Assembly (NCBI GenBank): GCA_900095095.1
Contig: FMBT01000290.1
Span: forward strand, 1,178,001 to 1,242,000
Reading direction: 5' to 3'
Source: Fragilariopsis cylindrus CCMP1102
Lineage: Eukaryota > Bacillariophyta > Bacillariophyceae > Bacillariales > Bacillariaceae
DNA: 64,000 nucleotides
The translations under genes were made by a program, and so were the position numbers. The stretch's first letter is position 1, and every line of letters starts with the position of its first letter. Shown here in pieces: positions 1-64,000 of this stretch. A model generated the notes under the pieces. That model was not told the DNA's origin. It did no database searches and worked only from the letters and a program-made list of their open reading frames with translations.

Positions 1-89
1 GCTTAAATTGATTCTTCATTCAGTTTTATTACAACCATTTCCTTGACATCCAGACTACGAAAACGCTACCGTACTTAACACAGCACACC

Positions 90-545
90 ATGTCTTGTCG
101 CAATGACATCAACCAAGAGATTGATACGTTTAATGCAATCACTTATGGATCCCTTTTTTTCACGTTTGTGTGTTGGTTTTTGCGGATGTTTTACATGGCC
201 AAATGGCAACAGAATCCAGAGCAAGGCTACAAGGTTCTTTTCGGGTTTGCAGGAGTCAAGTTTCTTTTAGGAATCCTTCTTGCTACTATCTTTTTGCCCA
301 CATGTCCCAACGGATGCATCTGCGATCACTACGTTCAAATAAGTACCATCTACCCAGCTGTTGTGATTCTCATATCGATCTGGTGGGCGTATCTTGGCAT
401 GAAGTACTTGGCATTATCCCGTCAAGTTAAACAGCAAGAAGTTGTTCCCGTAGTTGAGTTGGTCGATGATGATCGTGATAAGAATGATGATGGTGATAAG
501 AATAAGCTTGTGGGTGATTATCGTGATAATATTGAGCTTGTTTAG
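90..545 (+). CDS. Small three-helix membrane protein, tandem copy 1
   Basis: A 151-aa protein I cannot assign to a family. Three hydrophobic segments are visible: about residues 18-38, 48-70 and 87-110. Between the second and third lies a cysteine-rich loop, PTCPNGCICD. The C-terminal 35 residues are charged and rich in Asp, Lys and Asn, so they are probably cytosolic or luminal. The start ATG follows ACAGCACACC, and the same leader precedes the paralogue at 1223. The two proteins are nearly identical over the membrane part and diverge in the N-terminal ten residues and the acidic tail. There is no intron. Being real genes is supported by conservation of the protein through the duplication; function is unknown. 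Confidence 0.75.
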   Translation: MSCRNDINQEIDTFNAITYGSLFFTFVCWFLRMFYMAKWQQNPEQGYKVLFGFAGVKFLLGILLATIFLPTCPNGCICDHYVQISTIYPAVVILISIWWAYLGMKYLALSRQVKQQEVVPVVELVDDDRDKNDDGDKNKLVGDYRDNIELV

Positions 546-1222
546 AGAAAACAGAATATAACGCCTTTAAGATGTCTTAACTACGTGTGTTTAGCCCACT
601 TCCCTCGGCGATCCCGAGGACGTCATCTAACTTTATTTTCAGTTCTTAAAACACGTAGAATCCTACACACCAAATTTTCAACTTTGGCTAGTATTTTCAA
701 CCTGTTAACCTTCATTCCAACGACTAATACAATTCATACAGACTAGTGTAACTATGATCTCTCTAATGCTATCATTGTTATTGCTGTCATTGACTTTTAT
801 CACTGTCAACTCAACACCACCATTTTCACGACAACAACCCTTTTTTGATTGCTTCCGAAACAAAAAAGGGTGCTCCTAGAAAATAATTTTTACGATCGAT
901 TTTTGCAAGAGCGCGCCCCTCAAATTCTGACACCAAAGAACATGTTTTTGATATGCCCACTGGCCACGTGGTAAATACATACTTTAACCTAAAAAAGGAT
1001 TCTTTTCAATTTTTTTAGAATTTTGCATAGATATGGTCCGCCGTCTTCGTCGAAGTGGTACATCTGTCTTTTTCACCTCTATTTCTAATGTTTCTGAAAT
1101 ACAAGTATTGATAATCTACAGTTAATAATTCGGTTCGTGCTTCTTGATTCATTCAGATTAATTACAACCATTTCCTTGACATCCAGACTACGAAAACGCT
1201 ACCGTACTTAACACAGCACACC

Positions 1223-1681
1223 ATGTCATCATCCAATTCTTGTCAAGATGAGATCAACCAAGAGATTGCTATGTTCAATGCAATCACTTATGGATCCCTT
1301 TTTTTCACGTTTGTGTGTTGGTTTTTGCGGAGGTGTTGCAAGGCAAAATGGCAACAGAATCCAGAGCATGGCTACATGGTTCTTTTCGGGTTTGCAGGAG
1401 TCAAGTTTCTTATAGGAATCCTGCTTTTTACTGTCTTTTTGCCCACATGTCCCAACGGATGCATCTGCGATCAATACTCTCAAAGTATCATCTACCCAAC
1501 TGTTGTGATTCTCCTGTCAATCTATTGGGCGTTTCTTGGCACGAAGTACTTGGCATTATCCCGTCAAGGTCAACAGCATCAAGTGGTTCCCGAAGTTCAA
1601 TTGGTCGATGATGATGATGATGGTGATAAGAATAAGAATAAGCTTGCTGGTGATTCTTGTGATAAGATTGAGATTGTTTAG
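1223..1681 (+). CDS. Small three-helix membrane protein, tandem copy 2
   Basis: A 152-aa paralogue of the protein at 90-545. It keeps the three hydrophobic segments and the PTCPNGCICD loop. The N-terminus is three residues longer (MSSSNSCQDE against MSCRND) and the acidic tail has an extra Asp run. Most differences are conservative or lie in the hydrophilic tail, as expected for two expressed copies under constraint. The upstream leader is almost identical in both copies, so the duplication included the promoter. No enzymatic or transport motif is recognisable. Confidence 0.75.
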   Translation: MSSSNSCQDEINQEIAMFNAITYGSLFFTFVCWFLRRCCKAKWQQNPEHGYMVLFGFAGVKFLIGILLFTVFLPTCPNGCICDQYSQSIIYPTVVILLSIYWAFLGTKYLALSRQGQQHQVVPEVQLVDDDDDGDKNKNKLAGDSCDKIEIV

Positions 1682-2785
1682 AGAATACAGAATATAACAA
1701 CTTTTAGATATCTTAATTATGGGTGTGTAAAGCCCCTTTTTTCCTTTCGTTCCTTCTGTTGACAATCCATGGTATGCAGCATGCTAGAAAATAACAGCAT
1801 CAGTCTACATATACAAATCGTTGTGTCTTTAATCCTCAATTTAAGATTAAAATTAGAATTAAAACAGACCAACTCGATCACCTACAGTTCCAACATCATT
1901 ACGACCTACTCATAATCCAACCCCTAGACTATATCAACGTCCATCATCACCAGTTCCAACTCGAAACCCTACACGAAAGTAAGCATCTTTTCTTTTTTTT
2001 GCTACTGTTATATATTGCTTTCTTTATATCGTTATCGTACTATATTTTTTAATGTAACTTCGAATGTAATTGTTTATATCAAAATGTACATCTACATATA
2101 TACATATGGTCCGCCGTCTTCGTCGAAGTGGTACATCTGTCTTGTGATACCTCGAATTTTTGTGGTCGCATTTCTAATCAATTATCTTCCGTTTGAAAAA
2201 TGTTGATAATCTAGTCCAACTCGACCTCCTACTCGATCTCCAACTCGATCTAACTTGCGCGATAAAAGGAAAATGGCTGTGATGAAAATGCTATTAACTC
2301 ACGGGCGCTCGATGAACCTGTATAATCGTTGACATGCAAGCAAGTTGGTAGCGGTGATGATGTCCAATTTTCACATGATTTTACTGAAGATAAAATACTG
2401 ACAAGCAGTGAAGATTGTCTGTAACCAACCTAGACAATGACGAGATGGAATGGAAAAGAAGAAAGAAAAAACCTTTTGGATAACTAGATCGAAACTCTAA
2501 TGCGAAGAAACAATATATACGTTTAACAAATTAAAATTGGAACTACTCAAAATGCAGTTCTATAGCCTGTGTAGATTTTTTCAAGAAGACTTTTAGTATT
2601 GGTATAATCGAGAACGTATTGTTAAAGTTGTCCACTATTATATCATTGTTTTCAAGTATCTACGACTGCATTACCATAAAAAAGTATAATGTGTCAACAA
2701 TATACTTTTGATCATTACGATCACTATATATGTTCCTCCTACTTCTACTTCTACTCCTACAGCCAATCACAGTAATATATTGTGA
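1682..2785. other. Intergenic region with dispersed-repeat fragments
   Basis: No convincing gene. It contains the second 40-nt block (2104-2143) and two short stretches that recur near 23.9 and 25.4 kb. ACAGACCAACTCGATCA lies at about 1864-1880 and again near 23910. A block at about 2415-2545 resembles 25410-25540. Confidence 0.5.
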
Positions 2786-5152
2786 CTACTGCAATGCAAG
2801 CAGTGATTCTTGGAGATCTTTACACCACGGGATCCTGCAACAACAACGACGTGAAGTAAAAAAAGTGGACAAGATAAAAGTTTTTTTAGACGAAACAAGA
2901 GCAAGAGTGAATAAGACTTTACAGTATATACAAATAGAAAGTATTTTTCGTTCAACCTTTGCAACAACATTATGCATCCCCAAGACGTACCATGCAGGAC
3001 CAGCGACTGTTGTATTGACAAGTCCAGTAAATGGACACTGAGAATCATCGTTGATTTGGGGATAAACAAATGATTTACGATACAATTTTAATTTATATAT
3101 CATTTTTGTTAATACTTCTGGATGTAATTCACTTATATCATTTTCTTCACTTGGATCCTTTTCTAAATCAAATAAAAGATATTTCGTTTTATTTATCGTT
3201 GTTAAGTTGTTGCTGATGTTGTTGTTGTTGTTGTTGTTGCTGTTGCTTCTGATCCTTTTAAATTCATCTTCATCACCTCCTGGTAACTGTATTTGTTTCG
3301 TACCTGGTGGGAATGTTTCGTTCGCATCCGGACCACCGGATTCACCTTGTACTATCTTCCAATTTAAATGTCGTAATGATGGTCCCCACCAACTTGGATT
3401 TTTACTAGGATCACTTAAACATTGTGCATATCCACCAAATAATTCAGTCCGTGCTGGTAAACCGTCACTATTACTACTATCCGATAATGCACCAACTTGA
3501 GAGACTCCATCTAATCGCGTTTGATGACGTGGTATCACATTAATCCATTCGGCTATTGTTGGAAACCAATCGACTACGTGAAATAAATGCCGGAATCGAC
3601 GGTGTACATAAAGTCCTTCGTCGTCTCCATCTTTTTGTTCGCTGCTGTCGTTCTTCAGTTCGTCAGTCAAAACGGTTTTGATTTTCTCATCATCCTTGTC
3701 ATTACTGCTGCTACGGCTACTACTACTACTACTACTACTACCGCCACCACCAACATCGCCGTTAGTATCATCCGTGTTTGTATCAGAATGAGACGATTCC
3801 GACGACGACGACGATGTGGTCTTTGATAATAATAATCTTTGAAGTGCAGGACCACTTAATATGGCATCCCCGGTCGTACCACCCTCCCATACACTACACT
3901 TGCCACCACGTTTTGGATAATTCGAGGATCCTTGTGTACAACCCACTGTAGTGGGTCCACCATTATCTGTAGTAAAAATTATTACAGTATTATTCCATAA
4001 TGTTGGATATTGTTGTAATGCAGTAATGACATTTCCAATCCCTTCATCGGCAGCAGATAACATCCCAGCATAATTTTTACGTTGATGAGTCCAATCAGTA
4101 CGATTCTTATATGGTTTAATATATTTCTCTGGTACTTCATTGGGACAATGTACTGCTTGATAGGCTAAATATAAAAATAATGGTGCTGATGTATCAGGTG
4201 TAGGTGATGATAATAAAAACGACGACGACGACGACGACGATCGTATCTCTTTCTTTTGTGAGGAAGATTTATCATCATCGTCGTCAACGTCGTCGAAGTT
4301 GAAACCAGCTACATTATCATCATTCGAATTTGTTGTTGTTGTTGTTTTTGCTGTTGCTGTTGCTGTTGCTGTTGTTGAAGCATGATGTTGATTATAATGA
4401 TTATGTATCACATTGATCGCTTCTCTGGTAAAGACATGTGTAGAATAATTACCACGTTCATTGACAACTTTCGAACAACCCTCACCACAATTGGGTGTTG
4501 AATCATAATGTAAATCTACACCACCACCACCACTTTTATGTGTAAAATAATCTTCACCACCAATATAAAAACCAAAAAAAGAATCAAACCCTCGAAAGGT
4601 TGGTGTTTGGTTCCACGAACTATGTCCAATATGCCATTTCCCCACCGCATGTGGTTGATATGTACTAGAATTTGAATTTTTTGAATTTTTTGTAGTTTTG
4701 GCTCGTTTTAACAGTTCTGGTAATGTTTCGATACCTAATGGTAATCCAGCAGTAGATATTGGACGTATAACATTATGTACACCAGTATGGATTGGATACA
4801 GACCACTGAATAATGCCGATCGTGTGGGTGAACAATAGGGTAAGACATAATAGTCGTCTAAATATATTCCATTATTTCCATTATTTCCATCTGTCACCAA
4901 TCCATCTATATTTGGTGTATTGATTCCAGTACCATGTAACCCTAAATCATGTGACCCTAAATCATCCATCACAATCATTACAATATTCGGTAAGTTGTCG
5001 TGTTGTTCCTGTTCTTGTTCTTTTTGATCTCGTGATGACGATGATGGATTATTTGCAGCAGAGGTTGACAACGACGTCGACGCTAGTATTACAAATATGA
5101 GCACACTACTACAGTAAGCAGCAGAGCGCCAGACGTCGATTATTCGCAACAT
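2786..5152 (-). CDS. Secreted sulfatase (arylsulfatase B/I/J-like)
   Basis: A 788-aa single-exon protein of the sulfatase family, which hydrolyses sulfate esters, probably of extracellular or lysosomal polysaccharides. Residues 10-33 form a signal peptide or anchor. Metal-binding Asp pair at residues 63-64 (IVMDDLGSHD). The CSPTRSALFSG signature begins at Cys107, the residue that is converted to formylglycine. Further down are GKWHIGH, TDNGG and a WEGG loop typical of the ARSB group. Poly-Ser, Asp and Asn insertions (for example the SSSS/GGGG stretch around residues 455-500) make it longer than the usual 500-600 aa. The last 70 residues show no family resemblance. A (TTTG)n tract lies directly upstream of the ATG. 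The family call is firm; substrate is not known. Confidence 0.9.
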   Translation of the reverse strand: MLRIIDVWRSAAYCSSVLIFVILASTSLSTSAANNPSSSSRDQKEQEQEQHDNLPNIVMIVMDDLGSHDLGLHGTGINTPNIDGLVTDGNNGNNGIYLDDYYVLPYCSPTRSALFSGLYPIHTGVHNVIRPISTAGLPLGIETLPELLKRAKTTKNSKNSNSSTYQPHAVGKWHIGHSSWNQTPTFRGFDSFFGFYIGGEDYFTHKSGGGGVDLHYDSTPNCGEGCSKVVNERGNYSTHVFTREAINVIHNHYNQHHASTTATATATAKTTTTTNSNDDNVAGFNFDDVDDDDDKSSSQKKEIRSSSSSSSFLLSSPTPDTSAPLFLYLAYQAVHCPNEVPEKYIKPYKNRTDWTHQRKNYAGMLSAADEGIGNVITALQQYPTLWNNTVIIFTTDNGGPTTVGCTQGSSNYPKRGGKCSVWEGGTTGDAILSGPALQRLLLSKTTSSSSSESSHSDTNTDDTNGDVGGGGSSSSSSSSRSSSNDKDDEKIKTVLTDELKNDSSEQKDGDDEGLYVHRRFRHLFHVVDWFPTIAEWINVIPRHQTRLDGVSQVGALSDSSNSDGLPARTELFGGYAQCLSDPSKNPSWWGPSLRHLNWKIVQGESGGPDANETFPPGTKQIQLPGGDEDEFKRIRSNSNNNNNNNISNNLTTINKTKYLLFDLEKDPSEENDISELHPEVLTKMIYKLKLYRKSFVYPQINDDSQCPFTGLVNTTVAGPAWYVLGMHNVVAKVERKILSICIYCKVLFTLALVSSKKTFILSTFFTSRRCCCRIPWCKDLQESLLALQ

Positions 5153-5160
5153 CCCTTTTT

Positions 5161-5199
5161 GTTTGTTTGTTTGTTTGTTTGTTTGTTTGTTTGTTTGTC
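5161..5199. repeat. (GTTT)n microsatellite
   Basis: About nine to ten GTTT units just upstream of the sulfatase start codon, so inside its 5' leader or promoter. Confidence 0.9.
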
Positions 5200-6253
5200 T
5201 TTAATGAGAGTGATGAGTATCGAGGCAGGGCAAGCGAAGAAGGAAGTCGACTTTCAATCTGCTTGAAATTCAACTAACGGTATACAGGAAGGAATAAATC
5301 GGTGTCTATATAAAAATGTTACTACTAGCCTACCTGCCGACCTGATGCATTTAAAGATCTATTACTACACTATGATCATAGCTAATTTGTAACTACCGTA
5401 GCATGAGGGTGTCGTGTTTATGATGTATATATTGTGATGTGCTTGCTTCCTGCATTCTTCTTAAAATAGAGCCAGCGATGGCTGCATCAAAAAAAAAGAT
5501 ATTATGAATTATGTACAGTAAGGTTACTGTATGAGTTGTCCGATCTTTTCTTATCCACCGCGCAGCGTGCATACTTTTAATATCTTTCAAAAACCAAACG
5601 TATATCAAAAAATGCGAAAACATGAAAACATGCATTCCTACTCACTCGTGCGAAGTACAATAATGTACTACTAGCTAGCTACGTGAAATTGTGTGTTGTT
5701 TTATTGGCTTGAGAAAAATTTCACATCACGTATGAAAGATTGATGATTCTTCTACTCCGTACTTCTTAACATGACTTCTAGTATTGTACTAGTAGTACAA
5801 GAAATAAGATCCTGTAAAAATAATGCATGTATCGTGTACCGTACTACAAAGAATTGCATTCTGTACACTTTTTTAGGTTTTTTATTGTTACCCCTTATTA
5901 TTCGCTTCTCCTCCAGTCAATTTTGTGATAAATCTTACATTCAAACCTTGAGTTTCAGTGTGTGTTCGGGTTTCAAAGAACAATAACGTCACACATATTA
6001 GAGAACATGCTACTGTTCTGTTCTGTACTGTACTAGTGTTCGGTTTACACAGCTTTTTTTGGTCCCTCCTACTTCAATAAAAGAACGATTGCATCTCACA
6101 TTTAAAGATCTTAACAACGTCACTCCAGCACTTGTCCGAAAGACGTGTTCGAAGAATTATATTGTAATATCCATATCACAACACACAACGATAGATCAAT
6201 ACGAACTCGAAATATCACAGTCTACATCCTACTATCATCGTACCATCGTCGTC
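5200..6253. other. Intergenic region, no gene seen
   Basis: The shared upstream region of the divergent sulfatase (-) and jacalin-like (+) genes. It is AT-rich with only short spurious reading frames. Confidence 0.5.
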
Positions 6254-7357
6254 ATGAAGTTAACTCGAAAGATGATTGGCGTAATAGATAAACAAGATAA
6301 TGTAGGAGGTCCGGGTGGTTACGCGTTTGATTCCGGATGTAACCTTAGTGGACTTCGTAAAGTACACATTGAGCTTGGTGTGAATTGCGGACTTAGGGCC
6401 CCCCTTAGATATCCCTCTGTGATCAAACGAATCTTCCTTGAGTTCAACAACCACCCCACCGACTCCAATCTAGACACTAAACAGGAACGTCATCCGCAAT
6501 ATTTCGACTTCACCTGTAGTAACGAGTTATGTACCTCTGAATTAGTAGATTCCAATGTCTGTAGTACCAACTACTGTACCTTTGACTTAGTGGATCCCAA
6601 TGATCCTATTGTTAAAGTCAATGTCTGGTATGATAGTAATCTTGTTACTTGTGTTAGTTTCATTCTAAAGTCAGGTTCTATTTCTCAGCTTTATGGTATT
6701 CCTTCTGAATCCGACTATTTAGAAACATTTGAAGGTGAGAATGGTTCGACTATGGTTGGCATCCACGGATGTTTTCTTGGTGCAGCCATTTGTAACCTCG
6801 GTATTACCTTTGCTACCTTAGCAAAGACTTTCCATGATGATTTAGGTTTTCCTCCAAACTCCAATGATGATGCGTCGACGTTGCAGAAGGAGATGGAATC
6901 GTCGTGTTCCGTTACAACCAATAAGAAGGAGGAGAAGGAGGAGGACGAGTCATGGGCAGAGGTGAATGATGGGCCTAATAAGGTGGTGGATCAATATTGC
7001 GATATCTCGAAGGTTATCGTGTCAAATGCAGGTAACAAAGTGGTGAATGGTAACTATTTGCATGACGGTATTTATGAGGGTGCACATAAATTCAGTAAAC
7101 GCGGGATATTTAATGGTAGTGAGTGTACCTATTCGCTTTTCAAAGCCTATGCCAGCGACAATACACAGCATTGGTACATCTCTATTGTTCCTCACGGAAG
7201 ATTACGAGGAACGAGCATTGATATCGACTTTTATTCGGCTTCTGCTACGCCGAAGAGTCATATTTGTCCTCCGTCGAATGGATGGAAGAAGGCCACCGTA
7301 GGTATGCATCCCCCTCCAAGTATTCAGGTCTTTCTGGAAACAACTCACCATCACTAG
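6254..7357 (+). CDS. Jacalin-like lectin with algal C-terminal domain
   Basis: A 367-aa protein from the ATG at 6254; the frame is open further upstream but lacks an ATG. The N-terminal half has beta-prism features of jacalin-related lectins: VGGPGGYAFDSG near residues 14-25, an alternating strand IKRIFLEF, and a later GIHGCFLGAAICNLGITFA segment that resembles the jacalin GxxGxxLxxIG strand. An acidic Glu/Lys linker follows (about 210-230). The last 110 residues contain GNYLHDGIYEGAHKF, WYISIVPHGRLRGTSIDIDF and PPSNGW, a pattern I associate with proteins recurrent in diatoms and other stramenopiles but without a known function. Sugar binding is inferred from the fold and is not certain. No signal peptide is visible at this start. 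Confidence 0.6.
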   Translation: MKLTRKMIGVIDKQDNVGGPGGYAFDSGCNLSGLRKVHIELGVNCGLRAPLRYPSVIKRIFLEFNNHPTDSNLDTKQERHPQYFDFTCSNELCTSELVDSNVCSTNYCTFDLVDPNDPIVKVNVWYDSNLVTCVSFILKSGSISQLYGIPSESDYLETFEGENGSTMVGIHGCFLGAAICNLGITFATLAKTFHDDLGFPPNSNDDASTLQKEMESSCSVTTNKKEEKEEDESWAEVNDGPNKVVDQYCDISKVIVSNAGNKVVNGNYLHDGIYEGAHKFSKRGIFNGSECTYSLFKAYASDNTQHWYISIVPHGRLRGTSIDIDFYSASATPKSHICPPSNGWKKATVGMHPPPSIQVFLETTHHH

Positions 7358-7914
7358 ATGAAGAACAAGGACATTAACAACAGAATATCGGACAGTCGTT
7401 TGTTTGAAAAGAACTGTTTATCAAACTGTAGCTTTACGAATACAAGCAAGCAAATTTCAATATTTGGAAGGCAAATACCCAAATTAGGACCGACTGTTTT
7501 TCGTTTAATATGGACTGACATCTACAACAAACAGAGTCGAGTAAAGTGCAAGCTGTTTGATCTGTCTCTACTGTGTAATACGCGCGAACCAATTAAGAAG
7601 TTGCCATAGTATTGTACTATTAAGAATAAGATTAGTGAATAAAGACATAAGGTACTAGTTAAATATACTAAATATATAGATCGATCTTAATGTGTAGACA
7701 AAAGTTAAAAAGATACACGGACGTAAAATACACTCTCGTGAAAACGAGGGGTTTTGATTCGAAAATTTGTTTCTCTTCAGCGTGAAAATGTAGGAGTTTC
7801 TTCCGCATAATCTTGATTATTTATTATATGGAATAGGAGACGGTTTGCGATGGAATAATACGCTCATTCGTTCCTTCGTTCGATGATTAATGTCGAAAGC
7901 AGATGCAAAACATC
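7358..7914. other. Intergenic, convergent 3' ends
   Basis: Lies between the 3' ends of the jacalin-like gene (+) and the beta-propeller gene (-). No supported gene; the reading frame that starts right after the stop at 7357 has no recognisable features. Confidence 0.5.
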
Positions 7915-10900
7915 TCACATCAATAAACCAACCAGAACGACAATAACAAGTCCAGAAATGGCGCCTGATAGTAAATGCCCACTTGATTCTATTCCTACAT
8001 CTCTTTTCATTGCCATAGCAAATTCAGGCTCAGTACCAGCTCCTATATTAACAAAAATTTGAGGACCAGTCATTGTAGCTGTACCTGCGTTGAAAACTAA
8101 TGGACCACCACTACGAGTGGCACATCCAAGTGTAACATATTCTTTCAAAAATCTGTCGTCATTATTCGTACCAAGAGAATTTCGTTCACGATAACGACTT
8201 TCGCTAACACCACCTGATGACGAACCTAATTTAACACTATCCCGATCACGATCAACAGGGAGAACTGTTGTTGATAAACATACTTCCTGATCAACCTCAA
8301 TTTGAAATCGATACGTTATACCAGGTTTTAATACTAATGTGCTTGAATCGACATCGGTACCATTCATATTTTGGATACGATACGTTCCCGGTAATTCAGT
8401 ATTGGTATTATCATAATTAACAATTTTAAATTCATTGTCACACACCCATCCTTCCCATTGTATATTAGTACAAGATCCACCACCACCACAAATTTGATCT
8501 TGATTTGGTAAACATGTATGACAAAAATATCCACCTAAAAGTAATGCATCAAAATTTAATTCACTATCATATTCACAGTCTGTACGATTTTTTAATAATG
8601 CAGCTGCGGCATCCATACCAGCCATAACAGATTGTACATTCGGATCATCTGAGGCGTATCCATCGAGATGAACTTGATCAAAGAATGTTATATTTGGTAC
8701 AATCGGATCAACTGTACATTCTGTATTTGGTAATAATTGAAACGGATCATTTAACCCTAATGCGACTTTTGCCTTCTCTAATTCAGATACGTATTCTGGA
8801 TTTGTTCGTGGCGCATATGTCATATCACATTCTGTAACAACAGATATTACATTCAATGTATTAGTTTCATCATCAACAAAATATAATTCGTTACCATTAG
8901 GACTAATATCCATACCACCAATAGTGTTAAATTGTGTAGATATTGTATTAAGTAAATCCCCTGTATTCACCTCGTATACAATAATATTACCTGTACCACG
9001 TTCAGCAACAAATAATCTCTCGTAATCTAAACTAAATACCATACCAGTTGGTTGATTTATATTAGATGCAAATACGTCTTGATTCACACATTCCCAGATA
9101 CTATATTCAAAACTTGGTAATTTATTTGAATATATTGGATATTCTTCACGTGCTGTACGTGCAAATTGTCCAGAATCAGCATCGACCTTTAATATATGAT
9201 TCTTACCAGGAGCAGCTACATACAATTCACGTCGTGTCGGATGCAGGATCATACCTGTAGGTATAGAAAAAAGAGGAGGGTACGAACAGGAAGAGAGAGG
9301 AAGGATGTTAGAATCAAGGTAATAATGGTACAAAAGTCGCGCCCACGCACGCAATGGCGGGACCTGACAGACAGAAGACAAGACGTTCGAATATAGAGAC
9401 CGTAAATAATAAATCATACATACCTGAATGTACACCAGCTTGATTTAATGCTTCATCGTTTGTTGTTTCTAATTCAACTTCAATGTAACGTCGAACAGAT
9501 GCAATAGAATGATCCATTGATCCAGGTCCATGTGGTTGTTGAAAATCATATCGAACTAATTGTCCTTTATCTTGATTACCAGTGGAATCAAATACCCAAT
9601 ATACTGTTCCATAACTTGTTTGTAATTCCGGATCATGTACAATACCTCTACAACTGGGTGACTCGTGTAACATATCGGAATGTAAAAAATAACATTCTTC
9701 ATCATCATTTTTATTTTCAGCAGTTTGATTACATATTTGACCTAATTTATTCACTAAATTTTTATTATTCGGATTCGAATCATATAATGTTGGTCCCATA
9801 AAATAATTGGATTCTTTGGTATTTAAATAATTATTGTTATTGTCATTACAGATCGACCAATAATTAAATGTATCACGATCATTGGTACGTCCGCTATCGG
9901 ATACTTTATTAAAGGATATTGCTGTACCATTAATCATATAATGATAATAACCACGATCTCTTCTGGATATAGACGATTGATATTGTTCATTACCAATAGC
10001 AGTTATTATTGATATCGAATGATTTTGTCCATTCACAACCCATGCTTCATCACCACCCACTGGATGTACAAATGATCGTCCTTCACTACTATTACCAAGA
10101 TGATACCCTGGTGTTGGATGGAATTTGATATCTCTTGGTGACATAAAGTCACCATGTACTTCTTGAATTTCATATTGTTCACCAAATTCTTCTATACATG
10201 GCGTACCACCATCTTCAACATTACAGTTAAAGATATTTTCTGCTGCTTCACACTCACGTGATTCAAATATAGGAAAATTAAATATACTACCACCATTTTC
10301 TGTTGAAGAAGAACCACCACCACAACGTTTGTCTGTATAACGGATTTGTGTACCTACTATTGGACCACAACGAATACTACATGGCGACCATGAAGACCAA
10401 TTACAATCCAAGACTGCGTCATCATCATCATCTTCTTCTTCTTCGGGTAGTGGTGGTGATACAACAACAACAGGAGCCACAGTCTCATCAACGTCTTCCT
10501 CATTTTCAACAGGATCACTTAATAGGATCGCGTCCAAGTATTCACTTAATGTTGTATCTAATGTACGTGCAATATCTGCTGTACAATCATAATAGGATTC
10601 ATATCCACAACATGGACCAATAAATTTATTGGTAATTTGTAAATTACCATCTAATACAACATACGCTGGATGTCCAAATGGACTGGTAAAGAATTGATCA
10701 CGGATTGCGTAGGTATCATCATCGACACTCCATGGCATTTCATTCGCAACACCAACTGTAGAATCAGGAAATAATGTGGCAGCATCTTTTTGATAGATTG
10801 AGGACCATTGTTGACATGTCCCACCACCTTTAATAGATTGTATAAAATGTACTTTATCTGGACCATATTTATCATAATATTTTTGTGCTACATGTGCAAA

Positions 10901-11475
10901 AACTCTTTGTTTCAAATAAAGAAAAATCGTCGTGGGGTGATATGAAAGAAGCAGAGCGATGGAAGAAGGAAGCGAAGGAAGGAAGGTCAGCAAAAGAAAA
11001 AGGAACAAAAAGTACGGCTCGAATCTCGAAACAACAAGATACAGTAGAATTCAAATTAAAGCGAGAAGGAAGACAAGAGACCAATATAAAAGATTATTTG
11101 ACTGACTTACCCCGATTCACGTCGTCCAGCATTACAACCAGTATAATAATTTGCAATTACTGTTACAGTATTAGATGGACCACGAAAATCATCAAACTTG
11201 AAACTTAAATTTTGTTCACCACCTTCGGCAGTAGGATAACAGACGTCATAAACTCTATTGACATCGGCTTTTACATTATTATTATCAGAAATACCATCAT
11301 CACCATCGCCATCAATAATATCACCTTCACATAATGCAGGAACAACAACACCAAAATTAATTGGTGGGCATACATTTGTACATCCTTGTCCTAAAACACT
11401 ACCACTGAGCAGCACCAGCGATAGTAGCATGGCCTGCAATAAGAGGCATGCTGTGACTAGAAACGTCATCGTCAT
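7915..11475 (-). CDS. Secreted thioredoxin-like / TSP1 / beta-propeller protein
   Basis: Three exons on the minus strand: 11475-11111, 10904-9424 and 9254-7915. The introns are GT-AG (donors GTAAGT and GTATGT; lengths 206 and 169 nt) and their phases match, giving 1061 aa. Order of domains: signal peptide (1-29); a thioredoxin-like fold near 95-240 with a GCNAG motif where the CXXC would be; an acidic linker; a thrombospondin type-1 repeat starting WSSWSPCSIRC near 290; then NHL/YVTN-like propeller blades from about 350, for example LHPTRRELYVAAPGKN and MDISPNGNELYFVDD. Next comes a Cys-rich region, and a hydrophobic C-terminus (GLVIVVLVGLLM) that could be a GPI signal or a tail anchor. It is probably a cell-surface protein. 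The thioredoxin site lacks a second Cys in CXXC spacing, so redox activity is doubtful. Confidence 0.8.
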
Positions 11476-12441
11476 ATACTGTAGTTATGGCGGGTAGGGT
11501 AGAGTTGTGTTGACTTGTTTTGTTTTGTGTCTCTCGAAGTGTTGTGTGTTGTTTGTTGTTTTGCGTCTCTCTCTAAATGTTTGCGATACTTTATTGCGGG
11601 AGAGACTTGAGAATACGGTATTTACGAATAGTGGAAGCGTAGATAGGTGCGTTTTGTCAACATTCTTCTCTAATCTCCATACCTATCCATAGGTTTTGAC
11701 TTGGTAATAAGCGTTGCAGCAGCACAGTTACGAAGAATGTGTTGAATCATTCAATTTGTCATTCTTCAGAATTATTATCGATCGTGTGACGTATCTTTCG
11801 TTCATGCTGACTATGTTCCGAGTATTGAATTAAAGTAAAACGCGGAAAAACAACGAAGGACAGAAAGTAAATCAAAATAAGGATGTAACAGTAAGTAATT
11901 AAAGTCTAGAGCACGTGTGTTACTGTGTATGTTTGTGCTTTAACTTTACTTAATTGCTTTGTCGTGTTTGCAATTATTTATTTGGGCATATATGTTAATT
12001 TTTTTGACACATACCTTTTTATCATAAATTGGGCTAGAAAAATAAATAATGTAGGAGCTGATTGACTCATTCGATTCATGTATGAATCGATGCTTCTTTT
12101 CTAGTTTGCACGTGCACCACTTTATGTTTCGTGTTGCTTTGGAGTGCCTTCGTTTTGGTTTTGGGGGAGAGGGGGTCAAGGGGGGAACAAGTACACATAT
12201 CACCAACTTACTTGTCTACAGCACACTTGATGGTACCGTGGTTCACGCACGGTATAAGCATGCAAGTCGCGAACATGCTGTAGAAATAAAATTAATAGTA
12301 CGGTACGAAACTTAAATAAATATCGGTAGATAATAATATTGATAGGAGGGAGGTGGTAGTGGTGGTGTCGGTAGTCGGTCTGTTTAATTGCATTAAATGT
12401 GGTAGTATCAGTATTTCTATTGGTGGGCGTTGACGACAACG
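11476..12441. other. Intergenic region, no gene seen
   Basis: Divergent upstream region between the beta-propeller gene (-) and the methyltransferase (+). Small open frames overlap on both strands and none shows coding character. Confidence 0.5.
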
Positions 12442-13797
12442 ATGACGACGATGATGAAAATGATAATGTTGACGATGATGACGACGATGATAACGATGAC
12501 GATGATTGGCAACAGCATGATTTTATGTGCTCATGCTTTTTCGTTATCATTATCGTCGACGTCAATAAGACAGTCTAACCGTTTCTGTAAGAATAGTCGA
12601 CGACCTTTGATACTGTCATCATTGCCATCATCATCATCATCGTCGTCGTCATCGTCGTCATTGTCATCATCATCATCATCATCATCGTCACGAGAAGAAG
12701 AAGTAACGTCACAGAAAGAGCCGATGAAATTGCAGTCACTGTCATTATCATCTAATTTACCATCATCGGATAATACATTATCACCGGAATTTTACAAATC
12801 GGTCTACAAGGATTTACAGCAACAGCAAGATAGAATAGTAGAATTTTCGAACAGCAATGATGATAACGATAATGATAATGATGACAGCGATAATGATGCA
12901 ATCATAATAAAAACACCATGGGATATAGGAGGAGGTGGAGGAAATTGTCGTCCTCAGCCAGCAATAGTACGTGCCTATAAAGAAAGGAAAATATATGGTC
13001 ATGTATTGGATGCTGGATGTGGCTTAGGTGAAAATTGTCTGTATCTTGCACAACAGCAACCCAAATATTATGGTGATAACATAAAATCTATTACAGGATT
13101 TGATTTCTCAAAAGAGAGTATACAATTGGCGACTGATGAAATGGAAAAAATGGAAATGAGGATGACGACGAAAGAACAAGAACAAGATCAAACTTCGTCA
13201 CCATCATCATCATCATCATCATCATTTTACACAACACCAAATTTCATGACAGCATCTTGTACAGATATAGCTGACCGGCATGATAATGATGATCAAGAAC
13301 TTTTTTCAGCCATCAAAAACTATAATAGTAATGATGACAACAAAGATGATCACAATGAGCTCTATTTTGATGTTATAATTGATTCCGGATTATTGCATTG
13401 TTTGAATGATGACGATGCACTACAATATATTGATCAAATGTCCAAATTACTTCAACCCACTACGGGAAAATTTTATATTGGTTGTTTTTCTACTAAAAAT
13501 CCGGATCCATGGGAGAATCCACGACGGATTAATGAAGACTATATCTATAATTTATTTAATCATCATCCTCATCACAGTCACAGTCACAGTAGTCATAATA
13601 ATGAGGATGATAATGATGATAATGATGATAATGATGATAATGATGATAATGATTTGTCACCACCATTATGGGAAGTTGAATTAATAAGAGATACGTGGTG
13701 GGCACGACCACCATCAAGAGGTTCCACGATGGGGGGTGCATTTTCTTTAGCATTGTGGGTAGAAGTGCGTCGTACAAGTACTTCTATCATCCGATAA
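12442..13797 (+). CDS. SAM-dependent methyltransferase, possibly plastid-targeted
   Basis: A class I methyltransferase of 451 aa if the ATG at 12442 is used; several in-frame Met codons follow, and the one before IGNSMILCAHAFS (near residue 22) may be the true start. That leader looks like a signal peptide ending AHA|F, followed by a Ser/Arg-rich stretch, which resembles a diatom plastid presequence. Motif I is VLDAGCGLGENCLYLA near residue 188, motif II contains ITGFDFS, and motif IV is FDVIIDSGLLHCL. The C-terminal DTWWARPPSRG segment is shared with thiopurine-methyltransferase-like enzymes. Asp/Asn, Ser and His repeats are inserted, including an (NDD)n run at about 13605-13650. The substrate is unknown and there is no intron. 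Confidence 0.75.
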   Translation: MTTMMKMIMLTMMTTMITMTMIGNSMILCAHAFSLSLSSTSIRQSNRFCKNSRRPLILSSLPSSSSSSSSSSSLSSSSSSSSSREEEVTSQKEPMKLQSLSLSSNLPSSDNTLSPEFYKSVYKDLQQQQDRIVEFSNSNDDNDNDNDDSDNDAIIIKTPWDIGGGGGNCRPQPAIVRAYKERKIYGHVLDAGCGLGENCLYLAQQQPKYYGDNIKSITGFDFSKESIQLATDEMEKMEMRMTTKEQEQDQTSSPSSSSSSSFYTTPNFMTASCTDIADRHDNDDQELFSAIKNYNSNDDNKDDHNELYFDVIIDSGLLHCLNDDDALQYIDQMSKLLQPTTGKFYIGCFSTKNPDPWENPRRINEDYIYNLFNHHPHHSHSHSSHNNEDDNDDNDDNDDNDDNDLSPPLWEVELIRDTWWARPPSRGSTMGGAFSLALWVEVRRTSTSIIR

Positions 13798-15931
13798 AGG
13801 ACCAGGACTTGTACTTGTACTACCAGTAGTAAATAGTAGTATGAATATAACATGTCATCAAATTATTGGGTACACCTGCTCATTATTTACATCCATAACA
13901 CGCTACTTTCGTTTCGTATATATCGTCCTATACAAAGTATAAATTGATGTATCTTCCAACAACTTGGTACACATGCATTTATTGTTCAGCTTGTAAGGAA
14001 TAGCTGTTATTTTAGTCGTACTAGTTGTGTGTGAGTACGCTTAACTGCTAATACTACATACCGCTTCCGCACATAGCTACTGCAGTCTGTATTGCAAGAA
14101 GAATCATTTTACCTGTTCATTTACCTCATGATACAACAAATGACAACACTTACTAAACTGCCTCTCCACAAAGCTTCTACTGCAATTTGGATACTGAAAT
14201 GTGAATACTGCAATGGGAACTGTTGTAAGAAGATGTTATGGTATATGATTGTGTTGTTGTGCTTGGTACTACACTGCAGCTGTGGGCCCTGTAAATTATC
14301 TACCATCACCATGATGTGGTGTGCTTTGAGCAGTGATATCAAGCCATAAATTGGGGAAATAATCCAAATTGCCCAAAAAACTTATGTTAACCTTCCCAGC
14401 TTTGATGTGGACCATTCCCAGTGGCTGGTCATCAACTGACTAGAAGAATTTTGATTGGTAACATTTTTCTCCAACAAATTCTCTAGTGGAGTTAGTTGTT
14501 TGGTTATCAAAATAATAATATTATAGTAGACTACAAACTCTTTCAATTATGATACTATATTATCTTCTTCTTTGGATATATAACCAGAATGGTACACCAA
14601 AAAACCACCCAATCATCCATCCCTTACCTAAAAGGGATGGATCAAGGGTTGTGATTCCCTATACATACCTTATTCTTGCCCCCATAACACAAACATTGCA
14701 TCTTGGCCAACATGTCATATTTCCATGCCATAAAGTAGCATTCAGAAATACAACATCAAAAAAACCATGGTTTGAAATCCAAGATACCTTAAATATATGT
14801 ATATGATCAAAATGCACCAGCAATACCTGGAAAGTTTGCCATATTGGTGGTGTGGTGGGGCTGGGAACAATAGAAGAGATATAAAATGGCCTGAAATACA
14901 TACTGTGCAATTCTTTTGTTATCCACATAATATATAGAGGGTCTGGACAATATCACTGTTTCTGGCAACCATATATATATATTTGGGATGGAATGGGACT
15001 AAAATATCCCTTCTTATAAAAAAAAACACAATTTCTTTAAGTGTCAAGTGAGCATGTAATGAAGGCCTTAATGTACCATCAATGTAGACTTAGCAGCTCG
15101 GAAGGATCATATGGAGCTCAAGATTATACCTATGGCTACAAAACCTAAGTAATGTTTAGGGCCATACGGATGTTAGGAAGGTGTCAGGGCTCTTTAGCCC
15201 CCCTCCCCCAAGGGGCAATTTAGACCCCCAAAGAGGTTTTTTTACTTTAGTACCCACATCAGCTGGATCATCATCATCAAGCACCAGGAACATATTGTAG
15301 TTGGTATATATGGGGATCCCCATGCACTTATCTTATGATGATTTATCCTTTTGATTGTGCAGTAGGTCACTGAAAATTGGCCATTTTAGGTTGTTTTTTC
15401 AGTTGTGCAGTACAGTGGTTGTGCTTACAGTGTATGTTACCCCACCAGTACCCCACCCAGAGGCTTATGAGACTCAGGAATATATGGATGGTCCATCAAA
15501 TAGGTCAATAATAAATTATGTAGTTTTGTACCGGACATATATGACTAATTAGGTGCATTTACAGGGTGTTAAAGTTTGTATTAGATGATTGTGTTTAAAA
15601 AAAGAAAAATTCTGACTCGACTCTTTTGATTGTAAAAGAAACTTCTGTCCTTCGCTCGCGCGAACGAGATAACGCGTTGTTTAAACATTCAATCTCCATG
15701 CCACCTGGAACAAGGCACGACAAACAAAAATAAACACGCGTAATCGTGAGGGAGCGGAGGGGACCGACAATACACTTCAAAGCCGATCATCCCCTTTTTT
15801 TTTAAATGTACAGTACTAGCATCACCAACAACAGAGCAAGATCCCATCACGACAAGCAAGAAAGTATTGTACCCCTTCACGCCAAACTTCTATTTCACTC
15901 TTAATACCATACACGCCTGCTTTTAAAAAAA
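13798..15931. other. Intergenic region, repeat-like from about 14.35 kb
   Basis: No gene is supported. From about 14.35 to 15.55 kb the base composition changes (long stretches with few CG dinucleotides). Roughly 15150-15513 is related, in inverted orientation, to 38036-38375 (see the findings). Confidence 0.55.
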
Positions 15932-17037
15932 ATGAGATTTTCTACTATTAGTCTTCTTGCCGTTGTTGCGGTTGCCGATGCTGCCTCATCTGGCAGTAGT
16001 CGTCGAATGATGATGCCTTGGGCATTACCTCGTGGTGGTGCTTCTTCCTATGCCTCGAAGTTAGAAGCTGTGAAAGAAAAAGTCCTGGCATCCACTCTTC
16101 CATCGGTACGTATGTAAGGGTCTCTTTTTTCTGAAGCCTCGTTCTGGTGTCCTTATATAATATCATGTGTGTCTTGTCTCTCACTCACCCCCCCCCCCCC
16201 CCTCCGCGCTCACATTCTTTCGCTCTAACTCTTACAATATGTACGGTACAAACGATCTCATTTTACTATACTCATTTTTTATTCTTATTGTAGATTGATG
16301 AATTACGTAAAACAATTATTAGTGAATCAACACCTATTGAAGATTTTGGTTCCAAAGCTGATACTATTGTGAATACAGCATTAGAAGAATTTGCATCCAA
16401 TGCACCACAGGATGATGGTGATACTGATGAAACATCGTATGAAACCAAATTAGAACAAATCGAAGCATCGTTAGATGCACCACTGCAAGTTTTATATTTA
16501 AAACAATTGCAATTATTAAGAGAACAAGCATTACAAAATTATCGTGCGGCCTCCAAAGTAAATGGTGGTGGTACCTCCGAATATGAAGCGATGTTACAAG
16601 CGGATGCTTATTTTGTCCGTGAAGCGGAATCATCGACACGGGATGATGTATCGTCTGAAAATTGGGATTTTACCTCGGAACGTATTGCACTGCAATCGGT
16701 AATGAATCGTTTAGCGGAATCGAGTAATAAAGCACAAGACATTCAAATCTCATCCGCATCGCAACAACAAACAGCGATGCAATTTTTACAAAGTCAAGCT
16801 CAAATGATACAACAATTACAACAACAATTATATGGTCAAGCCAGTCCATGGAATGTGGGTGTGGCGTATCGTATTCCGGATACCAATTTTAATTTACAAG
16901 GGTCGTATCAACAAGGTAAAACAAATGTTCAATTAAGTTGTGTCCCCGATGAGTATGCACCATTCTTAGGTCCATCTGGATTTACAAATGGTGTTGGACC
17001 TGGTAACTTAGGTTTATCATTAAATCTTAGTGTATAA
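15932..17037 (+). CDS. Secreted or organelle-targeted 305-aa protein of unknown function
   Basis: Two exons, 15932-16105 and 16294-17037, joined in phase 0. The donor is GTACGT and the acceptor TTGTAG; the intron is 188 nt and holds a C15 tract. The protein starts with a clear signal peptide (MRFSTISLLAVVAVADAASS), then WALPRGGASSYASKLEAV. The middle is alpha-helical, with Glu, Gln and Leu in heptad-like spacing (ETKLEQIEASLDAPLQVLYL) and a Gln-rich helix near residues 225-245. The C-terminal 65 residues alternate hydrophobic and polar residues (VAYRIPDTNFNLQGSYQQGK), which suggests beta strands. I do not recognise the family. Mature-region features fit an extracellular, endomembrane or plastid location. 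Confidence 0.75.
16188..16202. repeat. C15 homopolymer in an intron
   Basis: Fifteen consecutive C residues in the single intron of the gene at 15932-17037. A second C13 run lies at 17518-17530. Confidence 0.9.
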
Positions 17038-19332
17038 ATTATAAATTATAAATAAGATAAATTGAAATGGTTTGTTTGTTGATGTTGTGTACGTATACTT
17101 ACATACATGCACACTCGTAAAGTAGAGTTTGCTTCATCATTGAATGGAATCAATAAAGATAACGTTACCGATATCAAACAAACAAAAAAGAAAGAATAGT
17201 AATTTAATTTAGCACATCATCTATGAAAGAATAAACAAGAAGAAAAAGAAAAACAAATAATAGTTCAGATTAATTACTACTGCATTCACGAATTAGTATT
17301 GCAGGCTATAAATAATATAGATGATTATATTATCATTAATCTGATGTGTTTTGATAATTGCAGTACTTTACTTTTTAAGTGCAATTGTATAGTGTAGTAA
17401 CAGCATTTTTCTCGTAAATAAAACTACAGAATAGCTACTATAGTTCTATTTTGCCTTTCATTTTGCCTAAGGCAGGAATATAGTATTGTTGTATTTATGA
17501 GGAACAAAGACCCTAAGCCCCCCCCCCCCCTAGGAATGTGATACATTATGATTGTGTGGTACTTTGCATTTGATGCACCAATGTATCTCCTCTATCCTAC
17601 TACCAGGAAGAACTAACTCTCATTGCATCCTCATCCTCATGTTCTTGTTCTGGAGGAAAGGATATGGCATATATGAGGGAGCATGCTCATTATCGTTGGT
17701 CCTTGGTCCATCACCTATGTGTGTATGGGATGCATTGACTTGGTGTTGTCTTGATGCAATGCAATGCACACATATTGATTCTACAGCCTGAGGCTACTTT
17801 ATTCCTCCTATCTTCTACACCTGTTTTAATATGATTAAAGTTTACTAACCAATTCTCACTTGAGAATTGGTGTGAAAAATTGGCACCAACCAGAATAACT
17901 TTGGTCAAGTGATCATCAATTACCAGGGATGGTCCATAACATATGAATGTACCTAGTAGCAGGGAAGGTTACACCACACAAATTTCCCCCCCCTAGTTTT
18001 GGTTAGCCCTATTGATGGTAAATAATGAGGCACAATATATAGCCAGTGTAGTAGTAGGATCAAGCTAATATAAAAGGCGGATACTGAATGCCTGCAACCC
18101 CAACAAATAGAACAACAAATAGAATTTTATATTGATGTATTGGGTAGAGATAAAAATGCCATAGTAGGGCAACATAATCAGACTGCTTGTTGATAGGCCA
18201 AATTGATACATAATGTTGAGCATATTATTATCCCCAAAATTAACTTGCTGCAGTTGTGTCATGCTCTGTTGCTATTCCATGTTTTGTTGTTTACTACCTC
18301 CCATGTGTGCTTTGTTGTTTACATAGCTTTTTCTACTTTCTTGCTAGTTTTTTTTTCCTCATCCTCTCTGCTGCTTACCTTTCATATGCTCTATACTTTA
18401 CCTTGTTCCTGTTCTTCATTTGATCATCTGGCAACTCTTAGTCGTTGCTTCATGCTCTGATGTTGCTTCTGTACCTTCCAATGCTCTATAGAAGACAATG
18501 AAGCAAGCAAATTGGAAATTATTGCTATTTTATATCTTTTTTTGTCTGGTGGTTGAAGGACAAATCATTAAAAGATAATGCATTATTGACTTAACTACAA
18601 TGTCTGGACGAACTGTTAGCTGCATGTAAAAAATACACAACCTTCCAACCAGCCAGCAGCAGCACACACTGTGTTTTCACTATCAAATAAATTACAAGTA
18701 GTAAAAAAAGTTTTTTTAAAGTCTTGCTTCTTCCCTCCCCCTTCTTCCCTTCCTGTTAAATTGATTGACATGGTTGGATCTCAGTAATAATATACTCAGG
18801 AAACAAAAAGCAGTAGCACATCTGTGAGTAATGTCTTCACATATGTATTATACTTGTTTGTGCATCATGTTTAGTGTTATTGTCTCATCAGTGTAGTCAT
18901 TCACCAGTCCCTCTGTTATTGTCAACACTGTTGTTTTTCTTTTCACTCCCACCCTCCCTCACTCACTCATATCTCTCAATAGCCTCCCATGGGTGCTGCT
19001 CCTGGGTGCTGCTCCTGTTGGTGGCTGCTCCTGGTGTATGGAATGAGATCCAATTTTGTCCCCCGGTCCCAGAGCTAGGCCATGCAGAAATATTCTCAAA
19101 AGGGACTGTAATAGTTTCAACTCATATAATATTGTCATGACGTGTCTGACGAGGAATCAATCACCATCAACGAATTTGATTTCTGATTTTGTAAAAATCA
19201 AAAAACCCATCACAACATACCGTACGTTCACATCACATCATAACATCCCATCATCTTTCATCTACTTGCTTACTTGACACATACCGCACCGACCGTTAAC
19301 AACAAATATACATCAACCAACGCAACGCAACC
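17038..19332. other. Non-coding, repeat-rich accessory DNA
   Basis: No gene is supported. The notable content is a 132-bp piece of the ankyrin gene (17795-17926) and a C13 run at 17518-17530. The region resembles 14.35-15.55 kb and 38-40.3 kb in texture. Confidence 0.55.
17795..17926 (-). pseudogene. Copied fragment of the ankyrin-repeat gene
   Basis: This 132-bp stretch matches 21907-22038 inside the ankyrin gene with about two visible mismatches, in the same orientation. It encodes the same peptide core (LTKVILVGANFSHQF and GVEDRRNKV) but the flanking DNA is unrelated, so it is an isolated gene fragment. Confidence 0.85.
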
Positions 19333-19979
19333 ATGGTAAGTAGAATAAGGTTTTTTCTTTCTTAAGAGTCCCAATAATGTGTTGCGATGACGACGGCGTT
19401 TTATTTGACCTTCAATTTTGTTTTGTTTTGTTTTTGAGTTAGTCTCGTCGGCACGAGATGAGTAATACAGTACGTGATTTGAAGAAGAATATAGAATTCA
19501 ACAAATCAAAAAGAGTCGAAAGTCAAAACATAACGTATTTCAATACATGCCATTATGACGACGAAGAAACCTCCTCTCTTGACTTGATTTTGCTTAGCTT
19601 CATCGTATTTCGTATTATTGTATCTCAACTAACACCCCCCACCCCCACACACGCACATCCGATCCATGCTACCCCCCACCCCACCCCCTCCTCTCTAACT
19701 ACTCGACTTATTATCATTGCAACAATCCATGTGTAATAAAAATGATATAATATACAATAGCCAAAAGCATGTTCCGAGGCAGCATTATCATTATTAACAT
19801 GTATGGAAGAATCGAAATGTTTTAAGGAAGATAAGCATAGCGTATACGATTGTTTAAAAAAACAAAATGATGATCCAATTGCTGCAGAAGAATGTAAAGC
19901 CCAACGTACTGCCTATTATTTATGTAAACATTCACAATTGAATATGAGAACAAGAATTCGTGGTACAAGAGCCTATTAA
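19333..19979 (+). CDS. COA5: COA5/PET191-like cytochrome c oxidase assembly factor
   Basis: A mitochondrial intermembrane-space twin CX9C protein that in other eukaryotes is needed for complex IV assembly. The model has three exons: 19333-19335 (only the ATG), 19443-19469 and 19761-19979, all joined in phase 0, giving 82 aa. Donors are GTAAGT and GTACGT; acceptors are GTTAG and AATAG. Both CX9C pairs are visible: CSEAALSLLTC and CKAQRTAYYLC. The family-typical end CKHSQLNMRTRIRGTRAY matches the conserved LDMRxRxRG signature of PET191. Translation could instead begin at an ATG inside exon 2 (19458). The family call rests on cysteine spacing and this C-terminal motif. Confidence 0.8.
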
Positions 19980-21356
19980 ATAAACAAAACTAACAAATAA
20001 CAAAAAAAAAAAAAATCAAAGATATAAAATTTAGTTAAATTATTAGAAAATACAAAATACAAAAAATAGAATAACATATAAATGAAATATAAATACAAAA
20101 CACATGAGTGTTGATGATGGAGTTACTGTTCATGGACTGCACGTATACGTGTACGTACTATACATGCGTTTCGACTTGACTTGACTTGACTTGACTTGAT
20201 TCGGTTACTGTAGGGGGAAACGAGAATGAATATAAGTACAGCACCAAAAAAAAAAAACACACAGAAGAACATCGAATACTGTACTACTACTACTAAATCC
20301 GACCCAAGATGGATGCAATTCATTCCATACTATACTGTACTTCAGATTTTTTGTTTCTCGATTATTTTTCACTATCAATGAATGAGAGAGAAACAGAGAG
20401 AGTAGGAATTGCAGTATAAACGAATTTGAATTATGTTATTTATATAATTTGGTAGTGTAGGATATGCACTTGGAGTCTGTCCATGTTTTTTTTGAAAAGA
20501 TATATACATAGTTTTTCTATTATTTTTGATTTGTTCATCATTCAATACTCATCACTACACAATCCGTCTGGCGACTTTGATCAGTATAATTTAAATATCT
20601 ACATTAAAAGTATTCATTACCATGAGCACACGTAGGTGCACAGATTACATTGTCTCTGGGCAGCGAATAAACGCACACGTACGTGTTAAATTTACTAGTA
20701 TTAGTACTAACTGTAAATGACAGTAACTCACTCGGTTGAATCAACTTCTGTATCATACACGCATGCACACTCTCTTATAGAAATGTTCTCATTCGTTCGA
20801 CTATAGTTAATTGTAACAGTATCACATAAATGCAATACCGTACACAGCGATTTTTATTCATTGGCGAATAGACGCACGATATTTTGGCTCCAAAATACTC
20901 CCTGATAAATAAATGTATGTACAGTACTATGCTGTGTGTTTACCTATTACGGAAAAAAAACGTTTGATGCACTGTATCCGCCATCCATCCACGCACTGCC
21001 GGCACCCACCGCACCACACCACACACCAATGAATTGAATTGAATTGAATTGATTTGAATTTTTTTGTACAGTTAGTGTAGATTTGTACCACAAAACGCAA
21101 AACGATGTCGCATGAAAACAAAACATACGAACGAATGATCGATCGATCGATCGACCAAGAAAAATAGGTGCATTTTTACTTTCATCCATTGGTAAAGGTA
21201 TATTTAGATTTACTATGAACGAGAATAAATCATACAGCTAGCTAGTTTCGTTGTATTATAAACATTTAATATTTGATACGTTGTGAGATCGAACGACAAA
21301 ACTATTCTGTAGTTCATTTTAAAAAGAAATGCTAACTGAGTTACAGATAAATAATA
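19980..21356. other. Intergenic region, no gene seen
   Basis: AT-rich DNA with short simple repeats: (TTGAC)n at about 20169-20197, GAATT repeats near 21030-21056 and (GATC)n near 21136-21155. No coding signal. Confidence 0.5.
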
Positions 21357-21634
21357 TTAGATCACAATTACTTCATTGAATTCGTTATATATAGTTTTAT
21401 CAAAGTTATCGGTACAAAATTCTGAAAGAATCCAGCCATTATCGTTGAAATCAGGATGTTTTTGAATTTTTAATATCGTATTCTTTCTTCATACGAGTTG
21501 TATCTTTATCATATTTCTCGGGAACATCCAATGTATAGTGTATCGATTGTGGCAGTCATAGTATGACGACCATCTTCCAGACCAACAACAGTGCCGACTG
21601 AAAATTTTGTACATGCCTTTTTTATAATTAGCAT
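21357..21634 (-). pseudogene. Frame-broken gene remnant downstream of the ankyrin gene
   Basis: Three consecutive coding-like pieces lie on the minus strand in three different frames: ACTKFSVGTVVGLEDGRH, then TLDVPEKYDKDTTRMKK, then HPDFNDNGWILSEFCTDNF ending at a TAA (21357-21359). Each reads like ordinary protein and each would be joined by a single-base shift. I infer a decayed gene or an error-containing stretch. It starts a few bases from the ankyrin stop codon. The family is not recognised. Confidence 0.45.
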
Positions 21635-22515
21635 TTCTTCATATTAAATAGTGCAATTGCATCCTCAAATTTGGGCTTCATGTGGGAGTAACGTTTACTA
21701 TCTCTCTTTTTTAATAGAAGGTCCAACGCAGTGTAGCCTTTACAAGATGTTTTAATATCTATGCGAATGCCTGGCGATTTTATTAGTGCACCGATCATTT
21801 CAAAAGAAACATACGCACATGCTATGTGAAGCGCAGTCCACCCATCATTGGTAGTTGTATTTACATCAATGCCCTCAGCATCGAGTAGGAGACAGAGTTT
21901 TCCCATTACTTTATTCCTCCTATCTTCTACACCTGTTTTAATATGATTAAAGTTTGTTAACCAATTCTCACTTGAGAATTGGTGTGAAAAATTGGCACCA
22001 ACCAGAATAACTTTGGTCAAGTGATCATCAATTACCAGATCTGTGTGCTCAAGAGATCCGTAGCTATTGACAACATCAGATAAAATTGAATGACCACCCT
22101 TGCGGCAAGAATTCACCAGGTCCTTGGAAATAAAATCTTGCTCTCGTAGCAAAATTCGAAGGATGTCGATATCAATATCATATCTGAGTATTGCCCGGTG
22201 GAACGGCGTAAATCCCCGGCCGTCTTTCAGGTAGATTAGACTTGATTCCCGATCCAATATATATTGCACGATACTTGCGTGAGAGTAGATAATAGCCTCC
22301 AACAAAAGATTTGTTCTTACAAAACCATCTCTTAATGCAATCCATTCACATTTGATATTGGCTCCCCTATCTGCCCAATGGACCACTTCCTCCAGATCTC
22401 CCTTCTGAACTGCTTTTATCAGCGCTCGGTCTTTCTTCCTTTGTTGCCACCAGCTCTTCACGAAAACAAGCATGTTGGATTGATCCGTTTTCAAGTACGT
22501 TCGATATGACAACAA
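21628..22515 (-). CDS. Ankyrin-repeat protein
   Basis: A 295-aa single-exon protein. Ankyrin repeats are visible: LIKAVQKGDLEEVVHWADRG near residue 33, GFTPFHRAILRYDIDIDIL near 100, and DGWTALHIACAYVSFEMIGA near 223, followed by GYTALDLLLKKRD. The middle (about 125-205) is less repeat-like. There is no signal peptide or other domain, so it is probably a cytosolic adaptor; partners are unknown. An alternative start is the Met 14 codons in (MLVFVKSWW). A 132-bp part of this gene is copied at 17795-17926. Confidence 0.8.
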   Translation of the reverse strand: MLSYRTYLKTDQSNMLVFVKSWWQQRKKDRALIKAVQKGDLEEVVHWADRGANIKCEWIALRDGFVRTNLLLEAIIYSHASIVQYILDRESSLIYLKDGRGFTPFHRAILRYDIDIDILRILLREQDFISKDLVNSCRKGGHSILSDVVNSYGSLEHTDLVIDDHLTKVILVGANFSHQFSSENWLTNFNHIKTGVEDRRNKVMGKLCLLLDAEGIDVNTTTNDGWTALHIACAYVSFEMIGALIKSPGIRIDIKTSCKGYTALDLLLKKRDSKRYSHMKPKFEDAIALFNMKKC

Positions 22516-22964
22516 CCTATTTCTATAGAATGTATGTTTGTTTTCACCTTTAACTTTGTTTCCTTTATTTTACATTTTCATAATATACATTATTCCTAAA
22601 TTATACATTGTGTTAAATTCCTATTTACACTATTGTTCTTTTCCGTCTGCAATTGTTCTTTGCCGTCAGCTATTTGTCTGCTGCTGCCGTCTGCTATTGT
22701 TCTTCATAGAACAACACTTCTACTTCAATGTTACACTTCTCATTTCAGTGTGTTCTCAACATGGGACGACTTGTCTGACGTGCGTGATATTTCATTCGTG
22801 ACAACAAACTACTTAAAGTACTTCACGACTGCATTTAATGGACTTCATTCTTCTTCTTTTTACGCGCACGCTTATACTTTACACAGCTTTTATGAAGAGG
22901 AGTAGGGAAAACCAGGTCTTCGTTCTTGGTTTGACAAAAAAATACTGATCATATTGATGGAAGG
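22516..22964. other. Intergenic region, no gene seen
   Basis: Contains several short direct repeats of a GTCTGC/ATTGTTCTT type at about 22630-22720 and nothing that looks coding. Confidence 0.45.
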
Positions 22965-23799
22965 TTACCAATCAAACTCTCGAGCCTTTTTGTCTCCTAC
23001 ATCAAGCCACGATTCCTTCTTATCATCAAATTTGAGAAACCTTCCTGGTGGCTTTTGACTTCATATCTTTTCGTGATATATTCATCATGCCATCGACCCA
23101 GCTAGATGCGGTGGATGACTGACTCCACTGATTCATCAAATCCGAAAGGACTGTCATAGTTGGACTGGGTTCTGCTCCAAATCCATTTACCCCAGTAATG
23201 ATTGCATTGTAACGTTTCAAATTCTCACCATTAGTGTGCATCAATACTTGCTTTGGATATTATTTGCAAAAAACTTCGCCCATTGATGCATCTCCTCATA
23301 GTCTTTCGATACATATTGAAATGCAGAATTAGACAAGTAATGGAAGACGTGAATAGTAGCATGAACCGCTTCAGCATATAAGAAGGTTTTGTAAACTGCC
23401 GAACTTGCCCAATCATCTATCTTCTTGTACTTCTCTCCACCAAATTGGAAGATTCTTGATCCCGTGACAACGTCATACACTCTATAACTGGTAATTTCCA
23501 TATCCGAGTCAAAGGAAATGTTGACGCGATGTCCTGGACTATCCAGATTACTCAAAAGGTTACGAAATAGGGATGCTATTTCGTCCTTGGCATCGGGATA
23601 TTTTCTATCAAATGATCGAAGCTCAAACCCAGAGTGAGTGTTCGTCAATGCCGAAGCAAAGAAGGGATCGGTCTTGACAAGGTACGTGAGATTCTTTGCG
23701 CAGTTATAATCAGTCCTAAAGTGTTCGTAAGCGGGTTGGTTGGCGACCGTTCCATCTAAAGTTGTCTTGATCCATACTTTTATAGGGATTTTATGTTTC
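22965..23799 (-). pseudogene. Frame-broken remnant of an unidentified gene
   Basis: A coding-like sequence of about 270 codons in pieces. The first piece (about 23799-23241) lacks a start ATG and contains IPIKVWIKTTLDGTVANQ and ATIHVFHYLSNSAFQYVSKD. After its TGA, the protein continues in another frame (MHTNGENLKRYNAIITGV and LSDLMNQWSQSSTASSW). It then shifts again to PPGRFLKFDDKKESW and ends at a TAA (22965-22967). Two single-base shifts plus the missing 5' end suggest a pseudogene. I cannot name the family; the VHATIHVFH segment is the most distinctive part. Confidence 0.55.
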
Positions 23800-23858
23800 G
23801 CTTAATATAATTGATTCGATTTGTACACAACTAACTCATTTTCTATATATCTCTCAAT

Positions 23859-24068
23859 ATGAAATACAATAGAACAAAAACATGTTTTATTCTCAATTTA
23901 AAATTAACACAGACCAACTCGATCATCTTTACCTTCGTTCTGATTCTACTTATTCCTCTAACGATTGTTGAAAAAATTGACAACGAGAAGCAAAACCAGG
24001 AATTGTGTATCGACATCATGAAAATATTGGGTAAAACAATGGCGAACGAAGGGATAGGAAGTGACTAA
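23859..24068 (+). CDS. Possible small protein with one membrane segment
   Basis: A 69-codon frame starting at an ATG: a polar start, one hydrophobic segment (IIFTFVLILLIPLTIV) and a charged tail. The 5' part overlaps a dispersed repeat shared with about 1840-1880, so the frame may be incidental. Confidence 0.25.
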   Translation: MKYNRTKTCFILNLKLTQTNSIIFTFVLILLIPLTIVEKIDNEKQNQELCIDIMKILGKTMANEGIGSD

Positions 24069-24099
24069 AAGTCGATCGTGAGAAGGGTTGCTATGTAGT

Positions 24100-24419
24100 A
24101 AAAGATCTTGCCAAATTGGAACTGTGGAAACGTTGGCGAAAGGTTAGGTAGGAAGTGACTAATAAAAGATCTTGCCAAATTGGAACTGTGGAAACGTTGG
24201 CGAAAGGTTAGGTAGGAAGTGACTAATAAAAGATTTTGCCAAATTGGAACTGTGAAAACGTTGGCGAAAGATTAGGTAGGAAGTGACTAGTAAAAGATCT
24301 TGCCAGACTGGAACTGTGAAAACGTTGGCGAAAGATTAGGTAGAAAGTGACTAATAAAAGATCTTGCCAGACTGGAACTGTGGAAACGTTGGCGAAAGAA
24401 GAGGTAGGAAGTGACTAAA
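24100..24419. repeat. 64-bp minisatellite, five units
   Basis: Five tandem units with starts at 24100, 24164, 24228, 24292 and 24356, each beginning AAAAGATCTTGCC (one has AAAAGATTTTGCC). Units differ by a few substitutions. GTCGATCGTG flanks the array on both sides (24071-24080 and about 24431-24440). Confidence 0.9.
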
Positions 24420-24746
24420 ATGTTAGCAAAGTCGATCGTGATTTTTTAAAAGAGGTCTTGCCAAAAACGATACACGATGGATTGCGGTATTTTCTACTTT
24501 CGTGAAGCAAATCCGCGCTGGCTATGTAAACGGGACTGGGATTTCTTTTTGCTTCTCTCCCGTCGCGTACAAATAGTCCTCTACAATACTGCATTGTTTG
24601 ACTTGTATGACAGTGCGGCCGCGAAGAGCCGCGTTAAGGTCGAAGAATTTTTAGAAAAAAGTAGAACTCTTTGTCATCTCACAAAATCAAAAATCACACA
24701 ACGAAAACAACAAAAACAAAAACAACAACGAAAAATACTATTCATC

Positions 24747-25340
24747 ATGAATTTCAATCTTAAACATCTCGTTCTCTCCATCGTAGCCGTCATTTTCATC
24801 ATGGGAAGTGCAGCGGTAGCTGATGTAACTCAACTTCGTGGTGTCGGCGAAGATGCTCATAACTCACGTGCACTCCAAACAGGTTGTCCTCGAGGTCCTC
24901 CTCGCTCACTTAATGGAAATAAGTGTTTGCGGTTTTTACGACGTAACCAAAACCAGAAAACTTGCTCATATAGGCCAAATGGTGGCAGGGTGGACTGTAG
25001 ATGCACCCGTAATAGTCCATTTTGGAGTTGTGCAAGGCAAGCACGTGTACTCGATGAGAATGCCCCACTACGACCACCAACAAGACGTGTACTCGATGAG
25101 AATGAAGGGGCAGTATCTGCAGAATCTGTAGATGCCAATGGTGCCATTGTGAACAGTTCCGGCCCAAATGCTTGTCCTCCACGTCCTCCTCCCAGATTTG
25201 ATGGAAATCGTTGTTCGTCTTATTTACAACCTAACTCAAGCGGGACGACTTGCACGTATGGTAACTGGTACCAAAATGGTGAAGGGCTGAGGTGTGCATG
25301 CACCCGTAATAGTCCATTTTGGAGTTGTGGTAGAGCCTAA
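24747..25340 (+). CDS. Secreted protein with two six-cysteine repeats
   Basis: A 197-aa protein from the ATG at 24747; the frame is open for another 90 codons upstream, but the Met followed by a strong signal peptide (MNFNLKHLVLSIVAVIFIMG) is the better start. The mature protein has two repeats with nearly the same cysteine spacing: C-x12-C-x12-C-x10-C-x-C-x8-C and C-x12-C-x12-C-x13-C-x-C-x8-C. Both end in the identical block CTRNSPFWSC. The spacer carries VLDEN twice, with RR before the second, a possible processing site. I do not know the family. Small secreted Cys-rich proteins can be adhesives, matrix proteins or defence peptides, but nothing here decides between these. Confidence 0.75.
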   Translation: MNFNLKHLVLSIVAVIFIMGSAAVADVTQLRGVGEDAHNSRALQTGCPRGPPRSLNGNKCLRFLRRNQNQKTCSYRPNGGRVDCRCTRNSPFWSCARQARVLDENAPLRPPTRRVLDENEGAVSAESVDANGAIVNSSGPNACPPRPPPRFDGNRCSSYLQPNSSGTTCTYGNWYQNGEGLRCACTRNSPFWSCGRA

Positions 25341-25935
25341 AGAACGCGTATATCGCAAACAAGGAATGGATGTATAAGTTCTTAAATTACATATGAAAGA
25401 ATTGAGGATGGTCTGTAACAAACCTAAACAATGAAAAGATGAAAAAGAAAAAGAGAAATATTACTCTGGATATCTAGATTGAAACTCCAACGTGAAGAGT
25501 AAATGAGTATAATTAATAAAAAATTTGAACTACCAATAATGATGTATCCTTTCTTTAATAGTGTTGTTTTATCTAAGGACTATTTGTATAAGGCGCAGGT
25601 AAATTATTACCATATGTATTGAAGCACTAAATGTACTTGTCTTTGTGCTGTCTAGTAGCAGCCTACTAGTTTTTCAAGATGTTCACGAATAAGAAAAGAT
25701 GATGATGAAGATGATATTGGGAAAATAACAATAAAGTAGAGTGTATACGTAACTCTAGTAGGATGTATTTTAGATATTTTACTAAATAAAGTAGATGTTA
25801 AAAATCTAAATATAGACATACATATGTAGCAAAAGCACGCCTTGATAGTGTACCTTCGTAAACATTTATTGTGGGATGATAAAGAAGTAAGAGGTGGGAC
25901 GAAGCAGACAAAGATAGCAGCCGTCGTTTCTCAAC
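25341..25935. other. Intergenic region with dispersed-repeat block
   Basis: About 25410-25540 resembles 2415-2545 (shared GTCTGTAAC.AACCTA.ACAATGA and a following ATC TAGAT.GAAACTC block). No gene is seen. Confidence 0.5.
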
Positions 25936-28900
25936 TCAATAATCATCTTCATCTTCATTATCTTCATTATTATTATCGTGATCATTATTGCTGTTGTTGT
26001 TGTTGTTGTTATTATTATTATTATCATCACTGTCGTCATCATCAGTATATAGATAACGAATGAAATTACTGCAAGCATTCTTTGCATCAATATTAGCTCC
26101 TCGTAATGGATCGGCTACTGATCCTAATGCTGTTAAAAGGCCTCTAGTTTCTAGCATTTTATTTCTTCCCATTATATTATCATCACAAATAGTACGTAAG
26201 ATATCAAAAACACCACCCCATTCGTTCGTCCTGAAAGCTTCATTAGGATTACGTTTAATAAATTCATTCCAAAATTGGACTAACACATCTAAGTTATCAA
26301 AATTAGTTACGAATGAATCGATATCAACACGACTTACGTTACAGCCTTTGTTGGTGGGGTTGTTGTGATTGGTGTGAACAGCTGAACTGCGTTTCTTTCT
26401 TTCTTGGGTTGATCTTGTTTGATGGATTGTAATCGTTCTTCTAATATCCATTGCACTGTTATTATTGACGAAACTTTCGAATTCTTCATCTACTTCAATA
26501 GTACAACATTGATCGAAGAAATGATTCGTCATATTAATCCAAGCATCTTTGTCATACATCCAGGAAGCGATTGGTGATGTTACAGCAGCAGCAGCAGTAG
26601 TAGTAATACCACCACCACTGCTGCCATTATCGATATTAATAACGATAGGTGTCCGTTTAAACGATCTGACACTATCAGCAAAAGCGGAAACATCACTCTT
26701 ATCATAGTTTTGATAATTATTTTGCTTGTCGTCGTGAAATTCCTTGCAGTTGTGACAGGTGTTAAAATTTGACACCTTAGCTATAATTTAAGTGCAAAGA
26801 CAACGAGACCAATAGGCACAAAAGAGATCGTGGATAAGGGAACAGAAGAACCATCGAGAGTAGCATAGTGTGAGTTGGAGGGAGAGAACAAAGCGAGGGA
26901 ATACAGATAGCGGATGGTCGGCAGTTTTTTTCTGCAAACGTACCAATATGAAAAATTCTTGGTTTCCATTTCCGGCTGTTTTGATTTTTAGCAAATCTCA
27001 ATTTAGAATATGCTAATTTAAATGGACAATTGTAGTCATCTAATTTAGATAGTCCCGATTTACGACGACGTTCGACAGCTTCCGGTGTCATTTGTCTTTT
27101 CAAAGTACGTTTGCGATAGTGACATGATAATGCACCACTACCGTGAACTGTACGTTCATAAATAGGGAGCGAAGACCCATAGTAAGATATAGAGAATGCA
27201 ATCGTCCGATATATGATAGCGTAGAAACAATGACAGCGACATAGGAAGGTAAATTATAAGATCGAGGTGTCGAGCGGTGTGAGTGATTGTGATGGGGAGC
27301 GCGAGGAAAGAACAACGGAGAGATACAGTAGCTGCCGCGCTCGTTTGCTGTTTGTGTAGGAGTACGTACCTAATCGTGGTACATCCCAAAAACTCATAAA
27401 TAATTTCATAAATTGATGCAATTGTGTTAAACTTGCAAATTTACGGTTTGCAGGGAGGAGTTTGGCAATACTTTTGGAGAATAACTTATAATCACTTTGA
27501 GGTGGTGGTGGTGGTTGCTGCGGTTGTTGTTGCGCATCACCACCATCATCGTGAATGCTACTATCACCAGTAGATGCTGTAGATAACTCTTGTTGTTGTT
27601 GTGCTATAGCATTATCGAGTGAAAAATTATTAGTTCACGCAGTATGTAATGAAGAGGGGTTACGTAGAAAAAATGGAAGGGAAACGAACGTAAGAAAAGA
27701 TAAGTTAGATAAATGATAGAGTTAATACATTTGCACAACATTTACAATACAATACAATGATGAAATGTACTTACCGAGTGATGATCCAGCAGCAACAGCG
27801 GTGTTTCCAAATTCTTGTTTATGGGATGCTGTTGATGTCGCCGTACCTGTTGCAGCAATCGCTGCCATTGCCATAGCAGTTTCTATTGCTGTTGTTGTTT
27901 CTGCTGCAGTCTCTCCTCCTCCTCCTCCTCCTGCTGCTGCTGTGGCGGACGGTGATGCCGCTGCTGGCGGCGGAGGTGTTGGTGGACTTGGATTATTGAA
28001 TGTACCACGGCATGCATTCATTACTTCTAGAACTAATTTTTTAGTTAACCAATTTTTTGTATCATATTTATCTGACAACTTATTAAGTTTAGTTATACGT
28101 GTTGTCTTGTCATCAATTTTCATTACATTCTCCATTTCAATAGTCATTTCATTATAAAATAGTGGCAATTCTATTGGATATATATCGTTGTTCTCGTCAT
28201 CAACAATAATATCAGCATCATCGTCATCATCATCTTCCCCCGCTGCTTTAACAGTATATACTTCCTTATTTGCAATTAATTCATTCATATATTTATCAAT
28301 CGTATCCTGTATAACAATTGAATCATAATGTGTTTCCTTTTTTAATTCTACCAAAAGATTTGATCGTGTAAAGTGTGGTGATAATGTACGATACTTGTAT
28401 CGATTTTGTTCCCATGGACCTTCATCTTTGAAAGCCTTTTCACAATACTTTGCAACATTTGATGTAAAATTATTACGATGTCCGTATTTATATATACCAT
28501 ATAAATGTTCACGAATATATCGTGGATCTTTATGATTAAAATAAACACGTTCTTTACCAGTTAGCTTGCATCGTCCTTCATATACTATATTCTTCTGCAT
28601 TTTCAATCTTTTCTTTTTAGTTAATTGTTGTTCGATAATTTCTTCTTCCTGTGGACGAGCATAATCAACAACACTTCTTGGTAAAGTATATGTTGTCCCA
28701 ATATCAGCAGTACCCGTAGCCCCACCAGCACCTGCCTCGGTAGTATCAATTGAGCTTGCTTTTGCTTTAGCAGCCGCAGCTGCTGCCTCTTCTTTCTTTT
28801 TTCGTTTCCGACCGAGTTCACCAGTAATCCATGATTCAACATATGTTTTAATATGTTCGGTAACAATACGATTATTAAAATGTAATCTTTTTTCTAACAA

Positions 28901-30845
28901 CTTTAATAATCCAGATTGGGTAAAATGTTTATTCATTTGACGACGATGTTTTTCAAATGAATCACCATACACTTTTTTACAATATTGTTGTATACATGGT
29001 GTATAATTATTTTTTTCATTACATGCATGTTTATATATACCATGTAAACGTTTTTTAATATAATCTGGATCCATATGTTTAATATAATGTCCACGTTTAC
29101 CATTATGTTGTAGATCTGATTTATGACCACCACCACCACCACCTCCTCCTGCCTTTACAGATAGTTGTTTTTTATTCTTATTCCCACTACTGGAGGATGA
29201 TGATGGTGGTGATTTTCTTTTTACAGCAGCTGATATACCCCGACCCATAATGACAGGTCCTGTTGCTGTTGACATTGAACCACCAATAATTCCTCGTTGA
29301 AACAACATACTACCACTACCACCACCACCCCCTGGTATTAGTGGTACAGACGGCGGATATTGCATCTGTTGCATCTGCTGCTGCATTTGATGATATTGTT
29401 GTTGTTGTTGTTGTTGGAATAGATTAGTAGGAACAACTTGAGGATGATAACCAGGTGGAATAGGTATAGTTTGTTGACGATTAAATGCAAATAATCCACC
29501 CTGTTGTTGTGGTGGTGGACGAGGTGCAATAGTGCTGAAACCACCAGTTGTTCCTGTTTGTGCCGCTGCTGTTGCTGCTGCTGCTGCTGCAGTAGTAACA
29601 CCAACAGATGATGCAATAGATAAATCATCATCATCATCACCACCACCACCAAATACAGATGATTCTTCAAGATCCACAAGAACTGATTTCGTTTTGAGAC
29701 CACTAGATAATGACGCTGCTTCATCAGCATCATTATCATCATCATCTCCGGAAATAGTAGTAGTCTTGTTTTTCTTCTTTGATGGTGATGACGTCAAATT
29801 ATCAATTGCTGCTATTGATGTTGATGCTATTGTTGTCATTCCTACCTTACGTTTCATTGTCGTCGTTGTTGATGATACTGATCCTTGTTGCTGTTGTAAA
29901 TGTTGTTGATGACGATTTACAATATGACGCGTTGCAGCTCCTCCTGTGCCCGCAAGAGGTGGAGGTGGCATCATTGATGATGATGCACCACCACCTGGAG
30001 GTGACATCATCATTATCATACCAGTATTATGTGGATTCATCATCATTTGTTGCATACCAACCATACCATGTTGTTGTTGATACGGAATATGTTGTAGCTG
30101 TTGTATATCATTCTGCTGGTAGTACGCTCCTGGTACATTACCACCGCCCATCATCATCAACCGACGTTGCTCTTGTTGAAGTTGTTGTTGAAGTAATTGT
30201 TGTCTTTGTGTTTGGATATGAATGAATCAATAGAATTAAGATGTATTGAGTGAGTGAGTGAGTGAGTGAACGAACGAATGGAATGGAATCAAAATCAAAT
30301 CATACATAAAGAATAGATTATTATTTCACGTACCGTTGTTGATATTCCATTTGTTGTACACGTTGTTGATTTTTATATTGTGTGGTAGCAGCAGCTGTAG
30401 CTATTGCGGAAGCTTTAGCTGTTGTAACAGCAGTCGACGATTTATTATCATTATCGTCCGATTTCGAAGAATCAGAATCTTCTGCTAATAGTGCTGCTAG
30501 TACACCCTTTGTTTTACTAGTACTCGCAGTAGTTGGTAATGCTTTTGTGATTATTTTTGATGTAGCAGGTTTCAATATCTCCTCTCCTGTATCCTTTTCT
30601 GTTGATGCTGCTGCTGCTGCTGCTGATACTGTTGTAGTGTCGTTATCATACGATCCTGTTGTATTGTCTGCTGCTGCTGTTGTATCTTCTTCTTCTTCTT
30701 GTTCTTTTTTATTGTCATTGTCTAATGATGCATCATCATCCGTAGTCGCAGCAACAGTGGCAGCAACAGAAGCTGTACTACCATCATCTTCCATCGCAGC
30801 AGCGGCAGCAACAGCAGCAGAAGGATCGATATCTTGATCGGTCAT
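25936..30845 (-). CDS. Large Gln/Ser/Ala-rich protein with two internal repeats
   Basis: A five-exon gene on the minus strand: 30845-30334, 30203-27775, 27603-27370, 27147-26944 and 26780-25936. All four introns are GT-AG (130, 171, 222 and 163 nt; donors mainly GTACGT or GTAAGT) and every phase matches, giving 1407 aa. The N-terminal 500 residues are low-complexity Ala, Asp, Gln and Met. Two homologous blocks of about 90 residues follow, near 545-635 (DPDYIKKRLHGIYKHACN) and 730-820 (DPRYIREHLYGIYKYGHR), separated by a basic Lys/Ala linker. The region from about 1005 (QSDYKLFSKSIAKLL) to 1150 contains conserved-looking segments such as RRRKSGLSKLDDYNCPFKLA. The tail is poly-Asp/Asn. No known domain is recognised; composition and basic clusters suggest a nuclear protein. 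Confidence 0.75.
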
Positions 30846-30866
30846 TTATATTGTATTGAATGGCTG

Positions 30867-30900
<34 letters not shown>

Positions 30901-32113
30901 CTAGAATCGAGTCGAGTCGAGTTCGAGTAGAGTCGAGTTTGACTGAGTATTTCGTACTGCTGTAGGGGGGGGGGGGGGGGGCAGAGATCATGTATGCATG
31001 CGTTATTGAAGCGTGTGCGTTAAAGACAGAGTGGATGAATGAGTGAGTGAGTGAGTGAGTGTAAGTGTCAAGTGGTGGATGTAGGCAGAGGAAATAACAA
31101 GCGACGGATGAAACAACATTCTCAAAAAAACGTCTACTACTACTACTGTACTGTGGAGGCAGAATAGGTCAGTGTCAGTTTCAGTGAAAGTCGCTTTCCT
31201 TATCTTTTCCTGTTTTCTGGAATTTGCTTTTTTTTGTGAGTCAATCCCTCTCTCTCTCTCTCTCGCTATAAACACAGATTGAGTCGAGTCGAGTCTAGAG
31301 ATTCAATCTCGCTCTCACCTTTTACGATACTAGGAGACGAGGGGTCTTTTAGTTGCTGTTCTTGGTGGCTGTTTAACGTGATCCCTTGAGATTGAATCTA
31401 TCTTTCTTGATTTGTCTATTAAGGCAAAGAAATAGTGTAATGTTTTATTGTAGTAAATAATGTGTGTACTTCGAAGTATGGTAATTAATGTTAAAATTTT
31501 AATGTTGCTATGGGGGCATTGTCTTGTAAAGCTTAATTGCGTAGGAAGTCATATTTTTTGTTTTAACACCAAAAGTCTCTTCTTTTACCAGCACTGTATC
31601 GCGCTTGCTTTGATGCTACAGTACGCTCGTTTGTGTACTATGCGCTACGTACGACGTCTGTACGTTGATTACATAACAACCACATAGTACAATACACACT
31701 AATTGCTTCTTCTACTTTCAATTGATCATCATACGAGGAAAAGAACAACAATGGTGGAAAGAATCTACGACGTCAGAACTCATGCATTTTTTAATTTATT
31801 TTTTGGTGCAAAAAGACCCATACATAAACGTGCGCGCCAAACAAATAAATTTAAATCACCGCGCGTCAAACAAATAAATTTAAATCACACAAGCAAGGAG
31901 CGAGGGATCTATCTTCTGACCCGCCGTCGTACTGTACGTTACGCCTCAACGAAAGAAAAAGAACAAAAACAAAAAAAAACCCGACTAATACGCGAGTCCA
32001 ACTCAAACGGTTGATTTTGTTTTGAATCATATTTTATTCCTCTCTTCTCAACAACAAACCTATCAAGGAATATTATCAACATAACAAATAGTTCCAAGCC
32101 CAAAACGAAAATC

Positions 32114-32145
<32 letters not shown>

Positions 32146-32146
32146 G
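30846..32146. other. Intergenic region with simple repeats
   Basis: Holds (GT)n at 30869-30898, a G17 run at 30965-30981, several GAGTC repeats, and a direct repeat of CAAACAAATAAATTTAAATC at about 31838 and 31868 in the promoter region of the MATH/BTB gene. No gene is supported. Confidence 0.6.
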
Positions 32147-33634
32147 ATGAAGGTGGTGGGTTCTACTTCGTGCGGAAAGCTCCCGAAAGTGTTTTCGGGA
32201 AACAAAGAGGCGATTCAGTTTCATATTCACGATTTTGCGAATCGTAACCAAAAAAGAGGGAAATGCATTTGCACAGACAATATCAGAGTCCAAGGCTACC
32301 TCTGGTCGCTTGTAATTTATCCTCGAGGACACTCTGAATCGAAAACTGATGCCGAGTATGTCTCGTTTTATTTGCGCTGTGAAGTTGAAAATTCTATTTC
32401 TAACCCTGTAGTTGCGATGACAGACATTCGGACGAAAACAAAAAGTACAACACTTGGGAAAATTTCTTATAGTAAAGGGTCTTATCGGGGATGGCACAAC
32501 TTTTCCAAACGTCAAGACATTATTCAAAATGATTGCACCCAAGAAGGAACGCTTACAGTTACTGTGGAACTAGAAATTGCAACGGAAAAGAATGCGGTTT
32601 GGTTTCCACGTCAATTGACTTGCGACAACTACGATCAACTGTACCGATCAGTCGAAACAACATCAGACGTTACATTCGTCGTGGGTAACGTAGGAAAGGA
32701 ATTTATGGCTCATAAATGTATCCTAGCATTACGAGCTAGGGAATTATATGAACTGGTTATTGTGGAGGAAGAATTATCTAACAACAACAACGACGACGAC
32801 GACGACGAGGGACGCAGTAGTGGCATCTTTATTGTACTGCCGGATATCGATGAAAAGGTATTTAAACTGTTTCTAGAATTTTTATACACTGGTAAAGAAC
32901 CGGAGTTAGATAAGAATGACGAGGACGATGGAGAAATTGTCAAGTTAATACTTGATGCTGCGAATCGATTCAGTTGTACATATTTAAAATTATATATTGA
33001 ATCGGTTATAGTCGAGGAATTCCTTGTTCCGTCCAATGCTGCTGCATTACTGTTATTGGCAGATTCGTATTCGTGTGCGTTATTGAAGGAAGCTTCAATG
33101 ACTATGTTCGTTATAGACCCTTTAGCTGTGATGGAATCTAAAGATGATTGGACTAAACTCAAAGAATCAAACGATCTTCTTGAAGAACTGTTGGTCTACA
33201 CTAATAATCCTGGTGGTCGCAAAATATATTCATCTGTTGTTGAAAATGGTGATGGTACTTTAGATGATGTTGATGATTTTGATGTAACATCGTTACGTGA
33301 GCGTCTCGAGAAGGCTAATATTGATGTGGATGGTAGTAGACAAATCCTGGTAGAACGTTGGAAACGTTATTTACGTCATACTGATGCTGGAGGCCAATAT
33401 AGCCTAGGAACTGGTGGGAATACTAGCAATAGGGGAAGAACTCCCGCTACAGGTTGGCGTCGCATCCTCAGAGCTCGTACTGCACAACCTGTTGGTATTT
33501 CTGATCCATTACCGGTCGGTGATTCTGCACCAGCTCCTGGTATGGGAGGACTTTGGCGACTACTTCCTTCTTTTCGCATGGTATGTTTGTTATGCTTTTT
33601 TGCTGGCTTATGCTCAAGCTGGAGGCCAGTTTAG
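32147..33634 (+). CDS. MATH/BTB-BACK-SAP protein, putative CUL3 adaptor
   Basis: A 495-aa protein. The first 150 residues resemble a MATH/TRAF domain (LWSLVIYPRGHSES, VSFYLRC). A BTB/POZ domain follows at about 170-280 (SDVTFVVGNVGKEFMAHKCI; VFKLFLEFLYTGK) with an acidic insertion, then a BACK-like helical region to about 365. A SAP-like motif is at about 383-415 (DVTSLRERLEKANIDVDGSR). MATH/BTB proteins typically present substrates to cullin-3 ubiquitin ligases; SAP adds possible nucleic-acid binding. The C-terminus has a Gly/Arg-rich duplicated block that is repeated out of frame at 33619-33700, so the 3' end is uncertain. A 49-nt GT-AG interval (33581-33629) would join it in frame and extend the protein to 33794. 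Confidence 0.8.
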   Translation: MKVVGSTSCGKLPKVFSGNKEAIQFHIHDFANRNQKRGKCICTDNIRVQGYLWSLVIYPRGHSESKTDAEYVSFYLRCEVENSISNPVVAMTDIRTKTKSTTLGKISYSKGSYRGWHNFSKRQDIIQNDCTQEGTLTVTVELEIATEKNAVWFPRQLTCDNYDQLYRSVETTSDVTFVVGNVGKEFMAHKCILALRARELYELVIVEEELSNNNNDDDDDEGRSSGIFIVLPDIDEKVFKLFLEFLYTGKEPELDKNDEDDGEIVKLILDAANRFSCTYLKLYIESVIVEEFLVPSNAAALLLLADSYSCALLKEASMTMFVIDPLAVMESKDDWTKLKESNDLLEELLVYTNNPGGRKIYSSVVENGDGTLDDVDDFDVTSLRERLEKANIDVDGSRQILVERWKRYLRHTDAGGQYSLGTGGNTSNRGRTPATGWRRILRARTAQPVGISDPLPVGDSAPAPGMGGLWRLLPSFRMVCLLCFFAGLCSSWRPV

Positions 33635-34213
33635 CTTAGGAGCTGGTTGGAATGACAGCAATAGGGAAAGAACTCTCGGCGTCGCATCCTCAAACCTCGT
33701 CGATCGAGATAGGAGCAAAGATGGATTCTATCTTTATATTTCGAAAGAGAAGGAAGAAAAAGTGGTGGTTGAGTCAGTACATTGTAGAGACTAACTTAAT
33801 CATTAATTATAAATACGCAGTAAACCTGCAATCACGACTTTTAAACTTCTATTCTTTTCATCCACAATCTTTCTGATGAAATATTCACGACTAATAACTC
33901 AATATTACTTCAGTATCGCATTTTTCTGACTTGTAATCAACGTACAGAATGATTTTAAAAGGATGAGATATTAGAATTATTAGTATTTTAATCACATATA
34001 GTAAATTGTCATCAGTTCTACCCCGCTTGCCAATGCATTCATCGATTGAATTATTTTATACGAGATTGTTCATAGATTTTTTTTTAATTCTAGCTAGAGC
34101 TTTACTGTAATCGTGCTCTCGTTGATGGAATATAGACGATAACAATAGCGATTTATTTTTTTTTGATTCGATTCTATTCAATTTTTATTTAATGCCATTA
34201 GATATTTTCTTAT
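33635..34213. other. Intergenic, convergent 3' ends
   Basis: Between the 3' ends of the MATH/BTB gene (+) and the fusion gene (-). The first 160 bases may be the alternative 3' exon of the MATH/BTB gene; the rest is AT-rich with no signal. Confidence 0.45.
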
Positions 34214-37580
<3,367 letters not shown>

Positions 37581-38379
37581 TATAGACGGTAGTAGTGTGC
37601 GTGTGCGTGTGATAGCGATGTACAAGTCAAGTGTACTGTATTGTACAAGACTGCTGATGGACGATGATGGATGGATGGTTGAGCGAATGATGCATGATGG
37701 GCTGATCGATGGGCGCAGCTGATGAGATGTGCTGATGTGCAAGAATAAAGAATACGCAGACAAAAATCTTTTTTTATTTTTTTTAAAATCTATGATTATT
37801 ATGTTTGAATCTTTAATCAAGGAAGTCGAATCGAGTCAGTCGAGTCGAGTAGAGTAGAGTAGAGTCCCGCGCTTGTGTTGTTCTTGATTCAAGTTGACCA
37901 TTGATTCCATCGTCATCTCGGTTGACGTACAGAGGGATCTTTTACTAGTATTTGTTGGTGTAGTATATAATAACACCTTTAGCATCAAGTTTATACAACT
38001 AAAAAGTCATTTGTTTGGAAATATTGACTATGAAGTTTACAATTGACCTATTGGATGGAGGACTGTTATATTCCTTGGTCTTGCAAGCATACTGGTATCT
38101 CATAATGTAGGCTCACACACTGCACACATCAAATAACCCTCCAAAATGGCCCATTTACAGTGTTTTGTGGACATACAGTACACTCCAAGAGGTGAATCAT
38201 CCAAAAATATATGGATGAGATGTACCATGTATACCAAAGGGAAGTGACTGTTGGTGCTTTGTATTGATGATCCAGCTTAGGTGTGCACAAAAGTGGAAAA
38301 CCCTGTTTTGGGACCTAAATGGCCCATTTTGTGGTTAATGCAACTCTATACCTTCATAACCTCAATAGAAACCTAAGCA
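37581..38379. other. Intergenic region with inverted copy of a 15-kb-region repeat
   Basis: 38036-38375 is related to 15150-15513 in inverse orientation. Shared blocks include TTGACCTATT.GATGGA, AAAATGGCC.ATTT, and GATGATCCAGCT. No gene is seen. Confidence 0.55.
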
Positions 38380-39075
38380 TTATGGGGACCTTGAAAGTAT
38401 GGGCATGATGGATGCTGGTGCACCCAACCAATCTGGTGCTGTCCTCTGAAACCCTTTCAAATGAGATATTTTGTTGTTCATTTTGGTCAAAAATCATGTT
38501 GTTTGTGTGCCTTCCACAGCAGCAAAATGAATACCATCCCACAACCACAGGAATAGAAATGCTGTAGGAGGCAAACACAAGATTCTACTACTCTATGTGG
38601 ATGCTAGTGCACCCAACCCATCTGGTGTTGTCCTCTGAAACCCTTTCAAATGAGATATTTTGTATTCATTTCTGATCAAAAATCATGTTGTTGTTTTTGT
38701 GCCTTCCACAACAGCAAAATGAATACCATCCCACAACCACAGCACCAGAAAGTTGTAGGAGGCAAACACAATGTTCTAGTACTCTATGTGGATGTTTGTG
38801 CACCCTACCCATCTGGTGTTGTCTACTGAAACCCTTTCAAATGATATATTTTGTATTCATATCTGATCAAAAATCATGTTGTTGTTTTTGTGCCTTCCAC
38901 ACCAACAAAATGAATTTCATTCCACAAACACATAGGCAGAAAAGTTGTAGGAGGCAAACACAATGTTCTATTACACTTTTTGAATGCTAGTGCACCCAAC
39001 CTATCAGGTGTTGTCCTGTGCAACCCTTACATTTGAGATATTTTGTGGTTCATTTCTGATCAAAAATTGTACTGT
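38380..39075. repeat. About 190-bp tandem satellite, four copies
   Basis: Four imperfect units with equivalent positions at about 38409, 38598, 38789 and 38984 (spacing 189-195 bp). Each contains GTGCACCCAACC-like, ACCCTTTCAAATGA, ATCAAAAATCATGTTG and GCCTTCCAC blocks; the last copy is partial. Confidence 0.85.
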
Positions 39076-40739
39076 CCAAAATACACACATTTCATTATTT
39101 AAACATACCATCAGGTAAATTAGAACACAGAATTGATTCACTGTCCTCACTAATACCTATTACTTGTGAATGGGAAGCATCATCATCCCAACCCACCATT
39201 CTTTTGGATGTAATTGCAGTTTACCCCTGTTTTCCAAGATTACTCATAGAAATAAAAAATCAAGGACTCTACCTTAAATAGTCACTGTTGATTGGAAAAT
39301 GATCCCATACCAATTCTGACAGGATCATCTACACAAATACTCTCAAAATAAAGTAACCAACCTAAAGCCCCCATTGGCAGGGACTCTGGTTCACATGGTA
39401 CACCTTGTGCAAAATGATTTTTAGTGGTTTTTAGCTCTCTAATATAGGCCCAAATTCGGTTTTTGGCCCTTGGCAAAGAAAGGAAACCCCTGTTCACCAA
39501 TGTCGTCCTGCAGACATATGAAGGTTAAACATATAATGGGTTCCATCACTTTTTTTCCCTGAAAAGTCCTTCTAGAAGCAAAAATAATAGCCGCAATAAA
39601 TTAACTAGTAGCATGTTGTTGCATACCAATTGTTTGGTTGGTTTGCTTCTAGAGTTGTGGCTGCATATTTTACCAAGCCTACTTCTGCACAGGAGAGGAC
39701 TGCTAATTATCTATCTAGTGTGTTTTCATTCATATCTATCGATCCCAACAGAAAGAATTTATACAATTGATGATGTGTTTGTGTAACATGGTTGTTGTTA
39801 TTGTTGTGCTAGCATATGTCTTATGCATAATCATGCACACATGGAGGATGGAATGGATGGAATATACCAAGATAAGGTAGACCCCATCCATAAAGCTGTC
39901 ACATACATACCATGAGCACAACCAAATACACACAGATTGTAATGGGCCATATCAAATAATTGTTTATGCAGGACACGTTGCAGAAATTGCAAGAGATGCA
40001 CTATATCAATCTACATACACCAGTAGTAGTGCAAAACACACTGTGTGTCAGACAGAGGTGGGCTCAACAATTATCCTGTCATGTTAGATAGAGTTCTATT
40101 TGTAAACACTAACAGTGATTGTATTCTCCTATACATCCTCTGTGGTGGTTTTTATATTCTGGAGGAAGGATTAGTTCTCTTGTCTTGTACTAGCAGTACT
40201 AGCACATGCTAGGTGTTACTCAATATTTTGCTCTTGGTGGCGTATGGTCTTGATCGAGAGGTCATCCGCTGTAACAATCTAGAATCCAACCAAATCAAAT
40301 TACTTGACTCATCCATTCATTCGAAATTGGACCACACACAAAGGCACACACACACACACACACACACACTAGGAGTAGCATTCGCCAGGAGATTCTTCAT
40401 TGACGATCCCACCCTATCCATAGGAAAACTCACCCGCAACTCTCAAAGCACCAAGCAAGAACTATACACGATAAATAGCGTTTGGGCATTGATTTTTTCT
40501 GCTGTAATATAATGTAAATTGTACGTATGAAAAAACAAAAAAGAGACAAGCTAGACGTACACGTGTAATTTATTATTTTGTTTGTAATTCATTTTGTATA
40601 CTATATTTTTATCATGCATTATTTATATATGCTGATTTTTCCTTCTTCAGCTGATAATGTTTACTTCTATTTTAAGTTCGTTGTTGTTGTTGTTCTTCTT
40701 CTTCTGTATCAAATTTAACTGTTACTGTTGTTACTTTTT
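39076..40739. other. Non-coding repeat-like DNA
   Basis: Same texture as 14.35-15.55 kb and 17.4-19 kb. Has an (AC)n run at about 40344-40367. No gene is supported up to the PP2C stop codon. Confidence 0.5.
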
Positions 40740-42881
40740 TTATGGAGAATACCGTCCCGATTTAGCTTGTGGATTACCACATGACTTCAAATCAACAACG
40801 ACACATGAAAAATTATCAGTTGATCCACATGATTTTGCATGATCACATAAGTTACGTGCTGCCCATTTAAATCGATTTGTATCAATTTTAAGTCGTCCAT
40901 CTTCCATTACACATGAACTTGCAATAACAACATGTGCAGCTTCTTCATTGTCCATAACATCCCATACCCCATCACTTGATAGTACTAAAAACCAATCATC
41001 TTTACCAATATCATATTCACATACTTCCGGTTCTGCTGTTACGTATGGTTTAAGAGATGCATCACCAACACTTCGTGATACAGCTAGTAAACCTTCTACA
41101 CGCCACCGACCCCAGTATATAACCCGTCCACCTAATTCTGATATCCGACGTGTTTCGTCGGGCATACCAGGTTTATGATCTCGTGATAATCGTACAACAG
41201 TTCCATCTCGACGGACAACAATTGCACGTGAATCACCAGCATTAGCACAAACAATACGTCGTCCACCAACTAATGTTGCCGCACAGCATGTTGATCCATC
41301 TGGTTGTCCAGTGGCAACAAAATCGTCATCAATGGATGTAAATGCATTCTTCATCGCATATCCCAAATCAAATGGATATGATTCCTCGTTACGTACATAA
41401 CTTGATAACCAATCACTACAGTATTGACTTGCTTTATCACCACCATGTCCATCAAATATACCTAACCATGTTAATGGCATTTTTAGTCTTCTGTTCTTGC
41501 GTTGCTGTTGTTTTTCTTGTTCTTTTCCAAAAGTAACTTCAACACCAGCACCGCCGGCATCATTATTTTGATTATTTGTTTGTGATGATTTTAATGCAGC
41601 TGGTGATACTTCTACTTGTACTGCCCCCATATCTTCAATTGCATATCTGTAAAGGTAGAGTAGGTAGATAGGTAGGTAGGTTGGATAGAAAATAAGTATA
41701 GAGAGAGGAAAATATGATATGTTACGAGTGAGAGATTGTTGAGTACGAGAAAGCGAGACCAAAACAAAAAGTACGAAAGGAACGGTAGGGAAAAGAAGCG
41801 AAAAGTAAGTACAGTATAACGTAACGTAAACGCACCGATCTTCCATATAATTTCTACCACCAAAATCGGACCAATGACTAACATTAATATGTATGTTGTT
41901 CGGACGTAAATCACGACGTTCCATCATTGCAGCAGAACCACCCGGTTGTACATCCGTACCATCCCCTATTGCTGTTCGAAGTGAGTAACGTACTCTTGCT
42001 AAATCTCTGGGTAATGATGCTGGTGCATCTGGTTGTGAGTGTTGATGTGATTGCTGCGGCGTACCAAATTGTTGTTGATGTCCTAATGGATTGTTAGGAT
42101 TTAGTCCACCGCCACCGCCACCGCGACCACCACCTTGCTGTTGACTACTACGACGACGACGTTGTTGTATTGGTGACATATCATCTAATTCGGATTGGAA
42201 TGGTGATGGAGGATGTGTTGAACCAGATTTGTCATCATGATTATTATGACTACGATTAAGATTTTGATCTATACCATTATTCATGACCTTTGTTTTGATA
42301 CCATTTCCGTTCGATATCATAGAGGATGATGAATCATTACCAACTTGACTCATACCATTACTTCTCTTACTACTACTGCCCAGCTTGCCATCTTTTAAAA
42401 ACTTGGGCATAGCGAGACACGTTTTTGACGATTCCCCTTGAATACGTTCGCAGTGTTCCCGGTAGGACTCCCCTGGATCTGAATCGTATGGATCATACTC
42501 CTCATCCGGTAAATCTTTCCCTCTGGAAGACTTTTTCGTCGTTTTCTTCTTGCCGTTTTTATTATTCCGTCTTCTTCTTGATCTATTATTCCCATGATTG
42601 TCTTGTTGATCATCATCATCATTGTCATCATCTTCATCTTCGTAGTTGTCGCTCGTCTGCTTGTTGCTACTGCCACTTTTACGCCGTCTTCTTGCCTCCC
42701 ATGCAGAAACGATCGGATTCGGTGACGATGCGGCTGAATTATTATTATTACTTGATCTTCGATTACTATTTGATGAGGGTAAGGAATTTTTATAAGCGTC
42801 GTTTTCGCCACCACCATCTCCTCCATTATTTCTTGAGCCAGTACTCGGACGCGAAGAACGTCGTCTCTGTAACGTAGCCAT
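40740..42881 (-). CDS. PP2C-type Ser/Thr protein phosphatase
   Basis: Two exons on the minus strand: 42881-41836 and 41646-40740 (189-nt GT-AG intron; donor GTGCGT, acceptor TTACAG), joined in phase 2, giving 650 aa. The N-terminal 300 residues are low-complexity and basic/acidic (Arg, Ser, Asn, Gln, Gly). The PP2C domain starts near 335: DFGGRNYMEDR, then FDGHGGDKASQY, GSTCCAATLVGG, CANAGDSRAI, LSRDHKPG, LAVSRSVGD, LSSDGVWDVM and TDNFSCVVVDL. All metal-binding aspartates are present, so it should be an active metal-dependent phosphatase. The intron falls between the MEDR and YAIED halves of the first motif. It is probably cytosolic or nuclear; the target is unknown. Confidence 0.9.
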   Translation of the reverse strand: MATLQRRRSSRPSTGSRNNGGDGGGENDAYKNSLPSSNSNRRSSNNNNSAASSPNPIVSAWEARRRRKSGSSNKQTSDNYEDEDDDNDDDDQQDNHGNNRSRRRRNNKNGKKKTTKKSSRGKDLPDEEYDPYDSDPGESYREHCERIQGESSKTCLAMPKFLKDGKLGSSSKRSNGMSQVGNDSSSSMISNGNGIKTKVMNNGIDQNLNRSHNNHDDKSGSTHPPSPFQSELDDMSPIQQRRRRSSQQQGGGRGGGGGGLNPNNPLGHQQQFGTPQQSHQHSQPDAPASLPRDLARVRYSLRTAIGDGTDVQPGGSAAMMERRDLRPNNIHINVSHWSDFGGRNYMEDRCVYVTLYCTYFSLLFPTVPFVLFVLVSLSRTQQSLTRNISYFPLSILIFYPTYLPIYLLYLYRYAIEDMGAVQVEVSPAALKSSQTNNQNNDAGGAGVEVTFGKEQEKQQQRKNRRLKMPLTWLGIFDGHGGDKASQYCSDWLSSYVRNEESYPFDLGYAMKNAFTSIDDDFVATGQPDGSTCCAATLVGGRRIVCANAGDSRAIVVRRDGTVVRLSRDHKPGMPDETRRISELGGRVIYWGRWRVEGLLAVSRSVGDASLKPYVTAEPEVCEYDIGKDDWFLVLSSDGVWDVMDNEEAAHVVIASSCVMEDGRLKIDTNRFKWAARNLCDHAKSCGSTDNFSCVVVDLKSCGNPQAKSGRYSP

Positions 42882-42915
42882 TTTCTTTTCTTTTCTTTTC
42901 TTTTCTTTTCTTTTC

Positions 42916-42946
<31 letters not shown>
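42881..42946. repeat. (TTTTC)n followed by (TG)n
   Basis: About seven TTTTC units from 42881 and then about 15 TG dinucleotides to 42946, immediately upstream of the PP2C start codon. Confidence 0.9.
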
Positions 42947-42948
<2 letters not shown>

Positions 42949-44788
42949 GAATATAGTCTGTGAATCCTTCCCTAAACAACTTATTTACTTCCCCTTCACT
43001 TTTTAGTAAGTAACAGTAGTCTGTATATACCAGCAAAATTTAATCTGTTGTTCTGTTCGATCGTTTTGTGAAAAACAACTCAAACTCCTCGCTCCCCCAA
43101 ACGAAAATTTAAAATGAAATGAATAAATAATTCAGACTTCTTTTCTTGACTTTTCTTTCTGCGAAAATTTTGATAGCGATGATTTGAATTCAGTTCAGTT
43201 CAGTTCAGACAGCGAATATGGATCCCGATCGATAGGAATGAGAGGGAGGTTGATAGGAGAGGCCGTAGGGAGAATAGAGAATAGAGAATGGAGTAGTATA
43301 TTGAGTTAGTTAGTACAAGTAAACGGTATGTAAAAATTAGAATTTTCATATTCCAGATTGCGCGCCTCAAAATCGTACGTAGATTTTGTAATGATTCCTA
43401 CGTGAACAAATATTTTCTATCGATCGCCTAAAATAAACAAAAAAATGCACATCTTCTCTTTCTTCACAACCATCGTCATCGTTTTTAGTACTCACCCCAG
43501 AGTACGTTAGTAATTGTTGATTGATTGAATGCTAGTCTATTATTATCACTCACTACTATCTATTTATCTGTTTGTTCGGAATCAAGTTACGACGTTAAGA
43601 CTAGTGTGTTCACGGGTATCGGCAGGTAGTTACTGTAGTTAGTTGACTTTGATTGATTTCTCAATGTAGAAGAAGGGGGTGTTGATAAAAAACAAATTTT
43701 CCGCACCCTGCCTCTGCTAGCTCTCTTTTCTTTTTTTTCTTGTTTGATACAAACAAACAGTTAAGAAGATTTCTAACGTCAGTCGTATAAAACAAAGTCA
43801 GTCAAACAATGTTTGATACCGCGATCGGGTAAAAAAATCCAACAAAGTTGGCCTTTCTTTTTTGCCAAAAATTTATTCTGAGTCGCTCGTTTTAGTATGT
43901 GTTAACTCATTCAATACACTCAATATATATCCATAACGTATGGTTTTATATATGTCTATATAATGTGGTCGCGGAGAATTTCTTGTAAAGTAGCAGGAGA
44001 TTTCTAAGCACAAACAATCATAATAACTTTAGGAACGGATGATGATGAAAATGGGGGATCATAATATATTATGCCGTGGGGGCGCATATCCCCCTCTCAT
44101 AAATTCATTAAAGTATAATACTGTCCAGTATAATCGGACTACCGACTACTGAGACTACTGTAGCCGTATTAGATTGCTTTCTTGATACAAGTACTACACT
44201 ATAGGAGTACTACTGCACTGTAGTATAGTGCTGTACTAACGGCAAGAAAAGTCAGCCCATTTCTGTTTCTTTCCTCTTGTCATGTTTCTTCCGATACGTT
44301 ATAACGTATACAGTAGTTTTTTCTTCTTCTTCTTCATGGCACCCACACTCACAATTATATCCTGCGAGCTAGCTGCAAAAAAATAGTTAGATACTGTTCT
44401 ATTACTAGCTTAGTATGTACAATATATCACAATTAAAATAGAAACAAGAATATAATAGAAACAAGATTTTTTTACAAAATGATTTCTATAGATTGAATTG
44501 AATTGAATGAAATGAAATTCAAGACAACAACATGGATATTATAATGACAATGATATTGATGACGCTCAGCTCGTACGCGTAAAGAAGTTATCTTTTACTT
44601 TTTTTCTTTCTCGATATCAAAACGAATAGGTAACACTCCCATAATAGACGCGCTGTACAGTACAGTACAGTACACAGCAATGCATGCATCATCCATCCGT
44701 TCAATTCATTCATTCGTGTCGTTCGTTCGTCTCTCAGATACATATGGGCACATACTTTATTCGATTCTTCCATCAATAATCTATAAGT
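42947..44788. other. Intergenic region, no gene seen
   Basis: Long AT-rich spacer. Contains an imperfect palindrome around 44188-44238 (TACTACACTATA with TGTAGTATAGTG) and a short (GTACA)n run at about 44656-44672; no coding signal. Confidence 0.5.
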
Positions 44789-45190
44789 TTATTTTTTCTT
44801 CTTCCCTTTTGTTAAACCAGCACTTAGTAGATCTAATCCATCATCTGCACCCTTTTTCACCTTCTTTTTTGGTTTTGGTTTACTACCAGCAGCTGCTTTA
44901 GCAGCAGCAGCTGCTTTTTCTCCTTTTGGATCTTCTGGATCAAAATCTTTCAGAGCATCAAAACATGATACTGGATCTGTGCCAGCAGGATGTTTAGAGG
45001 TTACATGTAAATACAGTGTTGGTGGTTTGACATTAATCATAAATGTTGTACGACACATTTTACAAATAAATCCACATTGATCCCTTTTTGCTTTATCGGA
45101 GGATGCTTTTCGTTCTTCATCAGTTTGTCCTTTATCTTTTAAATTCTTTAATCGTGCTGCTGCAGATTTTTGTGCATTACCACCACCCAT
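44789..45190 (-). CDS. SERF/4F5-like zinc-finger protein (At2g23090-like)
   Basis: A 133-aa single-exon protein. The N-terminus MGGGNAQKSAAARLKNLKDK resembles the 4F5/SERF motif. A zinc-binding C2H2-like element follows, CGFICKMCRTTF ... LHVTSKHP, as in the small conserved At2g23090-like proteins (zf-met2). The remainder is a Lys/Ala-rich tail ending in LTKGKKKK. The function of the family is poorly known; SERF proteins affect amyloid formation and RNA binding in animals. Length is somewhat greater than plant homologues because of the basic tail. Confidence 0.8.
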   Translation of the reverse strand: MGGGNAQKSAAARLKNLKDKGQTDEERKASSDKAKRDQCGFICKMCRTTFMINVKPPTLYLHVTSKHPAGTDPVSCFDALKDFDPEDPKGEKAAAAAKAAAGSKPKPKKKVKKGADDGLDLLSAGLTKGKKKK

Positions 45191-46330
45191 CTTAACTTAT
45201 CTTTTTGTTATTATTATGCTGTCTTTTGTCTTTATTGACTTCTTTATGACTTCTTTATGTGTTGTCGTCGTCGTCGGTATAATTTTTTTATTTCGAATAG
45301 AGTAAGTACGCACAGTACAGCATTGGCGTTGGCGAAGGGCTTTTGTGGTGACGAGAAGATGTGAACTTAGTCAATTAATCGAATGAATCAATCAATACAA
45401 TTGAATGAATCTTTTTTTGTTCTAAAATATTATTTTTTGTGTGGTTCACGATCGTCGTTTCACTTCACTTCTTTGCGTACAATGGCAAGACGCAGCAACC
45501 AGTCCCTTATCACACATACGGGATTCAATACATAAAATAATAATAAATCTACACAACATTTATGATAGAGATTTATTCATTTCTTCCTTCCTTCCCACCA
45601 ATATGCATCAATATGCACAATTGTATATAATAGAAATATTATTAGTTATATACCAACAAGATACAATATATACCACTATGGTTTTATGATTGACATTAAA
45701 TAGTAGACATATATTATAGTTTTTGATACGGAACTTTTTCATCCTAATAATAATCTAATACATTGCATGCAGCATTGTAAAACCGGCGATGACCTCGATC
45801 GACGACATTGAAAGATGATGACAATATTCAAATACATATAATTCAAGCATGTGGTGGGCTTGCTACTATGCATAATATTGATTAGTATATATGCGTAGAT
45901 ATTCTAGCTACTATACGTAGCTATAAGTGACGCATTTGAATGATGGTATACTACTACTACTACTACTATTACAGTATTATACGAAACGATACAATTCAAC
46001 GTTTGCTATCCTCTCTAGCTACAGTATAAATAGAGCAGAATTTCTCTACGATATACTACAACTTCTTCGTATGATTTGCATGATGACCACCCAGATATCA
46101 CGACGACGGTGACACCATTCCAAAAAGAACTTGTTCACACTAATGTTTTGATGTTTAAGCTTAACAAGCCAGGAAGCATCAAAAAAGTTCCTTTTTCTAA
46201 TGCTATTTAGCTTATAACATACTAGATTTTAGAGACGCTAGTAGAATAGGAAGACGTTAACCTCCTAGAAGAAGACTTATTATTTCTTTACTTTATATAT
46301 GTATGCTTTTAGATCATGGTACACGTATAG
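45191..46330. other. Intergenic region, no gene seen
   Basis: No coding signal. An inverted-repeat pair, AAAAAGAACTT (about 46122-46132) and AAGTTCCTTTTT (about 46186-46197), could form a long hairpin near the 3' end of the P-loop gene. Confidence 0.45.
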
Positions 46331-47463
46331 CTAATCAAATTTTCCTGTCTCAAGGAAACTCTGACGGCGTGATTTAGGTGGTCTCGAATCATCATCATCA
46401 TCGTCGTAGTCGTAGTCTTTGAGGCTCATAGCAGCAAATTTATCTCCTTCAACTAAACTCGAACGACGTGCTACGTACTTGTTAGGTTCTGTCTTTGCTA
46501 ATTCTTTTTCTTTTTCACTTGCATTAAATCTAGCAGCAAGTTTAGCACCAAACTCTTCATCTCGTTTCTGGTCTATGGCTTTAATCTTGTCTTCCATTTC
46601 CTTATACGTCATATCTTTTGGGCGGGTATCTTGAATACCAAGGACCTTGTCGATATAATCCAACACCGAAATATCCCGTGATGTGACGTCTACCACCTCG
46701 TATGGACGTTCCGAATCTTGAGGACCTTGCCAATGTGAAAAGAAAAAATCTTGAAATTGACAGAACGAGTTATAGTCGACAACACTTGGATATCCAAGCG
46801 ATTTAAAGAACTGATTTAAAGTACAGCCCGATGCAGCTACTAAATGATTCCATCGTTTCCAAGCACCTTCATAATGGACATCACGATCACAGTGCAAGAA
46901 CACAACATTGATATTCTCACTTCTTGCACCAACCTCCAAAAGCATTTCTCTCAAAAAAAGACGCTGTTGTTCAGTGTAGCTAGCATGAGTCAGAACGACT
47001 CTGTTCGAATCCTTTGCCGCCTCCAATGTATGGTTTGCTATAATCGTCATATATGATTGAAATCCTTCCTTCATCCACCATTCTGTTTGTTCTTCTTTTG
47101 ATTTTTCCTTGATGCAATGGTATTTTCCTTTTTTTTGCATTCGATCTGTTGCATCTTTATATTCCTCCGATATATCCTTGTTCTTCAAAGGGAAATCACC
47201 TAACGAAACATACAGAGAAAGTGAGACAAAGTATACAGAAATGAATTCATATAGCACGAAAATAATACATAGGATCATAGCAATGCGTACTAATATGATT
47301 AATATTACATACCATCAATATGAGTCCATCCTTGAATGGCCTCTAGATAATCTCCTGTGAATGTCTTTCCGACAGCGCTCTTTGCATGAACAAATACAAA
47401 TTGTGTTGATTCAATTTTCTTTCTGTGGTCTTCAGTGATCTCAATCGATGATGAAGTGTTCAT
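46331..47463 (-). CDS. P-loop kinase-like protein with degenerate Walker A
   Basis: Two exons on the minus strand: 47463-47313 and 47199-46331 (113-nt GT-AG intron, phase 1), giving 339 aa. The N-terminal QFVFVHAKSAVGKTFTGDYL looks like the P-loop of small-molecule kinases of the gluconate/shikimate kinase type, except that the first Gly of GxxxxGK[ST] is Ala. The segment after the intron, HIDGDFPLKNK, fits the substrate-side loop of such kinases, and VVFLHCDRDVHYEGAWKRW resembles a lid region. The C-terminal 90 residues are charged and end in RRQSFLETGKFD, a possible basophilic phosphorylation site. Substrate is unknown, and reduced or altered nucleotide binding is possible. Confidence 0.7.
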
Positions 47464-48482
47464 TATTTTGGTCTTGGGGGTGATTTTATTTTTTGATATT
47501 CCTTTTTCTCGGTTTTTTTTAATTTTGTGAGAGAAGAGGTGAGTGAATGAATGAATCAATCAATCAATCAATCCTACAGTATCTGTTCGAAGAGGTGAGG
47601 AATCTAGTCAAAAAAAAGATCGAGCGCCATAATTGTATGCAGACGTGACCAAAAAAAACACACTCAGCGCGCTATAATTGTATGTGCTTGAAGCAAAAAA
47701 AAACTACACTCCGCGCGCTAACTGAGAGTATCGGAGGTGAAGGATCGAAGGAATGGCGCTTTCGCAATACAGTAAAATACAATACGGTTCGTGCTACGCT
47801 ATGCGATGCTAAAAATACTCAGAACAAATACAGTACGGTACTACTATGCTAATCTTATTATGATTCATTCATTCCAATCTGAATATAACTGGTATCCTAT
47901 CCTATCCTATCCTATCCTATCCTATCCTATCCTATCCTATCCTATCCTATCCTATCCTACTCTATCCTAGCCTGCTAGTATTAGTCCTATTACTGTTTTC
48001 TGTTTTCTGTGTGCGTGTTGTTACTCGTTAATTAATTAATTGATTAGTATATCATTACAATACTTTCACTTCGTTAGCACGTACTTGGATCTTGTGTTTG
48101 CTTTTTTCTTTTGGTTGTAGGCTAGATTTTTTTTTTAAAATGATTTAAATTTGGGGTTGGTAGTACCGTATTGATCAAGTGTTACTTTAATTTTAATTTT
48201 AAGGTGCAACAGGAAGAGACTTGTTTGTAATGATAGGGATGGTTTTGGACAATCGAACCAAGCTTGATTGTACTCATAACCGGTGCCACTGATGGCACGC
48301 CTGGGAGAGGGATGGCATCTCGGATTTTGGAAATATTGTTGCATCGTCATCATCGTCAATGGGAAAGTCATCAATCTAAGATCTTCATTCATCCAAGTCT
48401 ATTGAATATTTGTTAATTTCTGCCCTACACTCCTCCCACACATACACATACATACATACATATGCCATCTATGTTTATTTAT
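47464..48482. other. Intergenic region with (TATCC)n microsatellite
   Basis: The (TATCC)n array spans 47893-47959 (about 13 units). No gene is supported in the rest. Confidence 0.6.
47893..47959. repeat. (TATCC)n microsatellite
   Basis: About 13 perfect pentamer units, followed by degenerate units to about 47970. Confidence 0.95.
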
Positions 48483-49571
48483 TTAAAAAAATTCATCATC
48501 ATCATTTTTCTTTTTCTTTGTCATTATACCTTCATTTACTACACCACTACTACCACTCAATGTTGTTGTTTCATTACTATCAGTTGAACGGCTAGTTGTG
48601 GTATGTAATAATAATTGACGTGTTTTTTGATCTAATTTATCAGGATGTACATATAATGGTATAGTACTTCCATTATTTTGAGTTATCGAAAAATTTGCAA
48701 ATGGACGTGCACCTTTATAAGTTGTGACATCCCGTACTGGATCAAATATATAGGTATTTTTCCAAAATCCAAATACACTCCGTGTGGTTGCTTCAACTAA
48801 TAGTAATGATTCTGATGATTCGTCATTATCTTGATCGCTGCTTTCTTCATTGTCATCGGCATCAATATCTTCATTGTCATCAGTAGTAGTAAAAGGAGTA
48901 GTAGTAATTGGTACAATAATTGATTTTAAAGTTAAGACATACGAACCAAATACAAATTGTAATGCAGTGGTGGATCCTACTGCACCGACTGTGGCTATGG
49001 TACCCAGTGTTGCTTGTCGTGCCGATGGTAAATCACCACCATGTTTTAAAAAAACTAATCCTGGTATCACACAGATACTTAATAGACATCCAGTAATCGA
49101 TACCATTTTTAATCTGGATATTAAATCACCTAATGGACCACTATAATTGACCACATTCGTATCAATATCATTCACATCATTCACATCATTGGCTATTACT
49201 TTGTTTTCGTTCTCATCTTTGTCACTATTATCATTCGTTGTTGTTGCTTCTGATGATGATGATGATGATGATGAGAATTGTCTTCGTTGCTGCTTTTGCT
49301 GCTGTTGTTGTTTTATTATTGTGGGTGCGGATAGTCGGATTAAGTTTTGATTATTGTTGTGGTTGTAGTTGTGGTTATTATTATTGACTACTGCTACAAT
49401 GCTACTGCTACTGCTGCTGCTTCGCCTATTAGTACAACTACTGATGCTGTGGATGATCGACGTACTACTAGTAGTAGCGTACGTCCTCGATGAAGACGTC
49501 GTGAGTAGCAGCAATAATCGACGACTAATAGTTTGTTGTGCTTGCATTGCGATCGGCATCATTGTCTTCAA
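48483..49571 (-). CDS. TMEM70-like mitochondrial inner-membrane protein
   Basis: A 362-aa single-exon protein. The N-terminus is rich in Arg, Ser and Thr with a hydrophobic stretch (SRRLLLLLTTSSSRTYATTS), as in mitochondrial presequences, followed by Asn and Gln runs. The core resembles TMEM70/TMEM186: YSGPLGDLISRLKMVSITG, two hydrophobic segments (about 160-180 and 190-212) and the later FGFWKNTYIFDPVRD and PFANFSITQNN. In animals TMEM70 acts in assembly of ATP synthase and complex I. Acidic low-complexity inserts separate the core and the C-terminal part. The assignment rests on the segment layout and is moderately secure. Confidence 0.65.
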   Translation of the reverse strand: MKTMMPIAMQAQQTISRRLLLLLTTSSSRTYATTSSTSIIHSISSCTNRRSSSSSSSIVAVVNNNNHNYNHNNNQNLIRLSAPTIIKQQQQQKQQRRQFSSSSSSSSEATTTNDNSDKDENENKVIANDVNDVNDIDTNVVNYSGPLGDLISRLKMVSITGCLLSICVIPGLVFLKHGGDLPSARQATLGTIATVGAVGSTTALQFVFGSYVLTLKSIIVPITTTPFTTTDDNEDIDADDNEESSDQDNDESSESLLLVEATTRSVFGFWKNTYIFDPVRDVTTYKGARPFANFSITQNNGSTIPLYVHPDKLDQKTRQLLLHTTTSRSTDSNETTTLSGSSGVVNEGIMTKKKKNDDDEFF

Positions 49572-50033
49572 TAGTATTTCTGTCTATTCTGTCTGTCTTT
49601 CAGATATGATTATGTCGTTTGTCTAATTTGGATAGTAGCGATTTTGGAAATAGACAACAAAAAGGTGAATGCCGTATGATTTATTTGACATGGGCGATGT
49701 GACGAAGAAGAAAGAAAGAAGCAATGAAAATAATTGAAATGAAAATAAATAATGATGAGCGATTGCTTTGCATCAATAATAAAATAAAAATGAAGGATTG
49801 ATGGCGGTGCGGTCTGTCCAGCACACCGCGTGTACCCTAAATAAAAAATTAGAAGTGATAGTCATGCGAATTATTGTACAGTGTAGGAACATTGTACAAT
49901 AAAATGTACATGTTCAATGTAAAAGAAGGATACACGGAGAGGCACATACATAATTCATCCACGACAAGTAATACTAGACGCGCATGCACGCACGACGACT
50001 ACAATGATACAATCATTTATTTATTTATTTAAT
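49572..50033. other. Intergenic region flanking the transposon
   Basis: AT-rich upstream region of the TMEM70-like gene; ends in an ATTT-repeat stretch next to the TTAA target site. Confidence 0.5.
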
Positions 50034-50050
50034 TTAAGGTGGTATCATCA
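50034..50050. repeat. Left target site (TTAA) and terminal inverted repeat
   Basis: TTAA at 50034-50037 followed by GGTGGTATCATCA at 50038-50050. Matches the right end exactly in inverse orientation. Confidence 0.9.
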
Positions 50051-50092
50051 GCGTGCGCCGAAAATCGCGCTACAACGCGTAAAAGCACGGTG

Positions 50093-50117
50093 AAAATGGA
50101 CAATTCGTGTCCATTTT
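50093..50117. repeat. Subterminal hairpin at the left transposon end
   Basis: AAAATGGACA, a 5-nt loop, and TGTCCATTTT form perfect 10-bp arms about 45 bp inside the left TIR. It may be a transposase-binding or terminator-like structure. A second, looser inverted repeat (GTGTTTA ... TAAACAC) lies at about 50307-50338. Confidence 0.7.
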
Positions 50118-50388
50118 GGTTAGACCTATTGTGCTGGCAGTGTTCTCGTACACGCACCGTCCTATATATGATGACCTTCGTCTGCTCAACACGAATCTTT
50201 CTATGTCCAATTTGATTGGTGTTCAGCGCGTGTACTAGGTGCTGTATATTTCTGAAACTCAAAAAGGTGGTTTTTAGCCGTTTTCTGCGAAAATAGTTCA
50301 AAAGTGTTTATCTACATCAATTTTTACGTTAAACACTTAATACCGGTGGGGGTTATATTCTGCTAAATGAGTTCTACCCGTACGTCAT

Positions 50389-50754
50389 TCAACCGTCGTG
50401 ATCCGAGCCTTGGGTGTCATCCAAATAGGGCTCCGAATCTTGCTCTAAAATCTCCCTTTCGAGTAGACAGCAATGGAATTGCGAATTCGTTAGGTCCGCT
50501 GTTGCCGCTGTTTCTTCGCACGAATCTTCAAGCGCGCATAGCTCATTTTCCTCAACGTTTGGATTGTTGGATTCCAACGTCCCTTATTACCGTTAGAAAT
50601 AAAGAAAAGCAGAAGTACACTTCAGTAGTTTTATGGATTTCTTTGTGAAAATTTGAATTATAATTACATACGCAGAAAACACGATTGTACCCGGTAGGAT
50701 CACTCTTTTGTTGGTCGCAACGGTAAATTTCACCACCGGCCAATTTCAACCCCC
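50389..50754 (-). other. Coding-like sequence downstream of the transposase
   Basis: Two pieces in different frames look like protein: LKLAGGEIYRCDQQKSDPTG (around 50690-50745) and an acidic tail ending in LDDTQGSDHDG (to 50389). A pyrimidine tract with CTAAC and AG near 50590 could be a splice acceptor. They may be 3' exons or a frame-shifted continuation of the transposase, but I cannot fix a consistent splice model. Confidence 0.35.
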
Positions 50755-53004
50755 TCACATTATTCCTCCCATACCTCCCATCTCACATTTTGCACACAAC
50801 CACTTACCGGTATTTTCATCTATTACACTTTCCACTGGTTCGTCAACTAAATTTACTTCGTCGTGTTTCAACTCTTCAACCACCGTATGATCAGGTATAC
50901 CATTTGGGTACTCTAATATCATGGCTTTAATTAAAGCCGGATCCTCACCCTCCTTCGTAACGTAATTTTTATGATACGGGCAATGTTTAGATTTGTTGAC
51001 ATGATCCTTTCTTTTGCAAAGCTTACAAGACGTCCTCTTTTTTTTCCCATCAATTGCTGCGGTAGTTACCTTTTTTTTTGCCTTTTTCCTTGTATTCAAC
51101 GCTGCTCGTGATGTACCCTCGTTCAATCCCATTCCAGGTTTGTAAAATTCTCCTTTATCCTGTGATTTCTCCTCCTTTTTCCGATTCTCCCTCTTCTTTA
51201 TGTTTTTCCGCATCATTCTTCTCCTTTTTATCGTGTCTAATTGGATGTAGTGTTTTTTGTAGGTCCTTTTTTTCTCTATATCCGTCCATCCCTTTACTCG
51301 TAGCAGATTATTTTCAAATCCCATTCTCTTATACAATTCAACCATGGTGGATTTGTACCCGTCTGTAATAATACATACCGAGAAATGGACCCTACCTTTA
51401 TCCGCTATTGTCGTTCCGAAATTCTTGTGTTTGGGCAAAAACTTTGTTACAACAAAGTTTGCTGATTCACTCAAATTTGTATTTACCTTATGGTGTATTT
51501 CTCGTAGTTGTTGCTCGGTGGTATAACGTTTGTGTATCTCCTTCAAGTTATCATACATTAATTTGTTTTTGACTTTGCAACGATAATGTAAATGATCCGC
51601 CGATTTTTTTGTATCAGTTAGCTTTTTAGCAGCGCACCACTCACCGCACAGTTCGTGATTATTAAAATGATGCTCTATAACTGGTGCGAATGCAGCACAG
51701 AATAAATTGAAATCCTTATCCACATTCTTAGCCCGAGCGTACGCAAAATTGACTTTCAATCGATCACGGTCAACACCAGTTACTCCCCCACTTTCCCCCT
51801 TCCTCATGTTAACTAACTTCTGAACTGCATTACCGAATCCACGCACTCTGTGATTAGCATCCGCTTTACAGATAGGTTCAGGTATGTTCAGTTCAAGTGC
51901 ACCGTGGTCGTTTTTGTTGCTCAATTGGATGGTTGGCGTTAGGTCCTCCTTTCGACATAATCCTGCTTCTATCTTTTCTCTTCCATTCTGTTTTAGTCGG
52001 GCTCTCATACTGGAATCGTCATCAGTAACAATAGTGCCTACAAACGCATCACCCTTGGAAAAAATCGATTGGATGCATTTCAAAGCAGCATGAGGTTCCA
52101 TTCCCTTTGCAGAACCTGTATAGTTATGCGAGCACAATTTCGGATCGTGTTCCAACTTGTGTTCACATTTTCGACAACGCGTGGACATCTGCTCAAAGTA
52201 GAGAATTTTATTCGTCTCTACTCCAAAAGCAAAAAATTGGGCTTGTTGTGCGTCGTAAGTTCTTCCGGAGCTACGCTTTCTCCATCCAGCATCCATAGAT
52301 ACGCCTATGTTTCGTTTTTTCTTTGGTCTTGGTCTCGCTTCTTGGTTTTCGTCCAACGAAACTGCATCTACTTCCAACGCGGGTGTATTTGACATAGGGG
52401 TATTTTCACCCGCCTTTCTTTTTCTAATCGTATCTGCAACGAGGTGCACCTCATCAGTGATTGGATCGTTGACCAATTGTGATTCCTTTTTTTCGTCGTT
52501 CAAGTTTCTTTCAACTACTTCTTCCGCCATTTTTATTATGTGCAGAGCCATAGTTTCTTCATTGGATGTAAACGAGTCTAGCAATTGTCGCTGGCTGCAA
52601 CATAGATTAAGCTGAGAGGCAACCAATGCGTAATCGTGTCCGCCACCTCCAATCATCATTATACCTAAAGTCAAGTCTAGATTGAGTTGATACTGTCGAG
52701 TAGCACGGTTACCACATTTTTTTATATCATATGGATCGCACTTGTCGTCAACCAACTTATCCAAATCAACCATGGCTGGTTCCTTGACGGACCATTCGTT
52801 ATATTTTTCACAAATCACATTCTTACATGCTAGACTGACCTTTGTAGCTATTCCGATAGTTTCGGCACAAAACTCCATTGTGTTCATTTTCCTGCATTTA
52901 CAACACACTGTGTTTTCGACAAGAAGAGCAGTTATGCTCTTCCATGCAATTATTACATTCCGATCGTCACACTTGTTTACAAAAATTCGACCCCCCCCCA
53001 TCAT
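50755..53004 (-). CDS. Mutator-like transposase of the transposon
   Basis: A 749-aa protein. The core near residues 232-330 matches the pattern of the Mutator-like transposase domain seen in many eukaryotic elements (PF20700 type, from memory): NIGVSMDAGWRKRSSGRTYD, CRKCEHKLEH, CSHNYTGSAKGMEPHAALKC and VTDDDSSMRARLKQNG. The Asp residues in SMDAGW and TDDDSS are likely catalytic. ADANHRVRGFGNAVQKLVN is in the place of the conserved His/Lys segment. N-terminal CCKCRKM and C-terminal CKLCKRKDHVNKSKHCPYH are zinc-knuckle-like, and there are Lys/Arg-rich nuclear-localisation clusters. The start ATG precedes a G9 run; a coding-like frame upstream (NRLNLAHWVNDGGG) suggests the true N-terminus may be longer with a base change there. 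The end WLCAKCEMGGMGGIM is also uncertain. Confidence 0.75.
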   Translation of the reverse strand: MMGGGRIFVNKCDDRNVIIAWKSITALLVENTVCCKCRKMNTMEFCAETIGIATKVSLACKNVICEKYNEWSVKEPAMVDLDKLVDDKCDPYDIKKCGNRATRQYQLNLDLTLGIMMIGGGGHDYALVASQLNLCCSQRQLLDSFTSNEETMALHIIKMAEEVVERNLNDEKKESQLVNDPITDEVHLVADTIRKRKAGENTPMSNTPALEVDAVSLDENQEARPRPKKKRNIGVSMDAGWRKRSSGRTYDAQQAQFFAFGVETNKILYFEQMSTRCRKCEHKLEHDPKLCSHNYTGSAKGMEPHAALKCIQSIFSKGDAFVGTIVTDDDSSMRARLKQNGREKIEAGLCRKEDLTPTIQLSNKNDHGALELNIPEPICKADANHRVRGFGNAVQKLVNMRKGESGGVTGVDRDRLKVNFAYARAKNVDKDFNLFCAAFAPVIEHHFNNHELCGEWCAAKKLTDTKKSADHLHYRCKVKNKLMYDNLKEIHKRYTTEQQLREIHHKVNTNLSESANFVVTKFLPKHKNFGTTIADKGRVHFSVCIITDGYKSTMVELYKRMGFENNLLRVKGWTDIEKKRTYKKHYIQLDTIKRRRMMRKNIKKRENRKKEEKSQDKGEFYKPGMGLNEGTSRAALNTRKKAKKKVTTAAIDGKKKRTSCKLCKRKDHVNKSKHCPYHKNYVTKEGEDPALIKAMILEYPNGIPDHTVVEELKHDEVNLVDEPVESVIDENTGKWLCAKCEMGGMGGIM

Positions 53005-53024
53005 TCACCCAATGTGCCAAGTTC

Positions 53025-53103
53025 AACCTATTTGTAAAACACCATGGATCAAATAATTGCTTTAACCTATTTGTAAAACACCATGGATCAAATAAATTGC
53101 TTC
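53025..53103. repeat. 39-bp tandem duplication in the transposon
   Basis: AACCTATTTGTAAAACACCA and the following 19 bases occur twice in direct order (53025-53063 and 53064-53103; one-base indel). It lies just upstream of the annotated transposase start. Confidence 0.9.
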
Positions 53104-53900
53104 AACTAAAACAACATTCGTGGTTCACGTAATAGTATTGTTTCCTTGTGCTCTGTTCTCTGTCAGTAGCGGAATCCATAACGAGCGCGGTGAACCATTT
53201 GATTCGACAACCAACGACCAGGTTGTGCAAAGCATCTATTCGAACCACGTATCTATACAAACCACACTCGTGTCAAATCAAACTGGACGGACAAGATTCA
53301 AATCAGTATTGTCATTCTTTCAAATTGTCTGTTGCTGTAATGCATCCTTTTTGTCGTTAACGGTTACGACGAGCCCATCGGTAGGTAGTACTGACTTACC
53401 CCCCAAAATCCGAAAAATTGCGCGCCTTTTCTGAATACGTGCAGGTGCTTGGTATTTATCTCCTATGAAATTGTAATAAGAATAGTTGAAAGATCTAATA
53501 CACGCCGGCTATACAAACCTGTTGATAGTCTTCCAGGTCGATTCAAAAAACGCCCATACAACCGGCAACAAATCACATGTTTCCCTCCGTTTTCAACTCA
53601 ATATCTAACACGGTTGCTTTCCAGAAAGAGAGGGACTTTCACCGGCCATCATTCGTAAGCATCAAGAGCAGGGCTGGATCTTCCGTTTGACAAATCAAAG
53701 CGTTAGCACCCCCGGTTGTATACAACAATGCTATAGTTCCCTCCATTTTGAACACGACCTACTTCTATCCTTTATTATTTTAGCGTACTAAAGTAACAAA
53801 AAGCACTATACTTGACCTAAATATTGTGGAAGTCGAACAATATGATCATAATTTGCAACTTCGTTCGACAAAACAGTAGTATCCAATTACAACACGTATC
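53104..53900. other. Divergent promoter region inside the transposon
   Basis: Spacer between the transposase (-) and the gene at 53901 (+). Short open frames only; nothing firmly coding. Confidence 0.4.
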
Positions 53901-55167
53901 ATGTTGTTTTCTGTTGTTAATGGCTTTGAGCAATTTTTATTGTCAGTCTCCTCTCATTTCTCGGATGAAACTATATACCTGCCTTACGACGATAAATTGG
54001 AACACCCGATCTGGATAGTCTCTCAATACAAACCTCTTCAAGTTCCACCCATGTCGTATTTGCTGTATGAGGACCGTTCGGTAACTTTCACTGCTGAATA
54101 TCATTTGCAGGAGGTAGATGGTGAACAGAATACCATCCAGGTGCTCAAGAAGATAGTTCGAGTACATCTACCGTTTTGGACAAGTTACACAGATTGCGTA
54201 AAAGTAATCCACACTCTCATGGGCGGAGGCAACCCCATTTACAAAGAGAGGGAAAGTGATTTATTCACTGAGCGTCGAATGGTTATTGGAGGCATTGCTA
54301 TCCTCCACGAGTTTGTGTACAATATTAACAACCTCAAATCGTTTTCCAAAATTGAAGACTACCCTGAAATCCACGCTGGTTCACAGAACAGGTCTGGTAT
54401 ATACGAAATGGAATCGTATATGAGTTTAGATCGAGAATTTGATGCCATCTGCAACAGGCTGCACAGATGGGTACCAACAGTCCCTACACAGGAGGATGTT
54501 CCACAGGTCGAATTTGAGAAGGTTGATTCCTGGTCGCTCTGTTACTCGAGACAAGAAACATGGAAAGAAACACACGCTCGTATTAACGAACAGTGCAAAC
54601 GATTCCGTATTACCAACTTCAAGGAACCAACACGAATGCTGTGCTATTACAGCCCCGGTGGAAATTCATCCAGGCAAAATTGCACCCATTGCAATTGTCA
54701 TCCTTGTGCTTGGGAAATCAATAGAGTAGAGATAATTCGTAATGTTAACTCTATGCGAGGTGAAAGCAGGTACTCGGCCAATGAACGTCGCTTCCTTGGA
54801 TATCGTTTTTTTTTACTTCATTCTTCACGACGGATATGGCCCTATAAACAAGCGCGTTCCTCTCCCTCGTTGTGGAACAGAGGCAATTAAAAAGGAATGG
54901 CCAAATCCACCCGGTGTCGGTTTCACCGGGTTCAAGCTCCACCGTCGTCGAACCAATACCGTGCGTGCTGTTTCTTCTCCACAAGCTAGATTACCCGCGG
55001 ATGTTTCCACCAGGCAATCGATCTGCCGTCCCCGTCAAATCAAATACTACATCGATCCCAAAAAAAAACCAAACGAGGTAATCGAGATTCACGACGAAGT
55101 TCAGATCAAGATTGAAAAAGGAGTAAAGGAGGTAATTGAAATTGAAGACGACGACGACGACGAGTAA
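53901..55167 (+). pseudogene. Transposon accessory gene 1, broken by a frameshift
   Basis: Coding sequence of about 420 codons in two frames. The first (53901 to about 54805) contains LLYEDRSVTFTAEYHLQEVD, LHRWVPTVPTQED and a cysteine cluster CTHCNCHPC. The frame then switches inside a T9 run at 54806-54814; with T8 the protein would continue directly into GYGPINKRVPLPRCG, GVGFTGFKLHRRR and an acidic tail ending at 55167. The reading is otherwise continuous. I do not recognise the family. It could be a recent inactivation, a sequencing error in a homopolymer or slippage on the T run. The CTHCNCHPC cluster suggests a metal site. Confidence 0.65.
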
Positions 55168-55582
55168 ACAAAAGAGAAATTGAGGATGATTGAAATGTGA
55201 TAACAGTAACCGATTGAGATTGATGAGTAAATGTAATGAACGACGATGAATAAACCACTGGTAAAAAAGAAAAAAAGATTAAGCAAAAAAGCAACACAGA
55301 AGAAAGATAATAAAAGAGAACTATATTTGTAATGAAATCTAGTTCTACTTTCTTTATTAGTTAGTTGTATAATAGGCATACTTGGTTGGTTTGTGCATAA
55401 ACCAAGTAACTTTTAACCTATGTGAATTCTGACCGTGTTGATTGTATAGGTAGCGAGCTTGGTGGTGATGACATCCACCAGGTTGTATAAAACTCAATTG
55501 CTATGTTCCAATAATTACTGTTCCAATCCTATCCGTAAACGATGTTTCAGTGTACTCATGTCAACATAGGCGTTGATTGATT
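55168..55582. other. Intergenic spacer between converging transposon genes
   Basis: About 400 bases of AT-rich DNA with no coding signal. Confidence 0.4.
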
Positions 55583-58073
55583 TTATTTTCTATTCTTTTT
55601 CTCCTTTTTCTCCTTTTCCTCCTTTTCCTCCTTTTTCTTCTTTTTCTTCTTTCTCTTCTTCTTTTCATTATTGTTGTTGTTATCAGCACCTATTCTATTA
55701 TCACTACTATTACCACTAGCGCTACCATTTACAGAATCGGTGGTGCGAGCACTATTACGTGCGCTCAATAGCGCTTTCACCGTCAAATGTTGATTGTTTC
55801 CGCCCCTTGCGACATTCGACCCCGTCGAATGTTCGTCAACAGTTGATCCGTTCGTTGTGGCATTTAAATTAAATAGTTGTAATATTTCTTTGATTTCGTC
55901 GCTGTTGCTCTTGCAAGTACCCGTCGTCACTACTACCGCGGACGATTCGGCGGAGGTGTTGTTGTCACCCTCACCGACTTTCAACCCCGTCGAATGTTGT
56001 TGTCCGCTAGTTGCTGTTTCCGCATCGTCAACAGTTGATCCGTTCGTCGCGGCGGTCAAATTTCCTGAGTTGCTGATACCTGTTTCGGCAGATGTATTGT
56101 TTGTGCCCTGTGCGACATTCAACCCCGCATCATTAGCAGCATCCTCTGCGTTGGCCTGACCTGTTTTCTCACCGTGAGCAGGTGGTTCGTTCGTTTTGTC
56201 ATTTAGAATTTAGTTGCCCGTCGGATTCAACCCCAGCGACATCCAACCCCGTCGGATGTTGTAGTTCAATGACTGTTTCCTCACTGTTAGCAGTTGGTGC
56301 GTTCGTCGTGGCATTTAAATCGACCAGATCCTCCCGAATCTTCCAGATCGTCCGGATCGTCCGCATTTCATTAACAGTTTTTCCTGCTTCGTTTGTTCTC
56401 CAAAAATGGGTGAGTTCATCTATGTCGGTTGCCGTGTGATTGACATAATTATTTTCTCCGTTGGTTTCACTTTCCAAATACCTTTTAAACTCATCTAAGG
56501 CCTTGGGTCGACCATATGCCATCGCAGCTGTTTTTTTTCTTCGGCATAATGGTTCGTATTTGTGTCCAACCCCATTGATGTCGGTAATTTGTAGAAGTAT
56601 AAATTCTTGTGATGGAAACTCCATACCAGGACGCTGACTGTATCTGTCGAAGACGTTCGTCATAGTTTCCACATTTGCTTTCAGTTTTTTTCGTTGTTGG
56701 CCAGCCATACATGCGGCGGGTGTAGTCCAGGTTCTCTTTGGCCTATATTCACGCAGTGACGCACTGAATCCTTTCTCAGTCCACAAACCGTCATCCGTAT
56801 AATTCTGTTCACTCCATTCTCCGTTGTCTGGTATGCCTGCAGCCTCAATGTTATCATCACCATCATTCTGTACCATTGGTTCATCCGGATCAAGTGTATC
56901 ATCACCCGGGTCGTATATCGAAACACTGTCCGATTTACTTACCGAATCATCTTCATCTGATGAGTGATGTGCTACCTCCACTGATTGGGTTGGAGGTTTC
57001 TTCTGTTGAGATATCAGAATTCTTTCACTTCGTCTCGGTCCCAAATTCTGACCTGGTTGAATTTGAGTATGATCAGATTGTGATAGGGCAAAATTCGGAC
57101 CTAGTTGATTATCACCTTGATTTAACGCAGCAAAAGCAACCTTCTTTCGCTTTGGTACAGCGGGTACAGCAGGTACAGCGGGTACAGCAGGTACAGGCGG
57201 TAAAATAAGGGATGAATCTTCTCCAAGCATTCCCTCGGGAACCTTAATCCATTCGACTCCATCCACTGCCGACTTGTTTAATTCTAAAAATCCTTTTTCA
57301 ACGAACATATCGACAAATGAACCACAAGCAACAAATGTCATTCCAATCGATAAATTGTTTTTCAAAAGGGTCATGCCTTTGTCAAACATTTCGTCGGAGT
57401 TGTTATATGCATGGTGACAATGACACCCGGTAAAAATTTCAACCAGGTGAAAGATCAAACCGCCGCGAGACTCGAGGATGTTGGTTCCAAAGTGATGTCG
57501 AATTTGAACAAGGAATAACCGTTGCAGTTCAAGGTGTGCCGCTGGGGCTACAGATAGGTAAGGAAAACTGTCAACCAAGATTGTTAGTACATCTCTCGAT
57601 GCAAGTATCTCGTTCGACAACACCTCTTCTTCTTCTAGATGTGATATTGTCTCGTCCAACTCTTTGCTGAATTTGACGGTGAAATCTCCTATAACAGCCA
57701 CGAATTTCAAAAAATAATCGTCGTTGTCGCTGGCTAAGGGTGAGATGTCCCCCGGTTGAAGTTCGTTGATTTGCTCCACACCCGCTTCTAGTACAATTCC
57801 TTCCATACTAGCCAATGTTGGAAATTTTTCTATTAAAATGTCCAAGAACTGTTGCTGACTATATTTATCCAACCGTTGTGATAAAGGAAGATGATTGTCA
57901 CTCTTCCAAAATAATTTGAAATCGGTATCGAATGTCGCCAATTCGGTAGTTCGCTCTTCATCATTCATAGCCTTTACCAAATCATGAAGATCGGGAGGTG
58001 GATATGATGCTGATGCTGCAGCATCGTGAAGGATGGACATGGTTATTGAAAAACGCAGTAGTTGAAAACTCAA
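55583..58073 (-). CDS. Transposon accessory gene 2, two frames with shared repeats
   Basis: One gene of about 830 codons in two frames. The first, 58073-56199, gives 624 aa: mostly helical N-terminus, a PAVPAVPAVPAVP run near residue 305, basic/acidic middle, and CRRKKTAAMAYGRPKAL. The translation stops at TCT AAA TGA C (56207-56198). A frame reaching 55583 continues 1 base further with a Lys-rich end. Both parts contain the same repeat (LNATTNAPT, NLTAATNGSTVDD, LNATTNGSTVDE and PTGLDV, STGLKV, STGSNV), which shows they belong together. A single base gain or a +1 slip at the stop would join them. No known family is recognised. Confidence 0.55.
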
Positions 58074-58639
58074 ATGAATTATATGATTAGTGGAATATGA
58101 GACAATCGAAAGGAGGCTTTCGAATGTTGTTCTTTTTGAGATTGTGAGAAAAAGGAATTAGGAGGAGAACTACGATGAAGGAAGTAGGAAACAGTCCATG
58201 GAAAATACCCATGAGTTGTCGTAACAGCCAGTATCGGAGTGGTTTACGAATTTGGTTTTCAAAAAGAAACGGAGTGATGGGTTTATGATGTCAACCGTTT
58301 TTTATTTTTCAGTACGGGATGAATGAATGGTTACAATATATCGTGGAGGTTGTGTCACAAACGATAATATGGCGCGCCAGTCGGTTATTTTTGTTCACAC
58401 GGTGAAAAACCGTTGAAAGATGTTATAATAATAACTGGAGGAGTAACGATCCACACACTACTAACATTGTGTACAGTACTGCGTCGACGTCAGACCTATG
58501 GTGGTAAGCGTAGATCCTGTGTACTTCAACCTGGTCTTGTGTTCTTCACCCTGGTCAAATCCCACATGTAACAATCCATACCAAAGGTGTTTTGACTGGA
58601 TATTTAGGACAAAACATAAAAACAGACAGTAATCTCATC
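58074..58639. other. Divergent promoter region in the transposon
   Basis: Between accessory gene 2 (-) and the 145-aa gene (+). No gene is seen. Confidence 0.4.
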
Positions 58640-59077
58640 ATGAATACGTCTTATTATTCCTTAGACCAGTCCACCATCAACGATTTAAAATCGGGTGGAC
58701 TGACCATGGTGACGATGCAACAGGGTGAAATGGGTATCATGATGTTCACCTCCCCGAATGAATCTTTTCGGTACAACGATAATTGCATTACTTTGAAAAG
58801 AGAAATCGCCGCATTGAACAAAGAATTTGAAGATGGAAATGTTGGAAAGAAAGTATACTACAAAAACGTGGCAAAATGGTGTAGCAACGTGCTTCATTTT
58901 GCCAACGAATGGAGTCCTCATCGTGTGCCATTCGATATTCGTGATGGTTACGATGACTGCATGAACACCATTGGTTGTACCAGCACAATGACATGGCCTG
59001 ACAAAGTACAGATTCCATTGAGCGAGTTGCCTGATGAAGCACGAAACGAGATAGTCGCATCATACACCGTAATTTAG
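58640..59077 (+). CDS. Transposon accessory gene 3, 145 aa
   Basis: A 145-aa protein from the ATG at 58640 (the frame is open a little further upstream without ATG). It is acidic, with no membrane segment or signal peptide. Distinctive parts are YYSLDQSTINDLKSGG, REIAALNKEFEDGNVGKK and CSNVLHFANEWSPHR. Family unknown. Its location between the TIRs suggests it belongs to the element. Confidence 0.6.
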   Translation: MNTSYYSLDQSTINDLKSGGLTMVTMQQGEMGIMMFTSPNESFRYNDNCITLKREIAALNKEFEDGNVGKKVYYKNVAKWCSNVLHFANEWSPHRVPFDIRDGYDDCMNTIGCTSTMTWPDKVQIPLSELPDEARNEIVASYTVI

Positions 59078-59202
59078 TCGATGCAATATAAATGATAGGT
59101 AATAGTTTTAATAAAATAAAATCCAACTAATACGAATAGCCATAGTATAGTAATAAATGAAATGTTTCTTAAAATGTATACTAGTGTCTTATTTAGTTAC
59201 AA

Positions 59203-59430
59203 TCACGAACGATTATTCTGGACCTTTTTGGGAAAAACCCGGGTGATATCTGCCATTGGTGGATTACAACTATAGTCCATATGGTTGTCGATGTAACAGT
59301 GAACAGAACTGAATTTGTCTGGTTTGAAACCGGTAGTGATACCAGAATCATCTTCCGTTCCAGTGTTGTTAGTTAGGGTAAAATAAAAAACACTAGGATC
59401 GGGTGAATACACCGTGGTGTGATATTGCAT
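59203..59430 (-). CDS. Small transposon frame, 75 aa
   Basis: A 75-aa frame from an ATG: FYFTLTNNTGTEDDSGI and HCYIDNHMDYSCNPPMAD, with two cysteines. Amino-acid composition is normal for a coding region, but I see no family, and it could be a remnant. Confidence 0.35.
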   Translation of the reverse strand: MQYHTTVYSPDPSVFYFTLTNNTGTEDDSGITTGFKPDKFSSVHCYIDNHMDYSCNPPMADITRVFPKKVQNNRS

Positions 59431-59693
59431 ATTAACTCTTGGGAAGAGATGCTCGTCGGACTTTATTCGGGGTTCGGTCGACGTTTTTGTATGGTACTTA
59501 GTACGAAAAATTGGGTGGGCGTTATTTTACTGTTACAAGAGAACACCTACAGAAAGGGAATCGCAAAAAAAAAACACGAATATACAGGATTTGATTTTAA
59601 AAAAAAGGATATCAAAGACGGTGATAATCGATGGGGGTGAAATTCCAAATTCCGTGATTTTTGGACTCATCGCGCACCATATCGAAGGATTCG

Positions 59694-59710
59694 TGATGAT
59701 ACCACCTTAA
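59694..59710. repeat. Right terminal inverted repeat and target site (TTAA)
   Basis: TGATGATACCACC at 59694-59706 followed by TTAA at 59707-59710. Beyond 13 bp the two ends differ. Confidence 0.9.
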
Positions 59711-60138
59711 TTGATATTTTATTGTGAAATTAAAAACAAACGATTAATTGTTACGTGATGTAACAGAAGCAAGCAAGCTATAAAAGAGAACAATAAAAGT
59801 TCGCACCCATCCCAATAACAGAACAAGGCAGATTGTATGTGGTGTTCCTTCTGATTCCGCGTCTTTTTCAATACAACCTACTCCAAAACAAATACCGTAC
59901 TGTACTACTGGAACACCTGTACTAACCCGTTAACATCACAATCACAAGCAACCTACAGTTTATTAATAAAAAAGCTGCTCTTGAGCGTGAATTATAAGAG
60001 AGAAAAGAAAAAGAGAGAAATAAGAGTGTGTGAGAGAGAGAAAGAGAAAGCGATTGATTCGATTAAATTCATTCAATTCACGCAAAGTCAAAGAAAGTCA
60101 AAAGAAAGTCAAATTCAAATTTTAGATTTTAAATTAGT
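59711..60138. other. Upstream region of the helicase-associated gene
   Basis: Promoter/5' leader region, AG-rich from about 60000. No gene. Confidence 0.4.
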
Positions 60139-62895
60139 ATGAGTGGTGTTAATAGAAATAATTTTCTAAGATTTCGACGGTTATCGTCGTCGTCATCGTC
60201 AAGTAATCATAATAATAATAATATACAAGGCGTGCAAGAACAAGGTGTACAGCAGCAAGATCAAAAATCTTTATCATTACTAGCGTCATCGGCATCGTCA
60301 TCGTCCGCATCCGCATCCGCATCCGCATCATCGTCGTCGACTAATAATACTACTACTACTAGTAGTAGTAGTAGTAGTAGTAGGGTAGAAAAGATGGTAT
60401 TATGCGATACGAATCATCCGGTGGAAAATGAAAAGAAAAAGGAGGCGAGAGAAGAGGATACAGAATTAAACGAAATAAGTCACGGTAGTCGTCGCGGATG
60501 GAATCTGAAAAAGAAAAATAGGCGTAGTAGAGATACTACCGCCGGTACTAATAGTACTGCGGCTATTACCTCCAGTAGTAGTAGTACTTTGGGTATTAGT
60601 CGTAACGATGACGTCAATGATGGCGACGACGATGACAGTAGGAGTACCAACAACAACAAAAATAAGAGAATGAAATTTGATGGCGGTGAAAGCAACAGCA
60701 ACAACAACCACAGGGAGGACGAAGACGAAGACGGACGACGAGAAGACAAAACTACTAACGTTAGTAGTAGTAGTAATAGTAGTCCTGATAATGTGGATGA
60801 TGGAGTAACAGTAATATTGAAAAAAAAGGATGTACCAAAAGAATTAGTAGATACAAATTATGGCAAAGAATCGAAATATTGGCAGTCATTAAATGATGTA
60901 TTACAATTAAAAAGAACAGATCGTAGACAATCATTAGGATCTGATTCATCTGATTATGATTATGAGTCATCCTCTGACTCTGAATCGGAAGAGGAATGTA
61001 ATGAGAATGATTCGGACAATGATAATGATGATAATGATAATGGCGATTCTCATAAATCGGAAGGAGGAAAGAAGAAGAAGAAGAAGAAGAGCAAGATAAA
61101 AAAAGAAAAACGTTCTCGTTCGAAATCATTAAAAAGAATATTAGCTCGTGCTCGTGCACGTTCATTATCAAGATCACAATCCCAATCCGAATCCCAATCA
61201 GCAGTGGTAGTACAAAATTCAAAATCTACAAATTCAAAATCTACTGAATCTACTGAATTATCGTCAAAATTATCATCTCATCAAACAAGTTATTCGAGAT
61301 CATCGAAGTCAAAGTCAAAATCATTACCATTCGAGGATACTATTGCGACTACGACGACGACGACAACAACGTCGAAGAAGAAGAAGAATCCTCCTCCATC
61401 TCCTCCTGTCAATAATAGTACTTCTAGTAGACGACCACAACGTCGTCGACGTAAGAACAGTATTGCCAGCAGTCGTGCTACTACTACACATAACAACGAT
61501 GAGGATGATGATGATATTGATGCATTCGATATTGATGTGGATGATTTTGTGGTATTGAATGTAAGTCCATCAATTGTTGCTGCTACAACTGCTGCAAGAC
61601 AACAACGTCGTAGTACTAGTAGTAGAAATCGTAGTCCTGCAAAAGCAGAAGCTGCAAATGATCATGGTGACAATGATGATGATGATGATGATGAGACATG
61701 GGATGAAATGTATCAACATTTAGCTAAATTCTACAAGAAGTATGGTCATTGTAAGGTTACTAAAGAATTAGATATATTAGTAAAGAGAAAGAAGAATGGT
61801 CGTTCACAACAATATGGTGAATTAAAAAAATCATTGCAATATTGGGTAACCTATCAACATCGACGTATGAGACCGGAAATCAAACATCGTGGTGGGGCAC
61901 GTAATCTAAGTCTAAGAGAAGAAAAATTATTAAATGAACTGAATTTTTGTAAATTTGAATACAAAGAAACTGTACAAGAATTTGATAATTTTTTTTGGTA
62001 GACGTATTGCCAAAAAATTTGATTTTTACAAGATGATGGTATAGAAACAACACAAATTTATTTTGGTACTGTTGGTAGAATATCATCTATATCAAATAAA
62101 GTAAGTGTTAGTTACTATTTTAGTTTTTGCCATGCTGGCGTCGTCATTGCCCTGCTTACTATCAACTCAAAAAAAATCTAACAAAACCCGCCTTTTCCTT
62201 TTCCTCCTTTCCTTCCTCTTACCTACTATTTTGCTGCTGCTATTGCTGTTTATTGTATCTTGTAATTGTAATTATTCATAGTGGGTACGTATTAATTATG
62301 ATGATGGTGATAGGAAGATCTTGATACAACACATTTAATGTATGGATTACATTTATATAAAAAATATTCAAATCAAGATATTAATAAACAACCAGCAACA
62401 ACAACAACAAGTAGTGCTGCTTCTGATGCTGATGTTCAGGCTGATGCTATTGATGTTGATGGCAACAACGAACGTATAAGTAGTAGTACTCCTATTACTA
62501 AACGTCGTCTTGCTCGTCAAGGGGGTGTCAAACAATGTATTCATCAAAATGCTGGTACTGATAATGATATATTGGTATCATCTACTTGGACTACATCCTG
62601 TGGCAACATAAAGTATGCTACAAATATTCTACTTGAAGCTGATAAGAAGAAGAATTCGAATGAAACGAAAACCATCGATCGTGTCGTCCTCGTTGATGAG
62701 GACAAGGACAAGCACATCATGATAGAAAAAGTAAACGACGACTACGACGATCATCATGATGTTTTGGTAGAAGGAGAAGGGCGTAGTAGAGCTGATTATG
62801 ACGACGAAAATAATAATAAAAAACCTGCTGCTGTGCAAAAGAAAAGAAAAGCTTCCTCTACTGCTGCTGCTGCACATCATCGTTCATCAGAATGA
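60139..62895 (+). CDS. Helicase-associated-domain / tudor-like protein, frame-disrupted 3' part
   Basis: The first frame (60139-62001, 620 aa) has Ser, Asn, Asp and Arg low-complexity for 500 residues and then a helicase-associated domain: WDEMYQHLAKFYKKYGHCKV, YWVTYQHRRMRPE and LSLREEKLLNELNFCKFEY. The tail continues into an SH3/tudor-like module: GRRIAKKFD, TTQIYFGTVGRISSI, then after an intron at 62101-62281 (GTAAGT ... TTCATAG) WVRINYDDGD. To reach it the frame must lose one T of T8 (61989-61996), regain one base near 62032 and one near 62312. The open frame from there to 62895 is low-complexity, ending in TAAAAHHRSSE. Helicase-associated proteins are greatly expanded in diatoms and probably nuclear. 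Confidence 0.6.
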
Positions 62896-64000
62896 AAATT
62901 TATGTTAGATCCTGATGATGACAATGGTGATGATATGATGATGAATTAGAAGATGTACCGATGAAGAAGAAAATGACTATAACAACGATAATGATAATGG
63001 TAAAGACGACAGTCCCGAAAAAAATAAAAGTTGTTCATTCCATCAGTTATAGTAATTCTTCTAAATTCCAGAAGATGATGATAAAGAAACGACAACGACG
63101 AACCTTACCTACTATTGCTACATCCTCCAGAAATAGGAATATGAAGAACAGCGACAGCGACAGCTACAACGACAGCGATAATAACATCAACAACAGGAAG
63201 ATAGATGATTCATTGTATGATGGAGAAGAAGAAGAAAATCCGATGACAACTACGACGGCGGATACGAAGTCGACAGCGACAATGACGACGACGATCACGA
63301 TAAAGATGCTACTACTGCAACTACAAGTGTAAAGAATGAAGGAGAAGAAAAAGAAGATGTGCACGAGGACGATTATGCTGCCCGTGCTACTACTGCTAGT
63401 AGTAAAGCAGCGACAACTGCCCCTATGAATGATGAATATTATCATGATTCTAGTGATGATGAGGCTATTATAAATAAAATGACATTTATTTCTCCTCCTC
63501 CTACTTCTGCTGCAGCTGCTGCAGCTGGTATTGGTACCAACATTGATGATAATACGAAAACGATAGGTCGTTATTTCTATTCTTTTGGTAATAACAGTAA
63601 TGGTAATCCTGCTGACACTGGCACTGCTGCTGACACTGCTGCTACTGTTCCCACTCTTGCCAAGATTACTAATGCTCAATATGCTGGACAACGATCTGCT
63701 GAAGGAACATTTAATGCAGCATCATCTGCATCATCAGTAGCAGTAGCGAATCAGAAAATGAAGGCGCAACGAGAAATCATTACTATTGACACTACCGATG
63801 AGGAGGATAATGCCAATGCCAACGAAGATAATGATAATGATATCCACATGACTGCCAATAATCTCAGTCTCAATATCGCTTTAGCAGCAATGGATCATGA
63901 CCAATATAATAACAATACGACATTAGCAAAGCAGCAGCTGCAGGTGCACCCGCACGCGCGGGATCATCAACGTCATCAACAGCATCTTCAGCAGCATCAG
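62896..64000 (+). pseudogene. Frame-broken continuation, runs off the window
   Basis: Asp, Glu, Asn and Thr-rich coding-like sequence continues in alternating frames: LDPDDDNGDD, EEENDYNNDNDNGKDD, SDSYNDSDNNINN. A frame stays open from about 63218 to the end of the window (DEYYHDSSDDEAIINKMTF, IREIITIDTTDEED-like blocks). Changes of frame occur near 62895, 62945, 62960 and 63232, mostly at short A or T runs. Either the gene has decayed or the region contains errors. Confidence 0.45.

Follow-up and report, generated by a model that had tools for sequence, protein, structure and literature searches.

DNA transposons of the Kolobok superfamily are defined, in PMC9587614, by TTAA target-site duplications and RR...YY ends, and the same paper describes a transposase with D, D, C/DxxH and E residues together with its zinc-finger positions. 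Members have already been reported from diatoms (PMC9587614; PMC7466962). In PMC6004289, ten Xenopus Kolobok elements of 6.8–13.9 kb are tabulated and a THAP domain is given as usual in Kolobok transposases. So far the P2X7 ballast domain has been traced back to animal Kol0 elements (PMC9587614; PMC7016195). Here we consider 9,677 bp of Fragilariopsis cylindrus CCMP1102 DNA, within a stretch of 64,000 nucleotides that we call the window, which is very likely a young Kolobok-superfamily DNA transposon that encodes the transposase it needs. What is unusual about it is the accessory gene set, three genes besides the transposase. The initial annotation had considered both length and cargo unusual; the first half of that statement does not stand next to the lengths tabulated for Xenopus in PMC6004289, and the second does.

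The element is enclosed by TTAA and perfect 13-bp inverted repeats. By sequence inspection, the left target-site copy of TTAA occupies positions 50034–50037 and is followed by the left terminal inverted repeat, GGTGGTATCATCA, at 50038–50050 on the forward strand, while the right terminal repeat at 59694–59706, an exact match to GGTGGTATCATCA on the reverse strand, is followed by TTAA at 59707–59710. These are the only two occurrences of the 13-mer in the window, and 100 shuffles contained none, as the initial annotation of perfect repeats would have it. The genome as a whole contains 54 copies of the 13-mer (reversed control, one), and in 41 of these cases TTAA lies directly outside it (reversed control, none). 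The remaining 13 are not element ends: in BLAST at E 1e-5 the roughly 1 kb around each matched neither the element nor any of 11 short relatives, and the partner end was absent from each piece. The termini of the element are GG...CC.

The whole unit, 9.63–9.68 kb long, is present in eight contigs of the 67.9-Mb genome searched, with a divergence among copies of 0.05–2.14%, and two further contigs start with only the last 633–635 bp of the element. Two checks had been proposed with the initial annotation, a search of the same genome for further copies with the ends and the transposase, and a search for empty TTAA sites; the first led to these eight contigs, and the second to contig C523, where the site occupied in C516 lies without the insertion and with a single TTAA (98.1% identity over 154 bp and 94.4% over 161 bp to the two C516 flanks). 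For the C276 copy the two flanks are located at different places, with a match at C523. The single-TTAA locus, matching both C516 flanks, fixes the borders and, for this one copy, the TTAA duplication.

One might instead suppose that the copies arose by segmental duplication, or are assembly copies of one locus, with no transposition involved. Some features of the assembly speak for it: the right flank in the window (59711–64000) recurs with ~100% identity at four places, each directly after the element; one left flank is common to three contigs, at 96–99% over the bases beside the element; and the contig of the window (C91) terminates at the same base as C536 and C390, corresponding to C108:533695. 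However, the four contigs with the common right flank have four different left flanks, identical element borders adjoin six or more different flanks on each side, divergence between copies reaches 2.14%, and the empty site at C523 contradicts a reading by duplication only, which leaves this explanation with hardly any probability in our view. The right flank in the window is probably the contig tail of one locus and need not belong to the window copy; because the right junction is probably this shared tail, the window by itself is no proof of a target-site duplication for its own copy. No empty site was found for the C108 flanks, and none was seen for the window copy, the 4,034-bp left flank of which occurs full-length only once in the genome.

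The transposase is encoded on the reverse strand at 50755–53004 (749 amino acids as assembled) and matches PF20700 at 8.3e-29, a family that Pfam labels 'Mutator', which is also where the 'Mutator-like transposase' of the initial annotation finds its counterpart. Its features are D238, a zinc knuckle at 277–293, D328–330, DANH at 382–385, LCGEWC and E513, and a CCHC knuckle follows near the C-terminus at 660–675; by pattern search and by eye the motif order is D, C-C-H-C, D, DxxH, zinc, E. The stretch HHFNNHELCGEWC between residues 385 and 513 was taken as the zinc finger by eye, one regular expression giving no match. A G run beside the start of the gene varies among copies, making the start position uncertain. 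Over eight copies the pN/pS is 0.40 (33 synonymous, 51 non-synonymous and 3 stop changes), and the variation is coding-like.

Set against the description of the superfamily, the locus shows the 4-bp TTAA duplication (TTAA outside 41 of the 54 13-mers, and the single-TTAA empty site of one copy), termini of the form 5'-RR ... YY-3', a DDE transposase with C/DxxH between the second D and E, by inspection against that description, and, by eye, a zinc finger between C/DxxH and E. The earlier reading from the sequence, of a large DNA transposon that carries genes, targets TTAA and has a core unlike piggyBac, is retained; piggyBac elements have the TTAA target in common with it, but the ends here are of the Kolobok-type and Pfam detects no piggyBac transposase domain. 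As for the further suggestion of a distinct lineage, target, ends and transposase motifs fit the described Kolobok superfamily. The Kolobok link rests on these three properties because PF20700 and the name Kolobok were not connected by any search; our literature search returned no paper naming PF20700 and none pairing 'Kolobok' with 'Mutator-like transposase'. Could the element then belong to a separate TTAA superfamily merely resembling Kolobok, for instance one with a Mutator-type transposase of changed target? MuDR/Mutator elements make target-site duplications of 8–9 bp, in contrast to the 4 bp here, and the published Kolobok residues and zinc fingers occur in order at their expected positions. 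The Pfam name itself argues for such a superfamily, as does the THAP domain, usual in Kolobok according to PMC6004289, which was not found in the 748-aa frame scanned, where PF20700 alone appeared (Pfam, E up to 1; the N-terminal start varies among copies). On balance we consider a separate superfamily improbable.

As a Kolobok element, and by analogy with its superfamily, it would move in the following way. The transposase would bind the short end repeats, excise the element as DNA in a cut-and-paste reaction and join it to TTAA sites, leaving TTAA on each side, and the three accessory proteins probably help the transposition step or its timing. We consider the element to have been recently active.

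The initial annotation had counted at least three further genes, and three were found, namely a KolX-like candidate, P4 and P5. The first lies at 53901–55167 on the forward strand and encodes 421 amino acids in C108 and 422 in C276; in the window copy a T run near 54810 is longer by one T, which splits the gene into frames 53901–54890 and 54736–55167. Its pN/pS is 0.44 over eight copies (11 synonymous, 18 non-synonymous, 1 stop) and its variation is coding-like. Like the P2X7 C-terminal ballast domain, or ZCD (PF20478), the 421-aa protein has CxCx2C and a C-terminal LPxC(x4)IKx2WPx6FTG stretch; unlike it, the protein agrees with published motif 3 at only 7 of 12 fixed residues, the last spacing being one residue longer, and lacks motif 2. 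The strict published KolX/P2X7 motif gave no match in it; a relaxed form occurred in none of 200,000 shuffles, a figure that is overstated since the motif was fitted after the protein was seen, and CxCx2C by itself is frequent (137 matches in that same six-frame set, 1,104 of 200,000 shuffles). No P2X7 match was found with Pfam for the protein and two fragments, or with phmmer against PDB for the whole protein and one fragment, and PF20478 was not found genome-wide in a search whose control was also silent and which is hence no proof of absence. The sole match of the longer fragment, to interferon, was at chance level (E 0.17 in Pfam, 1.4 in PDB). An AlphaFold2 model of residues 1–360 was too poor for use (pLDDT 33.7). 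Judging from these motifs, we lean slightly towards the protein being a diverged KolX, a zinc-binding, ballast-type accessory protein.

P4 (55583–58040, reverse strand) has 827 amino acids in C742 and in the window consists of a 613-aa frame (56199–58040) plus a tail frame at 55583–56209; P5 (58640–59077, forward strand) has 145 amino acids. No named relatives were found for either, and any role of the two in the element is a guess. The pN/pS of P4 over eight copies is only 0.60 (21 synonymous, 45 non-synonymous), and P5 has four changes, too few to judge selection; its AlphaFold2 model was too poor for use (pLDDT 44.2). In none of the eight copies are all four genes open together. Of the indel events per copy relative to the window, those in homopolymer runs of at least 3 range from 13 of 37 to 12 of 23, so that sequencing error of this kind accounts, as far as tested, for no more than part of the broken frames.

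Are the accessory genes perhaps captured host passengers without a role in transposition, a view compatible with a Kolobok element? In favour of this view, the P4 domain recurs at C83 in an open frame of 745 aa from stop to stop (dN 0.42 and dS 2.0 over 208 aligned codons, dN/dS ~0.2), and diverged P5 relatives lie at C89, C384 and C164. Yet each of the eight copies contains the KolX-like gene, P4 and P5 in intact or broken form, and decayed pieces of transposase and P4 at C242, C694 and C772 point to earlier relatives of the element; we regard passengers as possible but rather unlikely. With the P4 domain and the C83 frame, capture or domestication can in any case be put to the test.

Among described groups, Kol0 (Kolobok-1_XT, with transposase and KolX) resembles the element in duplicating TTAA, in starting with two purines and in having a DDE transposase that contains DxxH and a zinc finger; at motif level only, one of the other genes here may also correspond to KolX. 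The element differs from Kol0 in its two further genes and in that the scanned frame yielded no THAP domain. KolobokE, KolobokD and KolobokP have in common with it the transposase knuckle after the first D, whereas the frames scanned here gave no Pfam trace of a lambda-type exonuclease, DnaQ exonuclease or His-Me finger nuclease. Pfam gave no lambda exonuclease, RecQ helicase or DnaQ exonuclease, which mark KolobokE, KolobokH and KolobokD, in six frames at E up to 1, and none when the limit was raised to 10 for the longer frames of all three accessory genes; none of the 20 largest of 48 families listed had the long terminal direct repeats of KolobokP. Scans that reach close relatives only returned none from viral contigs (all four proteins as queries) or prokaryote genomes (transposase as query), and the best E in PHROGs was 0.065.

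We tentatively entertain a new Kolobok lineage outside animals, combining a C-C-H-C-knuckle transposase, a diverged KolX and two unnamed proteins, with P4 the source or a derivative of a conserved gene elsewhere in the genome. If so, vertebrate P2X7 would contain a zinc-binding ballast domain that predates animals and was carried by algal transposons; should the 421-aa gene be KolX, this domain would have an origin that extends beyond animals. The locus offers a young multi-gene Kolobok element, apparently outside animals, with fixed borders and an empty site. Lastly, the short relatives of ~0.6 kb, of which 11 made up the comparison set, have the left end and the 13-bp repeat in common with the element and a different right end, and were probably mobilised by its transposase or by that of a sister element not seen whole here.

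The element at window 50034..59710, 9,677 bp long with both TTAA included, is a mobile unit. The initial annotation had placed a 13-bp inverted repeat and a TTAA at each end, and both stand exactly at the positions it gave. Searching these ends against the 67.9-Mb genome, as it had suggested, we found TTAA plus 13-mer 41 times (reversed control, 0) and the bare 13-mer 54 times (reversed control, 1). Fourteen of the 41 ends belong to eight full copies, on the assembly contigs C91 (the window copy), C108, C276, C390, C416, C516, C536 and C742, with one altered end each in the C416 and C742 copies; two come from copies truncated where their contigs begin (C40, C559), 22 are the ends of 11 short relatives, and the other three lie at C52, C91:978628 and C297. 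For the 13 13-mers without TTAA, the ~1 kb fetched around each neither matched the element or the 11 short relatives by BLAST nor contained a partner end. Pairwise substitutions among full copies amount to 0.05–2.14%, with the differences concentrated in the first 1 kb, where there are at least two left-end types.

The search for empty TTAA sites, likewise proposed at the outset, yielded one. On C523, which lacks the element, 154 bp matching the C516 copy's left flank at 98.1% and 161 bp matching its right flank at 94.4% are separated by a single TTAA. This is a clean empty site and demonstrates the 4-bp duplication for the C516 copy. A search with the C108 flanks found no empty site. To their right, the C276 and C416 copies are bordered by sequences that are 96% similar (C276:2000-2197, C416:1820-2120) and present again at C638:1938-2128; either the element inserted beside a repeat, or these places are alleles of a single locus.

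The surroundings of the window copy call for some caution. The 4,290 bp to its right also follow the element in C108, C536 and C390 at ~100%, while its left flank has a single full-length occurrence. C91, C536 and C390 share one end base, equal to C108:533695, inside a ~190-bp, 91% self-complementary stretch (C108:533503-533695) that probably stopped the assembler. C516 and C742 likewise share an end base, equal to C276:13838; their left flanks agree with that of C276 at only ~94–98%, so that these may be alleles. On the simplest reading, contigs that end in this repeat were continued across it into a single neighbour, and the window copy's right flank is thereby in doubt. Directly right of the element, the shared contig tail contains an open frame (window 60133-62001) with a helicase-associated domain (HA, PF03457, E 8.5e-8). 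The window also holds tandem arrays at 24099-24418 (64-bp unit, 5 copies) and 38409-39067 (191-bp unit, 3.5 copies).

The 11 short relatives (609–671 bp) share the left end of the element (225/291 to 264/283 identical positions) and differ at the right end, where the 13-mer is followed by AAGATCAG in all 11. The contigs listed for this ~0.6-kb non-autonomous family are C42, C80, C108, C184, C237, C324, C388, C543, C574 and C608. Since the 200-bp flanks are identical between C80 and C543 and nearly so between C574 and C608, the eleven represent nine loci, the rest being alleles or duplicates. The C52 end has the same right end, and C297 resembles the short relatives along most of their sequence. 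Probably an autonomous sister element with this right end exists or once existed.

The transposase (749 aa, minus strand; PF20700, 8.3e-29) carries SMDAGW (D238), CRKCEHKLEHDPKLCSH (residues 277-293), VTDDDS (326-331), DANH (382-385), LCGEWC and NLSES (E513) in this order, followed at residue 660 by a C-terminal CCHC knuckle. The KolobokP paper describes this layout, in which C/DxxH lies between the second D and E and is separated from E by a zinc finger, while some lineages have another CCHC finger following the first D (PMC9587614). Kolobok has already been reported from diatoms (PMC9587614, PMC7466962). The transposase start is uncertain, the N-terminal G run varying among copies and the frame continuing upstream in C108 and C536. 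At C242 and C694, decayed fragments of the transposase suggest that older relatives of the element were once present in the genome.

None of the eight copies has all four frames open. In C108 and C276 the KolX-like gene forms an uninterrupted frame of 421-422 aa, which a single T splits in the window copy; P4 reaches 827 aa in C742; P5 (145 aa) is present in all eight, open in five and broken in C390, C536 and C416. Compared across all eight, the genes give pN/pS ratios of 0.40 (transposase), 0.44 (KolX-like gene), 0.60 (P4) and, from 4 changes only, 0.74 (P5).

We lean slightly towards regarding the 421-aa protein as KolX, the accessory protein of the Kolobok Kol0 group, a likely though unproven assignment. 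It contains CNCHPC (264-269) and LPRCGTEAIKKEWPNPPGVGFTG (321-343). Compared with the published ZCD motifs (PMC7016195), the three cysteines of motif 1 (PxWCxCx2C) agree but PxW does not, motif 2 (LCCRx3GxCITTS/T) is absent, and motif 3, (L/I/V)PSC(C/S)x3IRx2(F/Y)Px5Y(S/T)G, agrees at 7 of 12 fixed residues with the final gap one longer. A relaxed form, fitted after seeing the protein, matched six times in the fetched DNA translated in six frames (544,744 residues, element copies included), each time the protein's own sequence, and never in 200,000 shuffles; the strict form had no match in those residues. The PF20478 profile, PDB search and fold prediction yielded no support for KolX. No mention of KolX outside animals was found in the passages covered of open-licence papers, which does not prove that a non-animal KolX is new.

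P4, P5 and their related frames at C83 and C164 gave no Pfam match above cut-off. The best local alignment of P4 with the C83 frame is confined to P4 residues 369-591 (102/208 residues identical, dN 0.42, dS 2.0, near saturation), and the domain common to both is conserved; the C83 frame is open from stop to stop over 745 low-complexity-rich residues (positions 410-2647 of C83:522200-526500). Another P4 piece, at C772, is decayed. Relatives of P5 occur at C89 (72%, open frame, dN/dS 0.61), C384 (58%) and C164 (28%, open frame), with two weaker matches at C439 and C197.
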